From the NCBI RefSeq assembly GCF_001598915.1, contig NZ_BDAP01000010.1, positions 1-64,000 of the forward strand: a stretch of 64,000 nt of DNA, written 5' to 3'. A program made the translations under genes and the position numbers. Source of the DNA: Williamsia muralis NBRC 105860. GTDB lineage: Bacteria > Actinomycetota > Actinomycetes > Mycobacteriales > Mycobacteriaceae. The notes beneath the pieces were generated by a model that was given only the letters and a program-made list of their open reading frames with translations, was not told where the DNA came from and did no database searches. How positions within the stretch are numbered: the stretch's first letter is position 1; the number at the start of each line of letters is the position of its first letter. Positions 1-64,000 of this stretch are shown in pieces.

Positions 1-21
1 AGAATCAAGTGTTTCGGTCAT
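1..21 (-). CDS. Start of an unidentified leftward gene (partial)
   Basis: On the minus strand an ATG at position 21 is preceded by GGAAGG at 9 bases spacing, and the seven codons MTETLDS stay open to the window edge. It lies just past the abrupt end of the M23 peptidase gene, so it may be the first gene of the insertion that truncated it. Too little is visible to name a product. Confidence 0.3.
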
Positions 22-83
22 CGTCGATCCTTCCCGCCAAGCTCAGCTCGGCGTGTTGAACCAATGACCGGATCAACCGTTAT

Positions 84-1199
84 TTAGACAGTCCCACCGT
101 TACCGACGGTGGCGATCTCCTGGCCGGCGGTGACGAATTGTCCCACCGTGACGGTGTTTTCGTTGTTGTGTCCGTAGGTAGTGATGGTCCCGTCGTTGTG
201 CTGGATGCGAACCCACAGCCCGAATCCCTGTGCCGGGCCCGAGCTGATGACCACCCCGTCGGCGACGGCAACGATGGGTGTTCCTGTCGAGTTGGCGATG
301 TCGATGCCTTGGTGGTTGCGGCCGTCACCGAACGGGGAAGTGATTGTCCCCGAGGTCGGCGCGACGTACTGCCGGCCGACGGTCGAAATCTCAGTTGGAG
401 TTTCGATTGGTGCCGGCGGGCTGGAGGTGTCCGGAGGCAGTGGTGGCGTGGTCGACGGGACGGGCGCCGACGGAGTTGCCGGTGCGGCGCTGGGTACGGG
501 GGGCGTGGATCCGATAGATGCCGTCGATTCGATGGCCTGTGTGGTGGTTGTCGATGGCGGCGGCGGCGGCAATCCAGGGGTTGCAGGCGCGGTGGCGCTG
601 AGCTGCCCGGTGTGTGTGGGTGATGCGGGCGCAGGTGCAGGTGCAGGTGCGAAAGAGGATGCCAGAGTGTGGACGATGGTCGGGCTGTGCGGAGTCCCGG
701 CGGCGGTGAGAGTGGCAACGATGTCACCGAAGTGCAGCGCTCTCATTGCTTCGGTGGTCTCGCTGGGATCGAGATTGGCTAGGGGGCTCAGGCATTGGGC
801 GAGGGCCTGGGCATCTGCGTTGGGGGCACCGAGGGTGGCGAGTGACCACTGGGCAACGCATGTGCCCACCTCGCGGCCCACTCCCGCCAGGGCAGCAACG
901 CCGTTGTCGGTGACCATCGCCTGGGCGTTCATTACCGCCAGCTGCAGCAATTCTCGTCGGATGTGGGTGCTGTCGGCGACGGATTGATCTCCCGACGCCA
1001 CGTCGGCGACCTCGTCGGACACGAGCTGATGGGCGTTCATTAGAGAGAGCTCGGGTGCTGAGGCCGGCTGCTGTTCTTGCTGTGGGTGGACAAGAACTAA
1101 CGCCCCGGCTGCGGCGACCACACAGCCTGTGGAGGTTGCCGCTGTCCAACGGCGGCGTGTTCGCGGTCTGCGGGAACGAACAAATACTTCAAAGCGCAC
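84..1199 (-). CDS. M23 (LytM) peptidase, C-terminally truncated
   Basis: Predicted secreted or membrane-anchored cell-wall endopeptidase of 371 aa. The GTG at 1199 is chosen because AAGGAG sits about 7 bases upstream; a longer frame to 1280 lacks this. There is a basic N-terminus and one hydrophobic segment (about residues 23-36), an alanine-rich helical middle, and a long Pro/Ser/Thr linker. A LytM domain begins in the last 95 residues with the zinc-ligand region GDGRNHQGIDIA. The frame stops after VGNGGTV, where the family normally continues to a second zinc ligand pair (HLHFE). The catalytic HxH is therefore missing and the enzyme should be inactive unless it works as a binding protein. 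The stop lies close to a probable insertion boundary. An intact M23 domain is found in the conjugation operon (57163-59205). Confidence 0.75.
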   Translation of the reverse strand: MRFEVFVRSRRPRTRRRWTAATSTGCVVAAAGALVLVHPQQEQQPASAPELSLMNAHQLVSDEVADVASGDQSVADSTHIRRELLQLAVMNAQAMVTDNGVAALAGVGREVGTCVAQWSLATLGAPNADAQALAQCLSPLANLDPSETTEAMRALHFGDIVATLTAAGTPHSPTIVHTLASSFAPAPAPAPASPTHTGQLSATAPATPGLPPPPPSTTTTQAIESTASIGSTPPVPSAAPATPSAPVPSTTPPLPPDTSSPPAPIETPTEISTVGRQYVAPTSGTITSPFGDGRNHQGIDIANSTGTPIVAVADGVVISSGPAQGFGLWVRIQHNDGTITTYGHNNENTVTVGQFVTAGQEIATVGNGGTV

Positions 1200-1590
1200 G
1201 GCAACGCTCCTTTTGGAGGTGTCGGGAAGGGGCGGACCGCACGAGTTTTGACAGGGTCCACCACCGGGCGTAGACCCCACTATTGCACTCCTTTCCCAGA
1301 TGCACCATAGGAAACAGCAGCCTCATCTGAATCACAAACATGTGATTACAGGAGTCGGCTCAGCGCGTGAGATCGATTGTGTGCCCGTAAATTTGGTCCA
1401 CACTCACTGTTCGACGCAAGTTTCTGGCGAGGTGCACTTAGTGCGGCTGCGACGAGCGACCCCGCGTAGGCACTGGGCAGCAGACACAAGTTTCTGTCAT
1501 CGGCGGGACTGTCCACTACGATGAGGGTCAATACCTCCCAGGGGTAAACCCAGAAAACGACAGCGAGCGCAGACACAAAGGGGGTGGGCG
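1200..1590. other. Intergenic region between divergent genes
   Basis: About 390 bases separating the leftward M23 gene from the rightward copper island. No convincing gene is seen. The only recognisable element is the CsoR-like operator listed separately. A ribosome binding site (AAAGGGGG) lies just before the ATG at 1591. Confidence 0.5.
1530..1547. promoter_or_regulatory. Putative CsoR copper operator (degenerate)
   Basis: ATACCTCCCAGGGGTAA resembles the G/C-tract palindromes at 5085 and 8859 but is less symmetric. It lies about 45 bases before the DUF6153 gene, the first gene of the copper island, so copper-dependent CsoR control is plausible. Confidence 0.5.
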
Positions 1591-2085
1591 ATGTCAGGGT
1601 TTGTAGGCGGTCATGGCAGCACTGATGTTGTCCTGCGTCATCGGCCGGGCCGCGGTCGCTGGTTGACCGCGGCGGCGATGGCGTGCGCCGCTTTCGCTGT
1701 ACTTGTGGGTGTGTTGTTGATGCATTCGGTGCCTATGGTGCATCCTCCGGCCGGGCACGGTGTGGCCGGTGTTTCCACCGCTACGGTCACGCACCCGGCT
1801 AGCCATGACCACACCGCCCTCGCCGATCTGACCGCCCTTGGGATGCACGGCGCGGGCGTGGTGATGGATATGGGTTGCGGCGACGGCTGTACGCCGCACA
1901 CCGGGATGGCGATGTGCATGGCGGTGGTCAGTGTGGTGGCTGCCCTGCTGATGACACGTCGGCTAGTGGCGCATCTGCCCACCGTCGGTGGGGCTCACCA
2001 GATGCGGTGGACGGGCAGGTACACCTCGCGTGCACCGCCGTGGGCGACACCCTCGTTGGAGAAGTTGTCGGTGTTGCGGATCTGA
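1591..2085 (+). CDS. DUF6153-like small membrane protein
   Basis: A 164-aa protein with an N-terminal basic stretch, a transmembrane helix at about residues 26-46, a His/Met-rich exposed segment (HPASHDHT, GMHG, MDMGCGDGC) and a second hydrophobic helix at about 105-125. The layout matches DUF6153, small proteins that commonly accompany DUF305 lipoproteins in actinobacterial copper islands. The His, Met and Cys residues would suit periplasmic copper binding, but that is inference. The start is supported by AAAGGGGG. It is first in the copper island, behind the putative CsoR operator at 1530. Confidence 0.65.
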   Translation: MSGFVGGHGSTDVVLRHRPGRGRWLTAAAMACAAFAVLVGVLLMHSVPMVHPPAGHGVAGVSTATVTHPASHDHTALADLTALGMHGAGVVMDMGCGDGCTPHTGMAMCMAVVSVVAALLMTRRLVAHLPTVGGAHQMRWTGRYTSRAPPWATPSLEKLSVLRI

Positions 2086-2191
2086 CAGACGAAGTGCCCT
2101 GGGCACTTTCGTTGTGACGTTGTACGTGCTTATCGGCGCGTCGCGATCCCTGATCCCCACACATCCACATTTCTTTTCCAAGGAGACGATT

Positions 2192-2848
2192 ATGTTCTTG
2201 ACCCGTTCTGCCCGACTCAAAGTTGTTGTATCCGGTGCTGGTGTCGCTGCGGCCGTGGTGTTGGCCGGCTGTGGCGGTGACGGTGGCCACGACATGGATT
2301 CGATGGGTGGCGACTCGATGTCGGCGCCTGCATCTACCAGCACGACCGCTCCCTCGACTTCGACGGGGGCCACCGCCCAATTCAACGACGCCGATGTGAT
2401 GTTCGCCCAGATGATGTACCCCCACCACGCCCAGGCTGTCGAGATGGCCGAGCTGGTACAGGGACGCACCACCAATCCTCAGGTCATCGAGCTGGCCGCG
2501 GCGATCAAAGCCGCTCAAGGCCCGGAAATGGCGCAATTACAGCAGTGGCTGCAGCAGTGGGGTAAACCTGCTCCGAGCGCCGATATGGGCAGCATGGACC
2601 ACGGCAGCGACGGCATGAGCGGCATGATGTCTGAGCAAGATATGACCGAGCTCAAAGCCAAAAACGGCGCCGAGTTCGATCAGGCGTGGCTGACAATGAT
2701 GATCGAGCACCACACCGGTGCGATCGAGATGGCCAACACCGAAATCGCGGACGGCTCTAACGAGCAGGCCAAAGAGATGGCTCGCACAATCGTGCAAACC
2801 CAGCAGGCCGAAATCGACACCATGAAGTCGCTACAAGCCCAGTCCTAA
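2192..2848 (+). CDS. DUF305 lipoprotein
   Basis: A 218-aa exported lipoprotein. The ATG at 2192 follows AAGGAG by 6 bases. The signal peptide ends in a lipobox (VLAGC, Cys at about residue 25), followed by a Ser/Thr linker. The DUF305 domain shows its two characteristic paired-histidine helices, MMYPHHAQAVEMAE and MMIEHHTGAIEMAN, separated by a Met/Asp-rich loop. DUF305 proteins are ferritin-like helical bundles often linked to copper handling outside the membrane. It sits between the DUF6153 protein and the L,D-transpeptidase, and is followed by two hairpins that probably end the transcript. Confidence 0.88.
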   Translation: MFLTRSARLKVVVSGAGVAAAVVLAGCGGDGGHDMDSMGGDSMSAPASTSTTAPSTSTGATAQFNDADVMFAQMMYPHHAQAVEMAELVQGRTTNPQVIELAAAIKAAQGPEMAQLQQWLQQWGKPAPSADMGSMDHGSDGMSGMMSEQDMTELKAKNGAEFDQAWLTMMIEHHTGAIEMANTEIADGSNEQAKEMARTIVQTQQAEIDTMKSLQAQS

Positions 2849-2871
2849 CCCCTCACCAGCTGTCGTCGGGC

Positions 2872-2902
2872 CGGAACCTACTGATGCGGTCAGTAGGTTC
2901 CG
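2872..2902 (+). terminator. Hairpin terminator after the DUF305 gene
   Basis: A perfect 12-bp inverted repeat (CGGAACCTACTG / CAGTAGGTTCCG) with a 7-base loop lies 24 bases after the stop codon. There is no clear T-run. Confidence 0.65.
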
Positions 2903-2952
2903 CCCTCGACCAGTTGCCCCCTCACCCTTCTTCACCTCAGGAACGGCTCCCT

Positions 2953-2974
2953 CCCCCGGCCCTCTCGCCGGGGG
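2953..2974 (+). terminator. Second GC-rich hairpin
   Basis: CCCCCGGC and GCCGGGGG pair around a 6-base loop, about 50 bases after the first hairpin and 36 bases before the next gene. It could be a backup terminator or part of the leader of the L,D-transpeptidase transcript. Confidence 0.45.
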
Positions 2975-3009
2975 CGCGGGGCCGCTGAGCTTTGACTTAC
3001 GGAGATTTC

Positions 3010-4236
3010 ATGCGCACCCCTCATCACCGAGGGCTCCTGGTGCTGGTGCTCGTCATGGCGACACTGGCCGCCTGTAGTTCCTCCCCCTCACCGTCGACGT
3101 TGAGTTCATCCTCACCGGCAGCAACCTCGGCGGTCGACGCGCCGCAACTGACCATCACCCCCGGCGACGGCACCACCACGGTCAAGCCCACCGACCGGGT
3201 TGAGGTTCAAACATCTATGGGCACCTTGGAATCGGTGGTGCTGACCAACGAGACCGGAGCCCAGATCGCCGGGTTCTACACCCCGGACCGAATAGATTGG
3301 AAACCCGCTGTTCCCTTGGGGTATGGCCGTACTTACACGCTGACCGCCACTGCTGTTCAAGAGGATCAACGCACCGAACGCACCATCTCGTTCTCGACGG
3401 TCACACCGGGTAACCAGACCAAACCGACCTTTGTCAGCACCGGCGGAAACCTGCTCACCGACGGCGCCACCTACGGGGTAGGGATGGTGGTGGTCGCCCA
3501 GTTCGACGAGCCGATCGGCGACCGGGCCGCCGCCGAACGTTCACTCGAGGTGCGGACCGATCCCCCAGTCACCGGTTCGTGGAACTGGGTCGACGAGCGA
3601 AACGTGCACTGGCGTCCTCGCGAGTACTACGCCCCCGGGATCACCGTGACCGTAAGCGCGAACATCTACGGGGTTCAGTTGGGAGAGAACCTATTTGGGC
3701 AAGAGGACGTATCGACCTCGTTCACCATTGGTGATGCGCACGTCTCGATCGCCGATGACACCACCAAACAAGTCTCGGTGTTCAGCAACGGTGAGCTGGT
3801 GCGCACCATGCCTACCTCGATGGGTCGCGGCGGCACCGAAACGGTCAATGGCCGCACCATCCATTTCTGGACTCAATCGGGCCCGTACACCGTCCTGGAC
3901 AAGGCCAACCCGGTCATCATGGATTCCTCCACCTACGGACTCCCGGTGAACTCTCGCCTGGGCTATCGCCAGTCGATCAACTACGCCACCCGCATCAGCA
4001 ACGACGGCATCTACCTGCACGAGCTTGTTGACACCATCGCCCAGCAGGGCAACACCAACATGTCCGCCGGATGCCTCAATCTCAACCCGGACAATGCGCG
4101 CTGGTTTTGCGACTTCTCGGTACCAGGCGACATCGTCGAGGTCCGCAATACCGGAGGCCCCCCACTGGAGCTCTGGCAGAACGGTGACTGGAGTGTGCCG
4201 TGGGACCAGTGGCTCGATGGAAGTGCGCTGCAATGA
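3010..4236 (+). CDS. L,D-transpeptidase lipoprotein (YkuD)
   Basis: A 408-aa exported lipoprotein predicted to form 3-3 cross-links in peptidoglycan. The ATG at 3010 is preceded by ACGGAG; a signal peptide ends in the lipobox LAAC. Two Ig-like beta domains (about residues 45-130 and 135-245) precede a YkuD domain with the active-site cysteine in SAGCLNLN. The usual signature is S/T-H-G-C-x-N; here the histidine before Gly-Cys is alanine, though the upstream catalytic His (YLHE) is present. Domain order matches mycobacterial Ldt enzymes. It overlaps the next gene by ATGA. Its place in a copper island is unusual and may relate to known copper inhibition of Ldt enzymes. Confidence 0.85.
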   Translation: MRTPHHRGLLVLVLVMATLAACSSSPSPSTLSSSSPAATSAVDAPQLTITPGDGTTTVKPTDRVEVQTSMGTLESVVLTNETGAQIAGFYTPDRIDWKPAVPLGYGRTYTLTATAVQEDQRTERTISFSTVTPGNQTKPTFVSTGGNLLTDGATYGVGMVVVAQFDEPIGDRAAAERSLEVRTDPPVTGSWNWVDERNVHWRPREYYAPGITVTVSANIYGVQLGENLFGQEDVSTSFTIGDAHVSIADDTTKQVSVFSNGELVRTMPTSMGRGGTETVNGRTIHFWTQSGPYTVLDKANPVIMDSSTYGLPVNSRLGYRQSINYATRISNDGIYLHELVDTIAQQGNTNMSAGCLNLNPDNARWFCDFSVPGDIVEVRNTGGPPLELWQNGDWSVPWDQWLDGSALQ

Positions 4237-5084
4237 TATTCACTGCCCAACGACGCAGGGCCGCAGCAGTGGTGTTCCTGGTGGGCGTGGTGGCGGTAGC
4301 GGCTGGGTGCACCTCCGCCGCCCCTGCCCCCCGCCAGAATCCCTCAGCTGGTGTCGGCGACGTCACCGAGGCGATCACACTGTCTCCGGAGCTGACGCAT
4401 CTGCATGGGCTGCAGCTGTCCGCCGATCGCACGCTACTGGCCGGAACCCACACCGGGCTGGCTGCGATCACCCCCGCCGGCGCCACCACCGCCGTGGGCA
4501 CCTCCGATGACGACCTGATGGGTCTGAGCGGGATACCGGGCACTGATGTGGTCTTTGCCTCGGGGCATCCCGGCCGGTCCAGTTCGGCCCCCAATCCCTT
4601 GGGGCTGCGGGCCAGTACCGACGGTGGACGCACCTGGCAGGATCGCTCGCTAGTGGGCGAGGTCGACTTTCATGTGCTTGCCGCCGACGAGGGCCTCCTG
4701 ATCGGCTCTGATGGGGGTGCACGCCTGCTGATCTCCACTGACGCCGGCCACACCTGGAGTGCTGGAGCGCAGTTGGTGCCACGAACGCTGGCGATCAGCG
4801 CCGACGGTATCTGGGCAGCCACCGAGGACGGGATCGTGTGGCGTAGCACCGACGGCGGGCGCTCGTTTGCCCGCATCGCCGCGCCGACCATCGCGCTTCT
4901 GGCAGGCAGCGGCAGCGCGCTGTGGGCGATCGATGCCGACGGGTACGCCTGGCAACACTTCGAAAACCGGCCGTGGCTCAAGCATTCGTGGATCGGTGCT
5001 CCGCACGCACTCACCGTCGCGCCCGACGGCCTTGCCTATGCGGCGTCGACCACCCAGTTGTGGGTTCTCCAACCCCTCACTTGA
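4233..5084 (+). CDS. Exported BNR/sortilin-type beta-propeller lipoprotein
   Basis: A 283-aa protein starting at the ATG that overlaps the previous stop (ATGA). The signal peptide ends in a lipobox (VAAGC). The rest consists of blades with Asp-box-like motifs STDGGRTW, STDAGHTW and STDGGRSF, typical of the BNR/Vps10-like propellers that databases call F510_1955-type glycosylhydrolases. No catalytic residues can be assigned by eye and a binding role outside the membrane is as likely as hydrolysis. It is translationally coupled to the L,D-transpeptidase, and a CsoR operator begins directly after its stop codon. Confidence 0.78.
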   Translation: MIFTAQRRRAAAVVFLVGVVAVAAGCTSAAPAPRQNPSAGVGDVTEAITLSPELTHLHGLQLSADRTLLAGTHTGLAAITPAGATTAVGTSDDDLMGLSGIPGTDVVFASGHPGRSSSAPNPLGLRASTDGGRTWQDRSLVGEVDFHVLAADEGLLIGSDGGARLLISTDAGHTWSAGAQLVPRTLAISADGIWAATEDGIVWRSTDGGRSFARIAAPTIALLAGSGSALWAIDADGYAWQHFENRPWLKHSWIGAPHALTVAPDGLAYAASTTQLWVLQPLT

Positions 5085-5104
5085 ATACCCTAGGGGGGTA
5101 TGGT
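5085..5104 (+). promoter_or_regulatory. CsoR operator and promoter of the copZ-copA unit
   Basis: ATACCCTAGGGGGGTAT (5085-5101) is a near-palindromic CsoR-type operator. It overlaps a -10 box TATGGT (5099-5104), so bound CsoR would block RNA polymerase. The start of transcription would be near 5111, giving a leader of about 70 bases before copZ. Confidence 0.78.
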
Positions 5105-5182
5105 AGACATGGGGTGGGCCTTGATTGAGGGTCTCCGCGCAGGGCATGACCCGTGCGGCACTGAAGAAGAAATGGGGTTGTC

Positions 5183-5389
5183 ATGAGTACGTCCACTGTC
5201 ACTGTCACCGGAATGACCTGCGGACATTGCGCTTCGTCGGTCCGGGAAGAGGTCGGCGCCCTGGCGGGTGTGAGCGAGGTCGATGTTGACCTGAGCACCG
5301 GCAAAGTGACCATCACCAGCACCGACACCATCGAGCCGTCGGCGGTCAGGGCTGCGGTGGCTGAGGCGGGGTACCAGGTCGCCGAGTGA
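5183..5389 (+). CDS. copZ: Copper chaperone CopZ (HMA domain)
   Basis: A 68-aa single-domain heavy-metal-associated protein with the Cu(I)-binding motif MTCGHC at residues 11-16 and the ferredoxin-like fold pattern expected over the full length. It would carry Cu(I) in the cytosol and deliver it to the CopA ATPase encoded two genes downstream. Transcription should start at the CsoR-controlled promoter at 5085-5104. Confidence 0.92.
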   Translation: MSTSTVTVTGMTCGHCASSVREEVGALAGVSEVDVDLSTGKVTITSTDTIEPSAVRAAVAEAGYQVAE

Positions 5390-5400
5390 CAACGGCAGGC

Positions 5401-5436
5401 CCCCGGCGCCGGACGAATGTCGGTGCGGCGCCGGGT
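5401..5436 (+). terminator. Intercistronic GC hairpin after copZ
   Basis: CCCGGCGCCG (5402-5411) pairs with CGGCGCCGGG (5426-5435). It lies between copZ and the next gene and could attenuate or process the mRNA, giving more CopZ than downstream products. Confidence 0.5.
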
Positions 5437-5477
5437 ATCTGCCCTTCCCACCCGTTACATGAGCGAGGAGAACGATT

Positions 5478-6455
5478 GTGAACACCGCGACCCGGTTAGC
5501 TCTGTACGGTGCGGGTCTGGTGGCCGTCTTTGTCGCCGCCTTCATCGCGGCCGGTGCTGTGGTGCCTGATCGGGTCGCGAGCGACTGGACCACTTCAGCC
5601 GACCACACCGCCCATACCCCCACCACGGACGCCGCTACTGCCCCTGCACCCGAGGCCGCACCGGTACGCGGGGTGTCGATCGCCGCTGACGGCTTTGCCT
5701 TGACCGGCCTAGCAGCCCCCACCCGCGTCGGTGAGAGCGGCGAGCTGGCATTCACCATCGCCGGCCCGGACGGTCGCTCCGTCACCTCGTTTGCCACGTC
5801 CCACGACAAACAGCTGCATGCGATCATCGTCGCCACAGATGGCAGCCACTATCGGCACGTGCACCCCACGATGGACGCCGGTGGGCGGTGGGCGTTGCCG
5901 TGGCAATGGCCCGCTGCCGGCAGCTATCGCGTCTTCGCTGATTTCGTGCCCGCGGCCACCGGAACCGCCCTCACGCTGACCAGCACTGTGACCGTGGCCG
6001 GCGAGGTAGCACCATCGTTGCCGCGGCCAGTAAGCGCGACCGATGACGTGGCTGGCTTTCAGGTCAGCCTCCAGGGAAGCCTCAGTACCGCCGGCACCTC
6101 GATGGTCACGGCCCGCATCAGCCGAGACGGCAACCCTGTGACGACCTTGCAGCCTTACCTGGGCGCCTACGGACACCTCGTTGCCCTCCGTGAGGGCGAT
6201 CTGGCCTACCTGCATGTGCACCCCGAAGGCGCGTCCCCCAGTGGCCCGGACCAGCTTTCCGGTCCGCACGTGCAGTTCGCGACGGGCGCACCCACCCCGG
6301 GCCGGTATCTGCTGTATTTCGATTTTCAGGTGGACGGCCAAGTCCACACCGCCGAGTTCGTCCTGCAGACCACCGGGGCGCAACCCACGGCGCCACCGGC
6401 AGGACAACCCGCCCCGAACCCGTCTGCGCCCACCGATGCCCATGGTGGCCATTAA
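5478..6455 (+). CDS. Membrane-anchored exported protein of the copper operon
   Basis: A 325-aa protein starting at GTG 5478 behind GAGGAG. One N-terminal helix (about residues 7-29) anchors or exports it. Two beta-rich modules follow, with conserved His-containing strands (HAIIVATDGSHYRHVHP and LAYLHVHPEG) and a His-rich C-terminus ending in HGGH. Homologous proteins are regularly found between copZ and copA in actinobacterial copper loci; the function is not established. The histidines suggest extracytoplasmic copper binding (inference). Confidence 0.7.
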   Translation: MNTATRLALYGAGLVAVFVAAFIAAGAVVPDRVASDWTTSADHTAHTPTTDAATAPAPEAAPVRGVSIAADGFALTGLAAPTRVGESGELAFTIAGPDGRSVTSFATSHDKQLHAIIVATDGSHYRHVHPTMDAGGRWALPWQWPAAGSYRVFADFVPAATGTALTLTSTVTVAGEVAPSLPRPVSATDDVAGFQVSLQGSLSTAGTSMVTARISRDGNPVTTLQPYLGAYGHLVALREGDLAYLHVHPEGASPSGPDQLSGPHVQFATGAPTPGRYLLYFDFQVDGQVHTAEFVLQTTGAQPTAPPAGQPAPNPSAPTDAHGGH

Positions 6456-6509
6456 TCCACCGCCGTTCGGCGCCCACACGCCAACGCTAACCATTCCCGA
6501 GGAGCATCC

Positions 6510-8825
6510 ATGGTCACCGCACCTGCATCCCAGCCCGAGGCTGCGATCGAACTCGAGATCGGCGGCATGACCTGCGCGTCATGCGCCAACCGGATCGAAC
6601 GCAAACTCAACAAGCTGCCCGGGGTGACCGCGACAGTGAACTACGCGACCGAAAAGGCGAAGGTCACCGCAGCCTCCCCGGACCTGGATCCACACACCCT
6701 GATTGCCGCCGTCGAGGACGCTGGCTACACCGCAGCACTTCCTACCTCCGGCCCCGCCGATGGCAGTGGCGCCGACGACGAGCAGGCGCGCCCTGATCGC
6801 GAGCTCGTCGCGTTACGTCAGCGTCTATGGGTGTCGGTGGCCCTCACCGTTCCAGTCATCGCACTGGCGATGATTCCGGCGTTGCAATTCACCTATTGGC
6901 AATGGGCCTCACTCACCCTGGCCGCACCGGTAATCGTATGGGGGGCTTGGCCGTTTCACACAGCGGCATGGACGAACCTGCGCCACGGAGCGGCCACCAT
7001 GGACACCCTGGTGTCGGTCGGCACCCTGGCAGCCTTGGCCTGGTCGATTTACGCGCTGTTCTGGGGTACTGCCGGGCAACCGGGGATGACCCACGGTTTT
7101 GAGCTGACCGTTTCTCCGTCCGACGGCGCAGGCAACATCTACCTGGAAGTAGCCGCGGGAGTCACCATGTTCGTCTTGGCCGGCCGCTACTTCGAAAAGC
7201 AATCCAAACGCCAAGCAGGCGCGGCACTGCGGGCCTTGCTTGAACTCGGCGCCAAAGAGGTGGCCGTGCTGCGCAACGGCACCGAAACGCAAATCCCGAT
7301 CGCCGAGTTGCAGGTGGGCGACAGCTTTGTGGTGCGACCCGGAGAAAAGATCGCCACCGACGGGGTCATCATCACAGGAAACTCCGCGGTCGATGCAAGC
7401 ATGCTGACCGGTGAATCACTGCCGGTGGAAGTCAGCGAAGGTGATGCGGTCACCGGTGCCACCGTCAACGCCGGCGGCCGGCTCATCGTGCGGGCCACCC
7501 GTGTGGGCTCCGATACCCAGTTGGCGCGAATGGCCCAACTCGTCGAAGACGCCCAATCAGGCAAAGCCCAAGTCCAGCGACTCGCTGATCGCATTTCCGG
7601 GATCTTCGTCCCCATCGTCATCGCTATCGCAGTCGCCGTTCTAGGAGGCTGGATCGGTGCCGGGTTCCCGCTCAGCGCCGCCTTCACCGCCGCCGTAGCG
7701 GTGCTGATCATCGCCTGCCCCTGTGCGCTGGGGTTAGCCACTCCGACCGCATTGCTGGTGGGCACCGGCCGCGGCGCGCAACTGGGAATCCTCATCAAAG
7801 GGCCCGAAGTACTCGAATCGATCCGCGCTGTGGACACCATCGTCCTGGACAAAACCGGCACGGTGACCACTGGAACGATGACCCTGCACGACATCGTCAC
7901 CGCCCCCGATGTCTCTTCCGACGATGTCTTGCGTCTGGCCGGCGCGCTCGAGCACGCCTCCGAACACCCGATCGCCCGGGCCATCGCCGCCGCGGCCGAC
8001 CAAGCCGGACCGCTGCCGTCGGTGGAGTCGTTCACCAGCGTGGACGGCAAAGGCGTGCACGGTGTCATCGACGGTCACGCTGTACTGGTGGGCCGTGAGA
8101 GCTTGCTTGCCGACTGGTCCCTTCATCTCGACGACACCCTGTCCGCAGCCAAGTCTGCCGCCGAGCAGACCGGCCAAACTGCGGTGGTCGTCGCCTGGGA
8201 TGGGCACGTGCAAGGTGTGCTGGTGGTCGCCGACACGGTGAAGCCGACCAGCGCCGCCGCGATCGCGCAGTTCACTGCCCTGGGCCTGACCCCGATCCTG
8301 CTGACCGGGGACAACCGCGCCGCCGCCGATCATGTCGCCGCCCAGGTCGGTATCACCGAGGTCATCGCCGAGGTCCTGCCCCAGGACAAACTCACCGTCA
8401 TCGCCGACCTGCAGAAAAAGGGCAAAACAGTGGCCATGGTGGGCGATGGGGTCAATGACGCTGCCGCCCTTGCCCAGGCCGATCTGGGCCTAGCGATGGG
8501 TACCGGCACAGACGTGGCCATCGAAGCCGCCGACATCACCTTGGTACGTGGCGATCTGCGCTCGGCCGCAGACGCCATCCGGTTGGCCCGCAGAACCCTA
8601 CGGACCATCAAGATGAACTTGTTCTGGGCATTCGCCTACAACATTGCCGCAATACCCCTGGCCGCTCTTGGGTTGCTCAACCCCATGCTTGCCGGTGCCG
8701 CGATGGCCTTTTCCAGTGTGTTCGTGGTCAGCAATAGCTTGCGACTACGCACGTTCACCTCCCAGGCCACCTCGACCCCCTCGCTCACGCCCGACGCACC
8801 GGCCCGGTCGCTGCAGCACGCCTGA
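6510..8825 (+). CDS. copA: Cu(I)-exporting P1B-type ATPase CopA
   Basis: A 771-aa copper pump that moves Cu(I) from cytosol to outside at the cost of ATP. It has an N-terminal HMA domain with MTCASC (residues 20-25), eight predicted membrane helices, the actuator motif TGES, the transmembrane metal site CPC in [12 protein letters not shown] (about residue 401), the phosphorylation site DKTGT (Asp at about 447), the SEHP motif of the nucleotide domain and the hinge GDGVND (about 645). Length and motif order are normal for the family. The start is supported by GAGGAG. It is co-transcribed with copZ and the exported protein upstream. Confidence 0.94.
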
Positions 8826-8858
8826 CCACCCACCCACCAACAGCTTCACCCTCGACTA

Positions 8859-8880
8859 ATACCCCTGGGGGGTATAGGAT
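8859..8880 (+). promoter_or_regulatory. CsoR operator and leaderless promoter of copB
   Basis: ATACCCCTGGGGGGTAT (8859-8875) is a strong CsoR-type palindrome. It abuts the -10 box TAGGAT (8875-8880), which lies 7 bases before the ATG at 8888. There is no ribosome binding site, so the mRNA is probably leaderless. Confidence 0.8.
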
Positions 8881-8887
8881 GGTAGTT

Positions 8888-11080
8888 ATGAACGCTTCTC
8901 ATCACCACCACCAGGGCCAGTCGATGCCCACACCGGCATCGACCGGGGCACACCCGCCCGTATCGAGCCCCGGCCATGCCGAGGACGCCGAAGCTCGTGG
9001 GATGCACGGTCATACCGACCATGAGCACCCTGGCCATAACGCGGGTGACCATCAGGGCCACACTGATGACCACAGCGGCCATCAGGGCCACGCCGGGCAT
9101 GGTGACCATGTGGGCCAGTTCCGGCGCCTGTTCTGGATCATGCTGCTGCTGGCCATCCCTGTCGTCGGTTTTTCGAGCATGTTCGCCATGCTGGTGGGCT
9201 ACGACGTGCCCGACTCTGGAGCAGTGTCGTGGATCTCGCCGATTCTGGGTACGGTGATGTTCGCCTGGGGCGGCCGCCCCTTCCTGGTCGGCGCAGCCAG
9301 CGAGGTGCGATCACGGACTCCAGGCATGATGCTCCTCATCGGACTGGCGATCACGGTGGCGTTCGTGGCGTCGTGGGGCGCAAGCATTGGACTGCTCGAC
9401 CACCAACTCGATTTCTGGTGGGAACTGGCCCTGCTGATCGTGATCATGTTGTTGGGGCACTGGATCGAAATGCGGTCGCTGGCCCAAACCACTTCCGCGC
9501 TGGACTCGCTGGCCGCTCTGTTGCCCGATGAGGCCGAGCGTATCGACGGCGACAACATAGTCACCGTCTCACCTGCACAGCTACAGGTCGGCGACGTGGT
9601 CATCGTCCGTCCAGGGGCAAGTGTGCCCGCAGACGGAAAGATCGTCGAGGGCACTGCCGAGATGGATGAGTCGATGGTGACCGGTGAATCAAAAACGGTG
9701 CGCCGCAACGTCAACGACATGGTCGTTGCTGGCACTGTCGCTACCGACTCGGGTGTGCGCGTGCAGGTTACCGCCACCGGTGACGACACCGCACTGGCCG
9801 GTATCCAACGGTTGGTCTCTGAAGCTCAGAACTCGTCGTCTCGGGCCCAACGGCTCGCCGACACCGCCGCTGCCTGGCTGTTTTGGTTCGCCCTGGGTGC
9901 AGCGGTACTGACCGCCATTGTTTGGACAGTACTTGGCTATCCGGATGACGCGGTCGTGCGCACCATCACCGTCCTGGTCATCGCTTGCCCTCACGCACTG
10001 GGATTGGCGATCCCGCTGGTGGTGGCCATCGCGACCGAGCGCGCTGCCCGCGGTGGTGTGTTGATCAAAGACCGCCTCGCGCTGGAGAGTATGCGCACCG
10101 TGGACACCGTGTTGTTCGACAAGACCGGCACCCTCACCAAAGGTGAACCCACCGTGACTGCCGTGCACACCACAGCAGGCCACACCGAAGATGAGGTGCT
10201 TGCGGCCGCGGCCGCGGCCGAAGCCGACAGTGAACACCCGCTGGGTAGAGCGATCGTGCACGCAGCCCGCACGCGTGCTCTATCTCTGAGCAGGGCCCGC
10301 GAGTTCAGTTCGTCACCGGCAGTGGGTGTATCGGCACTCGTGGACGGACGCCGCATTCAAGTCGGTGGCCCACGGCTGCTGGAGCAGTACCACCTTGCTG
10401 AACTCGACATCGCCGACACCTGGCGAACCGACGGTGCCATCATCCTTCATGTGTTGGCCGACGGAAACCCGATCGGAGCACTGAAATTAGCCGATGAAAT
10501 ACGCAGCGAATCGCGTGAAGCCGTCGCCGCGCTCCACAAACTCGGCGTGCAAGTGGTCATGATCACCGGTGACGCGCACGCTGTGGCCCAGTCGGTGGCC
10601 GCCGAACTCGGTATTGACCGCGTGTTCGCCGGCGTCCGCCCAGAAGACAAGGCCTCCAAAGTCAAAGCGCTCCAAAGCGAGGGACGAAAGACAGCCATGG
10701 TCGGTGACGGCGTCAACGACGCCCCCGCACTCGCCCAAGCCGACGTCGGCATCGCCATCGGCGCCGGCACCGACGTCGCAATCGGCTCAGCCGGCGTCAT
10801 CTTGGCCAGCGACGACCCCAGGTCGGTACTATCGGTCATCGAGCTGTCGCGGGCGAGCTACCGAAAAATGAAGCAGAACCTCTGGTGGGCCGCCGGTTAC
10901 AACCTGATTTCGGTTCCCCTTGCTGCCGGGGTACTTGCCAGTATCGGTTTCGTCTTGCCCATGTCCGTCGGCGCAATCTTGATGTCGGCGTCCACGGTGG
11001 TCGTGGCGCTCAACGCCCAGCTGTTGCGGCGACTGGACCTGCGACCGGAGATCAGCGCGACCACCGCAGGCAGCCGGTAG
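8888..11080 (+). CDS. copB: Copper-transporting P1B-type ATPase CopB (CPH type)
   Basis: A 730-aa P-type ATPase whose start is set by the -10 box 7 bases upstream of ATG 8888 (an ATG at 8879 would fall inside the promoter). The N-terminus is a His-rich tail of about 75 residues (HHHHQG and repeated GH and DH motifs) instead of an HMA domain. The transmembrane metal site is CPH (ACPHALGLAIP, about residue 367), the class usually assigned to CopB-like pumps, and is followed by DKTGT (about 411), SEHP and GDGVND. Together with the CPC-type CopA this gives the island two different copper pumps. It is followed by csoR. Confidence 0.93.
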   Translation: MNASHHHHQGQSMPTPASTGAHPPVSSPGHAEDAEARGMHGHTDHEHPGHNAGDHQGHTDDHSGHQGHAGHGDHVGQFRRLFWIMLLLAIPVVGFSSMFAMLVGYDVPDSGAVSWISPILGTVMFAWGGRPFLVGAASEVRSRTPGMMLLIGLAITVAFVASWGASIGLLDHQLDFWWELALLIVIMLLGHWIEMRSLAQTTSALDSLAALLPDEAERIDGDNIVTVSPAQLQVGDVVIVRPGASVPADGKIVEGTAEMDESMVTGESKTVRRNVNDMVVAGTVATDSGVRVQVTATGDDTALAGIQRLVSEAQNSSSRAQRLADTAAAWLFWFALGAAVLTAIVWTVLGYPDDAVVRTITVLVIACPHALGLAIPLVVAIATERAARGGVLIKDRLALESMRTVDTVLFDKTGTLTKGEPTVTAVHTTAGHTEDEVLAAAAAAEADSEHPLGRAIVHAARTRALSLSRAREFSSSPAVGVSALVDGRRIQVGGPRLLEQYHLAELDIADTWRTDGAIILHVLADGNPIGALKLADEIRSESREAVAALHKLGVQVVMITGDAHAVAQSVAAELGIDRVFAGVRPEDKASKVKALQSEGRKTAMVGDGVNDAPALAQADVGIAIGAGTDVAIGSAGVILASDDPRSVLSVIELSRASYRKMKQNLWWAAGYNLISVPLAAGVLASIGFVLPMSVGAILMSASTVVVALNAQLLRRLDLRPEISATTAGSR

Positions 11081-11118
11081 CCACCTACAATGCACACGCC
11101 CGACAACGAAGGACTCAC

Positions 11119-11442
11119 ATGGCTGCCAAAACCCCCACCCACGACGGGGATCACCCTGCCCCCCACGGATACATTGACGACAAGAAGAAGTACCTCGCTC
11201 GCCTCAAACGCATCGAGGGCCAAGCCCGAGGGCTGCACCGCATGGTCGATGAAGAGCAATACTGCATCGACATCCTCACCCAGATCTCCGCGCTGACCAA
11301 AGCGCTCGAAGGCGTCGCCATCGGCCTGCTCGACGACCACCTCAAACACTGCGTCGTCGACGCCGCTAAGACAGGTGGTGCGCAGGCCGACCTCAAACTC
11401 AAAGAAGCCTCCGATGCAATCGCCCGGCTAGTGCGCTCCTAA
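11119..11442 (+). CDS. csoR: Copper-sensing repressor CsoR
   Basis: A 107-aa all-helical repressor of the CsoR/RcnR family. It carries the Cu(I) ligand set Cys (in YCIDIL), then His and Cys (in HLKHC), in the typical spacing. The metal-free protein binds GC-tract palindromes and is released by Cu(I); three such operators lie at 1530, 5085 and 8859. The ATG at 11119 follows GAAGGA. It probably shares the copB transcript, so it would be autoregulated. Confidence 0.92.
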   Translation: MAAKTPTHDGDHPAPHGYIDDKKKYLARLKRIEGQARGLHRMVDEEQYCIDILTQISALTKALEGVAIGLLDDHLKHCVVDAAKTGGAQADLKLKEASDAIARLVRS

Positions 11443-11523
11443 ACAAGTCTCGCTTTCCTCACCCTTGGAAAGCAGCCTCGGCAATTCGCGTTCGCTCCAC
11501 GACCAAAGGCCTGCCCACCCGTC

Positions 11524-11778
11524 ATGGCTCACACCACACGCCTGCCCCACTGGTTTTCCGTACTCGTCGTCGCCTCCGGGGCAACAATCGCGTTTACCTT
11601 GGGTCTGGTTCTCTCCGCCCCGTACGCCACCGACGTCGTCCACACCCGCCAGCCACACCCACCCAACATCACCGACCCCGGCTGGCCACACCTACACAAC
11701 TGGGCCTGGGCAGCGACTGTAGGTGCCGTCATACTCACCATCTTGCTGCTCGGTATCCGTCGCATAGGCCGCGACTAG
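11524..11778 (+). CDS. Small two-helix membrane protein
   Basis: An 84-aa protein with hydrophobic helices at about residues 11-31 and 60-77 separated by a His/Pro-rich loop (QPHPPNITDPGWPHLHNW). The family is not recognised. It is the last gene of the copper island on the same strand as csoR, and the histidines would face one side of the membrane. Its ribosome binding site is weak. Confidence 0.55.
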   Translation: MAHTTRLPHWFSVLVVASGATIAFTLGLVLSAPYATDVVHTRQPHPPNITDPGWPHLHNWAWAATVGAVILTILLLGIRRIGRD

Positions 11779-11830
11779 CGCTGGTCACCAGACGTGCAAT
11801 AAGTGGTGAAACGTTCTCCCTGTCCTACAC

Positions 11831-12007
11831 TTATGCAACTGGTGAATTGTCACCGAACCCTTGCGGGACACGGCAAAAGTACCAGGCACACTCTCCAGGC
11901 ATAGTCTGCGCAAACTCGCCGATCATTTCCTCAAGGGCATCTAGCGAGGAAGGAAAGTGGGACTGCAACTCTCGGATCAACGCGGTGATCTGTTGCGTCG
12001 TCTGCAC
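11831..12007 (-). CDS. Short hypothetical protein, possibly a remnant
   Basis: A 58-aa frame starting at GTG 12007 behind GAGGGG and ending at TAA 11831. The predicted protein begins MQTTQQITALIRELQS, has an amphipathic helical pattern and a Cys/aromatic end (GECAWYFCRVPQGFG). Codon third positions are GC-rich as in real genes nearby, and the overlapping frame on the other strand looks artificial. A stop codon lies directly upstream in frame, so it could also be the tail of a broken gene. Function unknown. Confidence 0.42.
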   Translation of the reverse strand: MQTTQQITALIRELQSHFPSSLDALEEMIGEFAQTMPGECAWYFCRVPQGFGDNSPVA

Positions 12008-12227
12008 TCAAAACGCCCCTCGTCCCACTCGACGGCCCCTGTCTAAGTCACCTAACCAGCACTTAGTCATTGCGCAGCCTCAACAGCAAACAGTGCTCAC
12101 GCGAAATCAGCGGGGTTTCCGGGCCAATCCGGTTACGCAACATCCCGGCGGCAACCTCGACAGCGACTGCCTGCGGAACCTGACCTCGACCGACCAGGCC
12201 CGCAACTCTTTAAATACCGACACGCAG
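12008..12227. other. Non-coding stretch
   Basis: No gene with convincing codon use or start is seen between the short minus-strand frame and the terminator at 12228. A longer plus-strand frame through here looks unlike the surrounding proteins and is judged a shadow. Confidence 0.4.
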
Positions 12228-12260
12228 AAAGCCGCGACCCTGGTGGAGGGTCGCGGCTTT
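12228..12260 (-). terminator. Terminator of the 12276-12482 gene
   Basis: A perfect 13-bp inverted repeat, AAAGCCGCGACCC and GGGTCGCGGCTTT, with a 7-base loop lies 15 bases beyond the stop of the leftward gene. Confidence 0.78.
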
Positions 12261-12275
12261 CGCTGTCGGGGTTGG

Positions 12276-12482
12276 CTAGTCGGCGAGTTTGGCGACTGCC
12301 TGGGCCCAGAGGAAGTACTTGTTGGTGCCCAGATCGCGCACGGTCTTGATGTTGAACGCCTCTTTGAGGTGCTGGGCATCGCCCGGGCTCACACCCTGCA
12401 GTGCCTCAACGGGGGCGTCAGCGAGCTCACTGATCGGCTTTTCCTCGTACGCATTGTCGAACTTGTCGGCAATTCCACCCAT
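12276..12482 (-). CDS. Conserved small helical protein
   Basis: A 68-aa protein starting at ATG 12482 behind AGGAG at 9 bases. The sequence (GVSPGDAQHLKEAFNI, then TVRDLGTNKYFLWAQAV) has the look of a helix-hairpin-helix-like fold. Similar small proteins occur widely in mycolate actinobacteria as hypothetical proteins (from memory, not checked). It has its own terminator and is monocistronic. It is probably a host-type gene caught in the accessory region. Confidence 0.68.
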   Translation of the reverse strand: MGGIADKFDNAYEEKPISELADAPVEALQGVSPGDAQHLKEAFNIKTVRDLGTNKYFLWAQAVAKLAD

Positions 12483-12741
12483 GAAAATGAACTCCTGTGC
12501 TCGGCTCGGTGTACCCGGTTCGGCACACCGTCACCATCGTAGGAGCGTTCGACGACCGGATCCTGTCATCAACCACTGATTTGCACCCCTATGGCGTCGT
12601 GCCCAGCACTGATTCGAAGGCAAGGCACCCGGCGTGTTTGCGAGTGTCGCGCCAGCACCTGTCATTGCGCACTTCCCCGCCGGCGGCGACATCGTGACCG
12701 CAGTACGTGTGACGTGAATGCCGCGTGGGCATCCTGAACGG

Positions 12742-13697
12742 GTGCCGCCTGTTCCGGATCCGATGCTCGCCACCCTGGGCGAAGCCCCATCTGGCGAGGG
12801 ATGGGCGTTCGAGTTCAAGTGGGGATGGGGCTCGCGCGCTGGTCGAAACCGGTTCTGCGAGAACGTATGTGTGGAGTAGGTAGGCACCGCAACAACTTTT
12901 CTTCCCACTTCCCCGAGATCGTTGCTGGTGTGCCCGCCGGCGTTGGGCGGCCGGCAGGCGATTCTCGATGGCGAGATCGTCGTACTCAATGCGGCCGGGC
13001 GGCCCTCGTTCAGCCGACTACAGCGACGGCTGCGGATTCCCAAACCCAGCCGATAGGCCCTGCGGATGGTCCCGGCGACGTTCTACGCCTTCGACATCCT
13101 CGCCCTAGACGGCCAGGACAACACTGCCCTGCCCTATCTCGAGCGCCGCGCCCTTCTCGACGGGCTGGCGTTGGCGGACACGTCGGTGCAAGCCCCACCG
13201 TACTGGATTGATGTTGACGATCAGGTGATGCTCGACATCGCCCGCGAGCACGGCCTAGAAGGCATTGTCGCCAAACGCCTTACCTCGACCTACCACACTG
13301 GTAGGCGCTCTTCGTCTTGGATCAAATCGCCGTTGCGGAGGACAACATCGGTGGTGGTGTGCGGTTGGGATCCCGGTCCACGCGGTGGGCTCCGGGCGCT
13401 GGTTCTCGGCGCCCGCAACCCTGCCGGCGACCTGTGCCACATCGGGCATGTGGGTACCGGGTTCAGCGCCAAAGACCGGCGCATTCTGCGCGTGCAGCTC
13501 GAGGCGATCGAGCAACCGACCCCACCATTCACCCAGCCGCTCACGGCCGATGCCGGCTCGTCGATGCGGTGGGTCAGGGCCGTCTACGTCGGCGATATCG
13601 AGTACCGCGAGTTCACCGGCCACCTGCGCGCCATCCCAGCTGGAAAGGACTGCGGGACATACCCGCATCCTCAGTCGGGTGGCCCGGCGATCATTAA
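12742..13697 (+). pseudogene. Decayed ATP-dependent DNA ligase (LigC/LigD-like)
   Basis: The reading begins near GTG 12742 with PMLATLG and WAFEFKW, the adenylation site of ATP-dependent ligases. Directly after the active-site region one extra G splits K-W-D-G into two frames. The ligase sequence then continues through at least three frames: FSSHFPEIVAGV, then GEIVVLNAAGRPSFSRLQRR, an in-frame stop near 13055, FYAFDILALDGQD, EGIVAKRL and WIKSP. Near 13630 another shift breaks the C-terminal HPSWKGLRD, which ends at TAA 13695-13697. All nucleotidyltransferase motifs can be traced in order but none of the fragments could make an enzyme. Such ligases serve non-homologous end joining or base excision repair in actinobacteria. 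Confidence 0.82.
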
Positions 13698-14095
13698 GGG
13701 AGGTTGTGGCCCTGTCTGCGGGCCCGATCCTGGATCCCCTGCGTCTGCTCTTCCGCTGCCGACCGTTGGGGCTGGCGGTCGGCGCCCGGCGGGAGCGGGC
13801 GGAACAAGTGGCCGGCGCAGGCCGATGCTTCCGACTTGGATTGAAGTACGTCGTGGTGTTCGAACCGGCGGGTTCGTAGCCTGGCGCAGGAGAGCGCAGG
13901 GGGTGGCTCGGATGCTTCGTGCCGCCCTGCCGGCGTGTCATTGAGGGGCTGGCTTGGCCTGGGTGTGCCTTCCTCTGCGTTCTCCGTCTTTGGTCTGGCT
14001 CAACAGAGGCATGAACGCATCACGCCACGGGTGCGCTAAAAGTCGGAGTGCCGACCGGGGATTCCCATCTCAATACCGCTCACCGAAAGGAACCC
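13698..14095. other. Non-coding segment upstream of the IS110 remnant
   Basis: About 400 bases with no convincing gene. The right part should be the left end of the IS110 element. In IS110-type elements the 5' non-coding segment encodes the bridge RNA, so one could lie here, but no clear stem-loops were picked out by eye. The element boundary could not be fixed. Confidence 0.35.
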
Positions 14096-15153
14096 ATGAT
14101 CGTCATCGGTATCGATCCGCACAAGTCCTCCCACACCGCCACCGCCGTCGACCCCGCCACCAACGTCGACCTCGGGTCGTTGCGCATCCAGTCCACTCTC
14201 TCGGACTACCAAAACCTGATTGAGTGGGCGGGTCGGTGGCCTGAGCGTCGGTGGGCGGTGGAGAACGGCAAAGGCCTCGGCCATCATTTGTCGTTGTGGT
14301 TGCTTGAACAGGGTGAGTCGGTCGTCGATGTCCCGTCCACCGCGACCGCCCGTGTCCGACAGCTCTCCAGGGGCGGTCGCCGCAAGAACGATCGCATTGA
14401 CGCCGCGGCCGCGGCCTGTGTCGCGGTCCTGCAGGGTGAGGGCCGGCCGATCTATGCCGAGGACTACACCAGCGTGTTACGGGTCTCGATGAACGCCGCC
14501 GCAACCTGCTGCACACCAAGAATCGGCTGATCAATCAACTTCACGCGATCCTGCGTCAGCTTTTACCTGGCGGCGCCGCAAAGAATCTCGACTCGGAGAA
14601 GGCGTTCCATCTTCTCCGGACGTTTGAGGCCCGCACCGCTGCTGACGGTGTGCGACGTGCGATCGGCCTCGAGCTGGTCGGGGATGCCCGGCGGTGCACG
14701 GTCCAGATCTCCGACATCACCGAACGTACCGAGCATGCGCTAGCCGACTGCGGATCAACCCTGACCACCATCTTCGGCTGCGGTCCCGTCACCGCTGGCC
14801 GCATCATCGCCCGCACTGGCAACCCATTCCGGTTTCAGTCCGAATCGGCGTTCGCCACCTACACCGGTACCGCCCCCGTTCAGGTCGCCTCCGCCGACAC
14901 CAGCCGCCACCGCCTCTCCCGTGACGGCGACCGCACACTGAACTCAGCGATCCACATCATCGCCGTGTGCCAGAGCATCAACGCCAACAGTCCCGGCTAC
15001 ACCTACCTGCACTCCAAAATGGACGCCGGGATGACCCGCCGGTCAGCCATGCGCTGCCTCAAACGCCAAGTCGCAAAGAAACTCTGGCGCACCATGTGCG
15101 ACGACCACCGACGATGGCAAGCACTCCAGCAACTCGAAAGCCCAGCGATGTAA
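14096..15153 (+). pseudogene. IS110-family transposase, frameshifted
   Basis: The frame starts at ATG 14096 behind AAAGGA with the RuvC-like (DEDD) domain (MIVIGIDPHKSSHTA, then RRKNDRIDAAAAA). Near 14494 the frame is lost; the same protein continues in another frame from ERRRNLLHTKNRLINQLH to the transposase-20 domain (IFGCGPVTAGRIIARTG, then FATYTGTAPVQVASAD, RRSAMRCLKRQ) and ends at 15153. Together the halves make a normal IS110 length of about 350 aa. Programmed frameshifting is not known for IS110, so this copy is probably dead. It differs clearly from the intact IS110 at 25156. Confidence 0.85.
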
Positions 15154-15225
15154 ACCTCGACAGATCCCCGGTCGTCGCGGCGCAACACCCGCCTGCGACG
15201 GCTATTCCGGTGTGGCGGCGAAGGG

Positions 15226-15280
15226 GCGGGGACCTGCTTCCCGCGTACCCCGAATCGATGTGAGTGCGCCAGGTCCCCGC
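15226..15280. repeat. 11-bp inverted repeat with 33-base spacer
   Basis: GCGGGGACCTG (15226-15236) and CAGGTCCCCGC (15270-15280) are perfect complements. It may be a terminator-like structure or part of the IS110 right end; no T-run follows. Confidence 0.5.
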
Positions 15281-15302
15281 TCGCCTAGAGCGTACTAGGC
15301 GT

Positions 15303-15318
15303 TCGAACATGGGTTCGC
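15303..15318. promoter_or_regulatory. LexA-like SOS box
   Basis: TCGAACATGGGTTCGC matches the actinobacterial LexA consensus TCGAAC-N4-GTTCGA at 11 of 12 positions. No clear gene starts next to it on either strand, so it may be an orphan left after deletion. Confidence 0.45.
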
Positions 15319-15373
15319 TAGCTGGGGTGTGCGCATGAATAAGAACCCGTGGCGACCTATTTTGGGCATGAAA

Positions 15374-15411
15374 AAGCCCCGTGCGTCGAATTGGGTTCGA
15401 CCACGGGGCTT
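15374..15411. terminator. Strong hairpin terminator
   Basis: AAGCCCCGTG and CACGGGGCTT pair, with a second inner stem GTCGAA/TTCGAC. It lies about 90 bases beyond the stop of the leftward gene at 15504-15683 and, read leftward, has T residues after the stem, so it fits as that gene's terminator. Confidence 0.65.
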
Positions 15412-15503
15412 GCAAGAACGCCCAGGGGGTTGGAGGGCGCGCAACCAGTGGGTGCGCGGCGCCTTACGGCGACATCAGCGTCTCCATGGCAGGGATATAG
15501 GTG

Positions 15504-15683
15504 TTACTTCCGGCGCCAGGCCCGCACCGGCACAGCGAGGGCTTTGAGCAAGCGCTCGACGCGTCGCACCGGTGCTTCGCGGCCACCGAGGACCACGAGG
15601 TAGAGCAGCGGAAGAACACCCACCCCGAGCAGAGTGAGAGCGATCAGTCCCAGGACGCAGAACGCAGAGACGTCTCCGAACAT
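15504..15683 (-). CDS. Small single-pass membrane protein
   Basis: A 59-aa protein starting at ATG 15683 behind AAGGGG. A long hydrophobic segment of two short helices (about residues 8-35) is followed by a basic cytoplasmic tail (RRVERLLKALAVPVRAWRRK). The family is not recognised; such proteins are common on actinobacterial phages and plasmids. An upstream extension of the frame has no ribosome binding site. Confidence 0.5.
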   Translation of the reverse strand: MFGDVSAFCVLGLIALTLLGVGVLPLLYLVVLGGREAPVRRVERLLKALAVPVRAWRRK

Positions 15684-16014
15684 TTGGTTACCCCTTAGGT
15701 GAGGTGCGCCGCGCACGCCGACGAGACCAGCCACCACGAGGGCGTGCCGGTCGGCGATGCGTGACAGGGTGATGGCCCGATGCTGGCCAGACGGTCAGCG
15801 GGCACAAAAAAACCGGCCAGTGGCCGGTTGTGCGCATAGTTCTAGCGCGTCATCAGTGTTGCACAGTTTCTGTGGATAACTTGTCGCTGCGGCTGGGCGA
15901 GTCTGCACCTGCGGCTTCCTCCGAGGGCGATGCCCGCCCGTGCCCGGGCAGCTCGCTGCAGCGTTCACCTGTTGTTGGTTTGCAGCGTATATCGACACCT
16001 GTCAATATTGAAGT
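15684..16014. other. Intergenic region before the arsenic island
   Basis: About 330 bases. It contains a hairpin at 15811-15829 and the probable ArsR operator around the start of arsR. No gene is seen; overlapping frames on both strands are not protein-like. Confidence 0.45.
15811..15829 (-). terminator. Leftward intrinsic terminator
   Basis: AACCGGCCA-G-TGGCCGGTT is a perfect palindrome. On the plus strand it is preceded by seven A residues, which is a T-run after the stem on the minus strand. It would stop leftward transcription entering from the arsenic side; no matching leftward gene was found. Confidence 0.65.
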
Positions 16015-16023
16015 ATGTCGATA
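15990..16023. promoter_or_regulatory. Putative ArsR operator at arsR-acr3
   Basis: TATCGACA (15990-15997) and TGTCGATA (16016-16023) form an inverted repeat that spans the start codon of arsR. The half-site resembles the TCGACATATGTC element at the second ArsR gene, supporting a shared ArsR-type operator. Confidence 0.6.
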
Positions 16024-16401
16024 CAAGAGGGATCTGAGGGCGGTGCGTGCTGTTCTCCGCTGGTGCGTGAGCCGTTGACCGAGGATTGGGCCGCTGATCT
16101 GGCGCGGATGTTCAAATCGTTGGCCGATCCGGTCCGGTTGCGGATGCTGAGCCTGATCGCCAGTCACGCGGGCGGTGAGGCGTGCGTCTGCGATCTCTCC
16201 GACTCGTTCGACCTGTCCCAGCCCACGATCTCCCATCACCTCAAGGTGCTGCGCTCGGCCGGTCTGCTCGACTGCGAACGCCGAGGCACGTGGGTTTATT
16301 ACTGGGTGATCCCCTCGGCGCTGCAGCAACTGTCGGCGGTGCTCCTGGTGGAGAGCACCATGACGGTGCCGGCCGAGACCCAGGCGGAGGTCGACGCATG
16401 A
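16015..16401 (+). CDS. arsR: ArsR-family arsenic-responsive repressor (first copy)
   Basis: A 128-aa winged-helix repressor with the As(III) site ACVCDL at the start of the DNA-binding region and an extra N-terminal Cys pair (ACCSP). The recognition helix reads LSQPTISHHLKVLRSAGL. As(III) binding to the cysteines should release it from the operator overlapping its own start. No ribosome binding site is seen before the ATG. It overlaps acr3 by ATGA and heads the rightward ars operon. Confidence 0.9.
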   Translation: MSIQEGSEGGACCSPLVREPLTEDWAADLARMFKSLADPVRLRMLSLIASHAGGEACVCDLSDSFDLSQPTISHHLKVLRSAGLLDCERRGTWVYYWVIPSALQQLSAVLLVESTMTVPAETQAEVDA

Positions 16402-17495
16402 GCCAGAGCACCGCCGAGCACCCGGCCGTGGTCGGCAAACTGTCGACCCTGGATCGGTTCCTGCCGGTATGGATCGGAGTGGCGATGGTCGCCGGCCTAC
16501 TGTTGGGCCGAATGATTCCGGGCCTGGACGATGTGGTGAGCGCGGTCGAGATCGATGGCATCTCCCTGCCCATCGCGATCGGACTGCTGATCATGATGTA
16601 CCCGGTCTTGGCGAAAGTGCGGTACGACCGCCTCGACACCGTCACCGGTGACCGCAAGCTGCTGATCGGCTCGCTGGTGTTGAACTGGGTGCTGGGACCG
16701 GCACTGATGTTCGCATTGGCCTGGCTCATGTTGCCCGACCTACCCGAGTACCGGACCGGCCTGATCATCGTCGGCCTGGCCCGCTGCATCGCGATGGTCA
16801 TCATCTGGAACGACCTGGCCTGCGGTGACCGCGAAGCCGCGGCAGTGCTGGTCGCGATCAACTCGGTATTCCAGGTGATCATGTTCGCGATCTTGGGCTG
16901 GTTCTACCTGTCGGTGCTACCCGGCTGGCTCGGCCTGGAACAAACCACCATCGACGCCTCCCCCTGGCAGATCGCCAAATCAGTATTGATCTTCCTCGGT
17001 ATCCCGTTGCTCGCCGGGTTCTTGACCCGCCGCTACGGCGAAAAAGCCAAGGGCCGCACCTGGTATGAGGACAAGTTCTTGCCGAAGATCGGCCCGTGGG
17101 CGCTGTACGGGTTGCTGTTCACCATCGTCATCCTCTTCGCCTTGCAAGGCGACCAGATCACCTCCAAGCCGTGGGACGTGGTGCGGATCGCGCTCCCGCT
17201 GCTGGCCTACTTCGCCATCATGTGGGGCGGCGGCTACGCCCTGGGCGCGGCATTGGGGTTGGGCTACGAACGCACCACCACCCTCGCGTTCACCGCCGCA
17301 GGCAACAACTTTGAACTCGCGATCGCTGTGGCTATCGCCACCTACGGCGTCACCTCCGGACAAGCATTAGCCGGGGTGGTCGGCCCGTTGATCGAGGTCC
17401 CGGTGCTCGTTGGCCTGGTGTACGTCTCACTCGCCCTGCGTAAACGCTTCACCCCCGCCCCCACCGCCGTCTCGTCTGTGACCAAGGAGTCCTGA
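16398..17495 (+). CDS. acr3: Arsenite efflux permease ACR3
   Basis: A 365-aa polytopic membrane protein with about ten helices. The start at ATG 16398 overlaps the arsR stop. The signature ARCIAMVIIWNDLACGD contains the conserved cysteine needed for As(OH)3/arsenite transport in ACR3, and NNFELAIAVAIA is the second family hallmark. It exports trivalent arsenic produced by the arsenate reductases downstream, probably helped by ArsA. It overlaps the next gene by a single base (TGATG). Confidence 0.94.
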   Translation: MSQSTAEHPAVVGKLSTLDRFLPVWIGVAMVAGLLLGRMIPGLDDVVSAVEIDGISLPIAIGLLIMMYPVLAKVRYDRLDTVTGDRKLLIGSLVLNWVLGPALMFALAWLMLPDLPEYRTGLIIVGLARCIAMVIIWNDLACGDREAAAVLVAINSVFQVIMFAILGWFYLSVLPGWLGLEQTTIDASPWQIAKSVLIFLGIPLLAGFLTRRYGEKAKGRTWYEDKFLPKIGPWALYGLLFTIVILFALQGDQITSKPWDVVRIALPLLAYFAIMWGGGYALGAALGLGYERTTTLAFTAAGNNFELAIAVAIATYGVTSGQALAGVVGPLIEVPVLVGLVYVSLALRKRFTPAPTAVSSVTKES

Positions 17496-18148
17496 TGTCT
17501 GAACACCGCGCTCAACCCGAACTGTTGATGCCCCAAGCGCTGCTGTCGCGCACTGCTGCGGTTCTGTCTGAGAAGTACGAGGGTGTGTTCTCCCCGCAAA
17601 CGGTGGAGCGCTACGTGTTCGAGTCCTACACTGCGCTGCGGCGCACTTCCACGATCCACAACCACCTGCCGACCTTGGCCGGCCGGTTTGCCGCCGACCG
17701 GCTCACCGCGCTGGCCCAATCCCAGGGTGAGGCGCCCAAAGATGTGCCTGAGGTGTTGTTCATCTGCGTGCACAACGCCGGCCGATCACAAATGGCCGCA
17801 GCACTTCTCAACCATTACGGCCAGGGCCGGGTGCATGTGCGCTCAGCCGGGTCGGCACCGGTCAATGCCATCAACCCGATGGTCATCGAAGCGATGGCCG
17901 AGAGCGGTTTGGATTTGGGAGCTGAGTACCCCAAACCGCTGACCGACGATGTTGTGGCCGCCGCCGATGTGGTCGTGTCGATGGGCTGCGGCGATGCCTG
18001 CGCGATCTACCCAGGCAAACGCTACCTCGACTGGACCCTGGACGACCCGCAAGGCCAATCCCTCGATGTGGTGCGCGCTATTCGTGACGACCTCGACACC
18101 CGAGTCCAGGAGTTGTTGCGCGAGTTGACCACTCCCGTGCCCGCCTAA
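17495..18148 (+). CDS. arsC: Arsenate reductase with N-terminal three-helix domain
   Basis: A 217-aa protein: residues 1-75 form a helical domain (LLMPQALLSRTAAVLS, then TIHNHLPTLAGRFAADRL), as in actinobacterial two-domain ArsC proteins, and residues 83-217 are a low-molecular-weight phosphatase-like ArsC domain. The catalytic P-loop is CVHNAGRS with Cys at about 91; VSMGCGDAC provides the second and third redox cysteines of the thioredoxin-coupled type. It reduces arsenate to arsenite for export by ACR3. The trxB gene nearby would supply the electrons. It starts one base inside the acr3 stop. Confidence 0.9.
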   Translation: MSEHRAQPELLMPQALLSRTAAVLSEKYEGVFSPQTVERYVFESYTALRRTSTIHNHLPTLAGRFAADRLTALAQSQGEAPKDVPEVLFICVHNAGRSQMAAALLNHYGQGRVHVRSAGSAPVNAINPMVIEAMAESGLDLGAEYPKPLTDDVVAAADVVVSMGCGDACAIYPGKRYLDWTLDDPQGQSLDVVRAIRDDLDTRVQELLRELTTPVPA

Positions 18149-18196
18149 CCTCCCCCACTACCGTCTTCTCGCTTTGATGAAAGGATCTCGACTCCC

Positions 18197-18611
18197 ATGA
18201 CCACCACTCCCAGCGTGTTGTTCGTCTGTGTCCACAACGCCGGCCGCTCGCAGATGGCCGCCGGTTTCCTGTCCCACCTGGCTGGCGATGCGATCGAGGT
18301 CCGCTCCGCGGGCAGCGCCCCCGCCGACACCATCAACCCGGCCGCTGTCGAGGCGATGGCCGAGGTGGGTATCCATCACCGCCCAAACACCGAAGATCCT
18401 CACCACCGACGCGGTGCAGGCCTCTGATGTAGTGATCACCATGGGATGCGGGGACAGCTGCCCAATCTTCCCCGGCAAAAGCTACCGGGACTGGGTCCTC
18501 GACGACCCCGCCGGTCAAGGCGTGGAAGCGGTCCGGCCGATTCGCGACGAAATCAAAGTCCGCGTGCAAGCGCTCGTCGACGAACTCACCTCCGCGTCCG
18601 CCGCCCACTGA
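18197..18611 (+). pseudogene. arsC: Frameshifted second arsenate reductase
   Basis: ATG 18197 begins an ArsC domain with the intact catalytic loop CVHNAGRS, but after MAEVGI near 18375 the frame shifts. The sequence reads ATC-CATC where ATC-GACATC is expected, consistent with a 2-base loss. The rest, [14 protein letters not shown] to MGCGDSCPIFPGKSYRDW and the C-terminus at 18611, continues in another frame. The reading frames are otherwise well preserved, so the damage is recent, or it is a sequencing error. It is a single-domain relative of the preceding arsC. Confidence 0.82.
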
Positions 18612-18638
18612 TCTGCTGATTGTTAGACCAGGAGAGCT

Positions 18639-19622
18639 ATGACCGACACCGTGCACGAACTGATCATCGTGGGTTCTGGGCCCGCCGGCTACACCGCCGG
18701 TATCTACGCCGGCCGCGCCGAACTGGCACCGCTGCTGTTCGAGGGCAGCCAGTTCGGCGGCGCTTTGATGACCACCACCGAGGTAGAGAACTTCCCCGGG
18801 TTCCGCAGTGGCATCACGGGCCCGGAGTTGATGGATGAGATGCGCGAGCAGGCAACACGGTTCGGCACCGACATCCGCACCGAAGACGTCGACCAGCTCG
18901 AGCTCGCTGGGCCGATCAAAACAGTGCACGTCGGCGGGATGGCCTACCACGCTCATGCGGTGATCCTGGCGATGGGCGCCGCAGCGCGCTACCTGAACAT
19001 TCCTGGGGAACAGGAACTCCTCGGCCGTGGGGTGAGCGCGTGTGCGACCTGTGATGGGTTCTTCTTCCGGGACCAGGACATCGTGGTCGTCGGCGGCGGT
19101 GATTCGGCGATGGAAGAGGCCACTTTCTTGACCCGGTTCGCCCGCAGCGTCACTCTGGTCCACCGCCGTACCGAGTTCCGGGCGTCGCGGATCATGCTCG
19201 AACGCGCCAGAGCCAACGACAAGATCCGGTTTGTCACCAACGCCGCACCCATCGAGGTCCTCGGCGAGGGCAGTGTCACCGGACTCGTTGTCCGCGACAC
19301 CATCACCGGTGAACACACCACCCTCGCGGCGACCGGGATGTTCGTGGCCATCGGTCACGACCCGCGCAGCGCACTGGTCACCGGCCAAGTCGACCTCGAT
19401 GACGCCGGCTACGTGAAAGTGCAGCCCCCCACCACCGCCACCTCGATCGATGGGGTGTTCGCCGCCGGCGATCTGGTCGATCACACCTACCGGCAAGCAA
19501 TCACCGCCGCCGGGACCGGCTGCGCGGCAGCCATCGACGCCGAACGCTGGCTCGCCGACCGCGGCGACATCACCACCAACACCCTCGCTGCTGCCAACCA
19601 GCCCGTCGCCACCACCGCCTGA
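18639..19622 (+). CDS. trxB: Thioredoxin-disulfide reductase
   Basis: A 327-aa FAD/NADPH flavoprotein. The FAD-binding start is [19 protein letters not shown], the redox disulfide is CATC (Cys about 135 and 138), the NADPH site is [12 protein letters not shown], and the second FAD motif is [10 protein letters not shown]. Length is typical. Inside the ars operon it most likely recycles the thioredoxin used by the CxxC-type ArsC. A ribosome binding site (AGGAG) precedes ATG 18639. Confidence 0.93.
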
Positions 19623-19648
19623 TCAACCTGTTAGAAAGCGTGCACTAC

Positions 19649-20062
19649 ATGACAATTGAAATCTTCGAACCGGCACTGTGCTGTGCCACCGGTGTCTGCG
19701 GCGACGACGTCGATCAAGCCCTGATCACCTTCACCGCCGACCTGGACTGGCTCCGCACCCAGGGCGCCGACATCGCCCGATTCAATCTGGCCAGCGAACC
19801 CATGGCCTTCGCCGAACGCGAACCGGTCACCGCATTTTTGCACCTCTCCGGATCCCAAGGCCTGCCGCTGGTGCTGGTGGACGGTGTCACCGCGATGACC
19901 GGCCGCTACCCCACCCGCGATCAGCTGGCCTCCTGGGCCGGGCTCACCGCCCCGGTCGACACTCCCGCGACCGCACCGGCCGCAGGTGCCGGACTGCTCA
20001 CCCTCACCGACACCAGCGGAGGCTGCGCTCCCGGCGCCGCCGCTGCGAGCGGTTGCTGCTGA
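19649..20062 (+). CDS. arsD: Arsenic metallochaperone ArsD
   Basis: A 137-aa cytosolic As(III) chaperone that hands arsenite to the ArsA ATPase. The key cysteines Cys-Cys and Cys in ALCCATGVCG are present at residues 10-17, and a Cys pair ends the protein (SGCC). The thioredoxin-like body includes GLPLVLVDG. ATG 19649 is preferred over GTG 19640 because GAAAG lies at a better distance. It is followed after two bases by arsA. Confidence 0.88.
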   Translation: MTIEIFEPALCCATGVCGDDVDQALITFTADLDWLRTQGADIARFNLASEPMAFAEREPVTAFLHLSGSQGLPLVLVDGVTAMTGRYPTRDQLASWAGLTAPVDTPATAPAAGAGLLTLTDTSGGCAPGAAAASGCC

Positions 20063-20064
20063 CC

Positions 20065-21858
20065 GTGCCTTCCCCCACATTCCTCGACCAGGCACCCCGC
20101 TTTCTGTTCTTCACCGGCAAAGGCGGTGTCGGGAAAACCTCCATCGCGTGCGCTTCGGCCATCACCCTGGCCGCCGCCGGCCAGAATGTGTTGCTCGTGA
20201 GCACCGATCCGGCCTCCAACGTCGGCCAGGTGTTCGGACTCACGATCGGCAACACCATCACCACAATCCCTGCCGTGCCGGGCCTTTCGGCGCTGGAAAT
20301 CGATCCCGAACAAGCTGCCGCCGCCTACCGAGAACGCATCATCGGACCAGTCCGCGGCCTGCTCCCCGAGGCCGACCTCGCCACCATCACCGAACAGCTC
20401 TCCGGTTCGTGCACCACTGAAATCGCCTCGTTCAACGAGTTCACCACCCTGCTCACCGACGACGACAACACCTTGGCCCGGTTCGACCACGTGCTGTTCG
20501 ACACCGCACCCACCGGACACACCATCCGCCTGCTGCAACTACCCGGATCATGGACCGACTTCCTCACCGCCGGCAAAGGTAACCCCTCCTGCCTGGGACC
20601 ACTGTCCGGGCTGGACAAACAACGCGCCATGTACGCAGGTGCGGTCGCCGCGTTGGCGGACCCGGCCCGCACCCGCCTCGTCCTCGTTGCCCGCGCCCAG
20701 CACTCCACTCTGGCCGAGATCGCCCGCACCCACACCGAACTCGCCGCCATCGGACTGACCACCCAACACGTCGTCATCAACGGCGTCCTGCCACGCCCGG
20801 ACACCGATGACCCACTCGCACAAGCCATCTACGACCGAGACCAACAAGCCATCGCCGATCTGCCCCGTGAGCTCCGGGCATTGCCGGTCGACCATATCGA
20901 CCTCAAACCCACCAACATCGTCGGCCTCGACGCGCTGGCAAGTCTGCTTGCTCCGACCGCCACTGATCGCCACATCGGTACAGAACCGGAAATCACTGCC
21001 GGCATCGATGACGCCCCGCTAGCAGCGCTGATCGACGACCTCGAACCCCAGGGCCACGGGCTCATTATGTGCATGGGCAAAGGTGGTGTCGGCAAAACCA
21101 CGATCGCCGCAGCGGTCGCAGTCGCTCTGGCCGGCCGCGGCCACCAGGTGCACCTGACGACCACCGACCCCGCCGCCCACCTCACCGACACCCTCACCGA
21201 GGATCTCGACAACCTGACCGTCTCACGCATCGATCCCGCCGAGGCGACCGAGCAGTACCGCCAGCGGGTGCTGGCCACCAAAGGCGCCCACCTCGACGAG
21301 CAGGGCCGCGCCACCTTGGCCGAGGATCTGCGGTCACCGTGCACCGAGGAAGTCGCTGTCTTTCAAGCCTTCTCCCGGGTCATCAACCAATCGCGACGCA
21401 CCTTCGTGGTCGTCGATACCGCACCCACCGGGCACACCCTGCTGCTGCTCGATGCGACCGGCTCCTACCACCGTGAGATCACCCGGCAGATGGGTGAGAA
21501 CGCCTCGTTCACCACCCCGATGATGCGGTTACAGAGTCCCGACAACACCAAAGTACTAGTCGTGACGCTCCCCGAGACCACCCCGCGCCTGGAAGCCGAA
21601 GGCCTGCAGCAGGACCTGCAACGCGCCGGCATCACCCCATGGGCCTGGGTCATCAACAACTCATTGGCCGCCGCACACCCCACCTCACCGCTCCTAGCCC
21701 GCAGGGCAGACGCCGAACTCGACGAAATTACGGCCATCACCGACGCCCACCACCGTGTTGCCGTGATCCCCATGCTGCCCACCGAACCCGTCGGCGTCAG
21801 CGCCCTACAGGCCCTAGCAGCATCGACGGCGCGCACTCCAACACCAATTCGCTACTGA
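20065..21858 (+). CDS. arsA: Arsenite-stimulated ATPase ArsA
   Basis: A 597-aa duplicated ATPase. Both halves carry the deviant Walker A GKGGVGKT (about residues 18-25 and 338-345), the DTAPTGHT signature and switch regions. Metal-site cysteines occur in the first half (SGSCTTE, NPSCLGP) and in the second (SPCTEE). ArsA receives arsenite from ArsD and drives the efflux permease, here ACR3. The GTG at 20065 begins two bases after the arsD stop; the longer open frame upstream is only arsD read in another frame. Confidence 0.93.
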   Translation: MPSPTFLDQAPRFLFFTGKGGVGKTSIACASAITLAAAGQNVLLVSTDPASNVGQVFGLTIGNTITTIPAVPGLSALEIDPEQAAAAYRERIIGPVRGLLPEADLATITEQLSGSCTTEIASFNEFTTLLTDDDNTLARFDHVLFDTAPTGHTIRLLQLPGSWTDFLTAGKGNPSCLGPLSGLDKQRAMYAGAVAALADPARTRLVLVARAQHSTLAEIARTHTELAAIGLTTQHVVINGVLPRPDTDDPLAQAIYDRDQQAIADLPRELRALPVDHIDLKPTNIVGLDALASLLAPTATDRHIGTEPEITAGIDDAPLAALIDDLEPQGHGLIMCMGKGGVGKTTIAAAVAVALAGRGHQVHLTTTDPAAHLTDTLTEDLDNLTVSRIDPAEATEQYRQRVLATKGAHLDEQGRATLAEDLRSPCTEEVAVFQAFSRVINQSRRTFVVVDTAPTGHTLLLLDATGSYHREITRQMGENASFTTPMMRLQSPDNTKVLVVTLPETTPRLEAEGLQQDLQRAGITPWAWVINNSLAAAHPTSPLLARRADAELDEITAITDAHHRVAVIPMLPTEPVGVSALQALAASTARTPTPIRY

Positions 21859-21905
21859 CCACCAGACCCAAGCGCTCCACCGAACGAAAAGGATTGCCTG
21901 CCATC

Positions 21906-22316
21906 ATGAGTTCGACTCCTCGTGTTCTGTTTGTCTGCGTCAAGAACGGCGGCAAGTCGCAAATGGCGGCCGGCCTGATGAGCAAGGTCGCCGGCAACTC
22001 GGTCGACGTCTATTCCGCGGGCACCGCTCCCGGGTCGGCCATCAACGCACTCTCGGCCCAATCGCTCCTCGAAGTCGGTGTAGACATCTCCGCCAACACA
22101 CCCCGCGCCATCGATGATGATCTGCTGGCACACATGGATGTCGTGGTCACCCTCGGCCGCGAAGCCAAACCCCCCGTCGTCGCCGGACCCCGCTACGAAA
22201 ATTGGGACACCGACGAACCCTCCGAACGCGGCATCGACGGAATCGAACGGATGCGCCTGGTCCGCGATGACATCGCTGCACGAGTCGCCGACCTACACAC
22301 CCGCCTCACCACCTGA
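21906..22316 (+). CDS. arsC: Arsenate reductase of the mycothiol-dependent type
   Basis: A 136-aa low-molecular-weight phosphatase-like protein with the active loop CVKNGGKSQMA. The Lys and the second Gly in this loop are typical of the corynebacterial arsenate-mycothiol transferases ArsC1/ArsC2, which join arsenate to mycothiol before mycoredoxin releases arsenite. The additional redox cysteines of the thioredoxin-type ArsC are absent (VVTLGREAKPP in place of MGCGDAC), supporting this assignment. AAAGGA lies about 11 bases before the ATG. The terminator at 22341 ends the operon. Confidence 0.87.
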   Translation: MSSTPRVLFVCVKNGGKSQMAAGLMSKVAGNSVDVYSAGTAPGSAINALSAQSLLEVGVDISANTPRAIDDDLLAHMDVVVTLGREAKPPVVAGPRYENWDTDEPSERGIDGIERMRLVRDDIAARVADLHTRLTT

Positions 22317-22340
22317 CTTCCAGACCCAGGCTGAGCACGA

Positions 22341-22370
22341 GTGGCGGGCAACCACACCGGTGCCCGCCAC
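22341..22370. terminator. Bidirectional terminator between arsC and arsI
   Basis: GTGGCGGGCA and TGCCCGCCAC pair perfectly around a 10-base loop between two convergent genes. Confidence 0.78.
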
Positions 22371-22399
22371 AGGTTGGTTGAACGCCAGCTGACAGTGCT

Positions 22400-22885
22400 C
22401 TAGTTGGAGGCGGCGCTGACCTGCGCAGTCTGGGAGGTACCGCAGCACGTAGACGGCGACTCGTCGCCGTCTACCTGAGTATTGTTGTCGGCCAGCAACT
22501 GTGGGCTGGTGCCGAAGGTCTCCGAGTCGGCTAGGACGGTGTAGACCTCCCACTTCTCTCCTGCCGGGCCGGTCACCCACACCTTGTCTTGGGTGGCGAA
22601 GCAACAGGTCGCGTTGATCTCTTCCTCGGTGAACAAACCCTCGCCACTCAGGCGCGCGATTTCGGCGTGCACCTTGTCGCTCGACTCCACCTCCACACCG
22701 AGATGGTTGATCGTTTCACCCTTACCGGGGTTCTCCAACAGCACCAGCTTCAGCGGCGGCTCGGTCACCGCGAAGTTCGCATAGCCCGGCTTACGTTTGG
22801 CCGGAGCAACATTGAACAGCTTCGAGTAAAACTCGACCGCTTGCTCCAGATCGTCGACGTTGAGTGCCAACTGCATACGGGACAT
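22400..22885 (-). CDS. arsI: ArsI/CadI glyoxalase-fold protein
   Basis: A 161-aa vicinal-oxygen-chelate protein starting at ATG 22885 behind GGAGG. The motif ATCCFATQDKVWVTGP holds the vicinal Cys pair that binds trivalent organoarsenical in ArsI C-As lyases, and HLGVEVES carries a metal-ligand histidine. A second Cys pair (STCCGTS) lies near the C-terminus. The same family is called CadI (cadmium-induced) in mycobacteria, so the substrate is not certain from sequence. It is transcribed divergently from the second arsR, whose operator lies between them. Confidence 0.88.
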   Translation of the reverse strand: MSRMQLALNVDDLEQAVEFYSKLFNVAPAKRKPGYANFAVTEPPLKLVLLENPGKGETINHLGVEVESSDKVHAEIARLSGEGLFTEEEINATCCFATQDKVWVTGPAGEKWEVYTVLADSETFGTSPQLLADNNTQVDGDESPSTCCGTSQTAQVSAASN

Positions 22886-22946
22886 AACTTCCTCCACCTG
22901 TGAGACATACATCAAACTACCGTCGGGACCAAGAGTGCCGACCTCT

Positions 22947-22976
22947 TCGACATATGTCAATAGCGTGGGTAGGATT
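22947..22976. promoter_or_regulatory. ArsR operator and divergent promoter region
   Basis: GACATATGTC (22949-22958) is a perfect palindrome within TTCGACATATGTCAATA. TAGGAT (22970-22975) is a -10 box six bases before the arsR ATG, implying a leaderless transcript. ArsR bound here could repress both arsI and arsR. Confidence 0.68.
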
Positions 22977-22981
22977 GAGTT

Positions 22982-23341
22982 ATGCCCAAGACACTGCCGG
23001 TGATCGACATGACCGCGCCCATCTGCTGTGCCCCAGTCTCGGCATCACCGATGGATGATGCCGCAGCCCTGGAAGTGGCGTTACGGCTCAAAGCCCTTGC
23101 CGATCCAGTGCGGATCAAACTGATGTCGATCCTGCTCACCGACGCCGCAGGAGAAGTGTGCACCTGCGACCTAGCGGTCGCCGTCGGCCTGTCCGAACCG
23201 ACGGTCAGCCACCACCTCGGCCAACTCAAAAAAGCCGGCATGGTCCACCCCGAACGCCGAGGCATGAACGTCTACTACAGCGCCCACACCGACGCTCTGC
23301 AAGCACTTCGCCAGGTCCTCGACCCCTCATGCTGCCACTAG
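22982..23341 (+). CDS. arsR: ArsR-family arsenic-responsive repressor (second copy)
   Basis: A 119-aa winged-helix repressor with the As(III) site VCTCDL and additional Cys pairs at both ends (ICCAP and SCCH). The recognition helix is LSEPTVSHHLGQLKKAGM. It is divergent to arsI and probably controls both. It differs clearly from the first ArsR, so the two are not a recent duplication. Confidence 0.9.
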   Translation: MPKTLPVIDMTAPICCAPVSASPMDDAAALEVALRLKALADPVRIKLMSILLTDAAGEVCTCDLAVAVGLSEPTVSHHLGQLKKAGMVHPERRGMNVYYSAHTDALQALRQVLDPSCCH

Positions 23342-23451
23342 CGCAGATGCCAACCAAACTGTTCGTACCAACAGAATTCGAACGCTTCATCGCTTGACAG
23401 ACACAGAGGCACCCAGGCTTTTCACACCTCATCGGCCCGCGCCTCCTGAGA

Positions 23452-23472
23452 TAGTATCGAACCTATGTTCGA
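23452..23472 (+). promoter_or_regulatory. Perfect LexA (SOS) box overlapping promoter and start codon
   Basis: TCGAACCTATGTTCGA (23457-23472) matches the actinobacterial LexA consensus at every fixed position. The -10 box TAGTAT (23452-23457) ends 7 bases before ATG 23465, which lies inside the LexA box. Bound LexA would therefore block initiation directly. Confidence 0.8.
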
Positions 23473-23791
23473 CATGCGGGGGATGGCCCCCACCGTGCGA
23501 GTCTTCACTCCGCCGCGGCCCGTCATAGTCGACATGATTGCGGCGTTGGGCTGGGCTTTCCCGATGGTGGGCGCCCGACCGGTCACCCTGACTGAGCGCG
23601 CGTACGGGCTCAGAATCGAGCACTACCAGGCGGGCGAACAGCTCGCGTGGGCGTTGTCCTCTCGCGGGGTGTGGATGGGTGTGGTGCGAGTCAGCATCGC
23701 GAGCACCAATGCCGCCGTCACGGTGGCGTCATGTCTGTGGGTGCCGGCCGAGGCGATCAGGCCTCCTCGAATGGGTACTACTCAGCCATGA
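23465..23791 (+). CDS. SOS-controlled hypothetical protein
   Basis: A 108-aa protein of unknown family. It starts at ATG 23465 inside a perfect LexA box and is probably read from a leaderless mRNA. The sequence is mixed alpha/beta with no signal peptide or metal motif (for example RVFTPPRPVIVDMIAALGWA, then AGEQLAWALSSRGVWMGVV). It overlaps the next frame by ATGA. DNA damage control is firmly suggested by the operator; the function is not. It might be a plasmid SOS effector. Confidence 0.6.
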   Translation: MFDMRGMAPTVRVFTPPRPVIVDMIAALGWAFPMVGARPVTLTERAYGLRIEHYQAGEQLAWALSSRGVWMGVVRVSIASTNAAVTVASCLWVPAEAIRPPRMGTTQP

Positions 23792-23961
23792 GAGTTGTTG
23801 TGCGGCTTAACCGAGACTCTCGGATGTGGTCGTGGAAGTCGGTGCCTGCAGCCGCCCACGACAGCCCTGTCGAGCACTCCCCTACCGACTACTCGACCGC
23901 GCAGGCGGCGATCGTTGCCGCCCAAGAGCGGTTCGGTCCTGGGTTAACGGTGATCGTGTAA
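23788..23961 (+). CDS. Small SOS-operon protein
   Basis: A 57-aa frame that begins at the ATG overlapping the previous stop (ATGA) and ends at TAA 23961. It starts MRVVVRLNRDSRMWSW and contains a helix-rich end (STAQAAIVAAQERFGPG). The tight coupling and the codon pattern support a real gene. Family unknown. Confidence 0.52.
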   Translation: MRVVVRLNRDSRMWSWKSVPAAAHDSPVEHSPTDYSTAQAAIVAAQERFGPGLTVIV

Positions 23962-23976
23962 CCGAATGTCCCAGCG

Positions 23977-24105
23977 CTACTGCGCTGAGGATACCGGCGG
24001 ATCAGGCCGTTTCAGAATGATCAGGTCATCGCTGTTGGTGTAGCGGTCGTCGGGCAGCAGGACGAGCCCAGGTTGTCCCTCGCCTGGTTCAGGTGGGTAC
24101 GCCAT
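23977..24105 (-). CDS. Very short hypothetical protein
   Basis: A 42-aa frame on the minus strand, ATG 24105 to TAG 23977, beginning MAYPPEPGEGQPGLVLLP and continuing DDRYTNSDDLIILKRPDPP. Its composition is protein-like and it lies 43 bases after the stop of the DUF2637 gene in the same direction, so it could be its last cistron. The ribosome binding site is weak. Confidence 0.42.
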   Translation of the reverse strand: MAYPPEPGEGQPGLVLLPDDRYTNSDDLIILKRPDPPVSSAQ

Positions 24106-24148
24106 CAAACGATGTTCTCATCCCCCGCCGACAGCCCGTCCTCGGCTG

Positions 24149-24925
24149 CTACGCCATGACTGGTTGCCGTGCCGGTTCTTGATCAACCCCGTCGATGTCC
24201 TCGCGGTGTTCTCCCCAAGCATCCAGGATGCGGCTGACGGTGCCGTGGTGAACGTTCACCTTTTTGGCGAGCGCCCGCCGAGTCTGGTGGGGCTGAGAGT
24301 GGTTGAGCCACAGGATGTGCGCAATGGTGGACGGTTCCGTTGTCGCATTGGTGACTTCCCGGAGACGGCGGGCCGGTTCGACGAAGTCACCAACGGTTCG
24401 AGCGTCCACGGGATCGGGGTGGCCGGCTGGTGCGATCTCCTGCAGGGTTGCGAGGTGGTCTTCGACCTCTTGGACGCTTGGCGCAGCATGTTCAGGTCGA
24501 AGCCGAAGGAGCAGAACGAGACCATGGGTCGACAGGAGTAAGAACGCTGGCGGAATCGTGCCGCCAATGACGGCGACCATCGGATCCAGGCGGGCGGTCT
24601 CGGAGATATACGCGTGAAGGGCGTTGCCGGCGATGCTGATGGCGGCCGCGGTAGTCAGGAGGAACCAGAAGAACTGTCGGGAACGCCTGGATTCGTCGCC
24701 GGCAGCTGCGACCAAAGAGATGGTCGCTTGCAAAATGGTGCCGTCGACGATGACAGGTGCGATCCAAGACAGCTCTCGCTGTGGCCAGATCTCGGTTGCA
24801 ATGTCCCACAACGCTGAAAAGCTCAAGATGAAGCTGCCCAGTGCAAGCAATGTCGTTACGGCGATCGCGGTGACAACCGCCATTTGCTGCACAGTTGAGC
24901 GCTTAGTATCGGTATTCACGGTCAC
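24149..24925 (-). CDS. DUF2637 membrane protein with C-terminal HTH
   Basis: A 258-aa protein with four hydrophobic helices (about residues 14-36, 50-72, 85-107 and 118-140) showing the DUF2637 signature SWIAPVIVDGTILQATISL. The cytosolic tail contains a helix-turn-helix (RRALAKKVNVHHGTVSRILD). Such proteins (SpdB-like) are typical of actinobacterial conjugative plasmids and integrative elements, where they are linked with plasmid spread or transfer control. GTG 24925 is used; GTG 24919 has the better distance to AAGGA. Confidence 0.78.
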   Translation of the reverse strand: MTVNTDTKRSTVQQMAVVTAIAVTTLLALGSFILSFSALWDIATEIWPQRELSWIAPVIVDGTILQATISLVAAAGDESRRSRQFFWFLLTTAAAISIAGNALHAYISETARLDPMVAVIGGTIPPAFLLLSTHGLVLLLRLRPEHAAPSVQEVEDHLATLQEIAPAGHPDPVDARTVGDFVEPARRLREVTNATTEPSTIAHILWLNHSQPHQTRRALAKKVNVHHGTVSRILDAWGEHREDIDGVDQEPARQPVMA

Positions 24926-24939
24926 AGGTCCTTAACGTA

Positions 24940-25155
24940 ATTTCGTCCGGTAGTTTGCTGGGCGCCCAGGCTGGGCGGGTATGGCTTGTCACAGGTTGCC
25001 TACCGCGTGAGGTGAGGCTCGATTGGAGTGGCCGCCCGCCCAGCCCGGACTTTCCGGGCCGCACTATTGAGACCTGCGAAATCGTCGCTGTTTAAGGATC
25101 TGCGGGTGGATCGTCTCGGGCTGACCTGTACGAACCGTGTGCTGGAGGCGAGTGA
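24940..25155 (+). ncRNA. Candidate IS110 bridge RNA region
   Basis: About 215 bases of non-coding DNA directly before the intact IS110 transposase. It can fold into stable stems, including CGCCCAG-G-CTGGGCG and GCCCGGA-CTT-TCCGGGC. In IS110-group elements the segment between left end and transposase encodes a structured bridge RNA that pairs with target and donor DNA. The assignment rests on position and stems only; the two guide loops were not resolved. Confidence 0.42.
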
Positions 25156-26376
25156 ATGAACAAAATCTTCGTAGGTGTTGATGTCGGCAAAGAGGTGCAC
25201 TGGGCATGTTGCCTCGACAGTGCGGGCGATATCCTCATGTCCCGCGGGGTTTTCAACGACGAGACCGATATCCGCGCTTTGATCAATGAGGTCGAAGTAC
25301 TGGGAGCGGGTGAGATCGCCTGGACAGTGGACCTGATCGCCGTTGAGGCATCGCTACTATTGGCCGTACTTCACGGATTCGACCACAAGGTCCGGTACCT
25401 GCCGGGTAGTGCTGTCCACCGGGCGTCAGCGGGGTACAGGGGCGAGGGCAAGACAGATGCCAAGGATGCGCGGGTGATCGCCGATCAGTCGCGGATGCGG
25501 AGCGACCTGGTTCAACTGCAGCCCGATGACACCCTGGTTCGCGAGATGCGCATCCTCATCACTCGGCGCGCCGATGTCGTGGCCGACCGGATACGAACCA
25601 TTAATCAACTCCGCCAGCAACTGACATCGGTGTGCCCGGCGTTGGAACGGGCGGCTAAGGTCGCCGATCATCACGGATGGCTCATTCTGCTGCGCCGCTA
25701 CCAGGACCCCAAAGCCATTCGGCGTGCTGGAGTATCGCGGTTAACAACGATGCTCACCAACGCGGGGCTACGAGCCACAACAGCACAGAAAATAGCCGAA
25801 GCTGCGGTGGGCGCAGCCAAAGCTCAAACCGTGAAGCTGCCCGCAGCTGACTTGGCCGCAGAGCTAGTCGCCGAATTGGCACAAGAGGTTTCACGACTCA
25901 ACGCTCTACTCACTGAGCTCGACGCCAAGATCGACGCCCGTTTCCGTCAACATCCGCTCGCTCATATCGTAATCAGCCTGCCCGGCATGGGACCTCGCCT
26001 GGGCGCCGAGTTCCTGGCCGCGATCGGAAACATCAACTCCTTCGCCTCAGCGAACCACCTCGCGTCCTACGCGGGACTGGCCCCGGTCTCTCACGATTCG
26101 GGAAAAGCCGTGGGACGACACCGCCGACCGCACCGATACAACCGTCAACTGCGACGAGTGATGTACCTGTCCGCCCTCAACAGCATCAGGTACTGCCCGG
26201 AGTCTAAGTTCTACTTCGAGAAAAAGAAGTCAGAAGGTAAACGCGGTACTAGCGCCGTCATGGCCCTCGCTCGCCGCCGCACCAACGTCCTGTGGGCCCT
26301 TATCCGGGACGATCGGAGCTGGACTCCCCGATCGCAACTTTCCGCGCCCCACCCAGCGACTGCAGCAGTCGCTTAG
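25156..26376 (+). mobile_element. IS110-family transposase (intact) with its element
   Basis: A complete 406-aa DEDD transposase/recombinase. The RuvC-like domain starts MNKIFVGVDVGKEVHWA and continues with the acidic/His region GKTDAKDARVIADQSR. A coiled-coil middle (about 130-270) leads to the transposase-20 domain with the catalytic serine region (LPGMGPRLGAEFLAAIG, then LASYAGLAPVSHDSGK) and the end YNRQLRRVMYLSA. No frameshift is seen, so the element may still move. It separates the DUF2637 gene from the methyltransferase-McrBC cassette. Element ends could not be set because IS110 lacks terminal inverted repeats. Confidence 0.92.
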
Positions 26377-26680
26377 TGCTTGGTACTACGGCCCCACTTC
26401 GTTGGTTCGGCGGAAGAACTCTGCAACGCAGTAAGATCCGAGTGCGTCGGAGAAGGACCGACGGTGTCAGTACCACCGCCTGTTTCGACACCGGATCGTG
26501 TTGCAGCTGGCGGGGACCTCGACATCGACCAAGGTCCGGGCAGACCTCTCGCGACGCGACTGGGACTTCCCTGCTGAAGTCCCGACTGCACCGTTGTCGG
26601 ACACACCACGGGAACGAGAAGGCGCGCCACGCCGAGCCCAATTAGATCTCTTGTCAGATCTACTTGTTAAGGTCCGTTGC
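26377..26680. promoter_or_regulatory. IS110 right flank and promoter of the methyltransferase
   Basis: About 300 bases without a convincing gene. A hairpin GGGACTTC-CCTGCT-GAAGTCCC lies at 26561-26582. AGATCT occurs twice (26644-26649, 26656-26661). A -10 box TAAGGT (26668-26673) sits 7 bases before ATG 26681, indicating a leaderless transcript. The repeated AGATCT flanking the promoter could be an autoregulatory site. Confidence 0.55.
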
Positions 26681-27517
26681 ATGACCGCCGCCGAACCGCT
26701 CCGTCCCGAGCTCGCTCCGCCGCCCCTACCTGTGGCAGACGGTGGATTCAAGACCATTTTGGCCGACCCCCCTTGGCGATTTACCAATCGCACGGGCAAG
26801 GTAGCCCCCGAGCATCGTCGCCTCGATCGATACTCGACCATGGACCTCGACGGGATCAAGGCTCTGCCCGTGGCCGACGTCGCCGCCAAGGACGCACATC
26901 TGTACCTCTGGGTGCCAAACGCACTTCTTCCTGAAGGGATGCAGGTTCTCGAAGCCTGGGGCTTTCGGTACGTGAGCAATGTCGTGTGGGCTAAACGCCG
27001 CAAAGACGGCGGACCAGATGGCCGGGGTGTCGGATTTTACTTCCGCAACGTCACCGAGTTGATCTTGTTCGGGGTCAAAGGGTCCATGCGAACGTTGGCC
27101 CCGGCCCGGAGCCAGGTCAACATGATCGAGACCAGAAAGCGAGAGCACTCGCGCAAACCCGACGAGCAGTACGGATTCATCGAAGCATGCTCACCGGGTC
27201 CGTACCTGGAGATGTTCGCCCGTCACCCTCAGCCGGGATGGACGGCTTGGGGCGACGAGTCGGAGGAGAACGCCACTCCGCGAGGACAGGTTCACAAGGG
27301 CTATGCCGGTGGCGAGATTGTGGCACCGGTGCGCAAGCACCAACGGCTCGCAGGTGAGGAACGCGAACTCGCAGCCAAGAAACTCCGCCAGGAATACGAA
27401 GCCGGTGCGAGCATCCGCGACCTTGCAGCTCAGACCGACTACTCGATACAACGGGTAAGGACCCTCCTCAAGATGACAGGCCCGCTCCGCGCGCGAGGTA
27501 AACACATCGAGCTGTGA
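26681..27517 (+). CDS. MT-A70 family adenine-N6 DNA methyltransferase
   Basis: A 278-aa methyltransferase with the catalytic motif DPPW at residues 29-32 right after the SAM-binding strand, then HLYLWVPN, GFRYVSNVVWAKR, FRNVTELILFGVKG and a C-terminal SPGPYLEMFAR typical of MT-A70 enzymes. After about residue 225 there is a short HTH tail (LRQEYEAGASIRDLAAQT). It should methylate adenine at N6 in DNA. The start is set by the leaderless promoter at 26668. It stands 115 bases before mcrB on the same strand, which suggests modification of self DNA in a restriction cassette. Confidence 0.86.
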   Translation: MTAAEPLRPELAPPPLPVADGGFKTILADPPWRFTNRTGKVAPEHRRLDRYSTMDLDGIKALPVADVAAKDAHLYLWVPNALLPEGMQVLEAWGFRYVSNVVWAKRRKDGGPDGRGVGFYFRNVTELILFGVKGSMRTLAPARSQVNMIETRKREHSRKPDEQYGFIEACSPGPYLEMFARHPQPGWTAWGDESEENATPRGQVHKGYAGGEIVAPVRKHQRLAGEERELAAKKLRQEYEAGASIRDLAAQTDYSIQRVRTLLKMTGPLRARGKHIEL

Positions 27518-27632
27518 CACCCAGCGTGAGCGACCCAATCGTCGTCTCTTGGGGCGACACGGCCACGGACACGTCCCCGCACTAGATGCTTATGGCCCCT
27601 GATCCGCTGGCTCACCTGGCACACTGACGACG

Positions 27633-29489
27633 ATGAGTCCAGTACCGACGGTTGGCAAAATTTCCTTCACGAAGTTCACCGCCCCTGAAGCAACGATGCT
27701 GAAGTTGGCGCAGGTCGAACCAGGAACGTCAACCGCACTCCAGGTGCAAGCAATACTGGAATCGGTCGCCGAGGGTTCCGTACCCGGGCCATTGTGGAAC
27801 GACCTGCTGGACTACGATCCACCATTGGCCTCACCACGTGCCGCTCCGGGGAACCAGCTCGCCGTCGACAACGAATTGCTTCGGGCTGCAAGGGAATCCG
27901 CCGACAGTCAGTACGTACTGTTCTGGGCCGCCTTGAACCTAGCCGATAAACGCCTAGACGAGATCACCCGTCTAATACTCACCGATTCAAACGGTCGATT
28001 CGACGCCGCTGCAGTCGACAGAACCGAGCTACAAAGACGCCTCACGCTTCATGCAAAAACGAGCGGGTTGAGCGATTTCCCCACCGATGACAAGTCGGTC
28101 ACCAACATTCTGAGCCTTCTCGAGCGGTGCCTGATTATCGTCCCCGAGAAGCGCGGCGGCTCGATTGTTGGCATCAAACAGGTGCTACCCACGCGCGGTG
28201 CAGCAAAATCACTCGTCACTCTTGTGCAACAACGACTTTCGCACCAATCAGTCGAGGCTGTGCCCGGCGGCGAAACGGATCTAGCTCTCGCGATTGGGGC
28301 CAACCGTTGGCTCGGACTCTCCCGGTCGGAGTTCATCGACGCGGTAACACAGGTCGATGCGACCCAGCAACCTCAATCCACACGCGCAGACCTCCCAGAC
28401 GGACTGAAAGAACTGGCAACACAGCTACGTCGTAAGCGTCAAGTCGTCCTCCAAGGCCCACCGGGGGCCGGAAAGACCTACGTCGCCCGACAGTACATTA
28501 CATGGGTCACGGCAGGCCGTGCCGAAGAAAGTAGGCTGCAGGCGATCATCGACGACTTGCCCGAAAATGAGCGCACCGTAGCCGGCATTACGACCGAGAT
28601 CATGCGACGCGGGCTCACGGCCGTATGGGACATCGTCCAATTTCACCCTGGCTATGACTACACGGACTTCGTACGAGCGCTGGTGGCAGAACCCCACGCG
28701 AACGGTGTGACCTTCACCCCGAGACACAAAATATTCAGCCTGGTCGCGGCCGTGGGCGTCGAGCTCCGGCGTAAGAACCACCCCGCCGAGCTGGTCCTCA
28801 TTCTCGATGAGATCAACCGCGGTGATATACCGAACATCTTCGGCGAGCTGCTCTATGCCTTGGAGTATCGAGACGAAGCGGTATCAACTTCCTACTCCAT
28901 CGATGGGGATGCATCAATCACTGTTCCTCAGAACGTCTCGATCATCGGGACGATGAATACAGCCGATCGCAGCATCGCCGTGATCGACTATGCACTCCGC
29001 CGCCGCTTCGTCTTTCTGGACATCGCCGCCACCGACGCTGCACTGCATTCCTACCCCTACGACGACGAATCCACACGAGCCGCAGCCCTTTACCTGGCAG
29101 ACCTCACCAGAGGAGCCTTGGCCGACGCCCCGACGGGATTGAAAGTCGGCCCGTCCTACTTCCTTGCGGCACGGGACGGAGTCGACACGTCGACACATGT
29201 GCTCGCCTCCCGCTACGTCTACGAGGTGCTTCCCTTGCTGACGGAATACGAAATGGAGGGCGAGCTCGATCCGACCGCCCTAGCCGACCTTCGTGAGCGC
29301 CTGGGAATATCGACCGTCGTTTCCCAACAAGATCAGGTCTCGCGCCTAGCCCAGCACTTGATCGACCGTTCTTCGGTCACGGACTCCACCGACGAAGACG
29401 AACTGGCGACAGAAGCACGGGTCGACACGACCGCCACCAGCGTTGCCGACAGCAGAATTACTGCAACCGACGAGCCCGCTGACCCGTGA
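27633..29489 (+). CDS. mcrB: McrB-type GTPase/AAA restriction motor
   Basis: A 618-aa AAA+ protein. Residues 1-265 form a non-AAA N-terminal part, probably the DNA-recognition domain, which I do not recognise as a known McrB specificity module. Walker A is GPPGAGKT (275-282), HPGYDYTDFVRALV (338-351) is the McrB-type motif, Walker B is LILDEINRGD (389-398), and the GTP-specific sensor is MNTADRS (441-447), followed by ALRRRF. In McrBC this ring translocates DNA using GTP and activates McrC. It overlaps mcrC by GTGA. Confidence 0.9.
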   Translation: MSPVPTVGKISFTKFTAPEATMLKLAQVEPGTSTALQVQAILESVAEGSVPGPLWNDLLDYDPPLASPRAAPGNQLAVDNELLRAARESADSQYVLFWAALNLADKRLDEITRLILTDSNGRFDAAAVDRTELQRRLTLHAKTSGLSDFPTDDKSVTNILSLLERCLIIVPEKRGGSIVGIKQVLPTRGAAKSLVTLVQQRLSHQSVEAVPGGETDLALAIGANRWLGLSRSEFIDAVTQVDATQQPQSTRADLPDGLKELATQLRRKRQVVLQGPPGAGKTYVARQYITWVTAGRAEESRLQAIIDDLPENERTVAGITTEIMRRGLTAVWDIVQFHPGYDYTDFVRALVAEPHANGVTFTPRHKIFSLVAAVGVELRRKNHPAELVLILDEINRGDIPNIFGELLYALEYRDEAVSTSYSIDGDASITVPQNVSIIGTMNTADRSIAVIDYALRRRFVFLDIAATDAALHSYPYDDESTRAAALYLADLTRGALADAPTGLKVGPSYFLAARDGVDTSTHVLASRYVYEVLPLLTEYEMEGELDPTALADLRERLGISTVVSQQDQVSRLAQHLIDRSSVTDSTDEDELATEARVDTTATSVADSRITATDEPADP

Positions 29490-30862
29490 CTCCAACACGC
29501 CCCATCGTCGTCCAAGAGCGGCAATCCACAACGATCGGGCCAGAACTGGCCAGCGCAGTCTCGACCAACTTCTGGAAGGCCGCCGACTGCAAAGTGCAAC
29601 GCGCGCCAGGAGACGCCGCTTGGACCGTGACCGCTGGTGACAGCACAGGCGTCATTCGCTCGATTGGCCGAAACCATGACGTGACATTGAATGTCACCGC
29701 CAAATTGCGCGGCGCAGACGTCTTCTTCCTAGCTGACTACGCTTTCGGTCAACGCCATGAACCACTGCGGATATTCGATTTCGACTCTCCCCTAGTGGAC
29801 GCCGTGCGTGACGACCCAACATCATGCCTCCTGATGTGGCACGCGCGCTCAATCAGTCAATTCGCATCACGGTGGCTTCGGCGGGACTACCGACGCCGTG
29901 ACCAAACGTTCAACGGCAAGATCAAGGGCCGCATCCTGGTCGACCAGTACGTCAAAAACTACCTGGCCGTCGGTGAGCCCAATACCGTTCCCTGCAGAAC
30001 GATCGAACGAACGCAAGATACCGCAAACAACCGGATTCTGAAGGCAGGACTGAGGTACATCGCAGCCCTCAGCCACCTACTCCCCGTACCAGCGGCAAGA
30101 AGAGCTGTCATGCAGCAGGTCGCGGCAACGCTACCCAAGTTCGCGCAGGTCTCAGATATCAACGTCACGCGCGCGGACATTCGCAGTATGTCGATGCGCG
30201 GACCCCAGCGGCACTACGGTCCCATTCTCCGAGCAACACTCGAGCTACTAGCACATAAATTCCTGACTGACCATCAAGGAGACACTGAGACTCAGTCGTT
30301 CATGTGGCAAATGCCTACGCTTTTTCAAGAATCTGTACGCGGTCTGATTTCGTCGTTTCCCGATATAGCTCTCGACACCGCACCACCTCCTCGGGCCACC
30401 ATCTACGACAACGACGGCGTAAAACTACGCTCGAGCATCGTCGACCCCGACTTGGTCATCAAGTCTGTGACCAGCGGAGCTCACGTCCTGCTCGATACGA
30501 AATACAAACAAGCTCTATCCCTAGACAGAGGAAGCTCATCGCCGTCTGCGGATGGCGAGGTGATCGACCTGCCCAACAAATTGAAAATCAAGGTGAGTCG
30601 CGCTGACGTGTATCAGGCGGTTGCCTACCGCAAACACGACAGATGGAGGGGCGCTCTCTCAGGGTTGCTCTACCCGGTATGCCTTGCACCTGGACAAAGC
30701 CTCCCACACCCCCTGCAAATCCGGGGTTTCGGCGAGGCAATCTACCTTGCCTTCGTCGATGTCGGTCCGCGAGCGAGCGCCAACATCGGGAAGTTCCACG
30801 AAACTCTGCGCGAACTGATGACTATTTCTCAACAGACCGGCCTCGACGCAGCGCACGTCTGA
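29486..30862 (+). CDS. mcrC: McrC-type restriction nuclease subunit
   Basis: A 458-aa protein beginning at GTG 29486 inside the mcrB stop. The N-terminal half is a beta-rich stalk that would contact the McrB ring (GRIL, TQDTANNRILKAGLRY). The C-terminal PD-(D/E)xK nuclease domain shows MPTLFQESV (Glu 282), VDPDLVI (Asp 322) and LLDTKYK (Asp 337, Lys 339), the core catalytic residues. Together with McrB it should cut DNA. The terminator at 30983 ends the unit. Confidence 0.9.
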   Translation: MTPTRPIVVQERQSTTIGPELASAVSTNFWKAADCKVQRAPGDAAWTVTAGDSTGVIRSIGRNHDVTLNVTAKLRGADVFFLADYAFGQRHEPLRIFDFDSPLVDAVRDDPTSCLLMWHARSISQFASRWLRRDYRRRDQTFNGKIKGRILVDQYVKNYLAVGEPNTVPCRTIERTQDTANNRILKAGLRYIAALSHLLPVPAARRAVMQQVAATLPKFAQVSDINVTRADIRSMSMRGPQRHYGPILRATLELLAHKFLTDHQGDTETQSFMWQMPTLFQESVRGLISSFPDIALDTAPPPRATIYDNDGVKLRSSIVDPDLVIKSVTSGAHVLLDTKYKQALSLDRGSSSPSADGEVIDLPNKLKIKVSRADVYQAVAYRKHDRWRGALSGLLYPVCLAPGQSLPHPLQIRGFGEAIYLAFVDVGPRASANIGKFHETLRELMTISQQTGLDAAHV

Positions 30863-30982
30863 CGCGCCACCACGCACGAACATCCGCCAAACGCGAGGCC
30901 TACACTGCAGCAGTCCTCCGCAGCACCCGCACGCCCGCATCAGGGAGTTGCGTTTCTGATTGAGACTCCAATCTGTGGTCGA

Positions 30983-31017
30983 GGCCCTGGCTAGTGCTGG
31001 AATCACTGGCCAGGGCC
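30983..31017. terminator. Terminator between mcrC and parB
   Basis: GGCCCTGGCTAGTG pairs with CACTGGCCAGGGCC (one G-T pair) around a 7-base loop between convergent genes. Confidence 0.72.
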
Positions 31018-31033
31018 GTCGTCTTTGCTGACG

Positions 31034-31510
31034 TTAGTTCTCTCTGGCTATGCGCATCTTTATCTGCCGCGCGAGGTCGGGATTGTCGAGAAGTTCGTCT
31101 ACCAGCGATTCCATGGCCTGCTGGGCAGTGACGCGAGCGAGCCCCAGCTCATCGGCCGTCCGGTTTAGCCACTCCCCCAGCTTGCTGTTTGTGGTCGGCG
31201 CCAGAACAACTGTCTTTTTGATGGCGGTCTGTCTTGGCGTTCGAACCGAGGGATCATCTGTTCGTTGCTCCGGCTTTGGATCGGCCCTTTGTGGCTGTTT
31301 TTGGCTCTTTGTCGGGGATGTGGCGTTCGGAGTGGTGGCTCGGCGAGGCTCGTCGGTAACCGCAGGGGCCGGCGCAGTGTCGCCCCCCGAGTCAGCGGTG
31401 ACGGGCGTCGCCGCCGTTGGGCCACCCTGGTTGGGACGGGTTTTGCTTTCGGCCGCCGCGCGCGCTGCGGTCGCTTGGGCGCGGAGTCGATCCGCGGCCG
31501 ACTGGCTCAT
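31034..31510 (-). CDS. ParB-like centromere-binding protein
   Basis: A 158-aa protein with a long flexible, Ala/Pro/Thr-rich N-terminal part (residues 1-95) and a compact C-terminal domain (KKTVVLAPTTNSKLGEWLNR, then VTAQQAMESLVDELL) with ribbon-helix-helix character: a short strand followed by two helices. This architecture fits the small RHH adaptor proteins encoded after ParA on low-copy plasmids. It starts at an ATGA overlap with parA. Its likely binding site is the 8-bp-phased array upstream of parA. Confidence 0.72.
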   Translation of the reverse strand: MSQSAADRLRAQATAARAAAESKTRPNQGGPTAATPVTADSGGDTAPAPAVTDEPRRATTPNATSPTKSQKQPQRADPKPEQRTDDPSVRTPRQTAIKKTVVLAPTTNSKLGEWLNRTADELGLARVTAQQAMESLVDELLDNPDLARQIKMRIAREN

Positions 31511-32142
31511 GCGACTTCACTTCCGGTCAGCGCAAAGAGTTCATTAGCTGCGTCTCCGTATGCCGTGTTAAGCGCGTTCGAGATCGGCGACCCGTACGCC
31601 TGGGCGAACCGCTCCAAGCGGCCTACCGTGGGCTTTAGGACCGGGAACCCGTCATCCTCAACTAGTTGCCGGAACGCCGCAGTCGATGCAGCGTTGGAGA
31701 CGGTCCTCGTGAAAAGTACAGCGAACAGCGGGCGGTCGCCGTCCCTCAAATCTGTGACCTCTTCGAGGAGCTGGGCCATGGCTGGCAAACGGCTGTACTC
31801 CATCTGGGTGGGCGCCATTGGGCACACGATGTGGGTGGCGAGCCGCGCTGCCGAGAGAACGATGCTGCGTTGTTCCTTCATTGGCGGGGTGTCGATCACG
31901 ACCACGTCATACTTTTCTCCAGCAATGCCTGGCAGTTGGCGGTGAAGGTTAGCGACGGGCATTCCGATGACGGGGAACGGCCAGTCCCCTGCTGCCTGCC
32001 AACTCAGCAATGATTCGTTCTCGCCGTCTGCGTCGACCCCGAGGACAGACATCCCAGCCTCGTGAAGTGCGTGGGCAAGGAAGGCCGCGGTTGTCGTCTT
32101 GGTTGAACCGCCCTTCAGATTGAGGACGCTTATTACCAACAT
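31507..32142 (-). CDS. parA: ParA partition ATPase
   Basis: A 211-aa Walker-type ATPase. ATG 32142 is chosen because AAGGA lies 7 bases upstream and the protein then begins at MLVISVLNLKGGSTKTTT, the deviant Walker A of ParA/MinD. Switch motifs VVIDTPP and MAPTQMEY follow. Its short length without an N-terminal HTH is the type Ib ParA form, in which ParB, not ParA, binds the centromere. Longer upstream frames would translate the repeat array and are rejected. Confidence 0.88.
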   Translation of the reverse strand: MLVISVLNLKGGSTKTTTAAFLAHALHEAGMSVLGVDADGENESLLSWQAAGDWPFPVIGMPVANLHRQLPGIAGEKYDVVVIDTPPMKEQRSIVLSAARLATHIVCPMAPTQMEYSRLPAMAQLLEEVTDLRDGDRPLFAVLFTRTVSNAASTAAFRQLVEDDGFPVLKPTVGRLERFAQAYGSPISNALNTAYGDAANELFALTGSEVA

Positions 32143-32489
32143 GCGCAAATCCTTATCTGCGGGAGTGCGGATATACGGAGTTACGTAGATCCGTTTCTGC
32201 GGGAATCCGGGTTCGCGTAGAGCCGCGTCTACGGGGCTACGCATATCCAAGTCTACGGGGATACGGGAATACGCACAACCGCAACTCCGCAACTCCGCAA
32301 TCCCGCATGAACGGGTGTACGTAGTCTCGCATCGCAATATCTGCGCATATGCGGAGATCCGTAGCCCCGCATCGCAGTATCTGCGCATATGCGGCGATCC
32401 GTAATACCGTGTCCCCGTATCTCCGTATCTCCGTACTGGCACGGTCACACAGAGTTACGTATTTGCGGGCCTACGTAGTTGCGGAGATG
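32140..32489. repeat. 8-bp-phased CG repeat array, probable partition centromere
   Basis: From 32144 to 32432 the dinucleotide CG occurs at every eighth base at 33 of 37 positions (missing only at 32152, 32248, 32336 and 32376). A second block, shifted by two bases, follows at 32442, 32458, 32466, 32474 and 32482. The units are degenerate octamers of about the form YNCGNANN, for example TCCGTATC. Within it, two 34-base segments starting at 32332 and 32372 are nearly identical direct repeats. It ends at the parA start codon. Contiguous short repeats are how RHH partition proteins recognise centromeres. Confidence 0.85.
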
Positions 32490-32797
32490 CAGACGGTTTG
32501 GGAGCCGCCATGCGGCTGGCCCACCTCACGGGCAGTGGCTCACGCATGAGCCACGCGTAAGCCGATTGCAACAGCTCATAACCCTGAGATAGCTCGATGT
32601 GGAACTAGGGGAGCGGGCCTCTCGCGCGGCCATGCCCCGATCGGGAAGACACGCCACAGTTTGCCGGCGTCGCACGAGCCATTGGGCGCGTGGGGCGGAT
32701 AGCCAATTTTGAGTGGCGGCGTCACGACAAGTCGGGGTGCGCGCCACCCGATCCACGCTCGTTCCCGGAGGCCGCGGGGAGAGGTTACGGTTACTTT
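32490..32797. promoter_or_regulatory. Intergenic region and leaderless promoter of the DUF3068 gene
   Basis: About 300 bases between the repeat array and the next rightward gene. No gene is seen. The -10 box TACGGT (32786-32791) lies 6 bases before GTG 32798, and no ribosome binding site is present. Confidence 0.55.
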
Positions 32798-33979
32798 GTG
32801 ATCAACATTCGGGGGAACCAGATCTCGTCGAGAGTCTTAGGACCATTGCTGCTCTTCCTAGGAACGCTACTGCTCACCACCGCCGTCGCAGTTCCGTTGG
32901 CGTTGGTACCGCGGCTCAAAGTCGTCCCCCTCGATCTGGACATCACTACTGTGGCTACCTCTAATCCTGCCGGGTTGACGTCCAATGACGAAGTGCCGGC
33001 GAGGGTCTTTGACCGATGCTCCGTCAATGAGCCGAAGCTACGGGTTTTCGATGCTCACCTCACGCAACAGCGCAGAACCGTCGCTATCGATCCCTCAGAC
33101 CAAGACCAGGTCACATTGCAGTCAGCGCAGACGGTGGTTATCGACCGGGTGCGTGACGACGCTGAGATCGTCGCCGTTGACCTTGGCGAGCAGGATGCGA
33201 AACGTCCTTGCGGCGACGGATTGCTCGCCTCGTCGGTCGACATAGTGTCGCTGGACAGACGGACCAGCGAACCGAATGGCCAGCTCCACCAGCTCCATAC
33301 CGTTCCAGTTCCAACTGGGGTGGAAGCGAAAGACTCTCTAGACACCTCAATCGATGCACCTCGCGACGGGTTCCAGTATCACTTCGGTTTCGACATTGAG
33401 CACGGTGGGACGTACCCCTATTACGACGTCAACTCCAGGTCGGACCAGCCTGCGCGATTCGTGGGGGAGACCACTATTAACGGGCTCCATGCGCTCGAGT
33501 TCGTGTCCGAGGTGCCGGAAGTAGATCAGACGCAGCTTGCGACGCCCAGCGGCTTCCCAGCACTTGGGTCATCGATCGAGATGCCTGCGAAATGGTGGGG
33601 GATAAGGGGACCAGGAGTCGATCCCGAAGAGAAGGTGCTGATGCACCGATACGGCACCGCCACCAGGCGCGTGTGGATCGAGCCCAAGACGGGGACGGTG
33701 CTCTATGGAAGCGAAGACCAGCACCAGTACTTCAAGTCGCCGGGCTGGGAGGATCCATCGCTCGCACAGCCGATTCGGGATTTCCGCGTCGATGCGCTGA
33801 ACACCACTATGTCGTGGACCGACAGCACTGTGGAGCAGCAGACGAGCAGGGCCGGCGAGTACATCGATCAACTTCGAATAGGCAACGTCATCGTTCCCTG
33901 GACGGCGGGAATTGTTGGTGCGGTCCTAGCAGGGGCCGGGGTCTTTTTGACCTTCCGCGCCGCACGTAGGCCCTCCTAG
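32798..33979 (+). CDS. DUF3068 membrane protein
   Basis: A 393-aa protein with an N-terminal membrane helix (about residues 12-38) and a C-terminal helix (about 365-387) enclosing a large beta-rich extracytoplasmic domain containing GFDIEHGGTYPYYDV, INGLHALEF and EPKTGTVLYG. This is the DUF3068 (PorA-family) pattern found throughout mycolate actinobacteria, where the proteins are cell-envelope associated but of unclear function. GTG 32798 is set by the leaderless promoter; a longer frame from 32690 has no start signal. Confidence 0.78.
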   Translation: MINIRGNQISSRVLGPLLLFLGTLLLTTAVAVPLALVPRLKVVPLDLDITTVATSNPAGLTSNDEVPARVFDRCSVNEPKLRVFDAHLTQQRRTVAIDPSDQDQVTLQSAQTVVIDRVRDDAEIVAVDLGEQDAKRPCGDGLLASSVDIVSLDRRTSEPNGQLHQLHTVPVPTGVEAKDSLDTSIDAPRDGFQYHFGFDIEHGGTYPYYDVNSRSDQPARFVGETTINGLHALEFVSEVPEVDQTQLATPSGFPALGSSIEMPAKWWGIRGPGVDPEEKVLMHRYGTATRRVWIEPKTGTVLYGSEDQHQYFKSPGWEDPSLAQPIRDFRVDALNTTMSWTDSTVEQQTSRAGEYIDQLRIGNVIVPWTAGIVGAVLAGAGVFLTFRAARRPS

Positions 33980-34014
33980 TTGGCTGCTGTACTGCCGCTC
34001 GCTCATGGGATCGG

Positions 34015-34020
34015 TACTGT
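34015..34020 (+). promoter_or_regulatory. Leaderless -10 box of the dehydratase pair
   Basis: TACTGT lies 6 bases before GTG 34027, and no ribosome binding site is visible. Confidence 0.6.
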
Positions 34021-34026
34021 ACTGGC

Positions 34027-34422
34027 GTGATTGAAGAGGGAATGAGCTTCAGCCCGGCCGAGGCGTATGAGGTGACCGATGCAGAGGTCCGCGCCTTCAG
34101 TGAGGTCCTAGGGCAGCCTGTCGGAGAGTTTGCGCCTCCCACTTTTGTGAACGCGGTGCTGGAGCCGGCAGTGCGTTTGCTGATCAACAGCGGCGTTTTC
34201 GACTCGGTGCCGGCGGCCGTACACAGTTCCGAGTCCGTCACCTACAGCCGACTCCTGAAAGTCGGCGACCTGGTGCGAACCCGACTCGACGTAACTGGTG
34301 TCCGCCAACGTTCGTCGGTCACTCAGTTCGACACTCTCGGAGTTCTGACCGCAGAAGATGGGACCGAGATCGCGCGGGTCAAGTCGACTCTGGCGTACGA
34401 AACATCGGAGGCGGCCGAATGA
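34027..34422 (+). CDS. MaoC/HadA-like dehydratase, N-terminal type subunit
   Basis: A 131-aa hot-dog-fold protein of the FAS1-type dehydratase N-terminal group (PPTFVNAVLEPA, then VHSSESVTYSRLLKVGD). It lacks the catalytic Asp/His motif, like HadA or HadC, the non-catalytic partners of HadB in mycobacterial FAS-II. It is translationally coupled by ATGA to the catalytic subunit, so the two probably form an (R)-hydroxyacyl dehydratase heterodimer acting on acyl-ACP or acyl-CoA. Confidence 0.8.
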   Translation: MIEEGMSFSPAEAYEVTDAEVRAFSEVLGQPVGEFAPPTFVNAVLEPAVRLLINSGVFDSVPAAVHSSESVTYSRLLKVGDLVRTRLDVTGVRQRSSVTQFDTLGVLTAEDGTEIARVKSTLAYETSEAAE

Positions 34423-34829
34423 ACACGTTAGAGGTCGGCAACCAGCTCTTCGCCGCCACCGAGGTCATCGATCAACAACGCGTCCAGGCTTACGCCCGTG
34501 CTGCGAAAGACGACAACGCCATCCATGTCGATCCGGAAGCAGCCAGACTCGTAGGCCTTGAGGCCCCGGTGGCGCACGGCATGTTGACCGTTGGTATCGC
34601 ATTGGGCCACGTCATGACTTGGCTCGGGGATGCATCCGACCGCTTCCTGCGGTACGAAACACGTTTCATCAAGCCGGTGTTCGTGCCGCCGGCCACCGCC
34701 GTCGAACTCGCCGTAAGGGGCGTCGTGGGCGCGGTCAGCGACAGCGAAGTTCGAATTGATGTCAAAGTCGAACTCGTAGCCAGTGGCACAACCGTCCTTC
34801 GCCCATTCCGGATCTTCATCAGAGCCTGA
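34419..34829 (+). CDS. MaoC/HadB-like (R)-hydratase catalytic subunit
   Basis: A 136-aa hot-dog protein with the hydratase-2 motif: Asp and His in YARAAKDDNAIHVDPEAA and the downstream AHGMLTVGIALGHVM. These are the catalytic residues of (R)-specific enoyl hydratases and HadB. Coupled to the preceding subunit. The substrate is unknown; a role in lipid or mycolate modification by the plasmid is conceivable. Confidence 0.84.
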   Translation: MNTLEVGNQLFAATEVIDQQRVQAYARAAKDDNAIHVDPEAARLVGLEAPVAHGMLTVGIALGHVMTWLGDASDRFLRYETRFIKPVFVPPATAVELAVRGVVGAVSDSEVRIDVKVELVASGTTVLRPFRIFIRA

Positions 34830-34837
34830 CCACTCTG

Positions 34838-36796
34838 TCAGCCGGCGCGTGGCGGCGGCCGCCGTCGAGGTTCCCGCCGCGCTCTCACGGGCCGACGTCG
34901 AAGCGTGGTTTTGGTTTCCCAACCTTGGATGTCATCCCAGCTGGCATCTAGTGCCGCCAGTTCGAGCTGACGCGAGCCCTGGACACCCCTATCCCTCGTG
35001 CGGTCACGCAGACGACGTAGCCGGGTAGCGGCTTTCACCTGCTCAGGGCGACTCTCTGCATGCCAAGCTGAGCGCTCTGCGTTAATACGAATCCGGAGCG
35101 CCCGCAGCCGAGAGGTAGCACCGCAGGGCTGAGCCGCCTCGTCTGCCGTCGCCGGTCCGCGCACCCACCTCGTGCCGCGCCCTGCTCCTACCCGCTGAGC
35201 AAGTCCGTGCTGCTCCAGAGTGCGCAGAACTCGGCCGCAACCGAAACGGGCGGTACCGGCAGGGAGCCCGGATGCCTGGGCCAGTGAAGCTGTGTCCGTT
35301 GGGGTATCCGTGAGGGAGCAGTGGAGGAGCCAGGCGCTATGCCCGAGGACTCCCCAGGTGGGGGAGAGGGGTTGGCCGGTGGTGAGGGGGAGCGTGGGGC
35401 TGGGGGCTGTGACGTCATGTACGGGTTTTGACCGGTTAAGACGGGGCGGAACTGCGAGAGAAAACAGGGTGGCCTCACGTGCTGGCCCTTGCGAATGAGC
35501 CCTGGCTTCTTGCAGCACCCCCCGGGCGATCAAGTCGGATCTGATTGCGGCTGCACGGTCGATATGGACGTTGAGCCACATCGCCAGGCACCGGACGCTT
35601 ACGGGGCGGTTCTCGAGGCCGTGGCCGTCTGTGAACCGGTGTTTGAGGACAGCGAGCACGCCTACCGCGAGGTCCGGGGAGTCTGACCACGTCGCAATCT
35701 CTTCGCGCACCTGGGTAACGACGTCCTGCTCAGCAATGGTCAGCGCGGGGCGATGGGATCGCGCTCTGGCCACGAGAGATTGCCAGTGTTTTTGGCAGTC
35801 ACTGGGACCTGGTTTATCGGCCGGGCGACGGATGTCGCGATCGGCGAACTTCGTGAAGACGGGGCAGTTGGTGTACCACCATTTCGCTTGTGCCCAGGAA
35901 CGGACGCCGTTACGCCACAGCACCCACGCCGCCTTTAGTGCCTGGTCAGAACGGTGTGGCGCGACTGGCGTCGACATCATCAATCGCCACTCTTGGTCTG
36001 AGAGCCGTTTCCGTCGACGCCATGCCCGCGGAGCTTCCTCGGCCAGCTCAAACGACTCGGTCAGCGTGGGGTCGACGACAATTCGTCCCGGTGCCGGAGC
36101 TGCGACGGGCATAGCTACTGGGCCCTGCGAGCCGACAGGTGGTGCGGTCGCGAGGGCGAGCGTTGCTCGGCGCACTGCCTCCACGGCTGTAATTGGCCGC
36201 CCCGCCACGTCGACTGGCCGGCAGAAGTGACCACCCTTCAAGCTCACGGAACCAGGCAAACGCAGCACCCGGCGATCAGTCAGGACGTCCACCGCCTGGT
36301 GGGTCTCTAGCCTGGCCCAGCGACGGATGCTGTCCACGTGCGCGAGCAAGAAGGCGCGGGCGGCCGGACTTGGGCACACAAATGAGATGTGAAGCGAGTC
36401 CGGCGAGCCAGAGGCTGCGAGGTGCACTATTGCGGCGCCGACTTCCTCCCCGGCTTCCAAAATCGGGGAAAGAACCTGGTCAGCGCACTTATCGATGTCG
36501 ATGGTTAGGAAGTCAGGGCGCAGGGGGGCAACAACAGCCCAGATCGCTTTACCCGCTCCCGCGTGCTCGGCCTCAGCGATCAATGCCACTGGGTTGCCAA
36601 TACGAACCGAGGCGGCCTCGTTAGCTGCGTCAGTCGGTTCCAGAGCGCGGCCGTGTGCGGTCGGGTCAACGATCAACCGGTAGAGCTCAGCCCAGCGTGT
36701 GGGCGGCGATTGCTCGGACAAACCTGTGTCCGACACGTGATGTGCAGGGATTGCAGACACCAAAGGGTGCGCTGTACCCTGAGACCTGTCGGTCAA
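34838..36796 (-). CDS. Primase-polymerase-like plasmid replication protein
   Basis: A 652-aa protein. TTG 36796 is used because GAAGGGA lies close upstream. Residues 85-190 look like an archaeo-eukaryotic primase core: FLTIDID (Asp 100, Asp 102), a Ser-x-His motif in SLHISF (His 136), VDV (Asp 170) and VLRLPGSVSLKGG. The C-terminal half has two winged-helix-like domains (about 360-440 and 480-570) and an Arg-rich tail. Plasmid Rep proteins of this build prime or initiate replication at their own origin. It lies near the par locus, in keeping with a maintenance module. The exact family was not verified. Confidence 0.68.
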   Translation of the reverse strand: MTDRSQGTAHPLVSAIPAHHVSDTGLSEQSPPTRWAELYRLIVDPTAHGRALEPTDAANEAASVRIGNPVALIAEAEHAGAGKAIWAVVAPLRPDFLTIDIDKCADQVLSPILEAGEEVGAAIVHLAASGSPDSLHISFVCPSPAARAFLLAHVDSIRRWARLETHQAVDVLTDRRVLRLPGSVSLKGGHFCRPVDVAGRPITAVEAVRRATLALATAPPVGSQGPVAMPVAAPAPGRIVVDPTLTESFELAEEAPRAWRRRKRLSDQEWRLMMSTPVAPHRSDQALKAAWVLWRNGVRSWAQAKWWYTNCPVFTKFADRDIRRPADKPGPSDCQKHWQSLVARARSHRPALTIAEQDVVTQVREEIATWSDSPDLAVGVLAVLKHRFTDGHGLENRPVSVRCLAMWLNVHIDRAAAIRSDLIARGVLQEARAHSQGPAREATLFSLAVPPRLNRSKPVHDVTAPSPTLPLTTGQPLSPTWGVLGHSAWLLHCSLTDTPTDTASLAQASGLPAGTARFGCGRVLRTLEQHGLAQRVGAGRGTRWVRGPATADEAAQPCGATSRLRALRIRINAERSAWHAESRPEQVKAATRLRRLRDRTRDRGVQGSRQLELAALDASWDDIQGWETKTTLRRRPVRARREPRRRPPPRAG

Positions 36797-36865
36797 GACA
36801 GTCCCTTCGGGGAGATGGTGCGATAAGCGCCTCGGATCGAGCTGGTAACTCGGTCCTAAAACTTT

Positions 36866-36900
36866 AAGAAGATCCCTCGGTGCCAGCCGGGGGATTCTTC
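36866..36900 (-). terminator. Hairpin between the small DNA-binding gene and rep
   Basis: GAAGATCCCTCGG and CCGGGGGATTCTTC form an imperfect stem with short loop. T residues follow on the minus strand. It may end the upstream gene or attenuate rep expression. The 130-base interval 36797-36934 may also hold origin elements, but none is recognised. Confidence 0.5.
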
Positions 36901-36934
36901 GTTTCTAGGGCTCTCGCTTATGAAAGTTGAAGGC

Positions 36935-37225
36935 TTACGCCGTTTTCCGGAGCGGTAGCACCTCCTGGAGCATGTCGAGCTGGACCGGATCGAGCTGCAG
37001 CTGTTCGAGCAAGGCGGTGGCCTTCTCTGAGTCGTACTTCTGCAACGCCATCAGCTCAGCGAGTTCGGGATTATCGGCAAGGATGAGCCCCAGCACGTAT
37101 TCCGTGAGGTTCGTTCCCTTCGCCTTGGCCTTTCGCCGCGCGACCTCCTTGATGAGTAGAGGAGATCTCATCCGGAGAGGAACGAGGTCCTGACCTGAGG
37201 GGTCTTTACGTGGGCGTCCGGCCAT
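36935..37225 (-). CDS. Small DNA-binding protein, RHH-like
   Basis: A 96-aa protein starting at ATG 37225 with MAGRPRKDPSGQDLVPLRMR, then a helix pair (LLIKEVARRKAKAKGTNLTEYVLGLIL) and a leucine-rich C-terminus. The AGRPRKDP start and helix-turn-helix spacing resemble ribbon-helix-helix or AT-hook-like plasmid copy regulators. It reads toward rep and could regulate it. The direct repeats and palindrome at 37293-37323 are its possible operator. Confidence 0.6.
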   Translation of the reverse strand: MAGRPRKDPSGQDLVPLRMRSPLLIKEVARRKAKAKGTNLTEYVLGLILADNPELAELMALQKYDSEKATALLEQLQLDPVQLDMLQEVLPLRKTA

Positions 37226-37292
37226 GCGTCCATTTTGTGGGTACGCAATGCGAATCGTGGGGAGCGACACGCCCAGCAGCCTATCAGCGCAG

Positions 37293-37323
37293 GTTTACGT
37301 AAACTATCCAGAGACTATCCAGA
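37293..37323. promoter_or_regulatory. Palindrome plus tandem repeat, likely operator
   Basis: GTTTACGTAAAC (37293-37304) is a perfect 12-bp palindrome and runs into two copies of ACTATCCAGA (37303-37312 and 37314-37323) at 11-bp spacing. The site lies between the divergent small DNA-binding gene and the ImmA/IrrE-like gene. Confidence 0.6.
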
Positions 37324-37421
37324 TTGTTTGCAAGACTGGCGGGGTGGTCAGAAGTCGGCGTGTAAGCGGAATTCTCATCGGCTAGCGTTACGGGGCAACA
37401 CAGCGATCAGAAGAGCAGGGG

Positions 37422-37973
37422 GTGCTCGTGGTACTGCGATCGATAGGGCGTCATGTTTCCAGCTTGGCCGGGGGCGGTCGTTTGGAGCCGAAGCTTGCTG
37501 CCATTTTGAAAGATGTCCCACTCAACCCGCCGTGGACTACTCAAGAGTTTTTGCGGTGGCTGGAAGACTACAAAAACGTGGAGATTCGGCTCCGGCCCTG
37601 GGGGAACCTTATTGACCACGCGGCCTCGGGGTGCGGCACGTTGGCGATCCGCAACGAAAACCGTGAGATGCACATCTTCTACGACGCGCAGCGCAGTCTG
37701 TTCCACCAGCGTCAGCAGATCTTCCACGAGTGCGGGCACGTGCTGTGTGATCACGTAGGCGAAGAGGGCTACCGCCTCGAACCCTCGGCCCTGACGTACG
37801 GGCTGGACCCGGCAAGCATCCAGTCGATTCTGCGCAGACGTGACGGATTCACTAACGCTAGTGAGCGAGACGCAGAACTTCTGGGAACCATGCTCGCTAT
37901 GCAGAGCTGTGGCGAGGCGCTCGATGAGAGCGGCGGTAGGTTCCATCGTGCTGCTTCTGTCTTCCGAAACTAG
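37422..37973 (+). CDS. ImmA/IrrE-like metalloprotease
   Basis: A 183-aa protein with a zinc-binding HECGH motif in QQIFHECGHVLCDH (about residues 101-114) and a downstream acidic helix (ASERDAELLGTMLAMQS), the layout of ImmA/IrrE peptidases. Relatives cleave phage-type or stress repressors. GTG 37422 is given; GTG 37428 has the better distance to AGGGGG. It is directly followed by the membrane protein at 37974, and two HTH regulators that might be its targets lie at the end of the cluster. Confidence 0.75.
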   Translation: MLVVLRSIGRHVSSLAGGGRLEPKLAAILKDVPLNPPWTTQEFLRWLEDYKNVEIRLRPWGNLIDHAASGCGTLAIRNENREMHIFYDAQRSLFHQRQQIFHECGHVLCDHVGEEGYRLEPSALTYGLDPASIQSILRRRDGFTNASERDAELLGTMLAMQSCGEALDESGGRFHRAASVFRN

Positions 37974-39098
37974 ATGCACGCGAGCGAGTTCCTCGAGCAG
38001 CAAGCCACCACATCGCTGCCTTGGTATGTGACCGCCCCGCTATTTGTGTGGGTGATCGGGATTCTCGGTTTGCGCTCCATCGTCCTGGTTGACAAACGAT
38101 CCGTCGACAGGGCGATCGCGTGGTTTGCGTTCTGGTTAATTGTGGTGGCTCTACTGCGCGAGCCCTGGGTCCATAGTCCGCTGTTCAAGCTTGGCTTCGA
38201 GCTCAGCGATATCCGGGTGATGACCCACACTGCCGCAATCGCTGCGGCGGCAGCAATTTTCATGCTGGGGCTGTACTGGCGCGAGGTGCGCCGACCACCA
38301 AAGAGGCTGCTGCCGGCACTCGTAGCATTCACGATCGGTTGTGGCCTAGCGCTCTTCCTCGTCAGTCTGCCAGCTCGGGACCATGGCGTGGCCGTGGAAG
38401 AGTTGGAGAACTGGCGAACCGGTCTCTACATGACGATCTACAGCCTGCCAACGCCCGTCGCTGAGGTACTCATACTTGCCATCTCAGCGGGTTTGATTCG
38501 TGAACGATCAACGAGCGCACGAGTATTCTTGGGCACCGTGGTGTTCGTGGCCGCGGCCACCAGCACCTTCGACCATCTGTCGCGCCTGGCCGTCGGTTGG
38601 TTCCTATCGTTTGGCGTCCACAATGGCTTAACGGATGCTCGTGCCGAGTCGAATGACCTGTTCTTCCTTCCCGTGATGGCCGGTCTCGCGGTACTTGCCA
38701 TCCCTTCAATCGTGACCTCTATCCGAATCCACCGTGGTCGCGACTCGGCCGCAGTCGCCGTCAAAGTGCTAGGTCCGATGTGGTCCACGCTCACCAATAC
38801 GCTGCCCCAGTATCGGCTTCCACAAACTCACGGCCTCGGAGCCGCGTCGGGACTCGAGCACAGGATGCGCGTTGAGATCGAAGACTGCATCGGGGTCCTC
38901 AACTACCACCTTCCACCTGGCACGCAATGGCCTAGCGATCCCCAGGGCCGCGCGCAGATGCTTATGAGAGCGTTGGCGGAATACGAGAAGGGCACGCCGC
39001 CGACCTCGATTCGTCCGCCCAGTTGGCTGAGTTCCTCAGATCAGGTGCTGGCTCTCGCGGCCGCGTGGAGCGACATCAACACTGCTACGACAACGTAG
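37974..39098 (+). CDS. Polytopic membrane protein (DUF6545/MAB_1171c-like)
   Basis: A 374-aa protein with about seven hydrophobic helices in the first 260 residues, followed by a cytosolic domain (LPQYRLPQTHGLGAASGLEHRM) typical of MAB_1171c-type putative transporters (DUF6545). It begins immediately after the TAG of the protease gene. In other actinobacteria such proteins stand beside ImmA/IrrE proteins, P450s and XRE regulators (from memory), so a signal-transducing unit is plausible but unproven. Confidence 0.72.
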   Translation: MHASEFLEQQATTSLPWYVTAPLFVWVIGILGLRSIVLVDKRSVDRAIAWFAFWLIVVALLREPWVHSPLFKLGFELSDIRVMTHTAAIAAAAAIFMLGLYWREVRRPPKRLLPALVAFTIGCGLALFLVSLPARDHGVAVEELENWRTGLYMTIYSLPTPVAEVLILAISAGLIRERSTSARVFLGTVVFVAAATSTFDHLSRLAVGWFLSFGVHNGLTDARAESNDLFFLPVMAGLAVLAIPSIVTSIRIHRGRDSAAVAVKVLGPMWSTLTNTLPQYRLPQTHGLGAASGLEHRMRVEIEDCIGVLNYHLPPGTQWPSDPQGRAQMLMRALAEYEKGTPPTSIRPPSWLSSSDQVLALAAAWSDINTATTT

Positions 39099-39137
39099 CT
39101 AGCCCAAAACACAATGAAATTGGAGATGTGAGTTCAA

Positions 39138-40484
39138 TTGTCCACCAACACCATTCCGCACCCACCGAAACGCGTGCCCGTTCTTGGCGACATCCTTGGT
39201 ATGGACCGTGAACGACCAAACCAGAAGACACTATGGCAGTTCTCGCAACTGGGTCCCATCTACCGTCGATCGATCATCGGCGGAATTGACCTAACCTTCG
39301 TTGGCTCGGCCCACCTCATGGAACAAGCACTGGACGAAGCTAAGTGGGAACGGTTCATCGGGCGTCCCATCGCAGCTTTGCGTTCGGTGGCCGGCGATGG
39401 ACTCTTCACCGCACCAAATGATTCCACCGCATGGATCAACGGTCATGCAGCCCTCGTCAGTGGTTTCTCGAAGGAATCCATGCGGGCGTACCACCCCGCC
39501 ATGGTCGAGGTTTCCCAGAGCTTGCGTGAGGAACTATTGCGTGTTCCCGAGCAAGCGTCGTTTGCGGAGACCTCGAGTAGCGTTGCCCTCGAGGTGATTG
39601 GTCGGTGCGGTTTTGGGCACAGCTTCGGGTTCGGCGATCCTGACGGCGAAGCTCGACGAAAAGCGTTCATAGATGCACTGACTCGCACGCTCGCGTTTAC
39701 CCAGGAAACTGCGATTCCTGTGATTGGTTCAATCACTGGTCGCAAGCGCCGGCGGCAGGCCGACGCCGACGCCGACCTCATCCTTGGGACAGTCAATCAG
39801 GTGCTTGAAGACAGGCGCAGTTCTGGACTGCGCGCTGACGATCTTCTCGATCTAATGCTGTACCCCACCTCCGAAGAGACCAAGCTCGACGACGAAAACA
39901 TTCGCCACCAGATGCTGACCTTCCTCGTTGCCGGTCACGAAACCACCGGCAATCTGCTGGCCTTTGCTGCCCACTTCCTGGCAACACATCCCGACGCTGC
40001 CCAGCGGATGCGCGAGGAACGCCAATCGCTCACTGGCGGCCGGGCGCTGGAGTTCGACGAGGTACCGAAACTTCGTTTCACTCGCGCAGTCATTTCGGAG
40101 TCCTTACGCCTCTGGCCTACGGCACCAGGCTTCTTCCGAGCTGCGCGAACCGGCACGACGCTTGGGGACTACACCTTTTCGAAAGGCGAGTGGATCTTCA
40201 TCCTCTTACTCGCAGTGCACCGAGACCAAGCTGTCTGGGGTGCGGACGCAGAGGAGTTCCGTCCCGAGCGCTTTCTGCAGGACCGGGTACCGACGTCCTA
40301 CAAGCCTTTCGGCACCGGCCCTCGCGCCTGCATCGGCCGGCAGTTTGCACTTCATGAAGCAACCGTCGTGCTCTCAGACCTCGTGCAGGCGTTCGACCTT
40401 GAGGCCGGCTCCAAAACGCTGGATGTCGAGGAAAACCTCACACTTCGTCCCAACAACCTGCGCCTGGCGTTCGCACCGCGGTAA
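39138..40484 (+). CDS. Cytochrome P450 (CYP102-like haem domain)
   Basis: A 448-aa P450 using TTG 39138. The I-helix oxygen-activation motif is AGHETTG, the K-helix is ESLRLWP (ExxR), and the haem-binding loop is FGTGPRACIGRQFALHE with the axial cysteine. The overall pattern resembles the haem domain of fatty-acid hydroxylases such as CYP102 without a fused reductase, so separate redox partners are needed. It follows the membrane protein by 39 bases and is probably in the same operon. The substrate is unknown. Confidence 0.9.
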   Translation: MSTNTIPHPPKRVPVLGDILGMDRERPNQKTLWQFSQLGPIYRRSIIGGIDLTFVGSAHLMEQALDEAKWERFIGRPIAALRSVAGDGLFTAPNDSTAWINGHAALVSGFSKESMRAYHPAMVEVSQSLREELLRVPEQASFAETSSSVALEVIGRCGFGHSFGFGDPDGEARRKAFIDALTRTLAFTQETAIPVIGSITGRKRRRQADADADLILGTVNQVLEDRRSSGLRADDLLDLMLYPTSEETKLDDENIRHQMLTFLVAGHETTGNLLAFAAHFLATHPDAAQRMREERQSLTGGRALEFDEVPKLRFTRAVISESLRLWPTAPGFFRAARTGTTLGDYTFSKGEWIFILLLAVHRDQAVWGADAEEFRPERFLQDRVPTSYKPFGTGPRACIGRQFALHEATVVLSDLVQAFDLEAGSKTLDVEENLTLRPNNLRLAFAPR

Positions 40485-40497
40485 CACCAGGGGAGCG

Positions 40498-40929
40498 CTA
40501 GCGGATCGCAGTCACCGAAGCGATGGTCGGATCCAGGGCGGCCGTCAGTTCGTTGATCAGGAAATCGATATGTTCGGGATCGATCGATCGGCAAGCCAGG
40601 TGATTTAGACCGAGGTCGCGAGCGATGGTCCAAAGCCGAAGCGTTTGGTCTATCGCGTGTACCTCACGGTCTGGACCGCGGAAGTAATCACGGTGAGCGC
40701 CAACCTGATCGCAGATGGCGTCAGCTATATCTAAAGGCAAGTCACGCTTGCCTTTACGAACGTCCACCAGCAGTTTCGGATCGACCTGGTAGTGATCGGG
40801 GTAGTCGTCGCGGTGCGCCAGCGCCTGGCCAACGATCGTGGCCATGGCCTGCTCGGTCAGTTCCGGCTCGAGCCTTGCGTGGTAGTACGCGAAGAGTCGA
40901 TTGAGTCGGTCAGCGTGGGTGAGTTCCAC
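40498..40929 (-). CDS. EspR-like HTH protein
   Basis: A 143-aa protein. GTG 40929 follows GGAAGG by 8 bases. The N-terminal part has an XRE-type helix-turn-helix (LNRLFAYYHARLEPELTEQA, then VDPKLLVDVRKGKRDLPLDI), arranged as in EspR/XRE regulators of mycobacteria with a C-terminal dimerisation helix. It is convergent with the P450 gene and 32 bases after another XRE regulator. Confidence 0.72.
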   Translation of the reverse strand: MELTHADRLNRLFAYYHARLEPELTEQAMATIVGQALAHRDDYPDHYQVDPKLLVDVRKGKRDLPLDIADAICDQVGAHRDYFRGPDREVHAIDQTLRLWTIARDLGLNHLACRSIDPEHIDFLINELTAALDPTIASVTAIR

Positions 40930-40961
40930 TGTACGAGCCTTCCATCCAGGTATTGCCTGCC

Positions 40962-41636
40962 TTACGTTCCCCCGGCCACCGACTCCCATCGGGCAGCGAA
41001 ACCGGACTCTTGCTCTTCGGTGATCTTAACTGGCATGTCCAGTAGCCACCTCAGGTAAAGCAAGTCATCAGTGTCGCGTGGATCATCCGCGGGTGGTTCG
41101 CGATTGAGATAGTCACCGAGCATCCGCGTGAAAATCGGGTCAACGCTCGGGGAATCACCACGCAGGCGGATCACCTCGGCCTGCCCGATGATCCAGGCAC
41201 GCAACACTCGATCGCCGAAGAGCTGCAATCCGGTTGCCGCCTCTTGCAAGTCTTGTTCACCAGTGAAGCGCTTTACGATTCGCTCTAACGCACTGACCTT
41301 TTCGATCAGCTCAGCAACGACTTCGGTGCGAAGGGTGACGGTGGTATCTGTAGCTGTGATCGGCAAATCCACCGCCGGCTTACGGCGCCGCTGGTCGAGT
41401 GGATCAGGCTCACCACCGTCGAAAGTCCGCGCGGCCGAGCCTGGGCGCCATTTCAGAACCTTGTCGAGTTTGCCGAATGTTTTCAAGCCAGGTTGAGGAG
41501 TGGTGCCAGCTTCCAGTTTCCGCAGCGTGACTCGTGTAGGCCCGCCTGCGTCGCTGAGGTCCTCAGTAGTCAATCCGAGCTCTCGACGCCGAGCAGCCAC
41601 GATGCGGCCGAAGCGAACGGCGTTAGGAGTCGTCAC
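40962..41636 (-). CDS. XRE-family regulator
   Basis: A 224-aa protein with an N-terminal HTH (FGRIVAARRRELGLTTEDLS, then RVTLRKLEAGTT) and a helical C-terminal part (about 115-210) probably for oligomerisation or signal sensing. GTG 41636 lies 7 bases from the -10 box TAGGGT (minus strand, 41644-41649), suggesting a leaderless transcript. It probably forms a leftward pair with the EspR-like gene and might control the ImmA-membrane-P450 genes. Confidence 0.78.
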   Translation of the reverse strand: MTTPNAVRFGRIVAARRRELGLTTEDLSDAGGPTRVTLRKLEAGTTPQPGLKTFGKLDKVLKWRPGSAARTFDGGEPDPLDQRRRKPAVDLPITATDTTVTLRTEVVAELIEKVSALERIVKRFTGEQDLQEAATGLQLFGDRVLRAWIIGQAEVIRLRGDSPSVDPIFTRMLGDYLNREPPADDPRDTDDLLYLRWLLDMPVKITEEQESGFAARWESVAGGT

Positions 41637-41759
41637 CTCTAGAACCCTATTGGTTCATAGGGCCCAAGAAGGTGAGCAGGGCTCAGAACAACCCCGGTCT
41701 GTGGCGGTTGCGCTGACTCGACCCTTCCATACTATCCATAAATTAACCACTGTAGGGAT

Positions 41760-41789
41760 TGAAACTGTCCACAAAGTATGCATAGACTG
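41760..41789 (+). promoter_or_regulatory. Sigma-A-like promoter
   Basis: TTGAAA and TAGACT with an 18-base spacer. TGTCCACA within the spacer resembles a DnaA box. It points rightward toward the hairpin at 41967 and the conjugation operon. Confidence 0.5.
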
Positions 41790-41966
41790 TGGGGGTGCAG
41801 GGGAGAAGCAGCCAACGTAGCCACATGTGGAAGCTGGTCGTCATTGGTGGTTCGCCTGCCGCATCGAGCTTCGAGTGCGTTAGCTCCACGGCCTCAACAC
41901 GTCGGACCAGATCGAATGCTCAATACCGGGCACCGAGGGTGCCATACGCACCCCCGTAAACAGGTT

Positions 41967-42020
41967 GACCCCGAACCCATCTTCGAAAGATTGGCGTCCA
42001 GGAAGGGCGGGTTCGGGGTC
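41967..42020. terminator. 12-bp inverted repeat hairpin
   Basis: GACCCCGAACCC and GGGTTCGGGGTC are perfect complements with a 30-base loop. It may terminate a short transcript from the 41760 promoter or be a transfer-region structure. No T-run follows. Confidence 0.45.
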
Positions 42021-42166
42021 TGTCAGGCATCCGCGCCGTTAAGAGCGGACTGCTGACCCTTCCAGGGTAGGCGGTTCCGCCGCCATCTGACGAACTCTGG
42101 AAGGTTCACCATGTCTGTGTCACGCCATCTGGCCGCGCAGTTTGTCTTTTTGCGTCGATTGGGTGG

Positions 42167-42985
42167 GTGGTCACCCATCGAGCGAGTAGCTCGACCGTGA
42201 ATCTCATCGATAAGCACGATGACTTGGGTCCGAGCCAGATTGCGCTTGGCCAGGGCCAGGGCCGGCAGCTCACTGAATCGCACGACTCTCTGCCTCTGTT
42301 GTCGGAGATCCGTTCAGCTCAGGGGCGGTCATCTCAGAGGAAGCCACGCGCACGTGTATCGGAGGATTGGCGCGATCGGGGCCTGTTGAGCGCAGCGGTG
42401 GCGGGGATTCTAGTGGTCACTTTGGGAGCTGTAGGCCTTGCCTACTGGGGCATTTCGGCGTTGTCCGGGTCGCCCACGGCGGCGGACCCAACTGCAGCCG
42501 ACCCTGTTGTTGGCCTCTCGCACGCACCGCTCAGCTCGGTGGTGGACGCGCCATCTTCTAGCGTGCCGCCACCGGCGGATATTGCGGCCGTCGTTGATGG
42601 GCGATGCCGTGATCTGCGCGATGGCCCGGTCTCTGTGAGTTCAGGCCGGGGAGGTGTGAGCGGGGGAGTGGCCGTCATCGAGCGGTTCACTTTCAGCGTC
42701 TATGTCCTGCGGTCGGCTACCGCCGCCCGATCGGTGGTCGATGCCAACGGGGCCGTTTCACCTTCTGCACAACTGCAGGAATGGATCAACCGTCGCCCCC
42801 AAGGCACTCGGCACTGCGTGAAGGTCACTGCCCGTGGGGCCGGGCAGTGGGTTGTCGAAACCACAGAGCTACGCCCCGAATCTTCTCCCGCACATGTCTT
42901 TCACCAGATCGTTCGCACCCGCGACGACTCCTCCGGTCGAACGTGGATCACCGCAATCACAGCTGATCCAGAGAAAGGGAATTGA
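42167..42985 (+). CDS. Membrane-anchored accessory protein of the transfer operon (first paralogue)
   Basis: A 272-aa protein with an N-terminal cytosolic part, one transmembrane helix (about residues 75-97), a Pro/Ser/Ala linker and a C-terminal exported domain (GGVAVIERFTFSVYVLRSA, then VFHQIVRTRDDSSGRTWI). The C-terminal domain is clearly paralogous to that of 46292-47203. The start is uncertain: GTG 42167 or GTG 42197, both without a good ribosome binding site. It is the first gene of the long transfer operon and overlaps the next region by a few bases. Confidence 0.68.
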   Translation: MVTHRASSSTVNLIDKHDDLGPSQIALGQGQGRQLTESHDSLPLLSEIRSAQGRSSQRKPRARVSEDWRDRGLLSAAVAGILVVTLGAVGLAYWGISALSGSPTAADPTAADPVVGLSHAPLSSVVDAPSSSVPPPADIAAVVDGRCRDLRDGPVSVSSGRGGVSGGVAVIERFTFSVYVLRSATAARSVVDANGAVSPSAQLQEWINRRPQGTRHCVKVTARGAGQWVVETTELRPESSPAHVFHQIVRTRDDSSGRTWITAITADPEKGN

Positions 42986-42987
42986 AA

Positions 42988-44769
42988 ATGATGGCGAGGT
43001 CACGATCTGCGACGTGGACTGCTTTGGCAGCCGCGCAAGCGGTACTCGTCGGAATGGTGCTTGGAAGCGGAGCGGCGTGGGCAGATTCCACATCGCCCTC
43101 CACTTCGACGAGCACCACGCCGAGTAGTAAGCAGTGCGCGGTGGTCCATGTGATCGCCGATCAGGGAACCAACGAGTCCGCCGAGAAGCAGGACCCGAAG
43201 GCTGACGCTGGGATGCTCTCGAAAGTCATCGTGCCGGCGGCTGCAAAGTTCGGCAACGATCCCAGCAAGATCGACCGCACGTACGTGCCCTACCCGGCCG
43301 ACTTCGGATGGCGCGGACATACCTACGCGGAGTCGGTCACGCAGGGGGTGACCAACACTGAGAAAGTCATCACTGACGAGGCAGAGCGTTGCCCTGCAAC
43401 GAAGTTCGCCTTGCTCGGCTACTCACAAGGCGGTCAGGTCGCTGACACGGTGCTCCGTAAGATCGGCAACGGGCAGGGGCCGATCGATCCAGACCGGGTC
43501 GCTTTGGGCATGCTGTTCAGTTCCCCAGATCGCCCCGACGGCGCGGGCTTGTTCCCTGGCGCAGACAGCCAGAGCAGTCCGACGCCGGTCCCAGGGACTG
43601 AGGGCGCTTCGGTTGCCCAGGTCAAGGCCGTCGATCAGCAGGCCGGCCAGGGTGGCGGGATCGCGCCACCCATCGAGGGAGTCGCGTCCGGCTTCGGTGA
43701 TCTGACCGGACGGGTCGCTTCGGCGTGCATACCCGGTGACCTGGCCTGCGATGTGCCTGCGGACGCTCCTGTGGCCAAACTCGTCACTAATGTCGCGGGC
43801 CAACTGAACCTGAATCAAAACGACCCGGTGGGCATCTTGTTGTCGGTGGCCAACGTCGTTGGCACAACGTCGATTAAGACTGCCGCCGATGTGGTCAACA
43901 ACGACATCTCCACTACCGACGGCACGACCGCCACCTTGCAGTACCAGCCGCAGGAAACCGTGCTGTCCAGAGTCACCACAGCATCAGACCCGCAGTATCA
44001 GCCGGACATCTTCGCCGCAGTCAGCAAAGTTCTGGGGATCGCCGTCAATACCGCGATCACCGTCGCCAAAAAAGTGTTGACTCCCGCGAACATCGCCCAG
44101 GTCGCCACGGTCGGACTGGCAAACCCCGCTGCAGGTCTAGCGTTGTTCGGTACCAAACTGGGCTCAGCGGCCCTGGAGATGTTGCCGGTCAACCTCATTG
44201 ATCAGGCCGCACCGCTGATCGTCAACGAAATCAAGCAGGACCTCACCGACAACCAGGGCCTGGTTCGGATGGCCGCCGATGTGTCGTACTGGAACGTCGC
44301 CAAGCACACCATGTATGACCAGACGCCACTGGCAGCTGCCGGGGGATCGGCGGTCGACTTCGGCGCTACCTGGATCACCGCTGCAATCACCGACTTGCTG
44401 AGCAGCACGGTCACACAATCCGCACCCGATACGGCCGCATTTACACCCACAGTTCCGGTCAATGGGGAAGGGTCCTACAACGGTCTGCCGGGTCTGAAAC
44501 TGCCCACCGTGCCTACTGAGCCGGACACCGAGCCGTCCTACCAGCCGTGGCAGCTCGACAACGACAGCACCTCGTCGAGCACAACGCCGACGAGCAGCAG
44601 CACCTCTACTACACCAACCACTCCGACAACCAGCACCTCTGCAGCAACGTCGACCTCGCCCTCAGCACCGACCGAAGAGACTCCGACGTCTGACGATCTC
44701 GATGAGCTCGGGCCCGGCGAGCTAGCCCCTTCGGCTACCCCAGCCCTCACCACAGCGCCCTCAGCGTGA
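42988..44769 (+). CDS. Cutinase-family serine esterase, secreted
   Basis: A 593-aa secreted protein. ATG 42988 is supported by AAAGGG. A signal peptide (about residues 1-33) is followed by a cutinase alpha/beta-hydrolase domain: CAVVHVIADQGTNES, the nucleophile elbow GYSQGG (Ser about 150), and a later region with candidate His (AKHTMYDQ). The last 90 residues are a Ser/Thr/Pro-rich tail. Cutinase-like enzymes of mycolate actinobacteria hydrolyse lipids such as trehalose dimycolate. In this operon it may help the transfer apparatus pass the mycomembrane (inference). Confidence 0.85.
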   Translation: MMARSRSATWTALAAAQAVLVGMVLGSGAAWADSTSPSTSTSTTPSSKQCAVVHVIADQGTNESAEKQDPKADAGMLSKVIVPAAAKFGNDPSKIDRTYVPYPADFGWRGHTYAESVTQGVTNTEKVITDEAERCPATKFALLGYSQGGQVADTVLRKIGNGQGPIDPDRVALGMLFSSPDRPDGAGLFPGADSQSSPTPVPGTEGASVAQVKAVDQQAGQGGGIAPPIEGVASGFGDLTGRVASACIPGDLACDVPADAPVAKLVTNVAGQLNLNQNDPVGILLSVANVVGTTSIKTAADVVNNDISTTDGTTATLQYQPQETVLSRVTTASDPQYQPDIFAAVSKVLGIAVNTAITVAKKVLTPANIAQVATVGLANPAAGLALFGTKLGSAALEMLPVNLIDQAAPLIVNEIKQDLTDNQGLVRMAADVSYWNVAKHTMYDQTPLAAAGGSAVDFGATWITAAITDLLSSTVTQSAPDTAAFTPTVPVNGEGSYNGLPGLKLPTVPTEPDTEPSYQPWQLDNDSTSSSTTPTSSSTSTTPTTPTTSTSAATSTSPSAPTEETPTSDDLDELGPGELAPSATPALTTAPSA

Positions 44770-44872
44770 ACCACCCGTCGTAACCACAGGAGGGCAGCGC
44801 GACCAGCATCAGCAACCTTTCCCCATCAGCGCCACCACGAGCGTCACCAATTACGAAGGGACACAACCACTC

Positions 44873-46093
44873 ATGCACCACCACACCGAATACCTCCCGT
44901 CCACTCCACGGAGAATGGCAGCAACAGTCCTGGCGACCATCGCCGTCAGTACCGCATTTGCCGGACAGGCCCTGGGCGCACCCGAGGACGGGCAGCCCGG
45001 CGTGACACCACCGTCGACTACTGATCCCGGCGGACAACCCGGCGTCACCCCAGCCCCAACCCCCGAACCAGCGCCAGCTCCTGCCCCAGAGCCCGTGCCC
45101 GACTACGGGCCCGGCCTCGTGCCGTCGCCGCAGTGGGAGACCGAACCGGTCATTTACACCGAACCGTCCGGGCCGCCGTCGACTCCGTACACCCCGCTTC
45201 CTCAATCGGCACCAGCAGCTCCTGCGCCCGCTCCGGTACAGCCCGCAGGTCCCATCGCTCCGATCCTGGTCAAGGACCCGGCCGCCGAGATCCGCGCGGG
45301 CAACTACATCGTGGACCGCCCGGACTGGGTGTCGCCCGAAGCCGCGATCACCACCAACGAGTATATGGCCTACTTCGAGGCCGAAGCCGCACAGTACTTC
45401 GAGTCGATTGGCTTCCCCCGCGATGAAGCTGCACGCCGGGCCGCAGCAGCTGCCGCCGGCGCAGGCGTAGGCGGGCTTGCTGGAGCGTTGGCGGCCGGCA
45501 TCCCAACAGCGATCTTCTTCGGCATCGTGGGCGGTGTCGGCGGCGGCATCGTCGGCTCCTTCGTGCCTCCCACCCCCTTCAACATCCTGCCGGGCATCGG
45601 CATCGGCGCTGGTGGCGGCGCAGCCCTGGGCTTTGCCGCTGGCGCAGCGGCCGGTGGCGCAGCAGGCGCTCTGGCCGGTGGCCTGTTGGGATGGGCGCTC
45701 GGCGCTGGCGACCCGAACGCGGACCCGGCCGCCCCCTGGGCACCGGCACCCCCGCCGCCGCCCGCACCGCTGCCCAACCCCGAAGGCGATCAGTACCAGC
45801 TCGTCCTTGATGCACCGTCCGCCTCCGATGCGGGACTGCCGGCGGTCGACTACACCGTCAACACAGGCGGCGACGTCTCCTTCTCCGCCAACGTCGCCGG
45901 GCTTCCTCCGATCAGCGGTGGATGGACTGCCGAGCAGGCCGAGGCACCGCTACAGGCGTTGGGCCCGCTCGAGCAACCCGCCAAAGACGCCATCGCCGGG
46001 GCCACCAAACAGATTGGTGACGGACTCACCCAGGTCGTGAACGGACTGCACATCACCTACCCGCAAACGATCGCGCCGGCACCGGCCGTCTAG
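44873..46093 (+). CDS. Secreted Pro-rich protein with glycine-zipper segment
   Basis: A 406-aa protein with a signal peptide (cleavage near ALGA), a long Pro-rich region (about 40-130), an acidic domain (PAAEIRAGNYIVDRPDWV) and an unusual hydrophobic Gly/Ala run (about 190-280) full of GxxxG repeats such as GGVGGGIVG and GAAAGGAAGA. Databases often name such proteins 'insoluble domain protein' (from memory). The zipper could insert into or oligomerise in the outer membrane layer. Its position after the cutinase suggests an envelope component of the transfer apparatus. Confidence 0.72.
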   Translation: MHHHTEYLPSTPRRMAATVLATIAVSTAFAGQALGAPEDGQPGVTPPSTTDPGGQPGVTPAPTPEPAPAPAPEPVPDYGPGLVPSPQWETEPVIYTEPSGPPSTPYTPLPQSAPAAPAPAPVQPAGPIAPILVKDPAAEIRAGNYIVDRPDWVSPEAAITTNEYMAYFEAEAAQYFESIGFPRDEAARRAAAAAAGAGVGGLAGALAAGIPTAIFFGIVGGVGGGIVGSFVPPTPFNILPGIGIGAGGGAALGFAAGAAAGGAAGALAGGLLGWALGAGDPNADPAAPWAPAPPPPPAPLPNPEGDQYQLVLDAPSASDAGLPAVDYTVNTGGDVSFSANVAGLPPISGGWTAEQAEAPLQALGPLEQPAKDAIAGATKQIGDGLTQVVNGLHITYPQTIAPAPAV

Positions 46094-46133
46094 CCGCACA
46101 CCGACCCGTTTCTAGCTTTCAGGAGGAGATCCC

Positions 46134-46289
46134 ATGACCGCCCCGCATCTGCAACTGTTCACCGACGTCATGTCCGGCAGCGGCACTGCGGTGGCGGTCA
46201 TGGGGCCACCGTCACGCACGTCGATTCCACGTTTCATTGGTGCGGCGTTTGTGGCCATTCTCGCCGCCACTATCGCGACGGTGGCTTGA
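46134..46289 (+). CDS. Small single-helix membrane protein
   Basis: A 51-aa frame at ATG 46134 behind a very strong AGGAGGAG site. It begins MTAPHLQLFTDVMSG and ends in a hydrophobic helix (FIGAAFVAILAATIATVA). The strong ribosome binding site and its place in the operon support a real gene. Function unknown. Confidence 0.66.
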   Translation: MTAPHLQLFTDVMSGSGTAVAVMGPPSRTSIPRFIGAAFVAILAATIATVA

Positions 46290-46291
46290 CG

Positions 46292-47203
46292 ATGACCACT
46301 CACCACAACCCACCGCCCCGGTCGTTCGCACGTCGGCCGTGGGAGCGGCCGCCGTCCCCGCAGCTGCAGCCTCCGGCACCCATTACTGCCGACACCGGTC
46401 AGCACGAAGACGGAACATCTCTCGAACGACCAACTCAAGCAATTCCCACCACATCGGTTGAGGCACCCGACATTTCCGTCCCCTCAACGAGCGAGCAACC
46501 GCCGGCGATGGTGGCTGCCCCCTCGGCAGCCGGGCTCGACCCCGTAGTCGCCCAACCACCTGCACCGCTCCGGCCACCGAGTCCCACAATCCGGCCACCA
46601 CGACAACCACGGCGGCGGGGATCCAGACGCGGCCTGCTGATCGCGGTCACCGTCTTTGTCGTCGTGGTCACGGCCTCGGTGGGAGCGGGAGTGTGGGCGT
46701 TGCAGTCGATGTCTTCCTCGACCTCCACACCGGCGGCGTCGGCCATTCCATCGGCACCCGTCCAGGTCATTGATTCGATTGCGACACAACCCTCATCACC
46801 GCCTACCGCCGATCCTGCCGACCCGTGCCCGGAGACCACTACCGGCGCAGTCACCACGGGCGATGACCAAGGCGACGTGGTCGGCGGCGCGGCAGTGATC
46901 AAACGATTCAACTTCGCCTACTACGTGTGGCGGTCAGGGGCCAAGGCACGCGAGGTAGTGGCCCCAAACGCGTTGGTCGGGACGGTCCAACAGCTCGACG
47001 ACGGCATCCGGTCGATTCCCGAGGGCAGCACGTTCTGCCTGTCGATCACCGATCGAGGCGAGGGCTTGTGGGCGGTGCAACTGACTCAAAACACTCCCAA
47101 CCCGGCCGACCGCAAGGTCTGGCACCAGCTCGTGCAGACCGTCGACAGCCAAGGGCGGACCTGGATTGTCTCGATCGACACAGACAAGCGAAAAGGACAG
47201 TGA
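46292..47203 (+). CDS. Membrane-anchored accessory protein of the transfer operon (second paralogue)
   Basis: A 303-aa protein starting at ATG 46292, two bases after the previous stop. It has a Pro-rich cytosolic part (1-110), one transmembrane helix (about 112-136) and an exported C-terminal domain (GGAAVIKRFNFAYYVWRSG, then VWHQLVQTVDSQGRTWIVSI) matching the 42167 protein almost motif for motif. The duplicate arrangement suggests two subunits of one complex. Confidence 0.74.
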   Translation: MTTHHNPPPRSFARRPWERPPSPQLQPPAPITADTGQHEDGTSLERPTQAIPTTSVEAPDISVPSTSEQPPAMVAAPSAAGLDPVVAQPPAPLRPPSPTIRPPRQPRRRGSRRGLLIAVTVFVVVVTASVGAGVWALQSMSSSTSTPAASAIPSAPVQVIDSIATQPSSPPTADPADPCPETTTGAVTTGDDQGDVVGGAAVIKRFNFAYYVWRSGAKAREVVAPNALVGTVQQLDDGIRSIPEGSTFCLSITDRGEGLWAVQLTQNTPNPADRKVWHQLVQTVDSQGRTWIVSIDTDKRKGQ

Positions 47204-47253
47204 GCCGCCATGAGCCACACCACTTTCCAACCGACGACAGTCAGGAGCGCGTG

Positions 47254-48444
47254 ATGTCACAGGACGACTGGATGGCCAACCTGGGAGTTGGAGCTGACGA
47301 CACAGATCCTCACCTCGCCGACGACTCGCAGGCCGGCACCGGGCCTATTGCCCGCAGCGAGGAGCGGCCGGCACATCTGGTGGCCGCTCCCGCCGGCACC
47401 CACCTGGGCGGTGGCCCTGTCTACCTCGATCCGGTCGGCCGAGACTGGCCCCAGGTGGGTCTCAACCTCGATGGCCAGGTCATCCCGCTGGGCGGTCAGG
47501 CCGGGACCGCGTTGTCGCCGGAATTGCTCGGCCGTCGAGTCAAACCGGTTCCTCGGTCAGGGTGGCGGCGGGCCGTGCACCGATTGACCGCCGGGTTGAT
47601 CAACCCGGGGGAGAACCCCGTGGATGTGCGCGAACGCGCCATCACCTACCGGTTGAACGCGCCGGTCAGCAACGACCACCGCATTACGATCTTCACCACC
47701 AAAGGTGGCGCCGGTAAATCGACCACCACGTTGGGTTTGGGATCTGCATTCGCCGATGCCCGCAACGACCGCGTGCTGGCCATCGACGCCAATCCCGACA
47801 AAGGCGTTCTGGGACAGCGACTCAACACTATTGTCCCGGCCGATCAGACCTCCACGATCTACGACCTACTCGCTGCCGGCCACTACGCTCGCTACGCCGA
47901 TGTGCGGGCCCACACCCTCGAGGCAGACACCGGCCTGCAAGTAGTGGCCTCCCACGCGGACCCGGCACGCTCAGAAGCATTGACCGGGGAGCAGTACCAG
48001 CAAGCCGCACACATGATCGCGGCCCATTTCCAGGTCATCCTGAGTGACTGCGGCACCGGCATCACCCACGATGCCATGCGGGGGGTCTTCGCCAGCACCG
48101 ACTCACTGATCGTTCCCACCCTCATCAGCGACGACTCGCTGAGCAATGCAGTCTTCGTTCTGGATTGGCTGGATGCCCACTCAATGCGCGGTCTGTCCGC
48201 ACGAGCGATCGTGGTCATCAACCAGGCCAGCGGGCGGCGCAAACCAACCGCCGATGAACAGCGCATCATCACCTACTTCCAAAGCCGTGTCCGGGCGGTC
48301 GTCACGGTCCCCTTCGACCCGCATCTGGCCGAGGGCGGTCGATTCTTCTGGGACCGACTCAGACCGAAAACGGTGGCCGCCTACCGGGATCTAGCCTCGC
48401 TGGTGGCTGATGACTTCCCCGCCAAAAGAAGTGGTGCGCTGTGA
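47254..48444 (+). CDS. ParA/MinD-like ATPase of the transfer operon
   Basis: A 396-aa protein. ATG 47254 follows CAGGAG. About 135 residues of N-terminal extension precede a deviant Walker A P-loop (IFTTKGGAGKSTTT). The body contains VLAIDANPDKGVLGQRL, ILSDCGTGITHDAMRG and the switch-like TLISDDSLSNAVFVLDWL. The build resembles the EccI/MinD-like ATPases found with actinobacterial secretion systems. It could position the transfer apparatus. It overlaps the next gene by GTGA. Confidence 0.82.
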   Translation: MSQDDWMANLGVGADDTDPHLADDSQAGTGPIARSEERPAHLVAAPAGTHLGGGPVYLDPVGRDWPQVGLNLDGQVIPLGGQAGTALSPELLGRRVKPVPRSGWRRAVHRLTAGLINPGENPVDVRERAITYRLNAPVSNDHRITIFTTKGGAGKSTTTLGLGSAFADARNDRVLAIDANPDKGVLGQRLNTIVPADQTSTIYDLLAAGHYARYADVRAHTLEADTGLQVVASHADPARSEALTGEQYQQAAHMIAAHFQVILSDCGTGITHDAMRGVFASTDSLIVPTLISDDSLSNAVFVLDWLDAHSMRGLSARAIVVINQASGRRKPTADEQRIITYFQSRVRAVVTVPFDPHLAEGGRFFWDRLRPKTVAAYRDLASLVADDFPAKRSGAL

Positions 48445-49136
48445 GCGCCCCGGCCCGCAACAACGACTACCTGGATCCGCCAGCGTCGCGGTCTGTGGCG
48501 GCCACCCCCCGCCAGCACGTCGTGGCCCCACCTGCCGCCCACAGCTTCATCGACGTATGGCCAGAACCGGTGTGGCTCCCCGCCGGAGCCAGTGCACCCT
48601 CGTTTTGGCTTGTGGGCGCCCACGGCGGCGCGGGGGCCAGTTCCCTGGCCGCGCTCTGGCCGCTGGCCGGCGATGCCCACGGCTGCTTTCCCGGTGGGGC
48701 CGCAGGGGAGTCGCCATTCGTGGTCATCGTCGCCCGTGAATCAGAAGTCGGCCTCTCTCGTGCACACGACCTGATTAATCAGCACCTGTCCGGGCACGGC
48801 GGACCAGGAACCGTCCTGGTGGGACTGGTGCTGGTCGCGGCCAAGGACGGGGCTGCCAGCACCAAACTGCGCCACCACGCAAAGGTGATCAGCGGTCTGG
48901 TCAGCGATCGGGTGTGGCGCATCCCATGGATGCCCCACTGGCTCGAAATCACGCCCGCAGACATCACCCCCATCGCGATCGACGAGCCTGTCCCCACCAA
49001 ACGCCGAGACAAGGACTTCAAAGAAGTCATCGTCGCAGCCCACGAAATCCGCGACGTCATAAGAACTTTCATTCAAACCAAATCCGCACCGACACAAACG
49101 GCATCAACACCCCACCAAGGAGGACAACCACAATGA
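48441..49136 (+). CDS. ParA-like protein with degenerate P-loop
   Basis: A 231-aa protein starting at GTG 48441 inside the previous stop. The sequence WLVGAHGGAGASSLAALW looks like a P-loop in which the usual Gly-Lys-Ser/Thr is lost (GASS), so it is probably an inactive partner of the preceding ATPase. Similar proteins of unknown function accompany actinobacterial transfer operons. It overlaps the next gene by ATGA. Confidence 0.7.
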   Translation: MSAPARNNDYLDPPASRSVAATPRQHVVAPPAAHSFIDVWPEPVWLPAGASAPSFWLVGAHGGAGASSLAALWPLAGDAHGCFPGGAAGESPFVVIVARESEVGLSRAHDLINQHLSGHGGPGTVLVGLVLVAAKDGAASTKLRHHAKVISGLVSDRVWRIPWMPHWLEITPADITPIAIDEPVPTKRRDKDFKEVIVAAHEIRDVIRTFIQTKSAPTQTASTPHQGGQPQ

Positions 49137-49426
49137 GCACCGCTGCTTTAGCATTCGAGTCGGCCACCGCAGTCCTAGCGGTCGACCAACCCACCCCGGT
49201 CCAGCCGCCCGGCGGTGACGGGATCATCAAACTCGTCGGAGTTGCCCTGTGGCTTGTGAGCCTGGGCTTTGTCGCGGGCATCATCGTCGGCGCCGGCTGG
49301 ATGTGGGTCGATCAGATGGGCGGGGTCGGCGCTCGAGGTGGCACCGGTGTGAAAGTTGTTCTGGGAGCACTAGTAGGAGCAATTGTGTGCGCCTCGGCGG
49401 CCGGACTGATCACGTTCTTCTCCTAA
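49133..49426 (+). CDS. Small two-helix membrane protein (pilin-like candidate)
   Basis: A 97-aa protein with AAGGAGG before ATG 49133. The N-terminal half is followed by two hydrophobic helices (about residues 32-55 and 72-95) around a short loop (DQMGGVGARGGTG). Length and topology fit TrbC/VirB2-type pilins or other small channel components, but there is no diagnostic motif. Confidence 0.62.
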   Translation: MSTAALAFESATAVLAVDQPTPVQPPGGDGIIKLVGVALWLVSLGFVAGIIVGAGWMWVDQMGGVGARGGTGVKVVLGALVGAIVCASAAGLITFFS

Positions 49427-49435
49427 GGCAACCCC

Positions 49436-49702
49436 ATGGTCACCCTGTGGATCGCCGAACCGGCACCGCCCTCGCAGCCCTTTCCCCCCGAAGCCGACGA
49501 CGCTATGAACAAAATCCTCGGCTACGGCATGTGGATCGGATCAATGGGATTGCTGGCGTGCCTGTTGGTCGGAGCAACGCTGCTGTGGTTCGGATGGCGC
49601 AACGGATTCGGCCGCGGAACCAAAAAGATTGCCTCAGTGCTGTTGTGCGTCATCTTGTTCAGCTCCGCCTACTGCCTGGCCGGATTCACCCTCGCCACCT
49701 GA
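49436..49702 (+). CDS. Small two-helix membrane protein (second)
   Basis: An 88-aa protein with hydrophobic helices at about 27-51 and 62-84 around a basic loop (RNGFGRGTKK). The topology repeats that of the preceding gene, and the two may be diverged copies. It begins 9 bases after the previous stop. Confidence 0.6.
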   Translation: MVTLWIAEPAPPSQPFPPEADDAMNKILGYGMWIGSMGLLACLLVGATLLWFGWRNGFGRGTKKIASVLLCVILFSSAYCLAGFTLAT

Positions 49703-49723
49703 CACGAAATGAGAGCTACACCA

Positions 49724-50341
49724 ATGACTTCCCTACGGACCTTCTTCGCCGCGGTCGCGGCGCTTGCGATCACCCTGACCCTGGCCGCATGCGGCTCGGA
49801 GTCCGACACACCCCGAGAATCGGCGGCGGCCACCAATACCACTGCGCCCCCGGCGAACGTGAGCTGGATCGATTGGCAAGGTGCCCGACTGCCCGTCTCG
49901 GCCACCGACGGCCCGAGCACGATCACCGGCGACATAGCGACCGGCTACTCCAACACCCCTCAGGGTGCGGCGTTAGCCGCCTTCCAGGGCACCATCCGGT
50001 TGTCGTTGGCTCCCGACGAGTCCTGGGCGCAGGTCGCCAACAAACTCGCTGCCCCCGGAACCGGCCGCGACACCTACGCAGTGAACCGGGCGTTGGTGTC
50101 GGTAACCGGGCCCGCTCCAGCGGGAACAGCGCCGATCGCGCGGGGGTACATCTTCACCAGCTACACCCCCGCCCGCGCCACCCTGAAACTGGCCGTCGAG
50201 CAGGACCACAAGCTCACCGCCGCACAGCAAACGGTCGTCTGGACCGGGGCCGACTGGCGAGTCCTACTGCCCGAGCCCGGCACTGAAACCGACGCGCAGC
50301 CACTGACCAACCTCGACGGATTCGTGGCCCTGCACGAATAG
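49724..50341 (+). CDS. Lipoprotein of the transfer operon
   Basis: A 205-aa lipoprotein with a lipobox LAAC (Cys about 23). ATG 49724 is preferred over 49709 by distance to GAGAG. The exported domain contains GYSNTPQGAALAAF and closes with VVWTGADWRVLLPEPG. The same features occur in the next protein, so the two are paralogues. The domain may be the VirB8/TcpC-like NTF2 fold (inference). Confidence 0.7.
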   Translation: MTSLRTFFAAVAALAITLTLAACGSESDTPRESAAATNTTAPPANVSWIDWQGARLPVSATDGPSTITGDIATGYSNTPQGAALAAFQGTIRLSLAPDESWAQVANKLAAPGTGRDTYAVNRALVSVTGPAPAGTAPIARGYIFTSYTPARATLKLAVEQDHKLTAAQQTVVWTGADWRVLLPEPGTETDAQPLTNLDGFVALHE

Positions 50342-50395
50342 CCCCGCACGTTCTGACAGCCCACCGCCCAGGCGACGCCCAGCAGAAGGAAACTC

Positions 50396-51316
50396 ATGGC
50401 ACACAACAGACCCACCGAGCAGGACACCTCCAGCGAGGGCGGCGCGCAACGCAACCCCGTCTGGACCGTTCTGGCGATTGCCGGCGTCGTCGGCGTGGTG
50501 ATCTGCCTGATCATCGCCACCGTGCTGGCCCTGCGCGATGACGACTCAGCCGACACTGGTGCAGGACCCCAAAGCACCCCACCCCCGGTCTCGGCAAGCA
50601 CCCGGGCACCCGGGGAGCTGCCAGGCCAGTCCGACCCGCAGTATGCGGGTTTGAGAACGCCGATCACCGATGCATTTGGGCGCCGGGTGGACGTCCCGAA
50701 GTGGAGCGGCGGATGGGCGCTACCCCAAGATTCCTGGCGAGGCACTGCGACGTGGTCACCGAATACTCCGGTCCCCGCTCCGGCAGGCTTGATGTGGCAG
50801 AAGGTCAACGACGGTGTGATCGTGCCGTTTTCCACCTCTGACGGTCCCCGCACCGTCTACGCCGGACAGGCCCTGGGGTTTCGGCACAGTCCGCAGGGCG
50901 CAGCGATTGCGGTGTCGAACATCTCGTTGCGGATCGCCGGCAGCGTCAACGAGATGGCCCAGGTCATCTACGACGAGCAGGTCGAGATGACCACCGACCA
51001 ACGCACCCAACTCAACTCCGATCTAGCCAAACAGGGCCCCTACTACCGCGAACTCACCGACGCGGCGATGACCTACCAGGCCCGGCCGGATGCGTTCCGG
51101 ATTGTCGACTACTCCGATGACTACGCGATTATCGAAATCGCCTCTCGCGCACCAGAGTCAGACACAGCAAGCACACCGACACAGCAATGGATCACCAACC
51201 GGTGGCAAGCAGTCTGGGACGCCGATGCCGGTGATAACGGCGACTGGAAGCTGCAGCTGCCCACCGCCGACAACAGCGGCACCACGGCCTCACTCGAAGG
51301 GTGGACACCATGGTGA
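50396..51316 (+). CDS. Membrane-anchored VirB8/TcpC-like candidate
   Basis: A 306-aa protein with one transmembrane helix (about residues 23-46) and an exported domain (GFRHSPQGAAIAVSNISL, then TNRWQAVWDADAGDNGDWKL) related to the preceding lipoprotein. Membrane-anchored NTF2-like proteins form the periplasmic assembly platform in type IV secretion. It overlaps the next gene by a few bases. Confidence 0.64.
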   Translation: MAHNRPTEQDTSSEGGAQRNPVWTVLAIAGVVGVVICLIIATVLALRDDDSADTGAGPQSTPPPVSASTRAPGELPGQSDPQYAGLRTPITDAFGRRVDVPKWSGGWALPQDSWRGTATWSPNTPVPAPAGLMWQKVNDGVIVPFSTSDGPRTVYAGQALGFRHSPQGAAIAVSNISLRIAGSVNEMAQVIYDEQVEMTTDQRTQLNSDLAKQGPYYRELTDAAMTYQARPDAFRIVDYSDDYAIIEIASRAPESDTASTPTQQWITNRWQAVWDADAGDNGDWKLQLPTADNSGTTASLEGWTPW

Positions 51317-53355
51317 TCACCACCCGTAGACCGCGACACTGCAGCACCATCGTCGCAGCCTGGTTGATCGTGTCCGGGTTCGTGGCGGCGTTGGTGATCG
51401 GCGGCGGAACCGCATCGGCGGCCCCCGATGACATGTGGAAACCCCTCTCCGAGCAAGAAGCGAAGTTCGACTTCGGGGTGCTCACCGGCTCGTACTACCT
51501 GGCCAACCCCACTGCGGCCGACCCCGGCTACCTCCCGCCGGGCACCGTGCGAGAAGACCGCCAACGCGTGTGCCTGCCTGGGGCAACCCCGGGCTGCGCG
51601 AAGGGCACCACGGTGCCGTTGGCAGTGATCAAGGGGGATGCGGCTCCGGCCGATCCCGCCCCTACAGGGTTTGCCTACGTCACCGCCCAAGATGCCGCCG
51701 ACTACAAGGTCCCCACCACCGCACTGGTGTTGACCGGCGACCAGCAGCCACCGGCCGGGTACTCAATGGTCCAGAAGTCGAAGTCCTGCACCACTCTCAA
51801 ACCGAACGTGAGTCCCAATGGTGGACCACCGACGTTGGTGACCGAAAAGTGCGGCGAACCACGACAGTTCGCTATTCCCAGCGGAACTCCCGAAGCCACG
51901 CCCACTGAGAAGGCGTTCGACGCGAACGTGCCACCCGCTCCCTCGCTTAATTCATCAGGTAGCGGCGAGGGCGGCGGAACGTACGGTTTCGACGCTGTGT
52001 GCGAGCGGATGTCGAAGAACAAGGGGTCGTGGCTTGCACCTACACAGGCCATCAGCCGCATGGTCGGCAACGTTGCCGAACAGACCTGCAAGGTCGCCAA
52101 CGTCGTGAGCCATCCCAGTGACGCGCTGTCGGCCATGTGGAAATCGAGCTTCGGAAAAGCAGTCAAATCCATGATCTCCGGAGTCGCCGATGGCTGGGGG
52201 GCGGTCTTGAACTGGTGGTTTACCATCCCGACACCCAAGCTGGCGGGAACACAGTATTTGACCACCCTGCAGGCCTGGTTCGCACCGATACAAGTAGCGG
52301 CCCTGACCATCTCGCTCATGATCGCCTCGGTGCGCATCGCCATGGCCATGCCAGGCGGGGAGACCGCTGAATCGCTCGAGGTGGCCAAGGTGCTGATGCG
52401 ATCGGTGTTCGCGATCGCGATGCTTCCCACCTTCATCACTTTGGGCACCATCGCCACCGATGCGATCTCGCTGTGGCTCATACGAGAGGCGGGCGGCGAC
52501 GACCTGGGCGGCAAGGTGCGCGCCATGCTCATCGACGACAACTCCACCTGGGGCCCAGGCTGGGTGCTCATCATCGCGATCATGGGGTTGATCGGGGCAA
52601 TTACCCAAGCGGTTCTGCTGGTCATCCGGCAAGCGTTCTTGATGGTCATCGTCGGGGTCATTCCGATCGCAGCGACCGCGTCGGGCAGCAGCTTCGGGCG
52701 CAATTCGTTTGAGACCATGCGTAACTGGGCCATCGCGTTCGTGCTCTTCAAACTCGGGGCCGCGTCCATCATGGCGTGCGCCTTGTGGGCCTCGGACCCC
52801 ACCAGTGACATCAGCAAATTGCAGGGCCTAATCCTGCTGACCGTCGCTGCGGTGTCCTTCCCCGCGTTGCTGCGTGTGATCGGGGTGAGCAACGACGGGG
52901 TCGGCGGCGGCGGTGGCTCGATGATGCCGATGCTCGCCGGCGGGGCCATGGCCCTAGCTAGCGGTGGAACCTCGATGGCAGCCAAGGCAGGCGGCGCAGC
53001 AATCGGTGCGGTCGGCAGCAAAGCCACCGGCGGCGGGGGCGGCGGAGGAGGCGGGGGCGGCGGGTACGCCGGTCCTGCGCCCAAGAGTGGAGCCCGGGAG
53101 ATGCGGGGCGCCAACATCAGCCCCGCCAGCGGTGGGCAATCCCAGGGCAGCACCTCCGGAGGGACAGGAAGCGCCCCGGCGCCGCGAGTGGAATCGACCA
53201 AAGCCCCACCAGGTTCGGCTGGCCCATCGGGGTCACCAGACGGCGGACCCAAGGCCCAGCGGTCGAGCTCGGGCGCACAGCAAGGCGGCCCACCGGCCAC
53301 CGTGGGCTCACGGATACCCCAACGCTCACTCGGCAGAAATGAGGTGCCCTCGTGA
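51310..53355 (+). CDS. TrbL/VirB6-like polytopic transfer protein
   Basis: A 681-aa protein. It has a signal-like first helix (about 15-37), a Cys-containing exported region, then at least six hydrophobic helices between about 320 and 530 (for example MWVAALTISLMIASVRIAM-like and ITQAVLLVIRQAFLMVIVG), and a Gly/Pro/Ser-rich tail of about 130 residues. This is the build of TrbL/VirB6 inner-membrane channel proteins of actinobacterial conjugation systems. ATG 51310 is assumed; GTG 51313 and GTG 51301 are alternatives. It overlaps the next gene by GTGA. Confidence 0.75.
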   Translation: MVITTRRPRHCSTIVAAWLIVSGFVAALVIGGGTASAAPDDMWKPLSEQEAKFDFGVLTGSYYLANPTAADPGYLPPGTVREDRQRVCLPGATPGCAKGTTVPLAVIKGDAAPADPAPTGFAYVTAQDAADYKVPTTALVLTGDQQPPAGYSMVQKSKSCTTLKPNVSPNGGPPTLVTEKCGEPRQFAIPSGTPEATPTEKAFDANVPPAPSLNSSGSGEGGGTYGFDAVCERMSKNKGSWLAPTQAISRMVGNVAEQTCKVANVVSHPSDALSAMWKSSFGKAVKSMISGVADGWGAVLNWWFTIPTPKLAGTQYLTTLQAWFAPIQVAALTISLMIASVRIAMAMPGGETAESLEVAKVLMRSVFAIAMLPTFITLGTIATDAISLWLIREAGGDDLGGKVRAMLIDDNSTWGPGWVLIIAIMGLIGAITQAVLLVIRQAFLMVIVGVIPIAATASGSSFGRNSFETMRNWAIAFVLFKLGAASIMACALWASDPTSDISKLQGLILLTVAAVSFPALLRVIGVSNDGVGGGGGSMMPMLAGGAMALASGGTSMAAKAGGAAIGAVGSKATGGGGGGGGGGGGYAGPAPKSGAREMRGANISPASGGQSQGSTSGGTGSAPAPRVESTKAPPGSAGPSGSPDGGPKAQRSSSGAQQGGPPATVGSRIPQRSLGRNEVPS

Positions 53356-54857
53356 CCGGCCCACACACGCAGTACCGCGTCCTTTACAGCGGGTGGTCGA
53401 TTCCACGGTCCTCGTTCCTGTTCGGAATGAGCACACGCGCCTCCGTCTGGTTCCTGGTCATCGCCATCGCGTTTATCGCCCTGATCATGTTCGGGTTCGG
53501 GGTGGGATTCGCTGTCACATTCGCTGCTATCGCCTACCTGCTGTGGTCACCGATGGTGCTGCGGTTCGCCGGGCGCAGCCTCTACGAATGGTCCGGCCTG
53601 GCCCGCCAGTGGCGCAGGCACACACGCAAAGGAGAAGACATGTATTTGTCCGGGCTATTTTCCCGAGTTCCCAACGGCACCAACCGACTTCCAGGGCTGC
53701 TGCACGGCAGCGAACTCCACGAAGGGTGGGACCAGCACCGCTCGGGCCACAAGTACGGCGTCGTACACCTGCCGGCGACCAAACAATCGACCGTCGTCAT
53801 CGAGTGCTTCCCGCAAGGCAACGAAGCCATCGACCAGGAATCGGTGAACGTCTCGGTGTTCAACTGGGGAACGTTCTTGAACTATCTGGGCGACACCAGC
53901 GACGTTGACGGGGCGACCGTCGTCATTGAGACAGGGCCCGAAACCGGGAACCGGTTGCGCCGCGAGGTCGCCGAACTGGTGCGGCCGTCGATGCCCGGGG
54001 GGCCGCTGCCCACCGCGATGATGACCGAGTCAGCAGAAATCCTGCCCTATGGCTCGGTGCGGATGTGGGCGCGGGTAGCGATCACATTCAAAGCGACCTC
54101 AGCTGCTCGCCGCGACGACGTGGGGGAGCAGATCGCCGAGATCTCCCGGCGTCTGGGCGGATTGCTCACCGTGCTCGACGAGGCCAACCTGAACCCGCGC
54201 ATGTTGGGTTCGGATGAAATCGTCGCCCTGACCAAACGGGCCTATAGTCCCAGCACCCTCAACTCCCTGGAGCTTGCCGACATCGACGAGGGCGGGCACG
54301 ACCTGGGCTGGGAAGATGCCGGGCCGATGGCCCACCGCGACAAGCGGTCCACCTACTGGCACGACGGCTGCTTCAGCACCACCTGGGAAATGTCGCTGGC
54401 ACCAAGTCAACCCGTCCCCGAAACCGTGCTCCGCCCGGTCGTCGACGTCAACGGCGACCTGGTCCGCAAACGGGTAGCGATCGTCTACCGCCCGCACAGC
54501 CCTTCCGACGCAGCCAACCTGGTCAACAAGGACTACAAGAACGCCCTGTCCGGACGCAATAGCGGCAAAGGGGTGGCCAGCGTCGAGGCGGACCTGCGCG
54601 TCGAGGCGACCGAACAGCAACGCCAAGAACAAGGTCGTGGTCACGGGCTGACCCGGTTCGGAATCATGATCACCATCACCAACCCCGAAGACAGCGACGT
54701 GCCACGCAACGAAGCGATCGTCCGGGATCTGACCATGCGTGCCAGCCTGCGGGTGCGACGGATGTACCTGCAGCAGTCAGCGGCCTTCGCCGCCACTATC
54801 GGCATCGGAGTTCTCTTACCCGATCACGCCTCGGTCTCGCGCAAGCACGCTGAGTAA
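53352..54857 (+). CDS. SCO6880-family transfer protein
   Basis: A 501-aa protein with two N-terminal transmembrane helices (about 32-54 and 56-76), like PrgI/VirB3-type proteins, and a large cytosolic part (YLSGLFSRVPNGTNRLPGLL, then MWARVAITFKATSAA, then RFGIMITITNPEDSDV) of the SCO6880 type. Proteins of this kind stand before the VirB4 ATPase in many actinobacterial conjugative elements and probably act as its membrane partner. Confidence 0.8.
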   Translation: MTGPHTQYRVLYSGWSIPRSSFLFGMSTRASVWFLVIAIAFIALIMFGFGVGFAVTFAAIAYLLWSPMVLRFAGRSLYEWSGLARQWRRHTRKGEDMYLSGLFSRVPNGTNRLPGLLHGSELHEGWDQHRSGHKYGVVHLPATKQSTVVIECFPQGNEAIDQESVNVSVFNWGTFLNYLGDTSDVDGATVVIETGPETGNRLRREVAELVRPSMPGGPLPTAMMTESAEILPYGSVRMWARVAITFKATSAARRDDVGEQIAEISRRLGGLLTVLDEANLNPRMLGSDEIVALTKRAYSPSTLNSLELADIDEGGHDLGWEDAGPMAHRDKRSTYWHDGCFSTTWEMSLAPSQPVPETVLRPVVDVNGDLVRKRVAIVYRPHSPSDAANLVNKDYKNALSGRNSGKGVASVEADLRVEATEQQRQEQGRGHGLTRFGIMITITNPEDSDVPRNEAIVRDLTMRASLRVRRMYLQQSAAFAATIGIGVLLPDHASVSRKHAE

Positions 54858-54904
54858 CAACACCGTTCACCGATACAGCTACCCACCGAGAGGACACCGC
54901 AGCC

Positions 54905-56818
54905 ATGGGCATGGTGCTGGGCAAACACCGCGCGGACACACCCGAGGACTTCGATCGCGCCGACGACCCGGACAACCCCTCGCCGAGCCGCACTGACCGG
55001 CGAAGCCGCCGACGGGCAAAGGCCAAGTCGACCGGGCCACGACTGCTGCGACCTGAAGAACGCCGACAGCTCGAGCACAAGAAGTGGTCGGGAAACCGGG
55101 TCGAAAGCTGGGTTGCCGACTTCAAACTGAAAAGCGATGTGCGGAACCGGAAGACGATCGCTGCCAACAGCAGACGACGCCTGGTGTCGCAAAGCCGCGG
55201 CGGCGTCAAACCCCTCCCCGAAGGCAAAAGGGGCCTGGTCGGCAATCTGGGCGGGCACGCCGGACCGGTGGCCATGCCGGTCGAGTACCGGGCGACCACT
55301 GTGCAGGCGGCGGGCATGTGGCCATTTCCGGTGGGCGCAGGAGCCCCACTTGTGGGCATCCCGTTGGGATCGCACCTATACACCAGCGCCCCAGTGTGTT
55401 TCGACCCGCTGTCGTGGATGACGAGGGCCAAGTTTCTGCACCAGCCCTCGATGATGCTGCTCGGTCTGCCTGGCTTCGGTAAATCGACGCTGGCCCGCAA
55501 AATCATGCTCGGATTGATCGCCACCGGTGTCACCGCGTTGGTGCTCGGCGATATGAAGCCTGACTACCGCAAGCTGGTCGAATCCATCGACGGCGGCCAG
55601 ATCATTGACCTGGGTAACGGAGCCGGCCAACTCAACCCCCTCGATATGGGCCCGCTCTCTCAGATCCTGCCCACCCTCGACGCTGCAGTCACAGACCGAC
55701 GCGATCAGGCCGACCTGGCCCGCGAGCACGGCCGTATCGAGCTGGCCGACCAACTCACCCTGAGCGCGGACAAGGCCGCCACCATCGCCCGGCAAGTGCG
55801 CGCCCGGATCTCCGGTGACCGCCTGCGGCGAATCAAATCGTTGTCCGAGCTTACCCGTGGCCGACGCATCGAAGACTTTGAAGAGGCCGCGCTGCGCGAG
55901 GCACTGGCCCTGTGCGACGAGGCCGGCCAACGCTCGGGCACCCAGCCTGAGTTGACCGATCTGATTGCGATCCTTGACGACTGCCCGCAACCGATCCTCG
56001 ACGCCTACTGCGAGACCGATCGCCAGGCGTGCCTGCTCGAGTCCAAGCCGCTACGCCGCACTCTCAAATCGCTACTCAAGGGCGGGTTCGGAGATGTGTT
56101 CTCCGGACAGACCACCACCCCGATCAATGTCGATGCCACCGCAGTGTGCATTGACGTGTCGGGCATCGAGGCCTCCGATCGCAAGCTCAAAGGCGCGGTG
56201 CTGCTCACTTGCTGGGAGCACGGATTCGCCGCGACCGCCGCTGCCCACTTCTTGCACGACGCCGGATGCGGACCCAAACGCAACTTCCTCGCAGTGCTCG
56301 ATGAGATGTGGCAGGTGCTGCGGGCCGGTGTCGGCATGGTCGAACGTGTCGACGAACTGACCCGCCTCAACCGGGTGTGGGGGACAGCGCTGTTGATGTG
56401 CACCCACACCGTCACCGACCTGATCTCTCTGGCTAACGAGGAGGACCGCGAGATTGCGCGCGGTTTCATCGAGCGGGCGGCCTGTTTGGTCGTTGGCGCA
56501 CTGCCACGCAAAGAGATGTCCCGGCTGGCCGATATCAAACCGTTCACCGACACCGAGGTCGCCGACATCACCTCATGGTCCTCGCCGCCGGCTCTCACCG
56601 GTGATGCTCGCACCAACACTGCACCCCCAGGTCAGGGCAAGTTCTATATCAAGGTCGGGGAACAGGGCGCTCCGGGGCTTCCGCTGCGCAGTGTGCTCAC
56701 CACCGCCGAAATCGAGGCCGGTATCCACGACACCAACCAACGGTTCGATCTGGTTGACGTTTGGAAGCAGGAGTACGACGTTGCCGACGCCGACTGGGCC
56801 GGAGCTGGCGCAGCATGA
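54905..56818 (+). CDS. virB4: VirB4-type conjugation ATPase
   Basis: A 637-aa ATPase. After a basic N-terminus (1-75) and a linker it has Walker A GLPGFGKST (about 186-194), LGDMKPDYRKLV, GAGQLNPLDMG and Walker B NFLAVLDEMWQVL, with RLNRVWGTALLMCTHT before the last switch, all typical of VirB4/TraC. It lacks the long VirB4 N-terminal domain, whose role may be taken by the SCO6880-type protein upstream. It supplies energy for assembly or transfer. It overlaps the next gene by ATGA. Confidence 0.87.
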   Translation: MGMVLGKHRADTPEDFDRADDPDNPSPSRTDRRSRRRAKAKSTGPRLLRPEERRQLEHKKWSGNRVESWVADFKLKSDVRNRKTIAANSRRRLVSQSRGGVKPLPEGKRGLVGNLGGHAGPVAMPVEYRATTVQAAGMWPFPVGAGAPLVGIPLGSHLYTSAPVCFDPLSWMTRAKFLHQPSMMLLGLPGFGKSTLARKIMLGLIATGVTALVLGDMKPDYRKLVESIDGGQIIDLGNGAGQLNPLDMGPLSQILPTLDAAVTDRRDQADLAREHGRIELADQLTLSADKAATIARQVRARISGDRLRRIKSLSELTRGRRIEDFEEAALREALALCDEAGQRSGTQPELTDLIAILDDCPQPILDAYCETDRQACLLESKPLRRTLKSLLKGGFGDVFSGQTTTPINVDATAVCIDVSGIEASDRKLKGAVLLTCWEHGFAATAAAHFLHDAGCGPKRNFLAVLDEMWQVLRAGVGMVERVDELTRLNRVWGTALLMCTHTVTDLISLANEEDREIARGFIERAACLVVGALPRKEMSRLADIKPFTDTEVADITSWSSPPALTGDARTNTAPPGQGKFYIKVGEQGAPGLPLRSVLTTAEIEAGIHDTNQRFDLVDVWKQEYDVADADWAGAGAA

Positions 56819-57147
56819 GCAAACGCACCTACACCAGTGGCTTTCGCGGGTTATGCCTTAAAACGCTGAGCGAGCAGCTCACCAAGTCCCGGTCGCGAGA
56901 GGAAGCCGTATCGGTGACCGCGGTCGCGATGGGTGTACCTGTCACGACCCTTCGTCGCTGGGCCCATGAGGAACTGGGCCCTGCCCGCGCAGAACCGGCT
57001 GACGAGAGCTTGCGGGTGCAGGAACTCGAACGCGAAATCTCGACTCTGCGTGCCGCTGTCGCGGAACTGTCCCGCCTGGCCAACGGCGAGGGCGGGGCAC
57101 CCGCCGACAGCTACCTCAGCGACGGCGACCTCACGGCCGGTCGATAG
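56815..57147 (+). CDS. HTH protein resembling IS3-family OrfA
   Basis: A 110-aa protein starting in the virB4 stop (ATGA). The first 55 residues look like a transposase OrfA helix-turn-helix (SREEAVSVTAVAMGVPVTTLRRWAHEEL-like), followed by a leucine-type coiled coil (about 65-95). There is no OrfB or inverted repeat nearby and the gene is translationally coupled to transfer genes, so a transposase-derived DNA-binding domain appears to have been taken over. Confidence 0.64.
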   Translation: MSKRTYTSGFRGLCLKTLSEQLTKSRSREEAVSVTAVAMGVPVTTLRRWAHEELGPARAEPADESLRVQELEREISTLRAAVAELSRLANGEGGAPADSYLSDGDLTAGR

Positions 57148-57162
57148 AAGGGGGGTGCGGCG

Positions 57163-59205
57163 ATGAAAAACTCCGGCAAGCTGGTGGCGACCGTAGCGAT
57201 GGCTGGCGTGGTCCTGATGGTAATGATGTTCGTGACGCTCTTCAGCACCGATGAAGACGCTGATTGCGACACCTACGCCGCCGCACCCAACGCCACCGGG
57301 CCAGCGACCAACCAAGACGCACTCGCCCCGGGCACCACCGTCAAGCCGATGAAGACCGGCGACTACACCCCCACAAGCCCTTTCGGTATGCGCGGGGGCG
57401 CGATGCACCAGGGAGTCGACTTCGGCTCTGCTCCCGGCAAACCGATCTACGCCTCTGCCGACGGCGCCGTCGCGGCCGCCGGGGACGCCTCGGGCTTCGG
57501 GCAGTGGATTGTGTTGGACCACAACATCGGCGGCAAGATGTGGTCCACCGTCTACGGCCACATGTTCCCCCAGGACGTGCTGGTCAAGACCGGCGATAAG
57601 GTCACCGCCGGCCAGCACATCGCCAACGCTGGCTACAACGGCGAGGTGTCCCCGCCCGGCCCTGGCGGGACACACTTGCACTTCGAGACATGGGATGGAG
57701 GGCGCCTAACCGGCGGCAAAGCTGTCGACCCGCAACCGTGGGTTGATTCGGCCCGCGAAGTCGGTTCGGCCCCACCGACCAACGCCGCCAGCGGTGTCAA
57801 CGCCGGCACTGCCCCTCAACGAAACGCCCCGACCGATCCGGCGGCCGTATCCGTGGCCGACTGGGACAAGATCGCCGAACACGAGGCGGGCGGTAACTGG
57901 TCGATCAACACCGGCAACGGCTACTTCGGTGGCCTGCAGTTCTCGGCGAGCACCTGGACCGGGGCCGGCGGCGGTCAATATGCGCCCACCGCAGACAAAG
58001 CGACCAAAGAACAACAAATGGAGGTCGCCAACCGGGTCCTGGCGACCCAAGGCTGGAACGCCTGGCCACAAACATCGGTGGCAGCGGGAGTGCGCGACAA
58101 AAAACCCGCAGCGGCAGGAACATTCGTCAACGCCACCGGCACCAACGGTGGACCGACTCAACCCACCCCTCTAACCGCCGCCGACAATGGTGGGGGAGAG
58201 CTGCCGCCGCTACCGGCCAGCAAAGGCTCTGAGGCCCGCCTGCAGATCGACACCATCCGATTGGCGCGCGCAGTTGCGGTGAAATTTCCGCAGATCAAGA
58301 CCATCGGCGGATGGCGCGAAGACCCATTCCCCGACCATCCATCGGGCCGCGCCATTGACGTGATGATCCCGAACTACACCAGCGGCGAGGGCAAAGCTCT
58401 CGGTGACGCGGTCGCCAACTACGTGATGACCAACAAAAAGGTCTTCAACGTCGAGTACATCATCTGGCAACAGACCTACCGGCCCGCTGAGGGGCCCTCG
58501 AACGTGATGACCAGTCGTGGCGGAGACACCGCCAACCACATGGACCACGTCCACATCACAACCATTGGCCACGGCTACCCAGCTCCCGGTCAGACCTACG
58601 GCCTCGCCCCCGGCGGGGGCAGTACCGACTCCTCCATCAACACCGGATCGTCCAACTGCTCCGGCGGGTCCTACATGAAGGTCGGCGATACCGGTTCAGG
58701 CGTAGACAATCTCGCTGCAGGGAAAGTTCCCGCCGAATACGAGCCCTGGTACCGCAAAGCCGGGAAAACCTGTCCCCAGATCGGGTCTGCGCTCCTCGCC
58801 GCGCAAGGCAAGCAAGAATCCGGGTTCAACCCCAAAGCCATCAGCCCCGACGGCGCGGGCGGTATCTCCCAGTTCATGCCCGGCACGGCACCCAATTACG
58901 TCAAAGACGACGACGGAAACGGTCAAGCGTCGGTGTTCGATCCCGGCGACGCGATCATGGGCCAAGCCCGCTACATGTGTCAGATCGCCGCCACCGTCGA
59001 CGGCTGGGTCGATTCCGGCGAGGTCTCAGACAACACCCCCGGCGGACGCAAAGCGCTCTACCTGGCCGCGTACAACGCCGGCGAAGGCGCGGTGCAACGC
59101 AACCGCGGGTTCCCCACCGACGGTGCCGACTACATCAACCAAACCCGGCCCTACGCCGACAAAATCCTCGCCATGGAAGCCCAATTCGCCAGTAGCGGAC
59201 TCTAA
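57163..59205 (+). CDS. Four-domain cell-wall hydrolase (M23, Rpf, M15-like, SLT)
   Basis: A 680-aa membrane-anchored exported enzyme with one N-terminal helix (about 8-27). First, an M23/LytM peptidase with ligands HQGVDFG (His 82, Asp 86) and HLHFE (His 171, His 173). Second, an Rpf-like transglycosylase domain (WDKIAEHEAGGNWSINTGN, catalytic Glu about 241). Third, a domain with HPSGRAIDVMIP and MDHVHI (about 355-475), like M15-type or ARB_07466 modules. Fourth, a lytic transglycosylase (GKQESGFNP, Glu about 552; AAYNAGEGAV). It should open peptidoglycan for the transfer channel, replacing VirB1. Confidence 0.88.
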   Translation: MKNSGKLVATVAMAGVVLMVMMFVTLFSTDEDADCDTYAAAPNATGPATNQDALAPGTTVKPMKTGDYTPTSPFGMRGGAMHQGVDFGSAPGKPIYASADGAVAAAGDASGFGQWIVLDHNIGGKMWSTVYGHMFPQDVLVKTGDKVTAGQHIANAGYNGEVSPPGPGGTHLHFETWDGGRLTGGKAVDPQPWVDSAREVGSAPPTNAASGVNAGTAPQRNAPTDPAAVSVADWDKIAEHEAGGNWSINTGNGYFGGLQFSASTWTGAGGGQYAPTADKATKEQQMEVANRVLATQGWNAWPQTSVAAGVRDKKPAAAGTFVNATGTNGGPTQPTPLTAADNGGGELPPLPASKGSEARLQIDTIRLARAVAVKFPQIKTIGGWREDPFPDHPSGRAIDVMIPNYTSGEGKALGDAVANYVMTNKKVFNVEYIIWQQTYRPAEGPSNVMTSRGGDTANHMDHVHITTIGHGYPAPGQTYGLAPGGGSTDSSINTGSSNCSGGSYMKVGDTGSGVDNLAAGKVPAEYEPWYRKAGKTCPQIGSALLAAQGKQESGFNPKAISPDGAGGISQFMPGTAPNYVKDDDGNGQASVFDPGDAIMGQARYMCQIAATVDGWVDSGEVSDNTPGGRKALYLAAYNAGEGAVQRNRGFPTDGADYINQTRPYADKILAMEAQFASSGL

Positions 59206-59223
59206 AACACCAGGAGATCAGTC

Positions 59224-59814
59224 ATGAAACGCACCGCACTGACCATCGTTGCAGCCGGAATCGTCGCTGCGACTGTGGTGTTGGGAATCGCGCTGTGGGC
59301 ACTATGGCCCGACCCCACCACCGACCACCACGACACCGCCCCCTCTCACAGCGAGCACGCAGACCACGACCATGGCTCTGATCACGACCACGCCATCGCT
59401 GACCCACTGGCCCCGGACAACGCCACCATCACCGCAGCCACCGAACAAGCATTCCGCGCCATGTTCACCTGGCAACCCGTCTCCGACAACTCACCCGGCG
59501 ATGCCGTTCTGCGGGCGCGTCCGTGGCTCGGTGGCGAACTCGCCGACACCTCAGGCCGCGACACCAATGTTCGTCTCCCCGCTGACTGGCAAGCCTGGCG
59601 GCAATCGGGCGACCTGATCACCGCCACCGCAGCAGTCACCGACGAAGTCTCGACCACCGACACCACCGCGGTGCGCTCGGTCCGCGTCGTCCAGAACGTG
59701 ATGCGACCGACCGGAGAGACGGTCCCATACGCCGCGTTCACTGCCCGCGCCGAGCTGACCCGCACCGACGGCGGGTGGCGCGTCACCGCATACACGCTCG
59801 TGCCCACCACGTAA
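59224..59814 (+). CDS. His-rich membrane-anchored transfer protein
   Basis: A 196-aa protein with one transmembrane helix (about 7-29), a histidine-rich stretch (HSEHADHDHGSDHDH) and a C-terminal domain (about 70-196) with NTF2-like pattern (VRVVQNVMRPTGETVPYAAF, then GGWRVTAYTLVP). It could be another VirB8-like assembly factor. The histidines may bind metal such as copper or zinc. Confidence 0.62.
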   Translation: MKRTALTIVAAGIVAATVVLGIALWALWPDPTTDHHDTAPSHSEHADHDHGSDHDHAIADPLAPDNATITAATEQAFRAMFTWQPVSDNSPGDAVLRARPWLGGELADTSGRDTNVRLPADWQAWRQSGDLITATAAVTDEVSTTDTTAVRSVRVVQNVMRPTGETVPYAAFTARAELTRTDGGWRVTAYTLVPTT

Positions 59815-59842
59815 TCGACGAAACACTAAAGGAGTTCGTTCC

Positions 59843-60568
59843 ATGTCCGATTCCATCCCTCAGCTCGGTGGCGGCGAAGTACTCGACGAAGTCACCAGCG
59901 CAGCCCGCCACGCATTGTCGATTGCGCGCCGCCGTTCACCCCACCTGCGACGCAGCTTCAGCGGGGGCCGTGTCCGTGGACAACGCCTGCAGCACTACGC
60001 CATCTCCCGCACGCGCCGCGTCCGCACCACCAGCGAGTTCCACACCGGAACCAACCCAGATGTACACCGCGATACCGCCGATCGTCTCGGCGCCACCGAT
60101 CTGAACCGGGCGGCAATGCTCGCCCAGTGGGCGGCGGCCGTGGCGGCCGCCGAAGCGGCCCAAGCGATCGTTGCCGAACTCGCACCGGAGGATCCTTCAC
60201 TCGAGGCGGCAGAACTCGATGCCGAACGCGCCGGCATCCAGGTCGACGCGTGGCAAGAACGGCTACTGGACGAGCACGGTATCGATGTCAACGGTCTGGC
60301 CGCTGAGCCGATCACCGACCTCCCCGACAGCGACCCGACTCCCGGGTCGCTGGCCGAAGCAACCGCAGCCGCGACCACCGAACTAACCGACGCCGACCTC
60401 GACGCGGTACCAGCGGACGCCAGCGTCGGGGATCTGCTCGAGCAAAGCGGTCTGGGCGCTACCAGTTCGTCCTTACCGGCCGACGCACTCGCGACCACCT
60501 CGTTCGCTCCCTCGGCTGACCTTGCGCCCGCCGTCGACCTCGACACCGGCTACAACCCCGGCGACTAG
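59843..60568 (+). CDS. Hypothetical cytosolic protein of the transfer operon
   Basis: A 241-aa protein with a basic N-terminus (RRRSPHLRRSFSGGRVRGQR), a helical middle rich in Ala/Glu (about 90-145) and an acidic C-terminus. No family recognised. The basic start could contact DNA or VirD4, whose gene follows after 37 bases. Confidence 0.62.
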   Translation: MSDSIPQLGGGEVLDEVTSAARHALSIARRRSPHLRRSFSGGRVRGQRLQHYAISRTRRVRTTSEFHTGTNPDVHRDTADRLGATDLNRAAMLAQWAAAVAAAEAAQAIVAELAPEDPSLEAAELDAERAGIQVDAWQERLLDEHGIDVNGLAAEPITDLPDSDPTPGSLAEATAAATTELTDADLDAVPADASVGDLLEQSGLGATSSSLPADALATTSFAPSADLAPAVDLDTGYNPGD

Positions 60569-60605
60569 TCCCAGGCCCCAGACCCCTACCTGAAAGAGAA
60601 CGTCG

Positions 60606-62459
60606 ATGCCCAGCAGCACCCGTCGCCGCCACAGCGGAGGCAACGACATGTCCACCACCGCCACCCTCCTCGCAGTGGTGGGCATCGTCGCAGCGCTCAC
60701 CCTGTTCTACGGAAGTTGGCGGGTCGGTCGATGGTTCGCCGGAATCACCGAACCAGCGCCGAAGAACCCGATCAACGCCGCCTTGCGCGTAGCCAGCGGC
60801 GAGCTACGTTGGCCCCTCGCATCGACCATCACCCTGATCGTGGTGCTGATAGTCCTCGGCTCAGCCGCTGCCGTGGGCGCGGCGCTGTGGGCCAAGCACC
60901 GCCCCGACCCCCGCACCCGCGAGTTCGACCGCAACGCCCGTTACCTCGCCACGGCCTCGGAATTGACCGGGGTGGTGATGGGCCGCGAAGCCAAACAGAC
61001 CGCTGCACGCTTGCGCCCGACCGCGCAGATCACCACAGCCGCAGACGTGGGCCTGTCCGTCGGGACGCTGGCCACCGCGGCCCAGCGCGAGCTCCTGCTG
61101 TCGTGGGAATGGTGCGCCCTCGTGGTCGCCGGCCCCCGAACCGGCAAGACACACGCTTTGGCCATCCCCATGATCTGCCAAGCCCCCGGCCCGGTGTTCA
61201 GCACCACCAACAAATCCGACCTGCACGATCACACCCGTTATGTGCGCGCTGACCGGGGCACCGTCTGGTGCAGCGACCTGCAGCACATTGCCGGGTCCCT
61301 CGAACAAACCCGCATGGACAGCACCGGACTGGTGCAGAGCTGGTGGTGGAACCCGCTGCGCAACGTTGAACATTTGCGCGACGCCCGCACCGTCGCCGGA
61401 TACTTCAAATCAGCCTCCACCGAAAGCGGTGCCCGGGTCGACTCCTACTTCGACGGCGGTGCCCAAGAACTGTTGGCGCTCTACATGTTCGCCGCCGCCG
61501 CCGCAGGTGGCGACCTACTCCACGTTTACGGATGGCTCTCCGATCCCACCCTCGAAACCCCCATCGAGGCTCTGCTGGCCGCCGGGCACAGCAGCGCAGC
61601 ATCACAAGTCCTCACCGCGCAAAACCTCAACCCACGCCAGCGAGACGGCCTGTATGACATGGCGCGTCGATTCGTCAACGTCATGAGTGATCCCAGCTAC
61701 GCCGCCTCGGTACTTCCCCCGCGCCGCACCATCCTGGCCGGCGACAACTCCTTGGGCAACGCCGACATCACCCACAACGGCGTGGAGTTCATCCCGGACG
61801 AGTTCGTGCTGTCCACCGACACCGTGTACGCGATGAGCATGGAAGGCCCCGCGGCCGCCACTGCTCTGACCACCGCCCTGGCCGGATGCGTCTTTGAAGC
61901 CGCCGTCAAAGCTGCGCGCGCTAACAATGGACGACTGGCTGTCCCGCTGGTGGGAATCCTCGATGAGGCAGCGAATGTGTGCAAACTGCAGGAGCTTCCA
62001 GGCTGGTACTCCCACTTCGGCGGACAAGGCATCTGCCTGGTCACCATCTTGCAGTCGCTGGCTCAGGCAGACCGCGTGTGGTCGGCCAAACAGCTCCAGG
62101 AGCTACTCGGTGCAGCAAACCTGCACTACTACGGTGGCGGATCCAACGACATGGACTACCTCCGACAGGTCTCCGACCGCATCGGCCACCGCGATGTGCG
62201 ACGTCAATCGCGCTCGCACTCACAAGGACACACCAGCTACAGCGAGAACTTCTCCAAAGAACCAGTCCTGAGCCCCGACGCGCTGGCGCAAATGCCCACC
62301 GGCCGAGCCATCGCCATGTTCGGCACCTACCCGGCTGCGCTTGTGCGCAAACAGTATTGGTGGGACGGGCCCCTCAAAGAATCCATCGAGGCCTCCAAAG
62401 CGCGATGCCGTCTCGAACGGACAGCTGGTGGTCAAGAACCCCTCGACACCGCCGCCTAA
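60606..62459 (+). CDS. virD4: VirD4-type coupling protein
   Basis: A 617-aa type IV coupling protein. It has two N-terminal membrane helices (about 20-38 and 73-95), Walker A VAGPRTGKTHA (about 175-185), STTNKSDLHDHTR, Walker B VGILDEAANVCKL, and the TraG/TraD hallmark YSHFGGQGICLVTILQSLAQ. Such proteins link the relaxase-DNA complex to the channel. The relaxase itself is not in the window. GAAAGAG precedes ATG 60606; a second ATG lies 45 bases later. Confidence 0.9.
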   Translation: MPSSTRRRHSGGNDMSTTATLLAVVGIVAALTLFYGSWRVGRWFAGITEPAPKNPINAALRVASGELRWPLASTITLIVVLIVLGSAAAVGAALWAKHRPDPRTREFDRNARYLATASELTGVVMGREAKQTAARLRPTAQITTAADVGLSVGTLATAAQRELLLSWEWCALVVAGPRTGKTHALAIPMICQAPGPVFSTTNKSDLHDHTRYVRADRGTVWCSDLQHIAGSLEQTRMDSTGLVQSWWWNPLRNVEHLRDARTVAGYFKSASTESGARVDSYFDGGAQELLALYMFAAAAAGGDLLHVYGWLSDPTLETPIEALLAAGHSSAASQVLTAQNLNPRQRDGLYDMARRFVNVMSDPSYAASVLPPRRTILAGDNSLGNADITHNGVEFIPDEFVLSTDTVYAMSMEGPAAATALTTALAGCVFEAAVKAARANNGRLAVPLVGILDEAANVCKLQELPGWYSHFGGQGICLVTILQSLAQADRVWSAKQLQELLGAANLHYYGGGSNDMDYLRQVSDRIGHRDVRRQSRSHSQGHTSYSENFSKEPVLSPDALAQMPTGRAIAMFGTYPAALVRKQYWWDGPLKESIEASKARCRLERTAGGQEPLDTAA

Positions 62460-62488
62460 ACACCCGAGCCAGAAGGAGCGTGTCAGCC

Positions 62489-62800
62489 ATGGCCGTATCG
62501 ACGACCACCACAGAGCCACATCCGCGCGCACTCAGGCGGCTCAGACAGATACGCCGGACCGCACGCGTCATCACCGGGGCGGCCCTCGCCTCTGTCCTGC
62601 TCGCCGTCGGCCTTGGAACAGCAGCGATGGCCGCTGAGGTACCCAGCGACAACCCCGATCGCCTGTGGACCCACGTCATCTCGACCACCTCCGCGATTGC
62701 TTTCCCGATCTTCATCCTCTCGGCCGCCGCGCTCATCGCCGTGTACATCGCCACCAGCATCTACCGCCAGCCCGCCACCTCGACACCGAAAGAGAGCTGA
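62489..62800 (+). CDS. Small membrane protein
   Basis: A 103-aa protein with AGAAGGAG upstream. After a basic stretch there are two hydrophobic helices (about 27-48 and 65-90) with a short acidic loop. Possible transfer apparatus component; no family recognised. Confidence 0.6.
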   Translation: MAVSTTTTEPHPRALRRLRQIRRTARVITGAALASVLLAVGLGTAAMAAEVPSDNPDRLWTHVISTTSAIAFPIFILSAAALIAVYIATSIYRQPATSTPKES

Positions 62801-62807
62801 AATCGCT

Positions 62808-63242
62808 ATGACTCACGCCGACTTCGACGACACCGACCTCGACGACGAGGTGCTCGATGATGACGAGCAGGAGAAGATCCCACCGCAGTTCGAGCGGTTC
62901 GAGGACTGGGTTGAGCAGTGGTTGGCCCCCACCATTGCTCGCAAGATCACCAACGAACAGCTCTGGTGCGAGCAGTGGTGGCGACACCCCGAGGTCGCGG
63001 TGCGACTCGCGGCGTTGCACCGCGGGTGGGAAGCGGCCCGCGTCAGTGACGACGCACTAGCGCAGTCGTCGTGGTGGGTCTACCACTTCAGCGCTCACTG
63101 GCGCGACATCAGCGCCACCAACGGGCCAATGAACAAGTGCACCAACGGCAAGCACACACAAAACAAATCGCTGTCCGTGGTACCCGCACCCGATGGCTGG
63201 TTCGACCCCACCCAGCACACCGACGAACCCAACGCCGCCTAA
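62808..63242 (+). CDS. DUF4913 protein
   Basis: A 144-aa protein with an acidic N-terminus (DDTDLDDEVLDDDEQE) and the Trp-rich pattern FEDWVEQWLAPTIARKIT, then LWCEQWWRHPEVAVRLAALHRGWE and SSWWVYHF, characteristic of DUF4913. The family is common on actinobacterial plasmids and integrative elements, close to transfer genes; the function is unknown. AGAGAG precedes ATG 62808. Confidence 0.82.
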   Translation: MTHADFDDTDLDDEVLDDDEQEKIPPQFERFEDWVEQWLAPTIARKITNEQLWCEQWWRHPEVAVRLAALHRGWEAARVSDDALAQSSWWVYHFSAHWRDISATNGPMNKCTNGKHTQNKSLSVVPAPDGWFDPTQHTDEPNAA

Positions 63243-63261
63243 GACGGAAGTACAGCCAAAT

Positions 63262-63705
63262 ATGCCGCTCTACGCCGTGTACCTCGCCGCTCTACCAGCT
63301 GTCGCGTTCCTGGCGACTGTGATAACTCACAGCATCACTCGAGCACAACCCCACCCAACCGACACCTGCCCAACACCGAATTGGACCAGAAGAACAACCG
63401 CAACAGCGGCAGTAGTGGCAGCACTGTCGGCCTTCGTTGCGTGCGTGGCCGCCGGTAGCGACGCACCACCGCAATGCCCGGGCCTGGGAACAATCGGCGG
63501 CGGCGCCTGCCTGCCCGACCCGAGCCACCCCGTCACATGGACGGTCGCGGGGCCGGCCCTGACCGTCGCTGCAATGGCCACCATGATCGGAGGTGCAGTC
63601 GCCGCCAGGTCGTACCGCCACACCCCAGCGTCCCTCAAAAGCACACCGCACCAGGCTGTCCCCGCACATAGAGCCACTAACACAAGCCTCCAGGAGACCT
63701 CGTGA
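63262..63705 (+). CDS. Three-helix membrane protein
   Basis: A 147-aa protein starting at ATG 63262. Hydrophobic helices lie at about 4-23, 46-66 and 95-115; an exported loop with a Cys pair (QCPGLGTIGGGACLP) could form a disulfide. No family recognised. It overlaps the next gene by GTGA. Confidence 0.6.
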   Translation: MPLYAVYLAALPAVAFLATVITHSITRAQPHPTDTCPTPNWTRRTTATAAVVAALSAFVACVAAGSDAPPQCPGLGTIGGGACLPDPSHPVTWTVAGPALTVAAMATMIGGAVAARSYRHTPASLKSTPHQAVPAHRATNTSLQETS

Positions 63706-64000
63706 CCATCGCCGATGTCGAACGCCGCACCACCACCGAACACGCCACGATCCTGTGGCGCGTTCGCCGGGTGGCCTGGCACCGATTCACCCGCCAATAC
63801 CGGCGATCACTGGTTATCACGCAAGGATTGGTGATCGCTGGGGTCGCGATCGCACTGCCGCTGTATCTGCAAGTGGTCGGCTACGACATACCCGGCCGCG
63901 AAAGCACGCTGGGGCGTGAGCTTCCTCCGGACACCGAGACAGCCCTGTCGTGGGCGTTGTGGACCACCCAGGTGGGCACTTTCGCCGCCGCAGCCATCGT
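63702..64000 (+). CDS. Membrane protein, cut by the window end
   Basis: GTG 63702 overlaps the previous stop, and the frame is open to the right edge (at least 99 residues). It starts MTIADVERRTTTEHATILWR, has a basic cytosolic stretch and a transmembrane helix (LVITQGLVIAGVAIALPLYL), with a second hydrophobic region beginning near the edge. It continues the transfer operon. Confidence 0.66.
   Translation, partial: MTIADVERRTTTEHATILWRVRRVAWHRFTRQYRRSLVITQGLVIAGVAIALPLYLQVVGYDIPGRESTLGRELPPDTETALSWALWTTQVGTFAAAAI

Follow-up and report, generated by a model that had tools for sequence, protein, structure and literature searches.

The question raised by this locus is why CG dinucleotides recur on an exact 8-bp lattice immediately upstream of a parA gene in the window, i.e. 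the whole stretch of 64,000 nucleotides of Williamsia muralis DNA that was analysed, which belongs to an 87,631-bp contig (C10). All positions given below are those of the window unless another locus is named. The lattice is made of two blocks, the longer of which contains a duplication:

32141..32436, no strand: main parS-like array of 37 contiguous 8-bp slots, 33 of them CG-centred, supported by shuffles and family comparison
32439..32486, no strand: second array block of six slots, five with CG, phase shifted by 2 bp
32320..32403, no strand: duplication inside the array, about 40 bp or five boxes long, reported by Tandem Repeats Finder; similar units are seen

CG occupies 33 of the 37 positions of the lattice 32144 + 8n, up to 32432, the slots at 32152, 32248, 32336 and 32376 being the exceptions. 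After a 10-bp step, equivalent to a 2-bp shift, the lattice restarts at 32442 and carries CG at five of six positions through 32482 (the slot at 32450 has none), so that the whole array amounts to 43 slots over 346 bp. This recount agrees with the original prediction, made on the same DNA, of an exact 8-base CG lattice followed by a 2-base shift, and the comparison of period 8 with a shuffled control places the phase far above chance: 33 of the 38 CGs of 32144-32440 share one phase, against a maximum of 14 and a mean of 7.9 in 2,000 dinucleotide-preserving shuffles of this segment. Elsewhere in the window, the highest count of in-phase CGs in any 296-bp segment is 13. The period of 8 is specific, the best in-phase counts being 33 for periods 4 and 8, 18 for period 16, 8 for period 7 and 6 for period 9. 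Tandem Repeats Finder detects nothing in the array beyond the duplication of about 40 bp (32320-32403, and overlapping it 32328-32422), hence the earlier statement that the array is not seen as a simple tandem repeat is correct; the duplication is a trace of array growth by whole boxes. It had been suggested that the 2-bp break may separate two functional blocks. In related loci, the box clusters lie in different phases with varying offsets and show no constant shift, and the break was therefore rejected as a conserved two-block feature.

The unit had been proposed to be YNCGNANN; the octamer with a CG core stands, while its letters were refined to MTVCGBAK, the two-fold symmetric consensus over 43 slots, and its oriented form is the asymmetric TRCGGA. 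T is found at position -2 in 30 of the 43 slots and A at +3 in 29, while a T in position -1 and an A in position +2 are found in one slot each. Besides being degenerate, the boxes show a slight asymmetry: 26 of 38 CG boxes have TRCGGA or the complementary sequence, that is, mixed half-sites made of one purine half (TRC) and one C half, compared with 17.3 expected in shuffles, a count attained by 31 of 20,000 shuffles. A purely symmetric box was rejected on these counts, and the excess of mixed half-sites indicates a TRCGGA unit that occurs in both orientations, these being intermixed along the array.

The array adjoins parA and reaches into its start codon, with parB next:

31507..32142, minus strand: parA, 211 amino acids, deviant Walker A motif KGGSTKT, ATG at 32142; nearest solved structure ParF (4dzz)
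31034..31510, minus strand: parB-like gene, 158 amino acids, 4-base overlap with the end of parA
32150..32154, minus strand: AAGGA, putative Shine-Dalgarno sequence of parA (judged from sequence), 7 nt before the ATG

AAGGA fills the array slot 32149-32156, one of the slots devoid of CG, and no sigma-70-type promoter site was found inside the array. ParA is a ParA-family ATPase with a deviant Walker A motif and without an N-terminal DNA-binding domain; it matches AAA_31 with 53.2 bits (cut-off 27) and ParF (4dzz) in a profile search of the PDB (E 1.2e-17), and its match to NF041546 ParA_partition has an E value of 2.6e-34, but a score of 118.6 bits, below the cut-off of 180. The small parB gene lies downstream of parA, in the same place as in relatives, and we infer that the two genes are co-transcribed. 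The contig is probably a plasmid, an origin suggested by the presence of a TraG/TraD-like coupling protein (60606-62459); no terminal overlap was found in the test made. Two other regions of the window are worth mentioning. A McrBC-like restriction pair (an AAA_5 ATPase and a McrBC domain protein, 27633-30862, plus strand) directly adjoins the partition genes, and arsenic resistance genes at about 20080-22294 are about 77% identical to Rhodococcus plasmids.

Three regions of ParB are relevant here:

31034..31222, minus strand: C-terminal domain, residues 97-158, an extended strand then helices, ribbon-helix-helix (RHH)-like, with weak structural matches only
31205..31219, minus strand: predicted DNA-reading strand, residues 98-102, K-K-T-V-V, mostly R-x-T/N-V-D in relatives
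31445..31498, minus strand: helix predicted near the N-terminus, residues 5-22, lying in the conserved motif MSxAADxIRAxA

ParB may have an RHH fold. Its sequence profile has no match in the PDB up to E 10, with no sequence match to ParG in the PDB set; Foldseek searches with full and domain models gave nothing at E < 0.001, further looks giving weak rows, unrelated ones among them; and its only NCBIfam match is at chance level (E 0.046). Pfam gives no family at E up to 1, ParB/HTH and CTPase domains having been sought, and this ParB, with no match to either domain, was not assigned to the HTH-ParB (CTP-clamp) ParABS systems. The N-terminal motif is conserved and contains basic residues, and, by analogy with ParG as presented in PMC7308502, the predicted helix 5-22 is a candidate ParA-activating tail. 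In addition, the Pfam domain DUF2274 is matched by ParBs of the window's family (in A3 by 13 of 24 members, with a best E value of 2.5e-5; examples are L093:2705-2941, annotated DUF2274, and L035:4636-4944, among others), suggesting from sequence that members of DUF2274 may be centromere-binding proteins.

Similar boxes are present at related parAB loci. Searching plasmids with tblastn gave 139 records for ParA at E up to 1e-10 and 23 for ParB at E up to 0.01, and the loci sampled were 16 first, then 38 from genome contigs and seven from viral contigs, many of these distant. L025 (identical to L024 in the region) and L029 and L030 (identical to L028) were dropped before counting; the distant ParA matches L043-L056 and L058, the viral L064 and L065, and the genome loci L067-L070, L072 and L073, duplicates of contigs already included, were left out of the counts. 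In a test that uses no motif, base identity in the DNA upstream of parA was highest at a lag of 8 in 23 of 45 loci, a larger number than for any other lag. Boxes were then counted with a vocabulary derived from the window and L005-L020, namely TNCGNA (the base after T not being T and the base before A not being A), TACTGA and TCAGTA. Since a downstream stretch meant as control was itself full of 8-bp spaced boxes, shuffles were used instead: in 36 of 42 loci, window included, box pairs 8 or 16 bp apart outnumber every one of 200 shuffles each. Loci unseen when the vocabulary was chosen pass this test in 21 of 25 cases; the failures among all loci are L018, L020 (1 of 200 shuffles), L040, L041, L042 and L057. 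L040 and L041, as well as the plasmids L091-L093 of Pseudonocardia, Micromonospora and Streptomyces, all five being more distant relatives, carry TACTGC boxes at 8 bp, a variant that was added to the vocabulary post hoc, after sight of these five loci. Few genomes are positive: 8 of 401 in the family at E up to 1e-40, and, at 1e-30, 6 of 397 in the order and 10 of 394 in the class, the sets overlapping.

Three of these relatives or groups of relatives have an unusual arrangement. In L021 (Rhodococcus koreensis), about 2.4 kb upstream of parA, box clusters occur in three copies of a 570-bp unit. L071 encodes a ParA relative with TCAGTA/TACTGA boxes at 8-bp spacing on a contig of chromosomal size (5.6 Mb), and this locus is perhaps an integrated element. 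In the IMG/VR contigs L059 (4658-4735), L060 (4664-4733) and L062 (931-1016), and partly in L061, phased boxes lie inside the parB gene. In the first three they code for a repeat of eight residues, e.g. TSVPTEVS, in the linker that precedes the C-terminal domain, 24 nt making three boxes and eight codons, and third-position GC in parB is 0.52 in the boxes versus 0.88 outside (L059), 0.68 versus 0.79 (L060) and 0.46 versus 0.86 (L062). In these three a centromere would be encoded by the codons of its own binding protein.

The boxes are constrained. In a slot-by-slot comparison of four related plasmid pairs, which are not fully independent because L005 was used in two of them (the pair L006/L021 was left out), the box letters T, C, G and A had changed at 23 of 344 positions versus 69 of 347 for the other four (Fisher p 3e-7). 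Outside the boxes, 525 of 1991 positions had changed in the paired plasmids. The arrays of L009 and L010 differ by one exact 8-bp gap. Taken together, these counts and this gap show that phase and core letters are kept, that the rest drifts, and that arrays change by whole boxes. Array length was compared between the window and 43 loci (41 relatives and two phages), and related plasmids mostly have shorter arrays. By the number of CG-centred slots the window ranks highest, with 35 slots and 32 hits, followed by L022 with 27 and 23 (RedRock has 8), but when a stricter leave-one-out matrix is applied, L022 comes out at 27 slots compared with 25 in the best block of the window, further window blocks having 7 and 4. 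Which array is the longest therefore depends on the criterion, and that of the window is one of the two longest among the loci compared.

Two residues of the predicted DNA-reading strand of ParB co-vary with the centre of the boxes. The nine loci with N100 have 128 CG versus 6 CT boxes, while the 27 loci with T100 and D102 have 125 CG versus 201 CT boxes, and L060 (N100) differs from its sister L062 (T100) in the CG:CT ratio, 12:1 versus 5:9 (p 0.003). The loci with asparagine at residue 100 fall into two distinct parts of the ParA tree. ParB of the window has T100 and V102. Residue counts were followed up in added loci, without L071, L084 and L090: L089 (T100, T102) has 4 CG and 0 CT boxes, L078 (T, D) 1 and 2, L095 (T, D) 0 and 3, L094 (T, D; close to L012) 13 and 3, and L091-L093 (T, D) have the CT-centred boxes with the other ending, TACTGC. 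No added locus contradicts the residue rule, these loci being too few to constitute a test.

The linkage of the boxes to parAB, the constraint on their letters and their covariation with the ParB strand make a centromere bound by the 31034-31510 protein, as originally predicted, the best-supported reading. The array, an iterated putative centromere adjoining the parAB operon, is very probably the parS site of a type I partition system, whose small ParB is probably of the RHH type, on a probable plasmid, and it is probably also the operator of parAB. It is improbable that the array is solely an operator, serving ParB autoregulation of parAB, with the true centromere elsewhere. Its position against the start of parA, over the putative ribosome-binding site, would suit an operator, as would the many relatives in which boxes lie upstream of parA and also between or after genes; however, the vocabulary used finds no further cluster of at least four boxes on the 87.6-kb contig, and 43 slots over 346 bp would far exceed the needs of an operator. 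A three-box pattern has, across the whole assembly, two matches on contig C10 and one on contig C3.

Replication iterons bound by a Rep protein are typically short iterated repeats close to maintenance genes, as these boxes are, but the boxes accompany parAB across loci with differing neighbours and their centre co-varies with ParB, which makes iterons a very unlikely explanation. Just as little can be said for another small DNA-binding protein of the plasmid as the ligand of the array. One such protein would be the product of 36935-37270 (minus strand), which resembles the TacA1 antitoxin family weakly (17.0 bits against a curated cut-off of 21), but in most relatives the gene beside the boxes is parB, and the covariation points to ParB as well. 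Near the TacA1-like gene, a 652-amino-acid gene (34838-36796) has no Pfam or NCBIfam match. Finally, the array almost certainly does not encode an N-terminal extension of ParA from the GTG at 32448: the 313-amino-acid frame is open throughout, but a period of 8 bp does not match the triplet register of codons, the PLSDB annotation of six Rhodococcus plasmids starts parA at the position matching ATG 32142, and this ATG is preceded at 7 nt by the Shine-Dalgarno-like AAGGA.

For the ParB-bound centromere, we propose that ParB dimers would lie side by side on the array, about one per 8-bp box. Each box would be pseudo-symmetric about a two-fold axis, combining a strong half-site (TRC) with a weaker one (TCC or CCC), and the strand residues 98, 100 and 102 would contact it via the major groove. 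The coated array would offer many ParB N-terminal tails to nucleoid-bound ParA-ATP and stimulate its ATPase, and would be towed over the nucleoid, so that both daughter cells would receive a plasmid copy. ParB on the array would also repress parAB, by blocking parA transcription or translation, because the array covers the parA start, the putative ribosome-binding site and the DNA just upstream.

The covariation may reflect a naturally occurring code for the recognition of a plasmid centromere. ParB residues 100 and 102 would set the central step of every box; T100 with D102 would accept both CT/AG and CG, and N or S at position 100, or the loss of D102, would limit ParB to CG. The window ParB (T100, V102) would have become CG-only through loss of the aspartate, its contacts would have become looser, and the centromere would have been kept functional by growth of the array to 43 degenerate boxes. 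Taken as a whole, with all these steps, this proposal is tentative, and we regard it as possible rather than probable. If true, recoding all boxes together with ParB would be a route of such plasmids to new incompatibility types. The covariation in itself suggests a testable code for how an RHH ParB distinguishes its own centromere from others, a point of relevance to plasmid incompatibility.

No description of these boxes was found in the open-licence literature, a scope that most subscription papers lie outside, and they apparently make up a centromere family, defined by sequence and as yet undescribed, that serves plasmids of Rhodococcus, mycobacteria, Nocardia and other actinobacteria. Several known systems resemble it. 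The met boxes of MetJ are tandem, two-fold symmetric 8-bp boxes read by an RHH dimer, but they form a chromosomal repressor operator with few boxes, and there is no such gene at the window locus. The ParF-ParG-parH system of TP228 is alike in that ParF is, by profile, the nearest to the window ParA among solved structures, and in its small centromere-binding protein with an N-terminal tail; the parH repeats are reportedly 8 bp long. It differs in box sequence, in array length and in the absence of a sequence match between ParG and the window ParB in the PDB set.

In the delta-omega-parS system of pSM19035, contiguous degenerate short repeats in mixed orientation also serve a small ParB. According to PMC9499535, omega is an RHH ParB that acts on 7 to 10 consecutive repeats of this kind overlapping promoters, and at least four contiguous repeats are required for ParA ATPase activation. 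In contrast with the window, where 8-bp boxes form one long block, these are 7-bp WATCACW repeats at several separate sites. Set against the four repeats that suffice for ParA activation in pSM19035, a single family with 4 to over 30 contiguous boxes is natural material for the question why some plasmids require many more. Type I RHH ParBs are described as static binders of repeat arrays in PMC13245405.

In mycobacteriophage RedRock (GU339467), ParA and ParB are likewise small, and an array of 8-bp repeats extends as far as the start of parA; as stated in PMC7157519, RedRock ParB binds two parS loci with eight direct 8-bp repeats apiece, and its parABS stabilises plasmids. The window array would act in the manner of these known arrays. 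However, the RedRock boxes are TCGAGTAG-like and those of the window have another sequence, RedRock has 8 + 8 repeats flanking parAB on both sides compared with 37 + 6 slots on one side in the window, and hhalign detected no similarity between the window ParB and the single RedRock ParB sequence used. Contig C10 has no second cluster of at least four boxes with this vocabulary. Since neither a second flanking parS nor ParB similarity was found, we class the window locus not with RedRock but as a further instance of the small-ParB type I partition systems, a type that is itself known.
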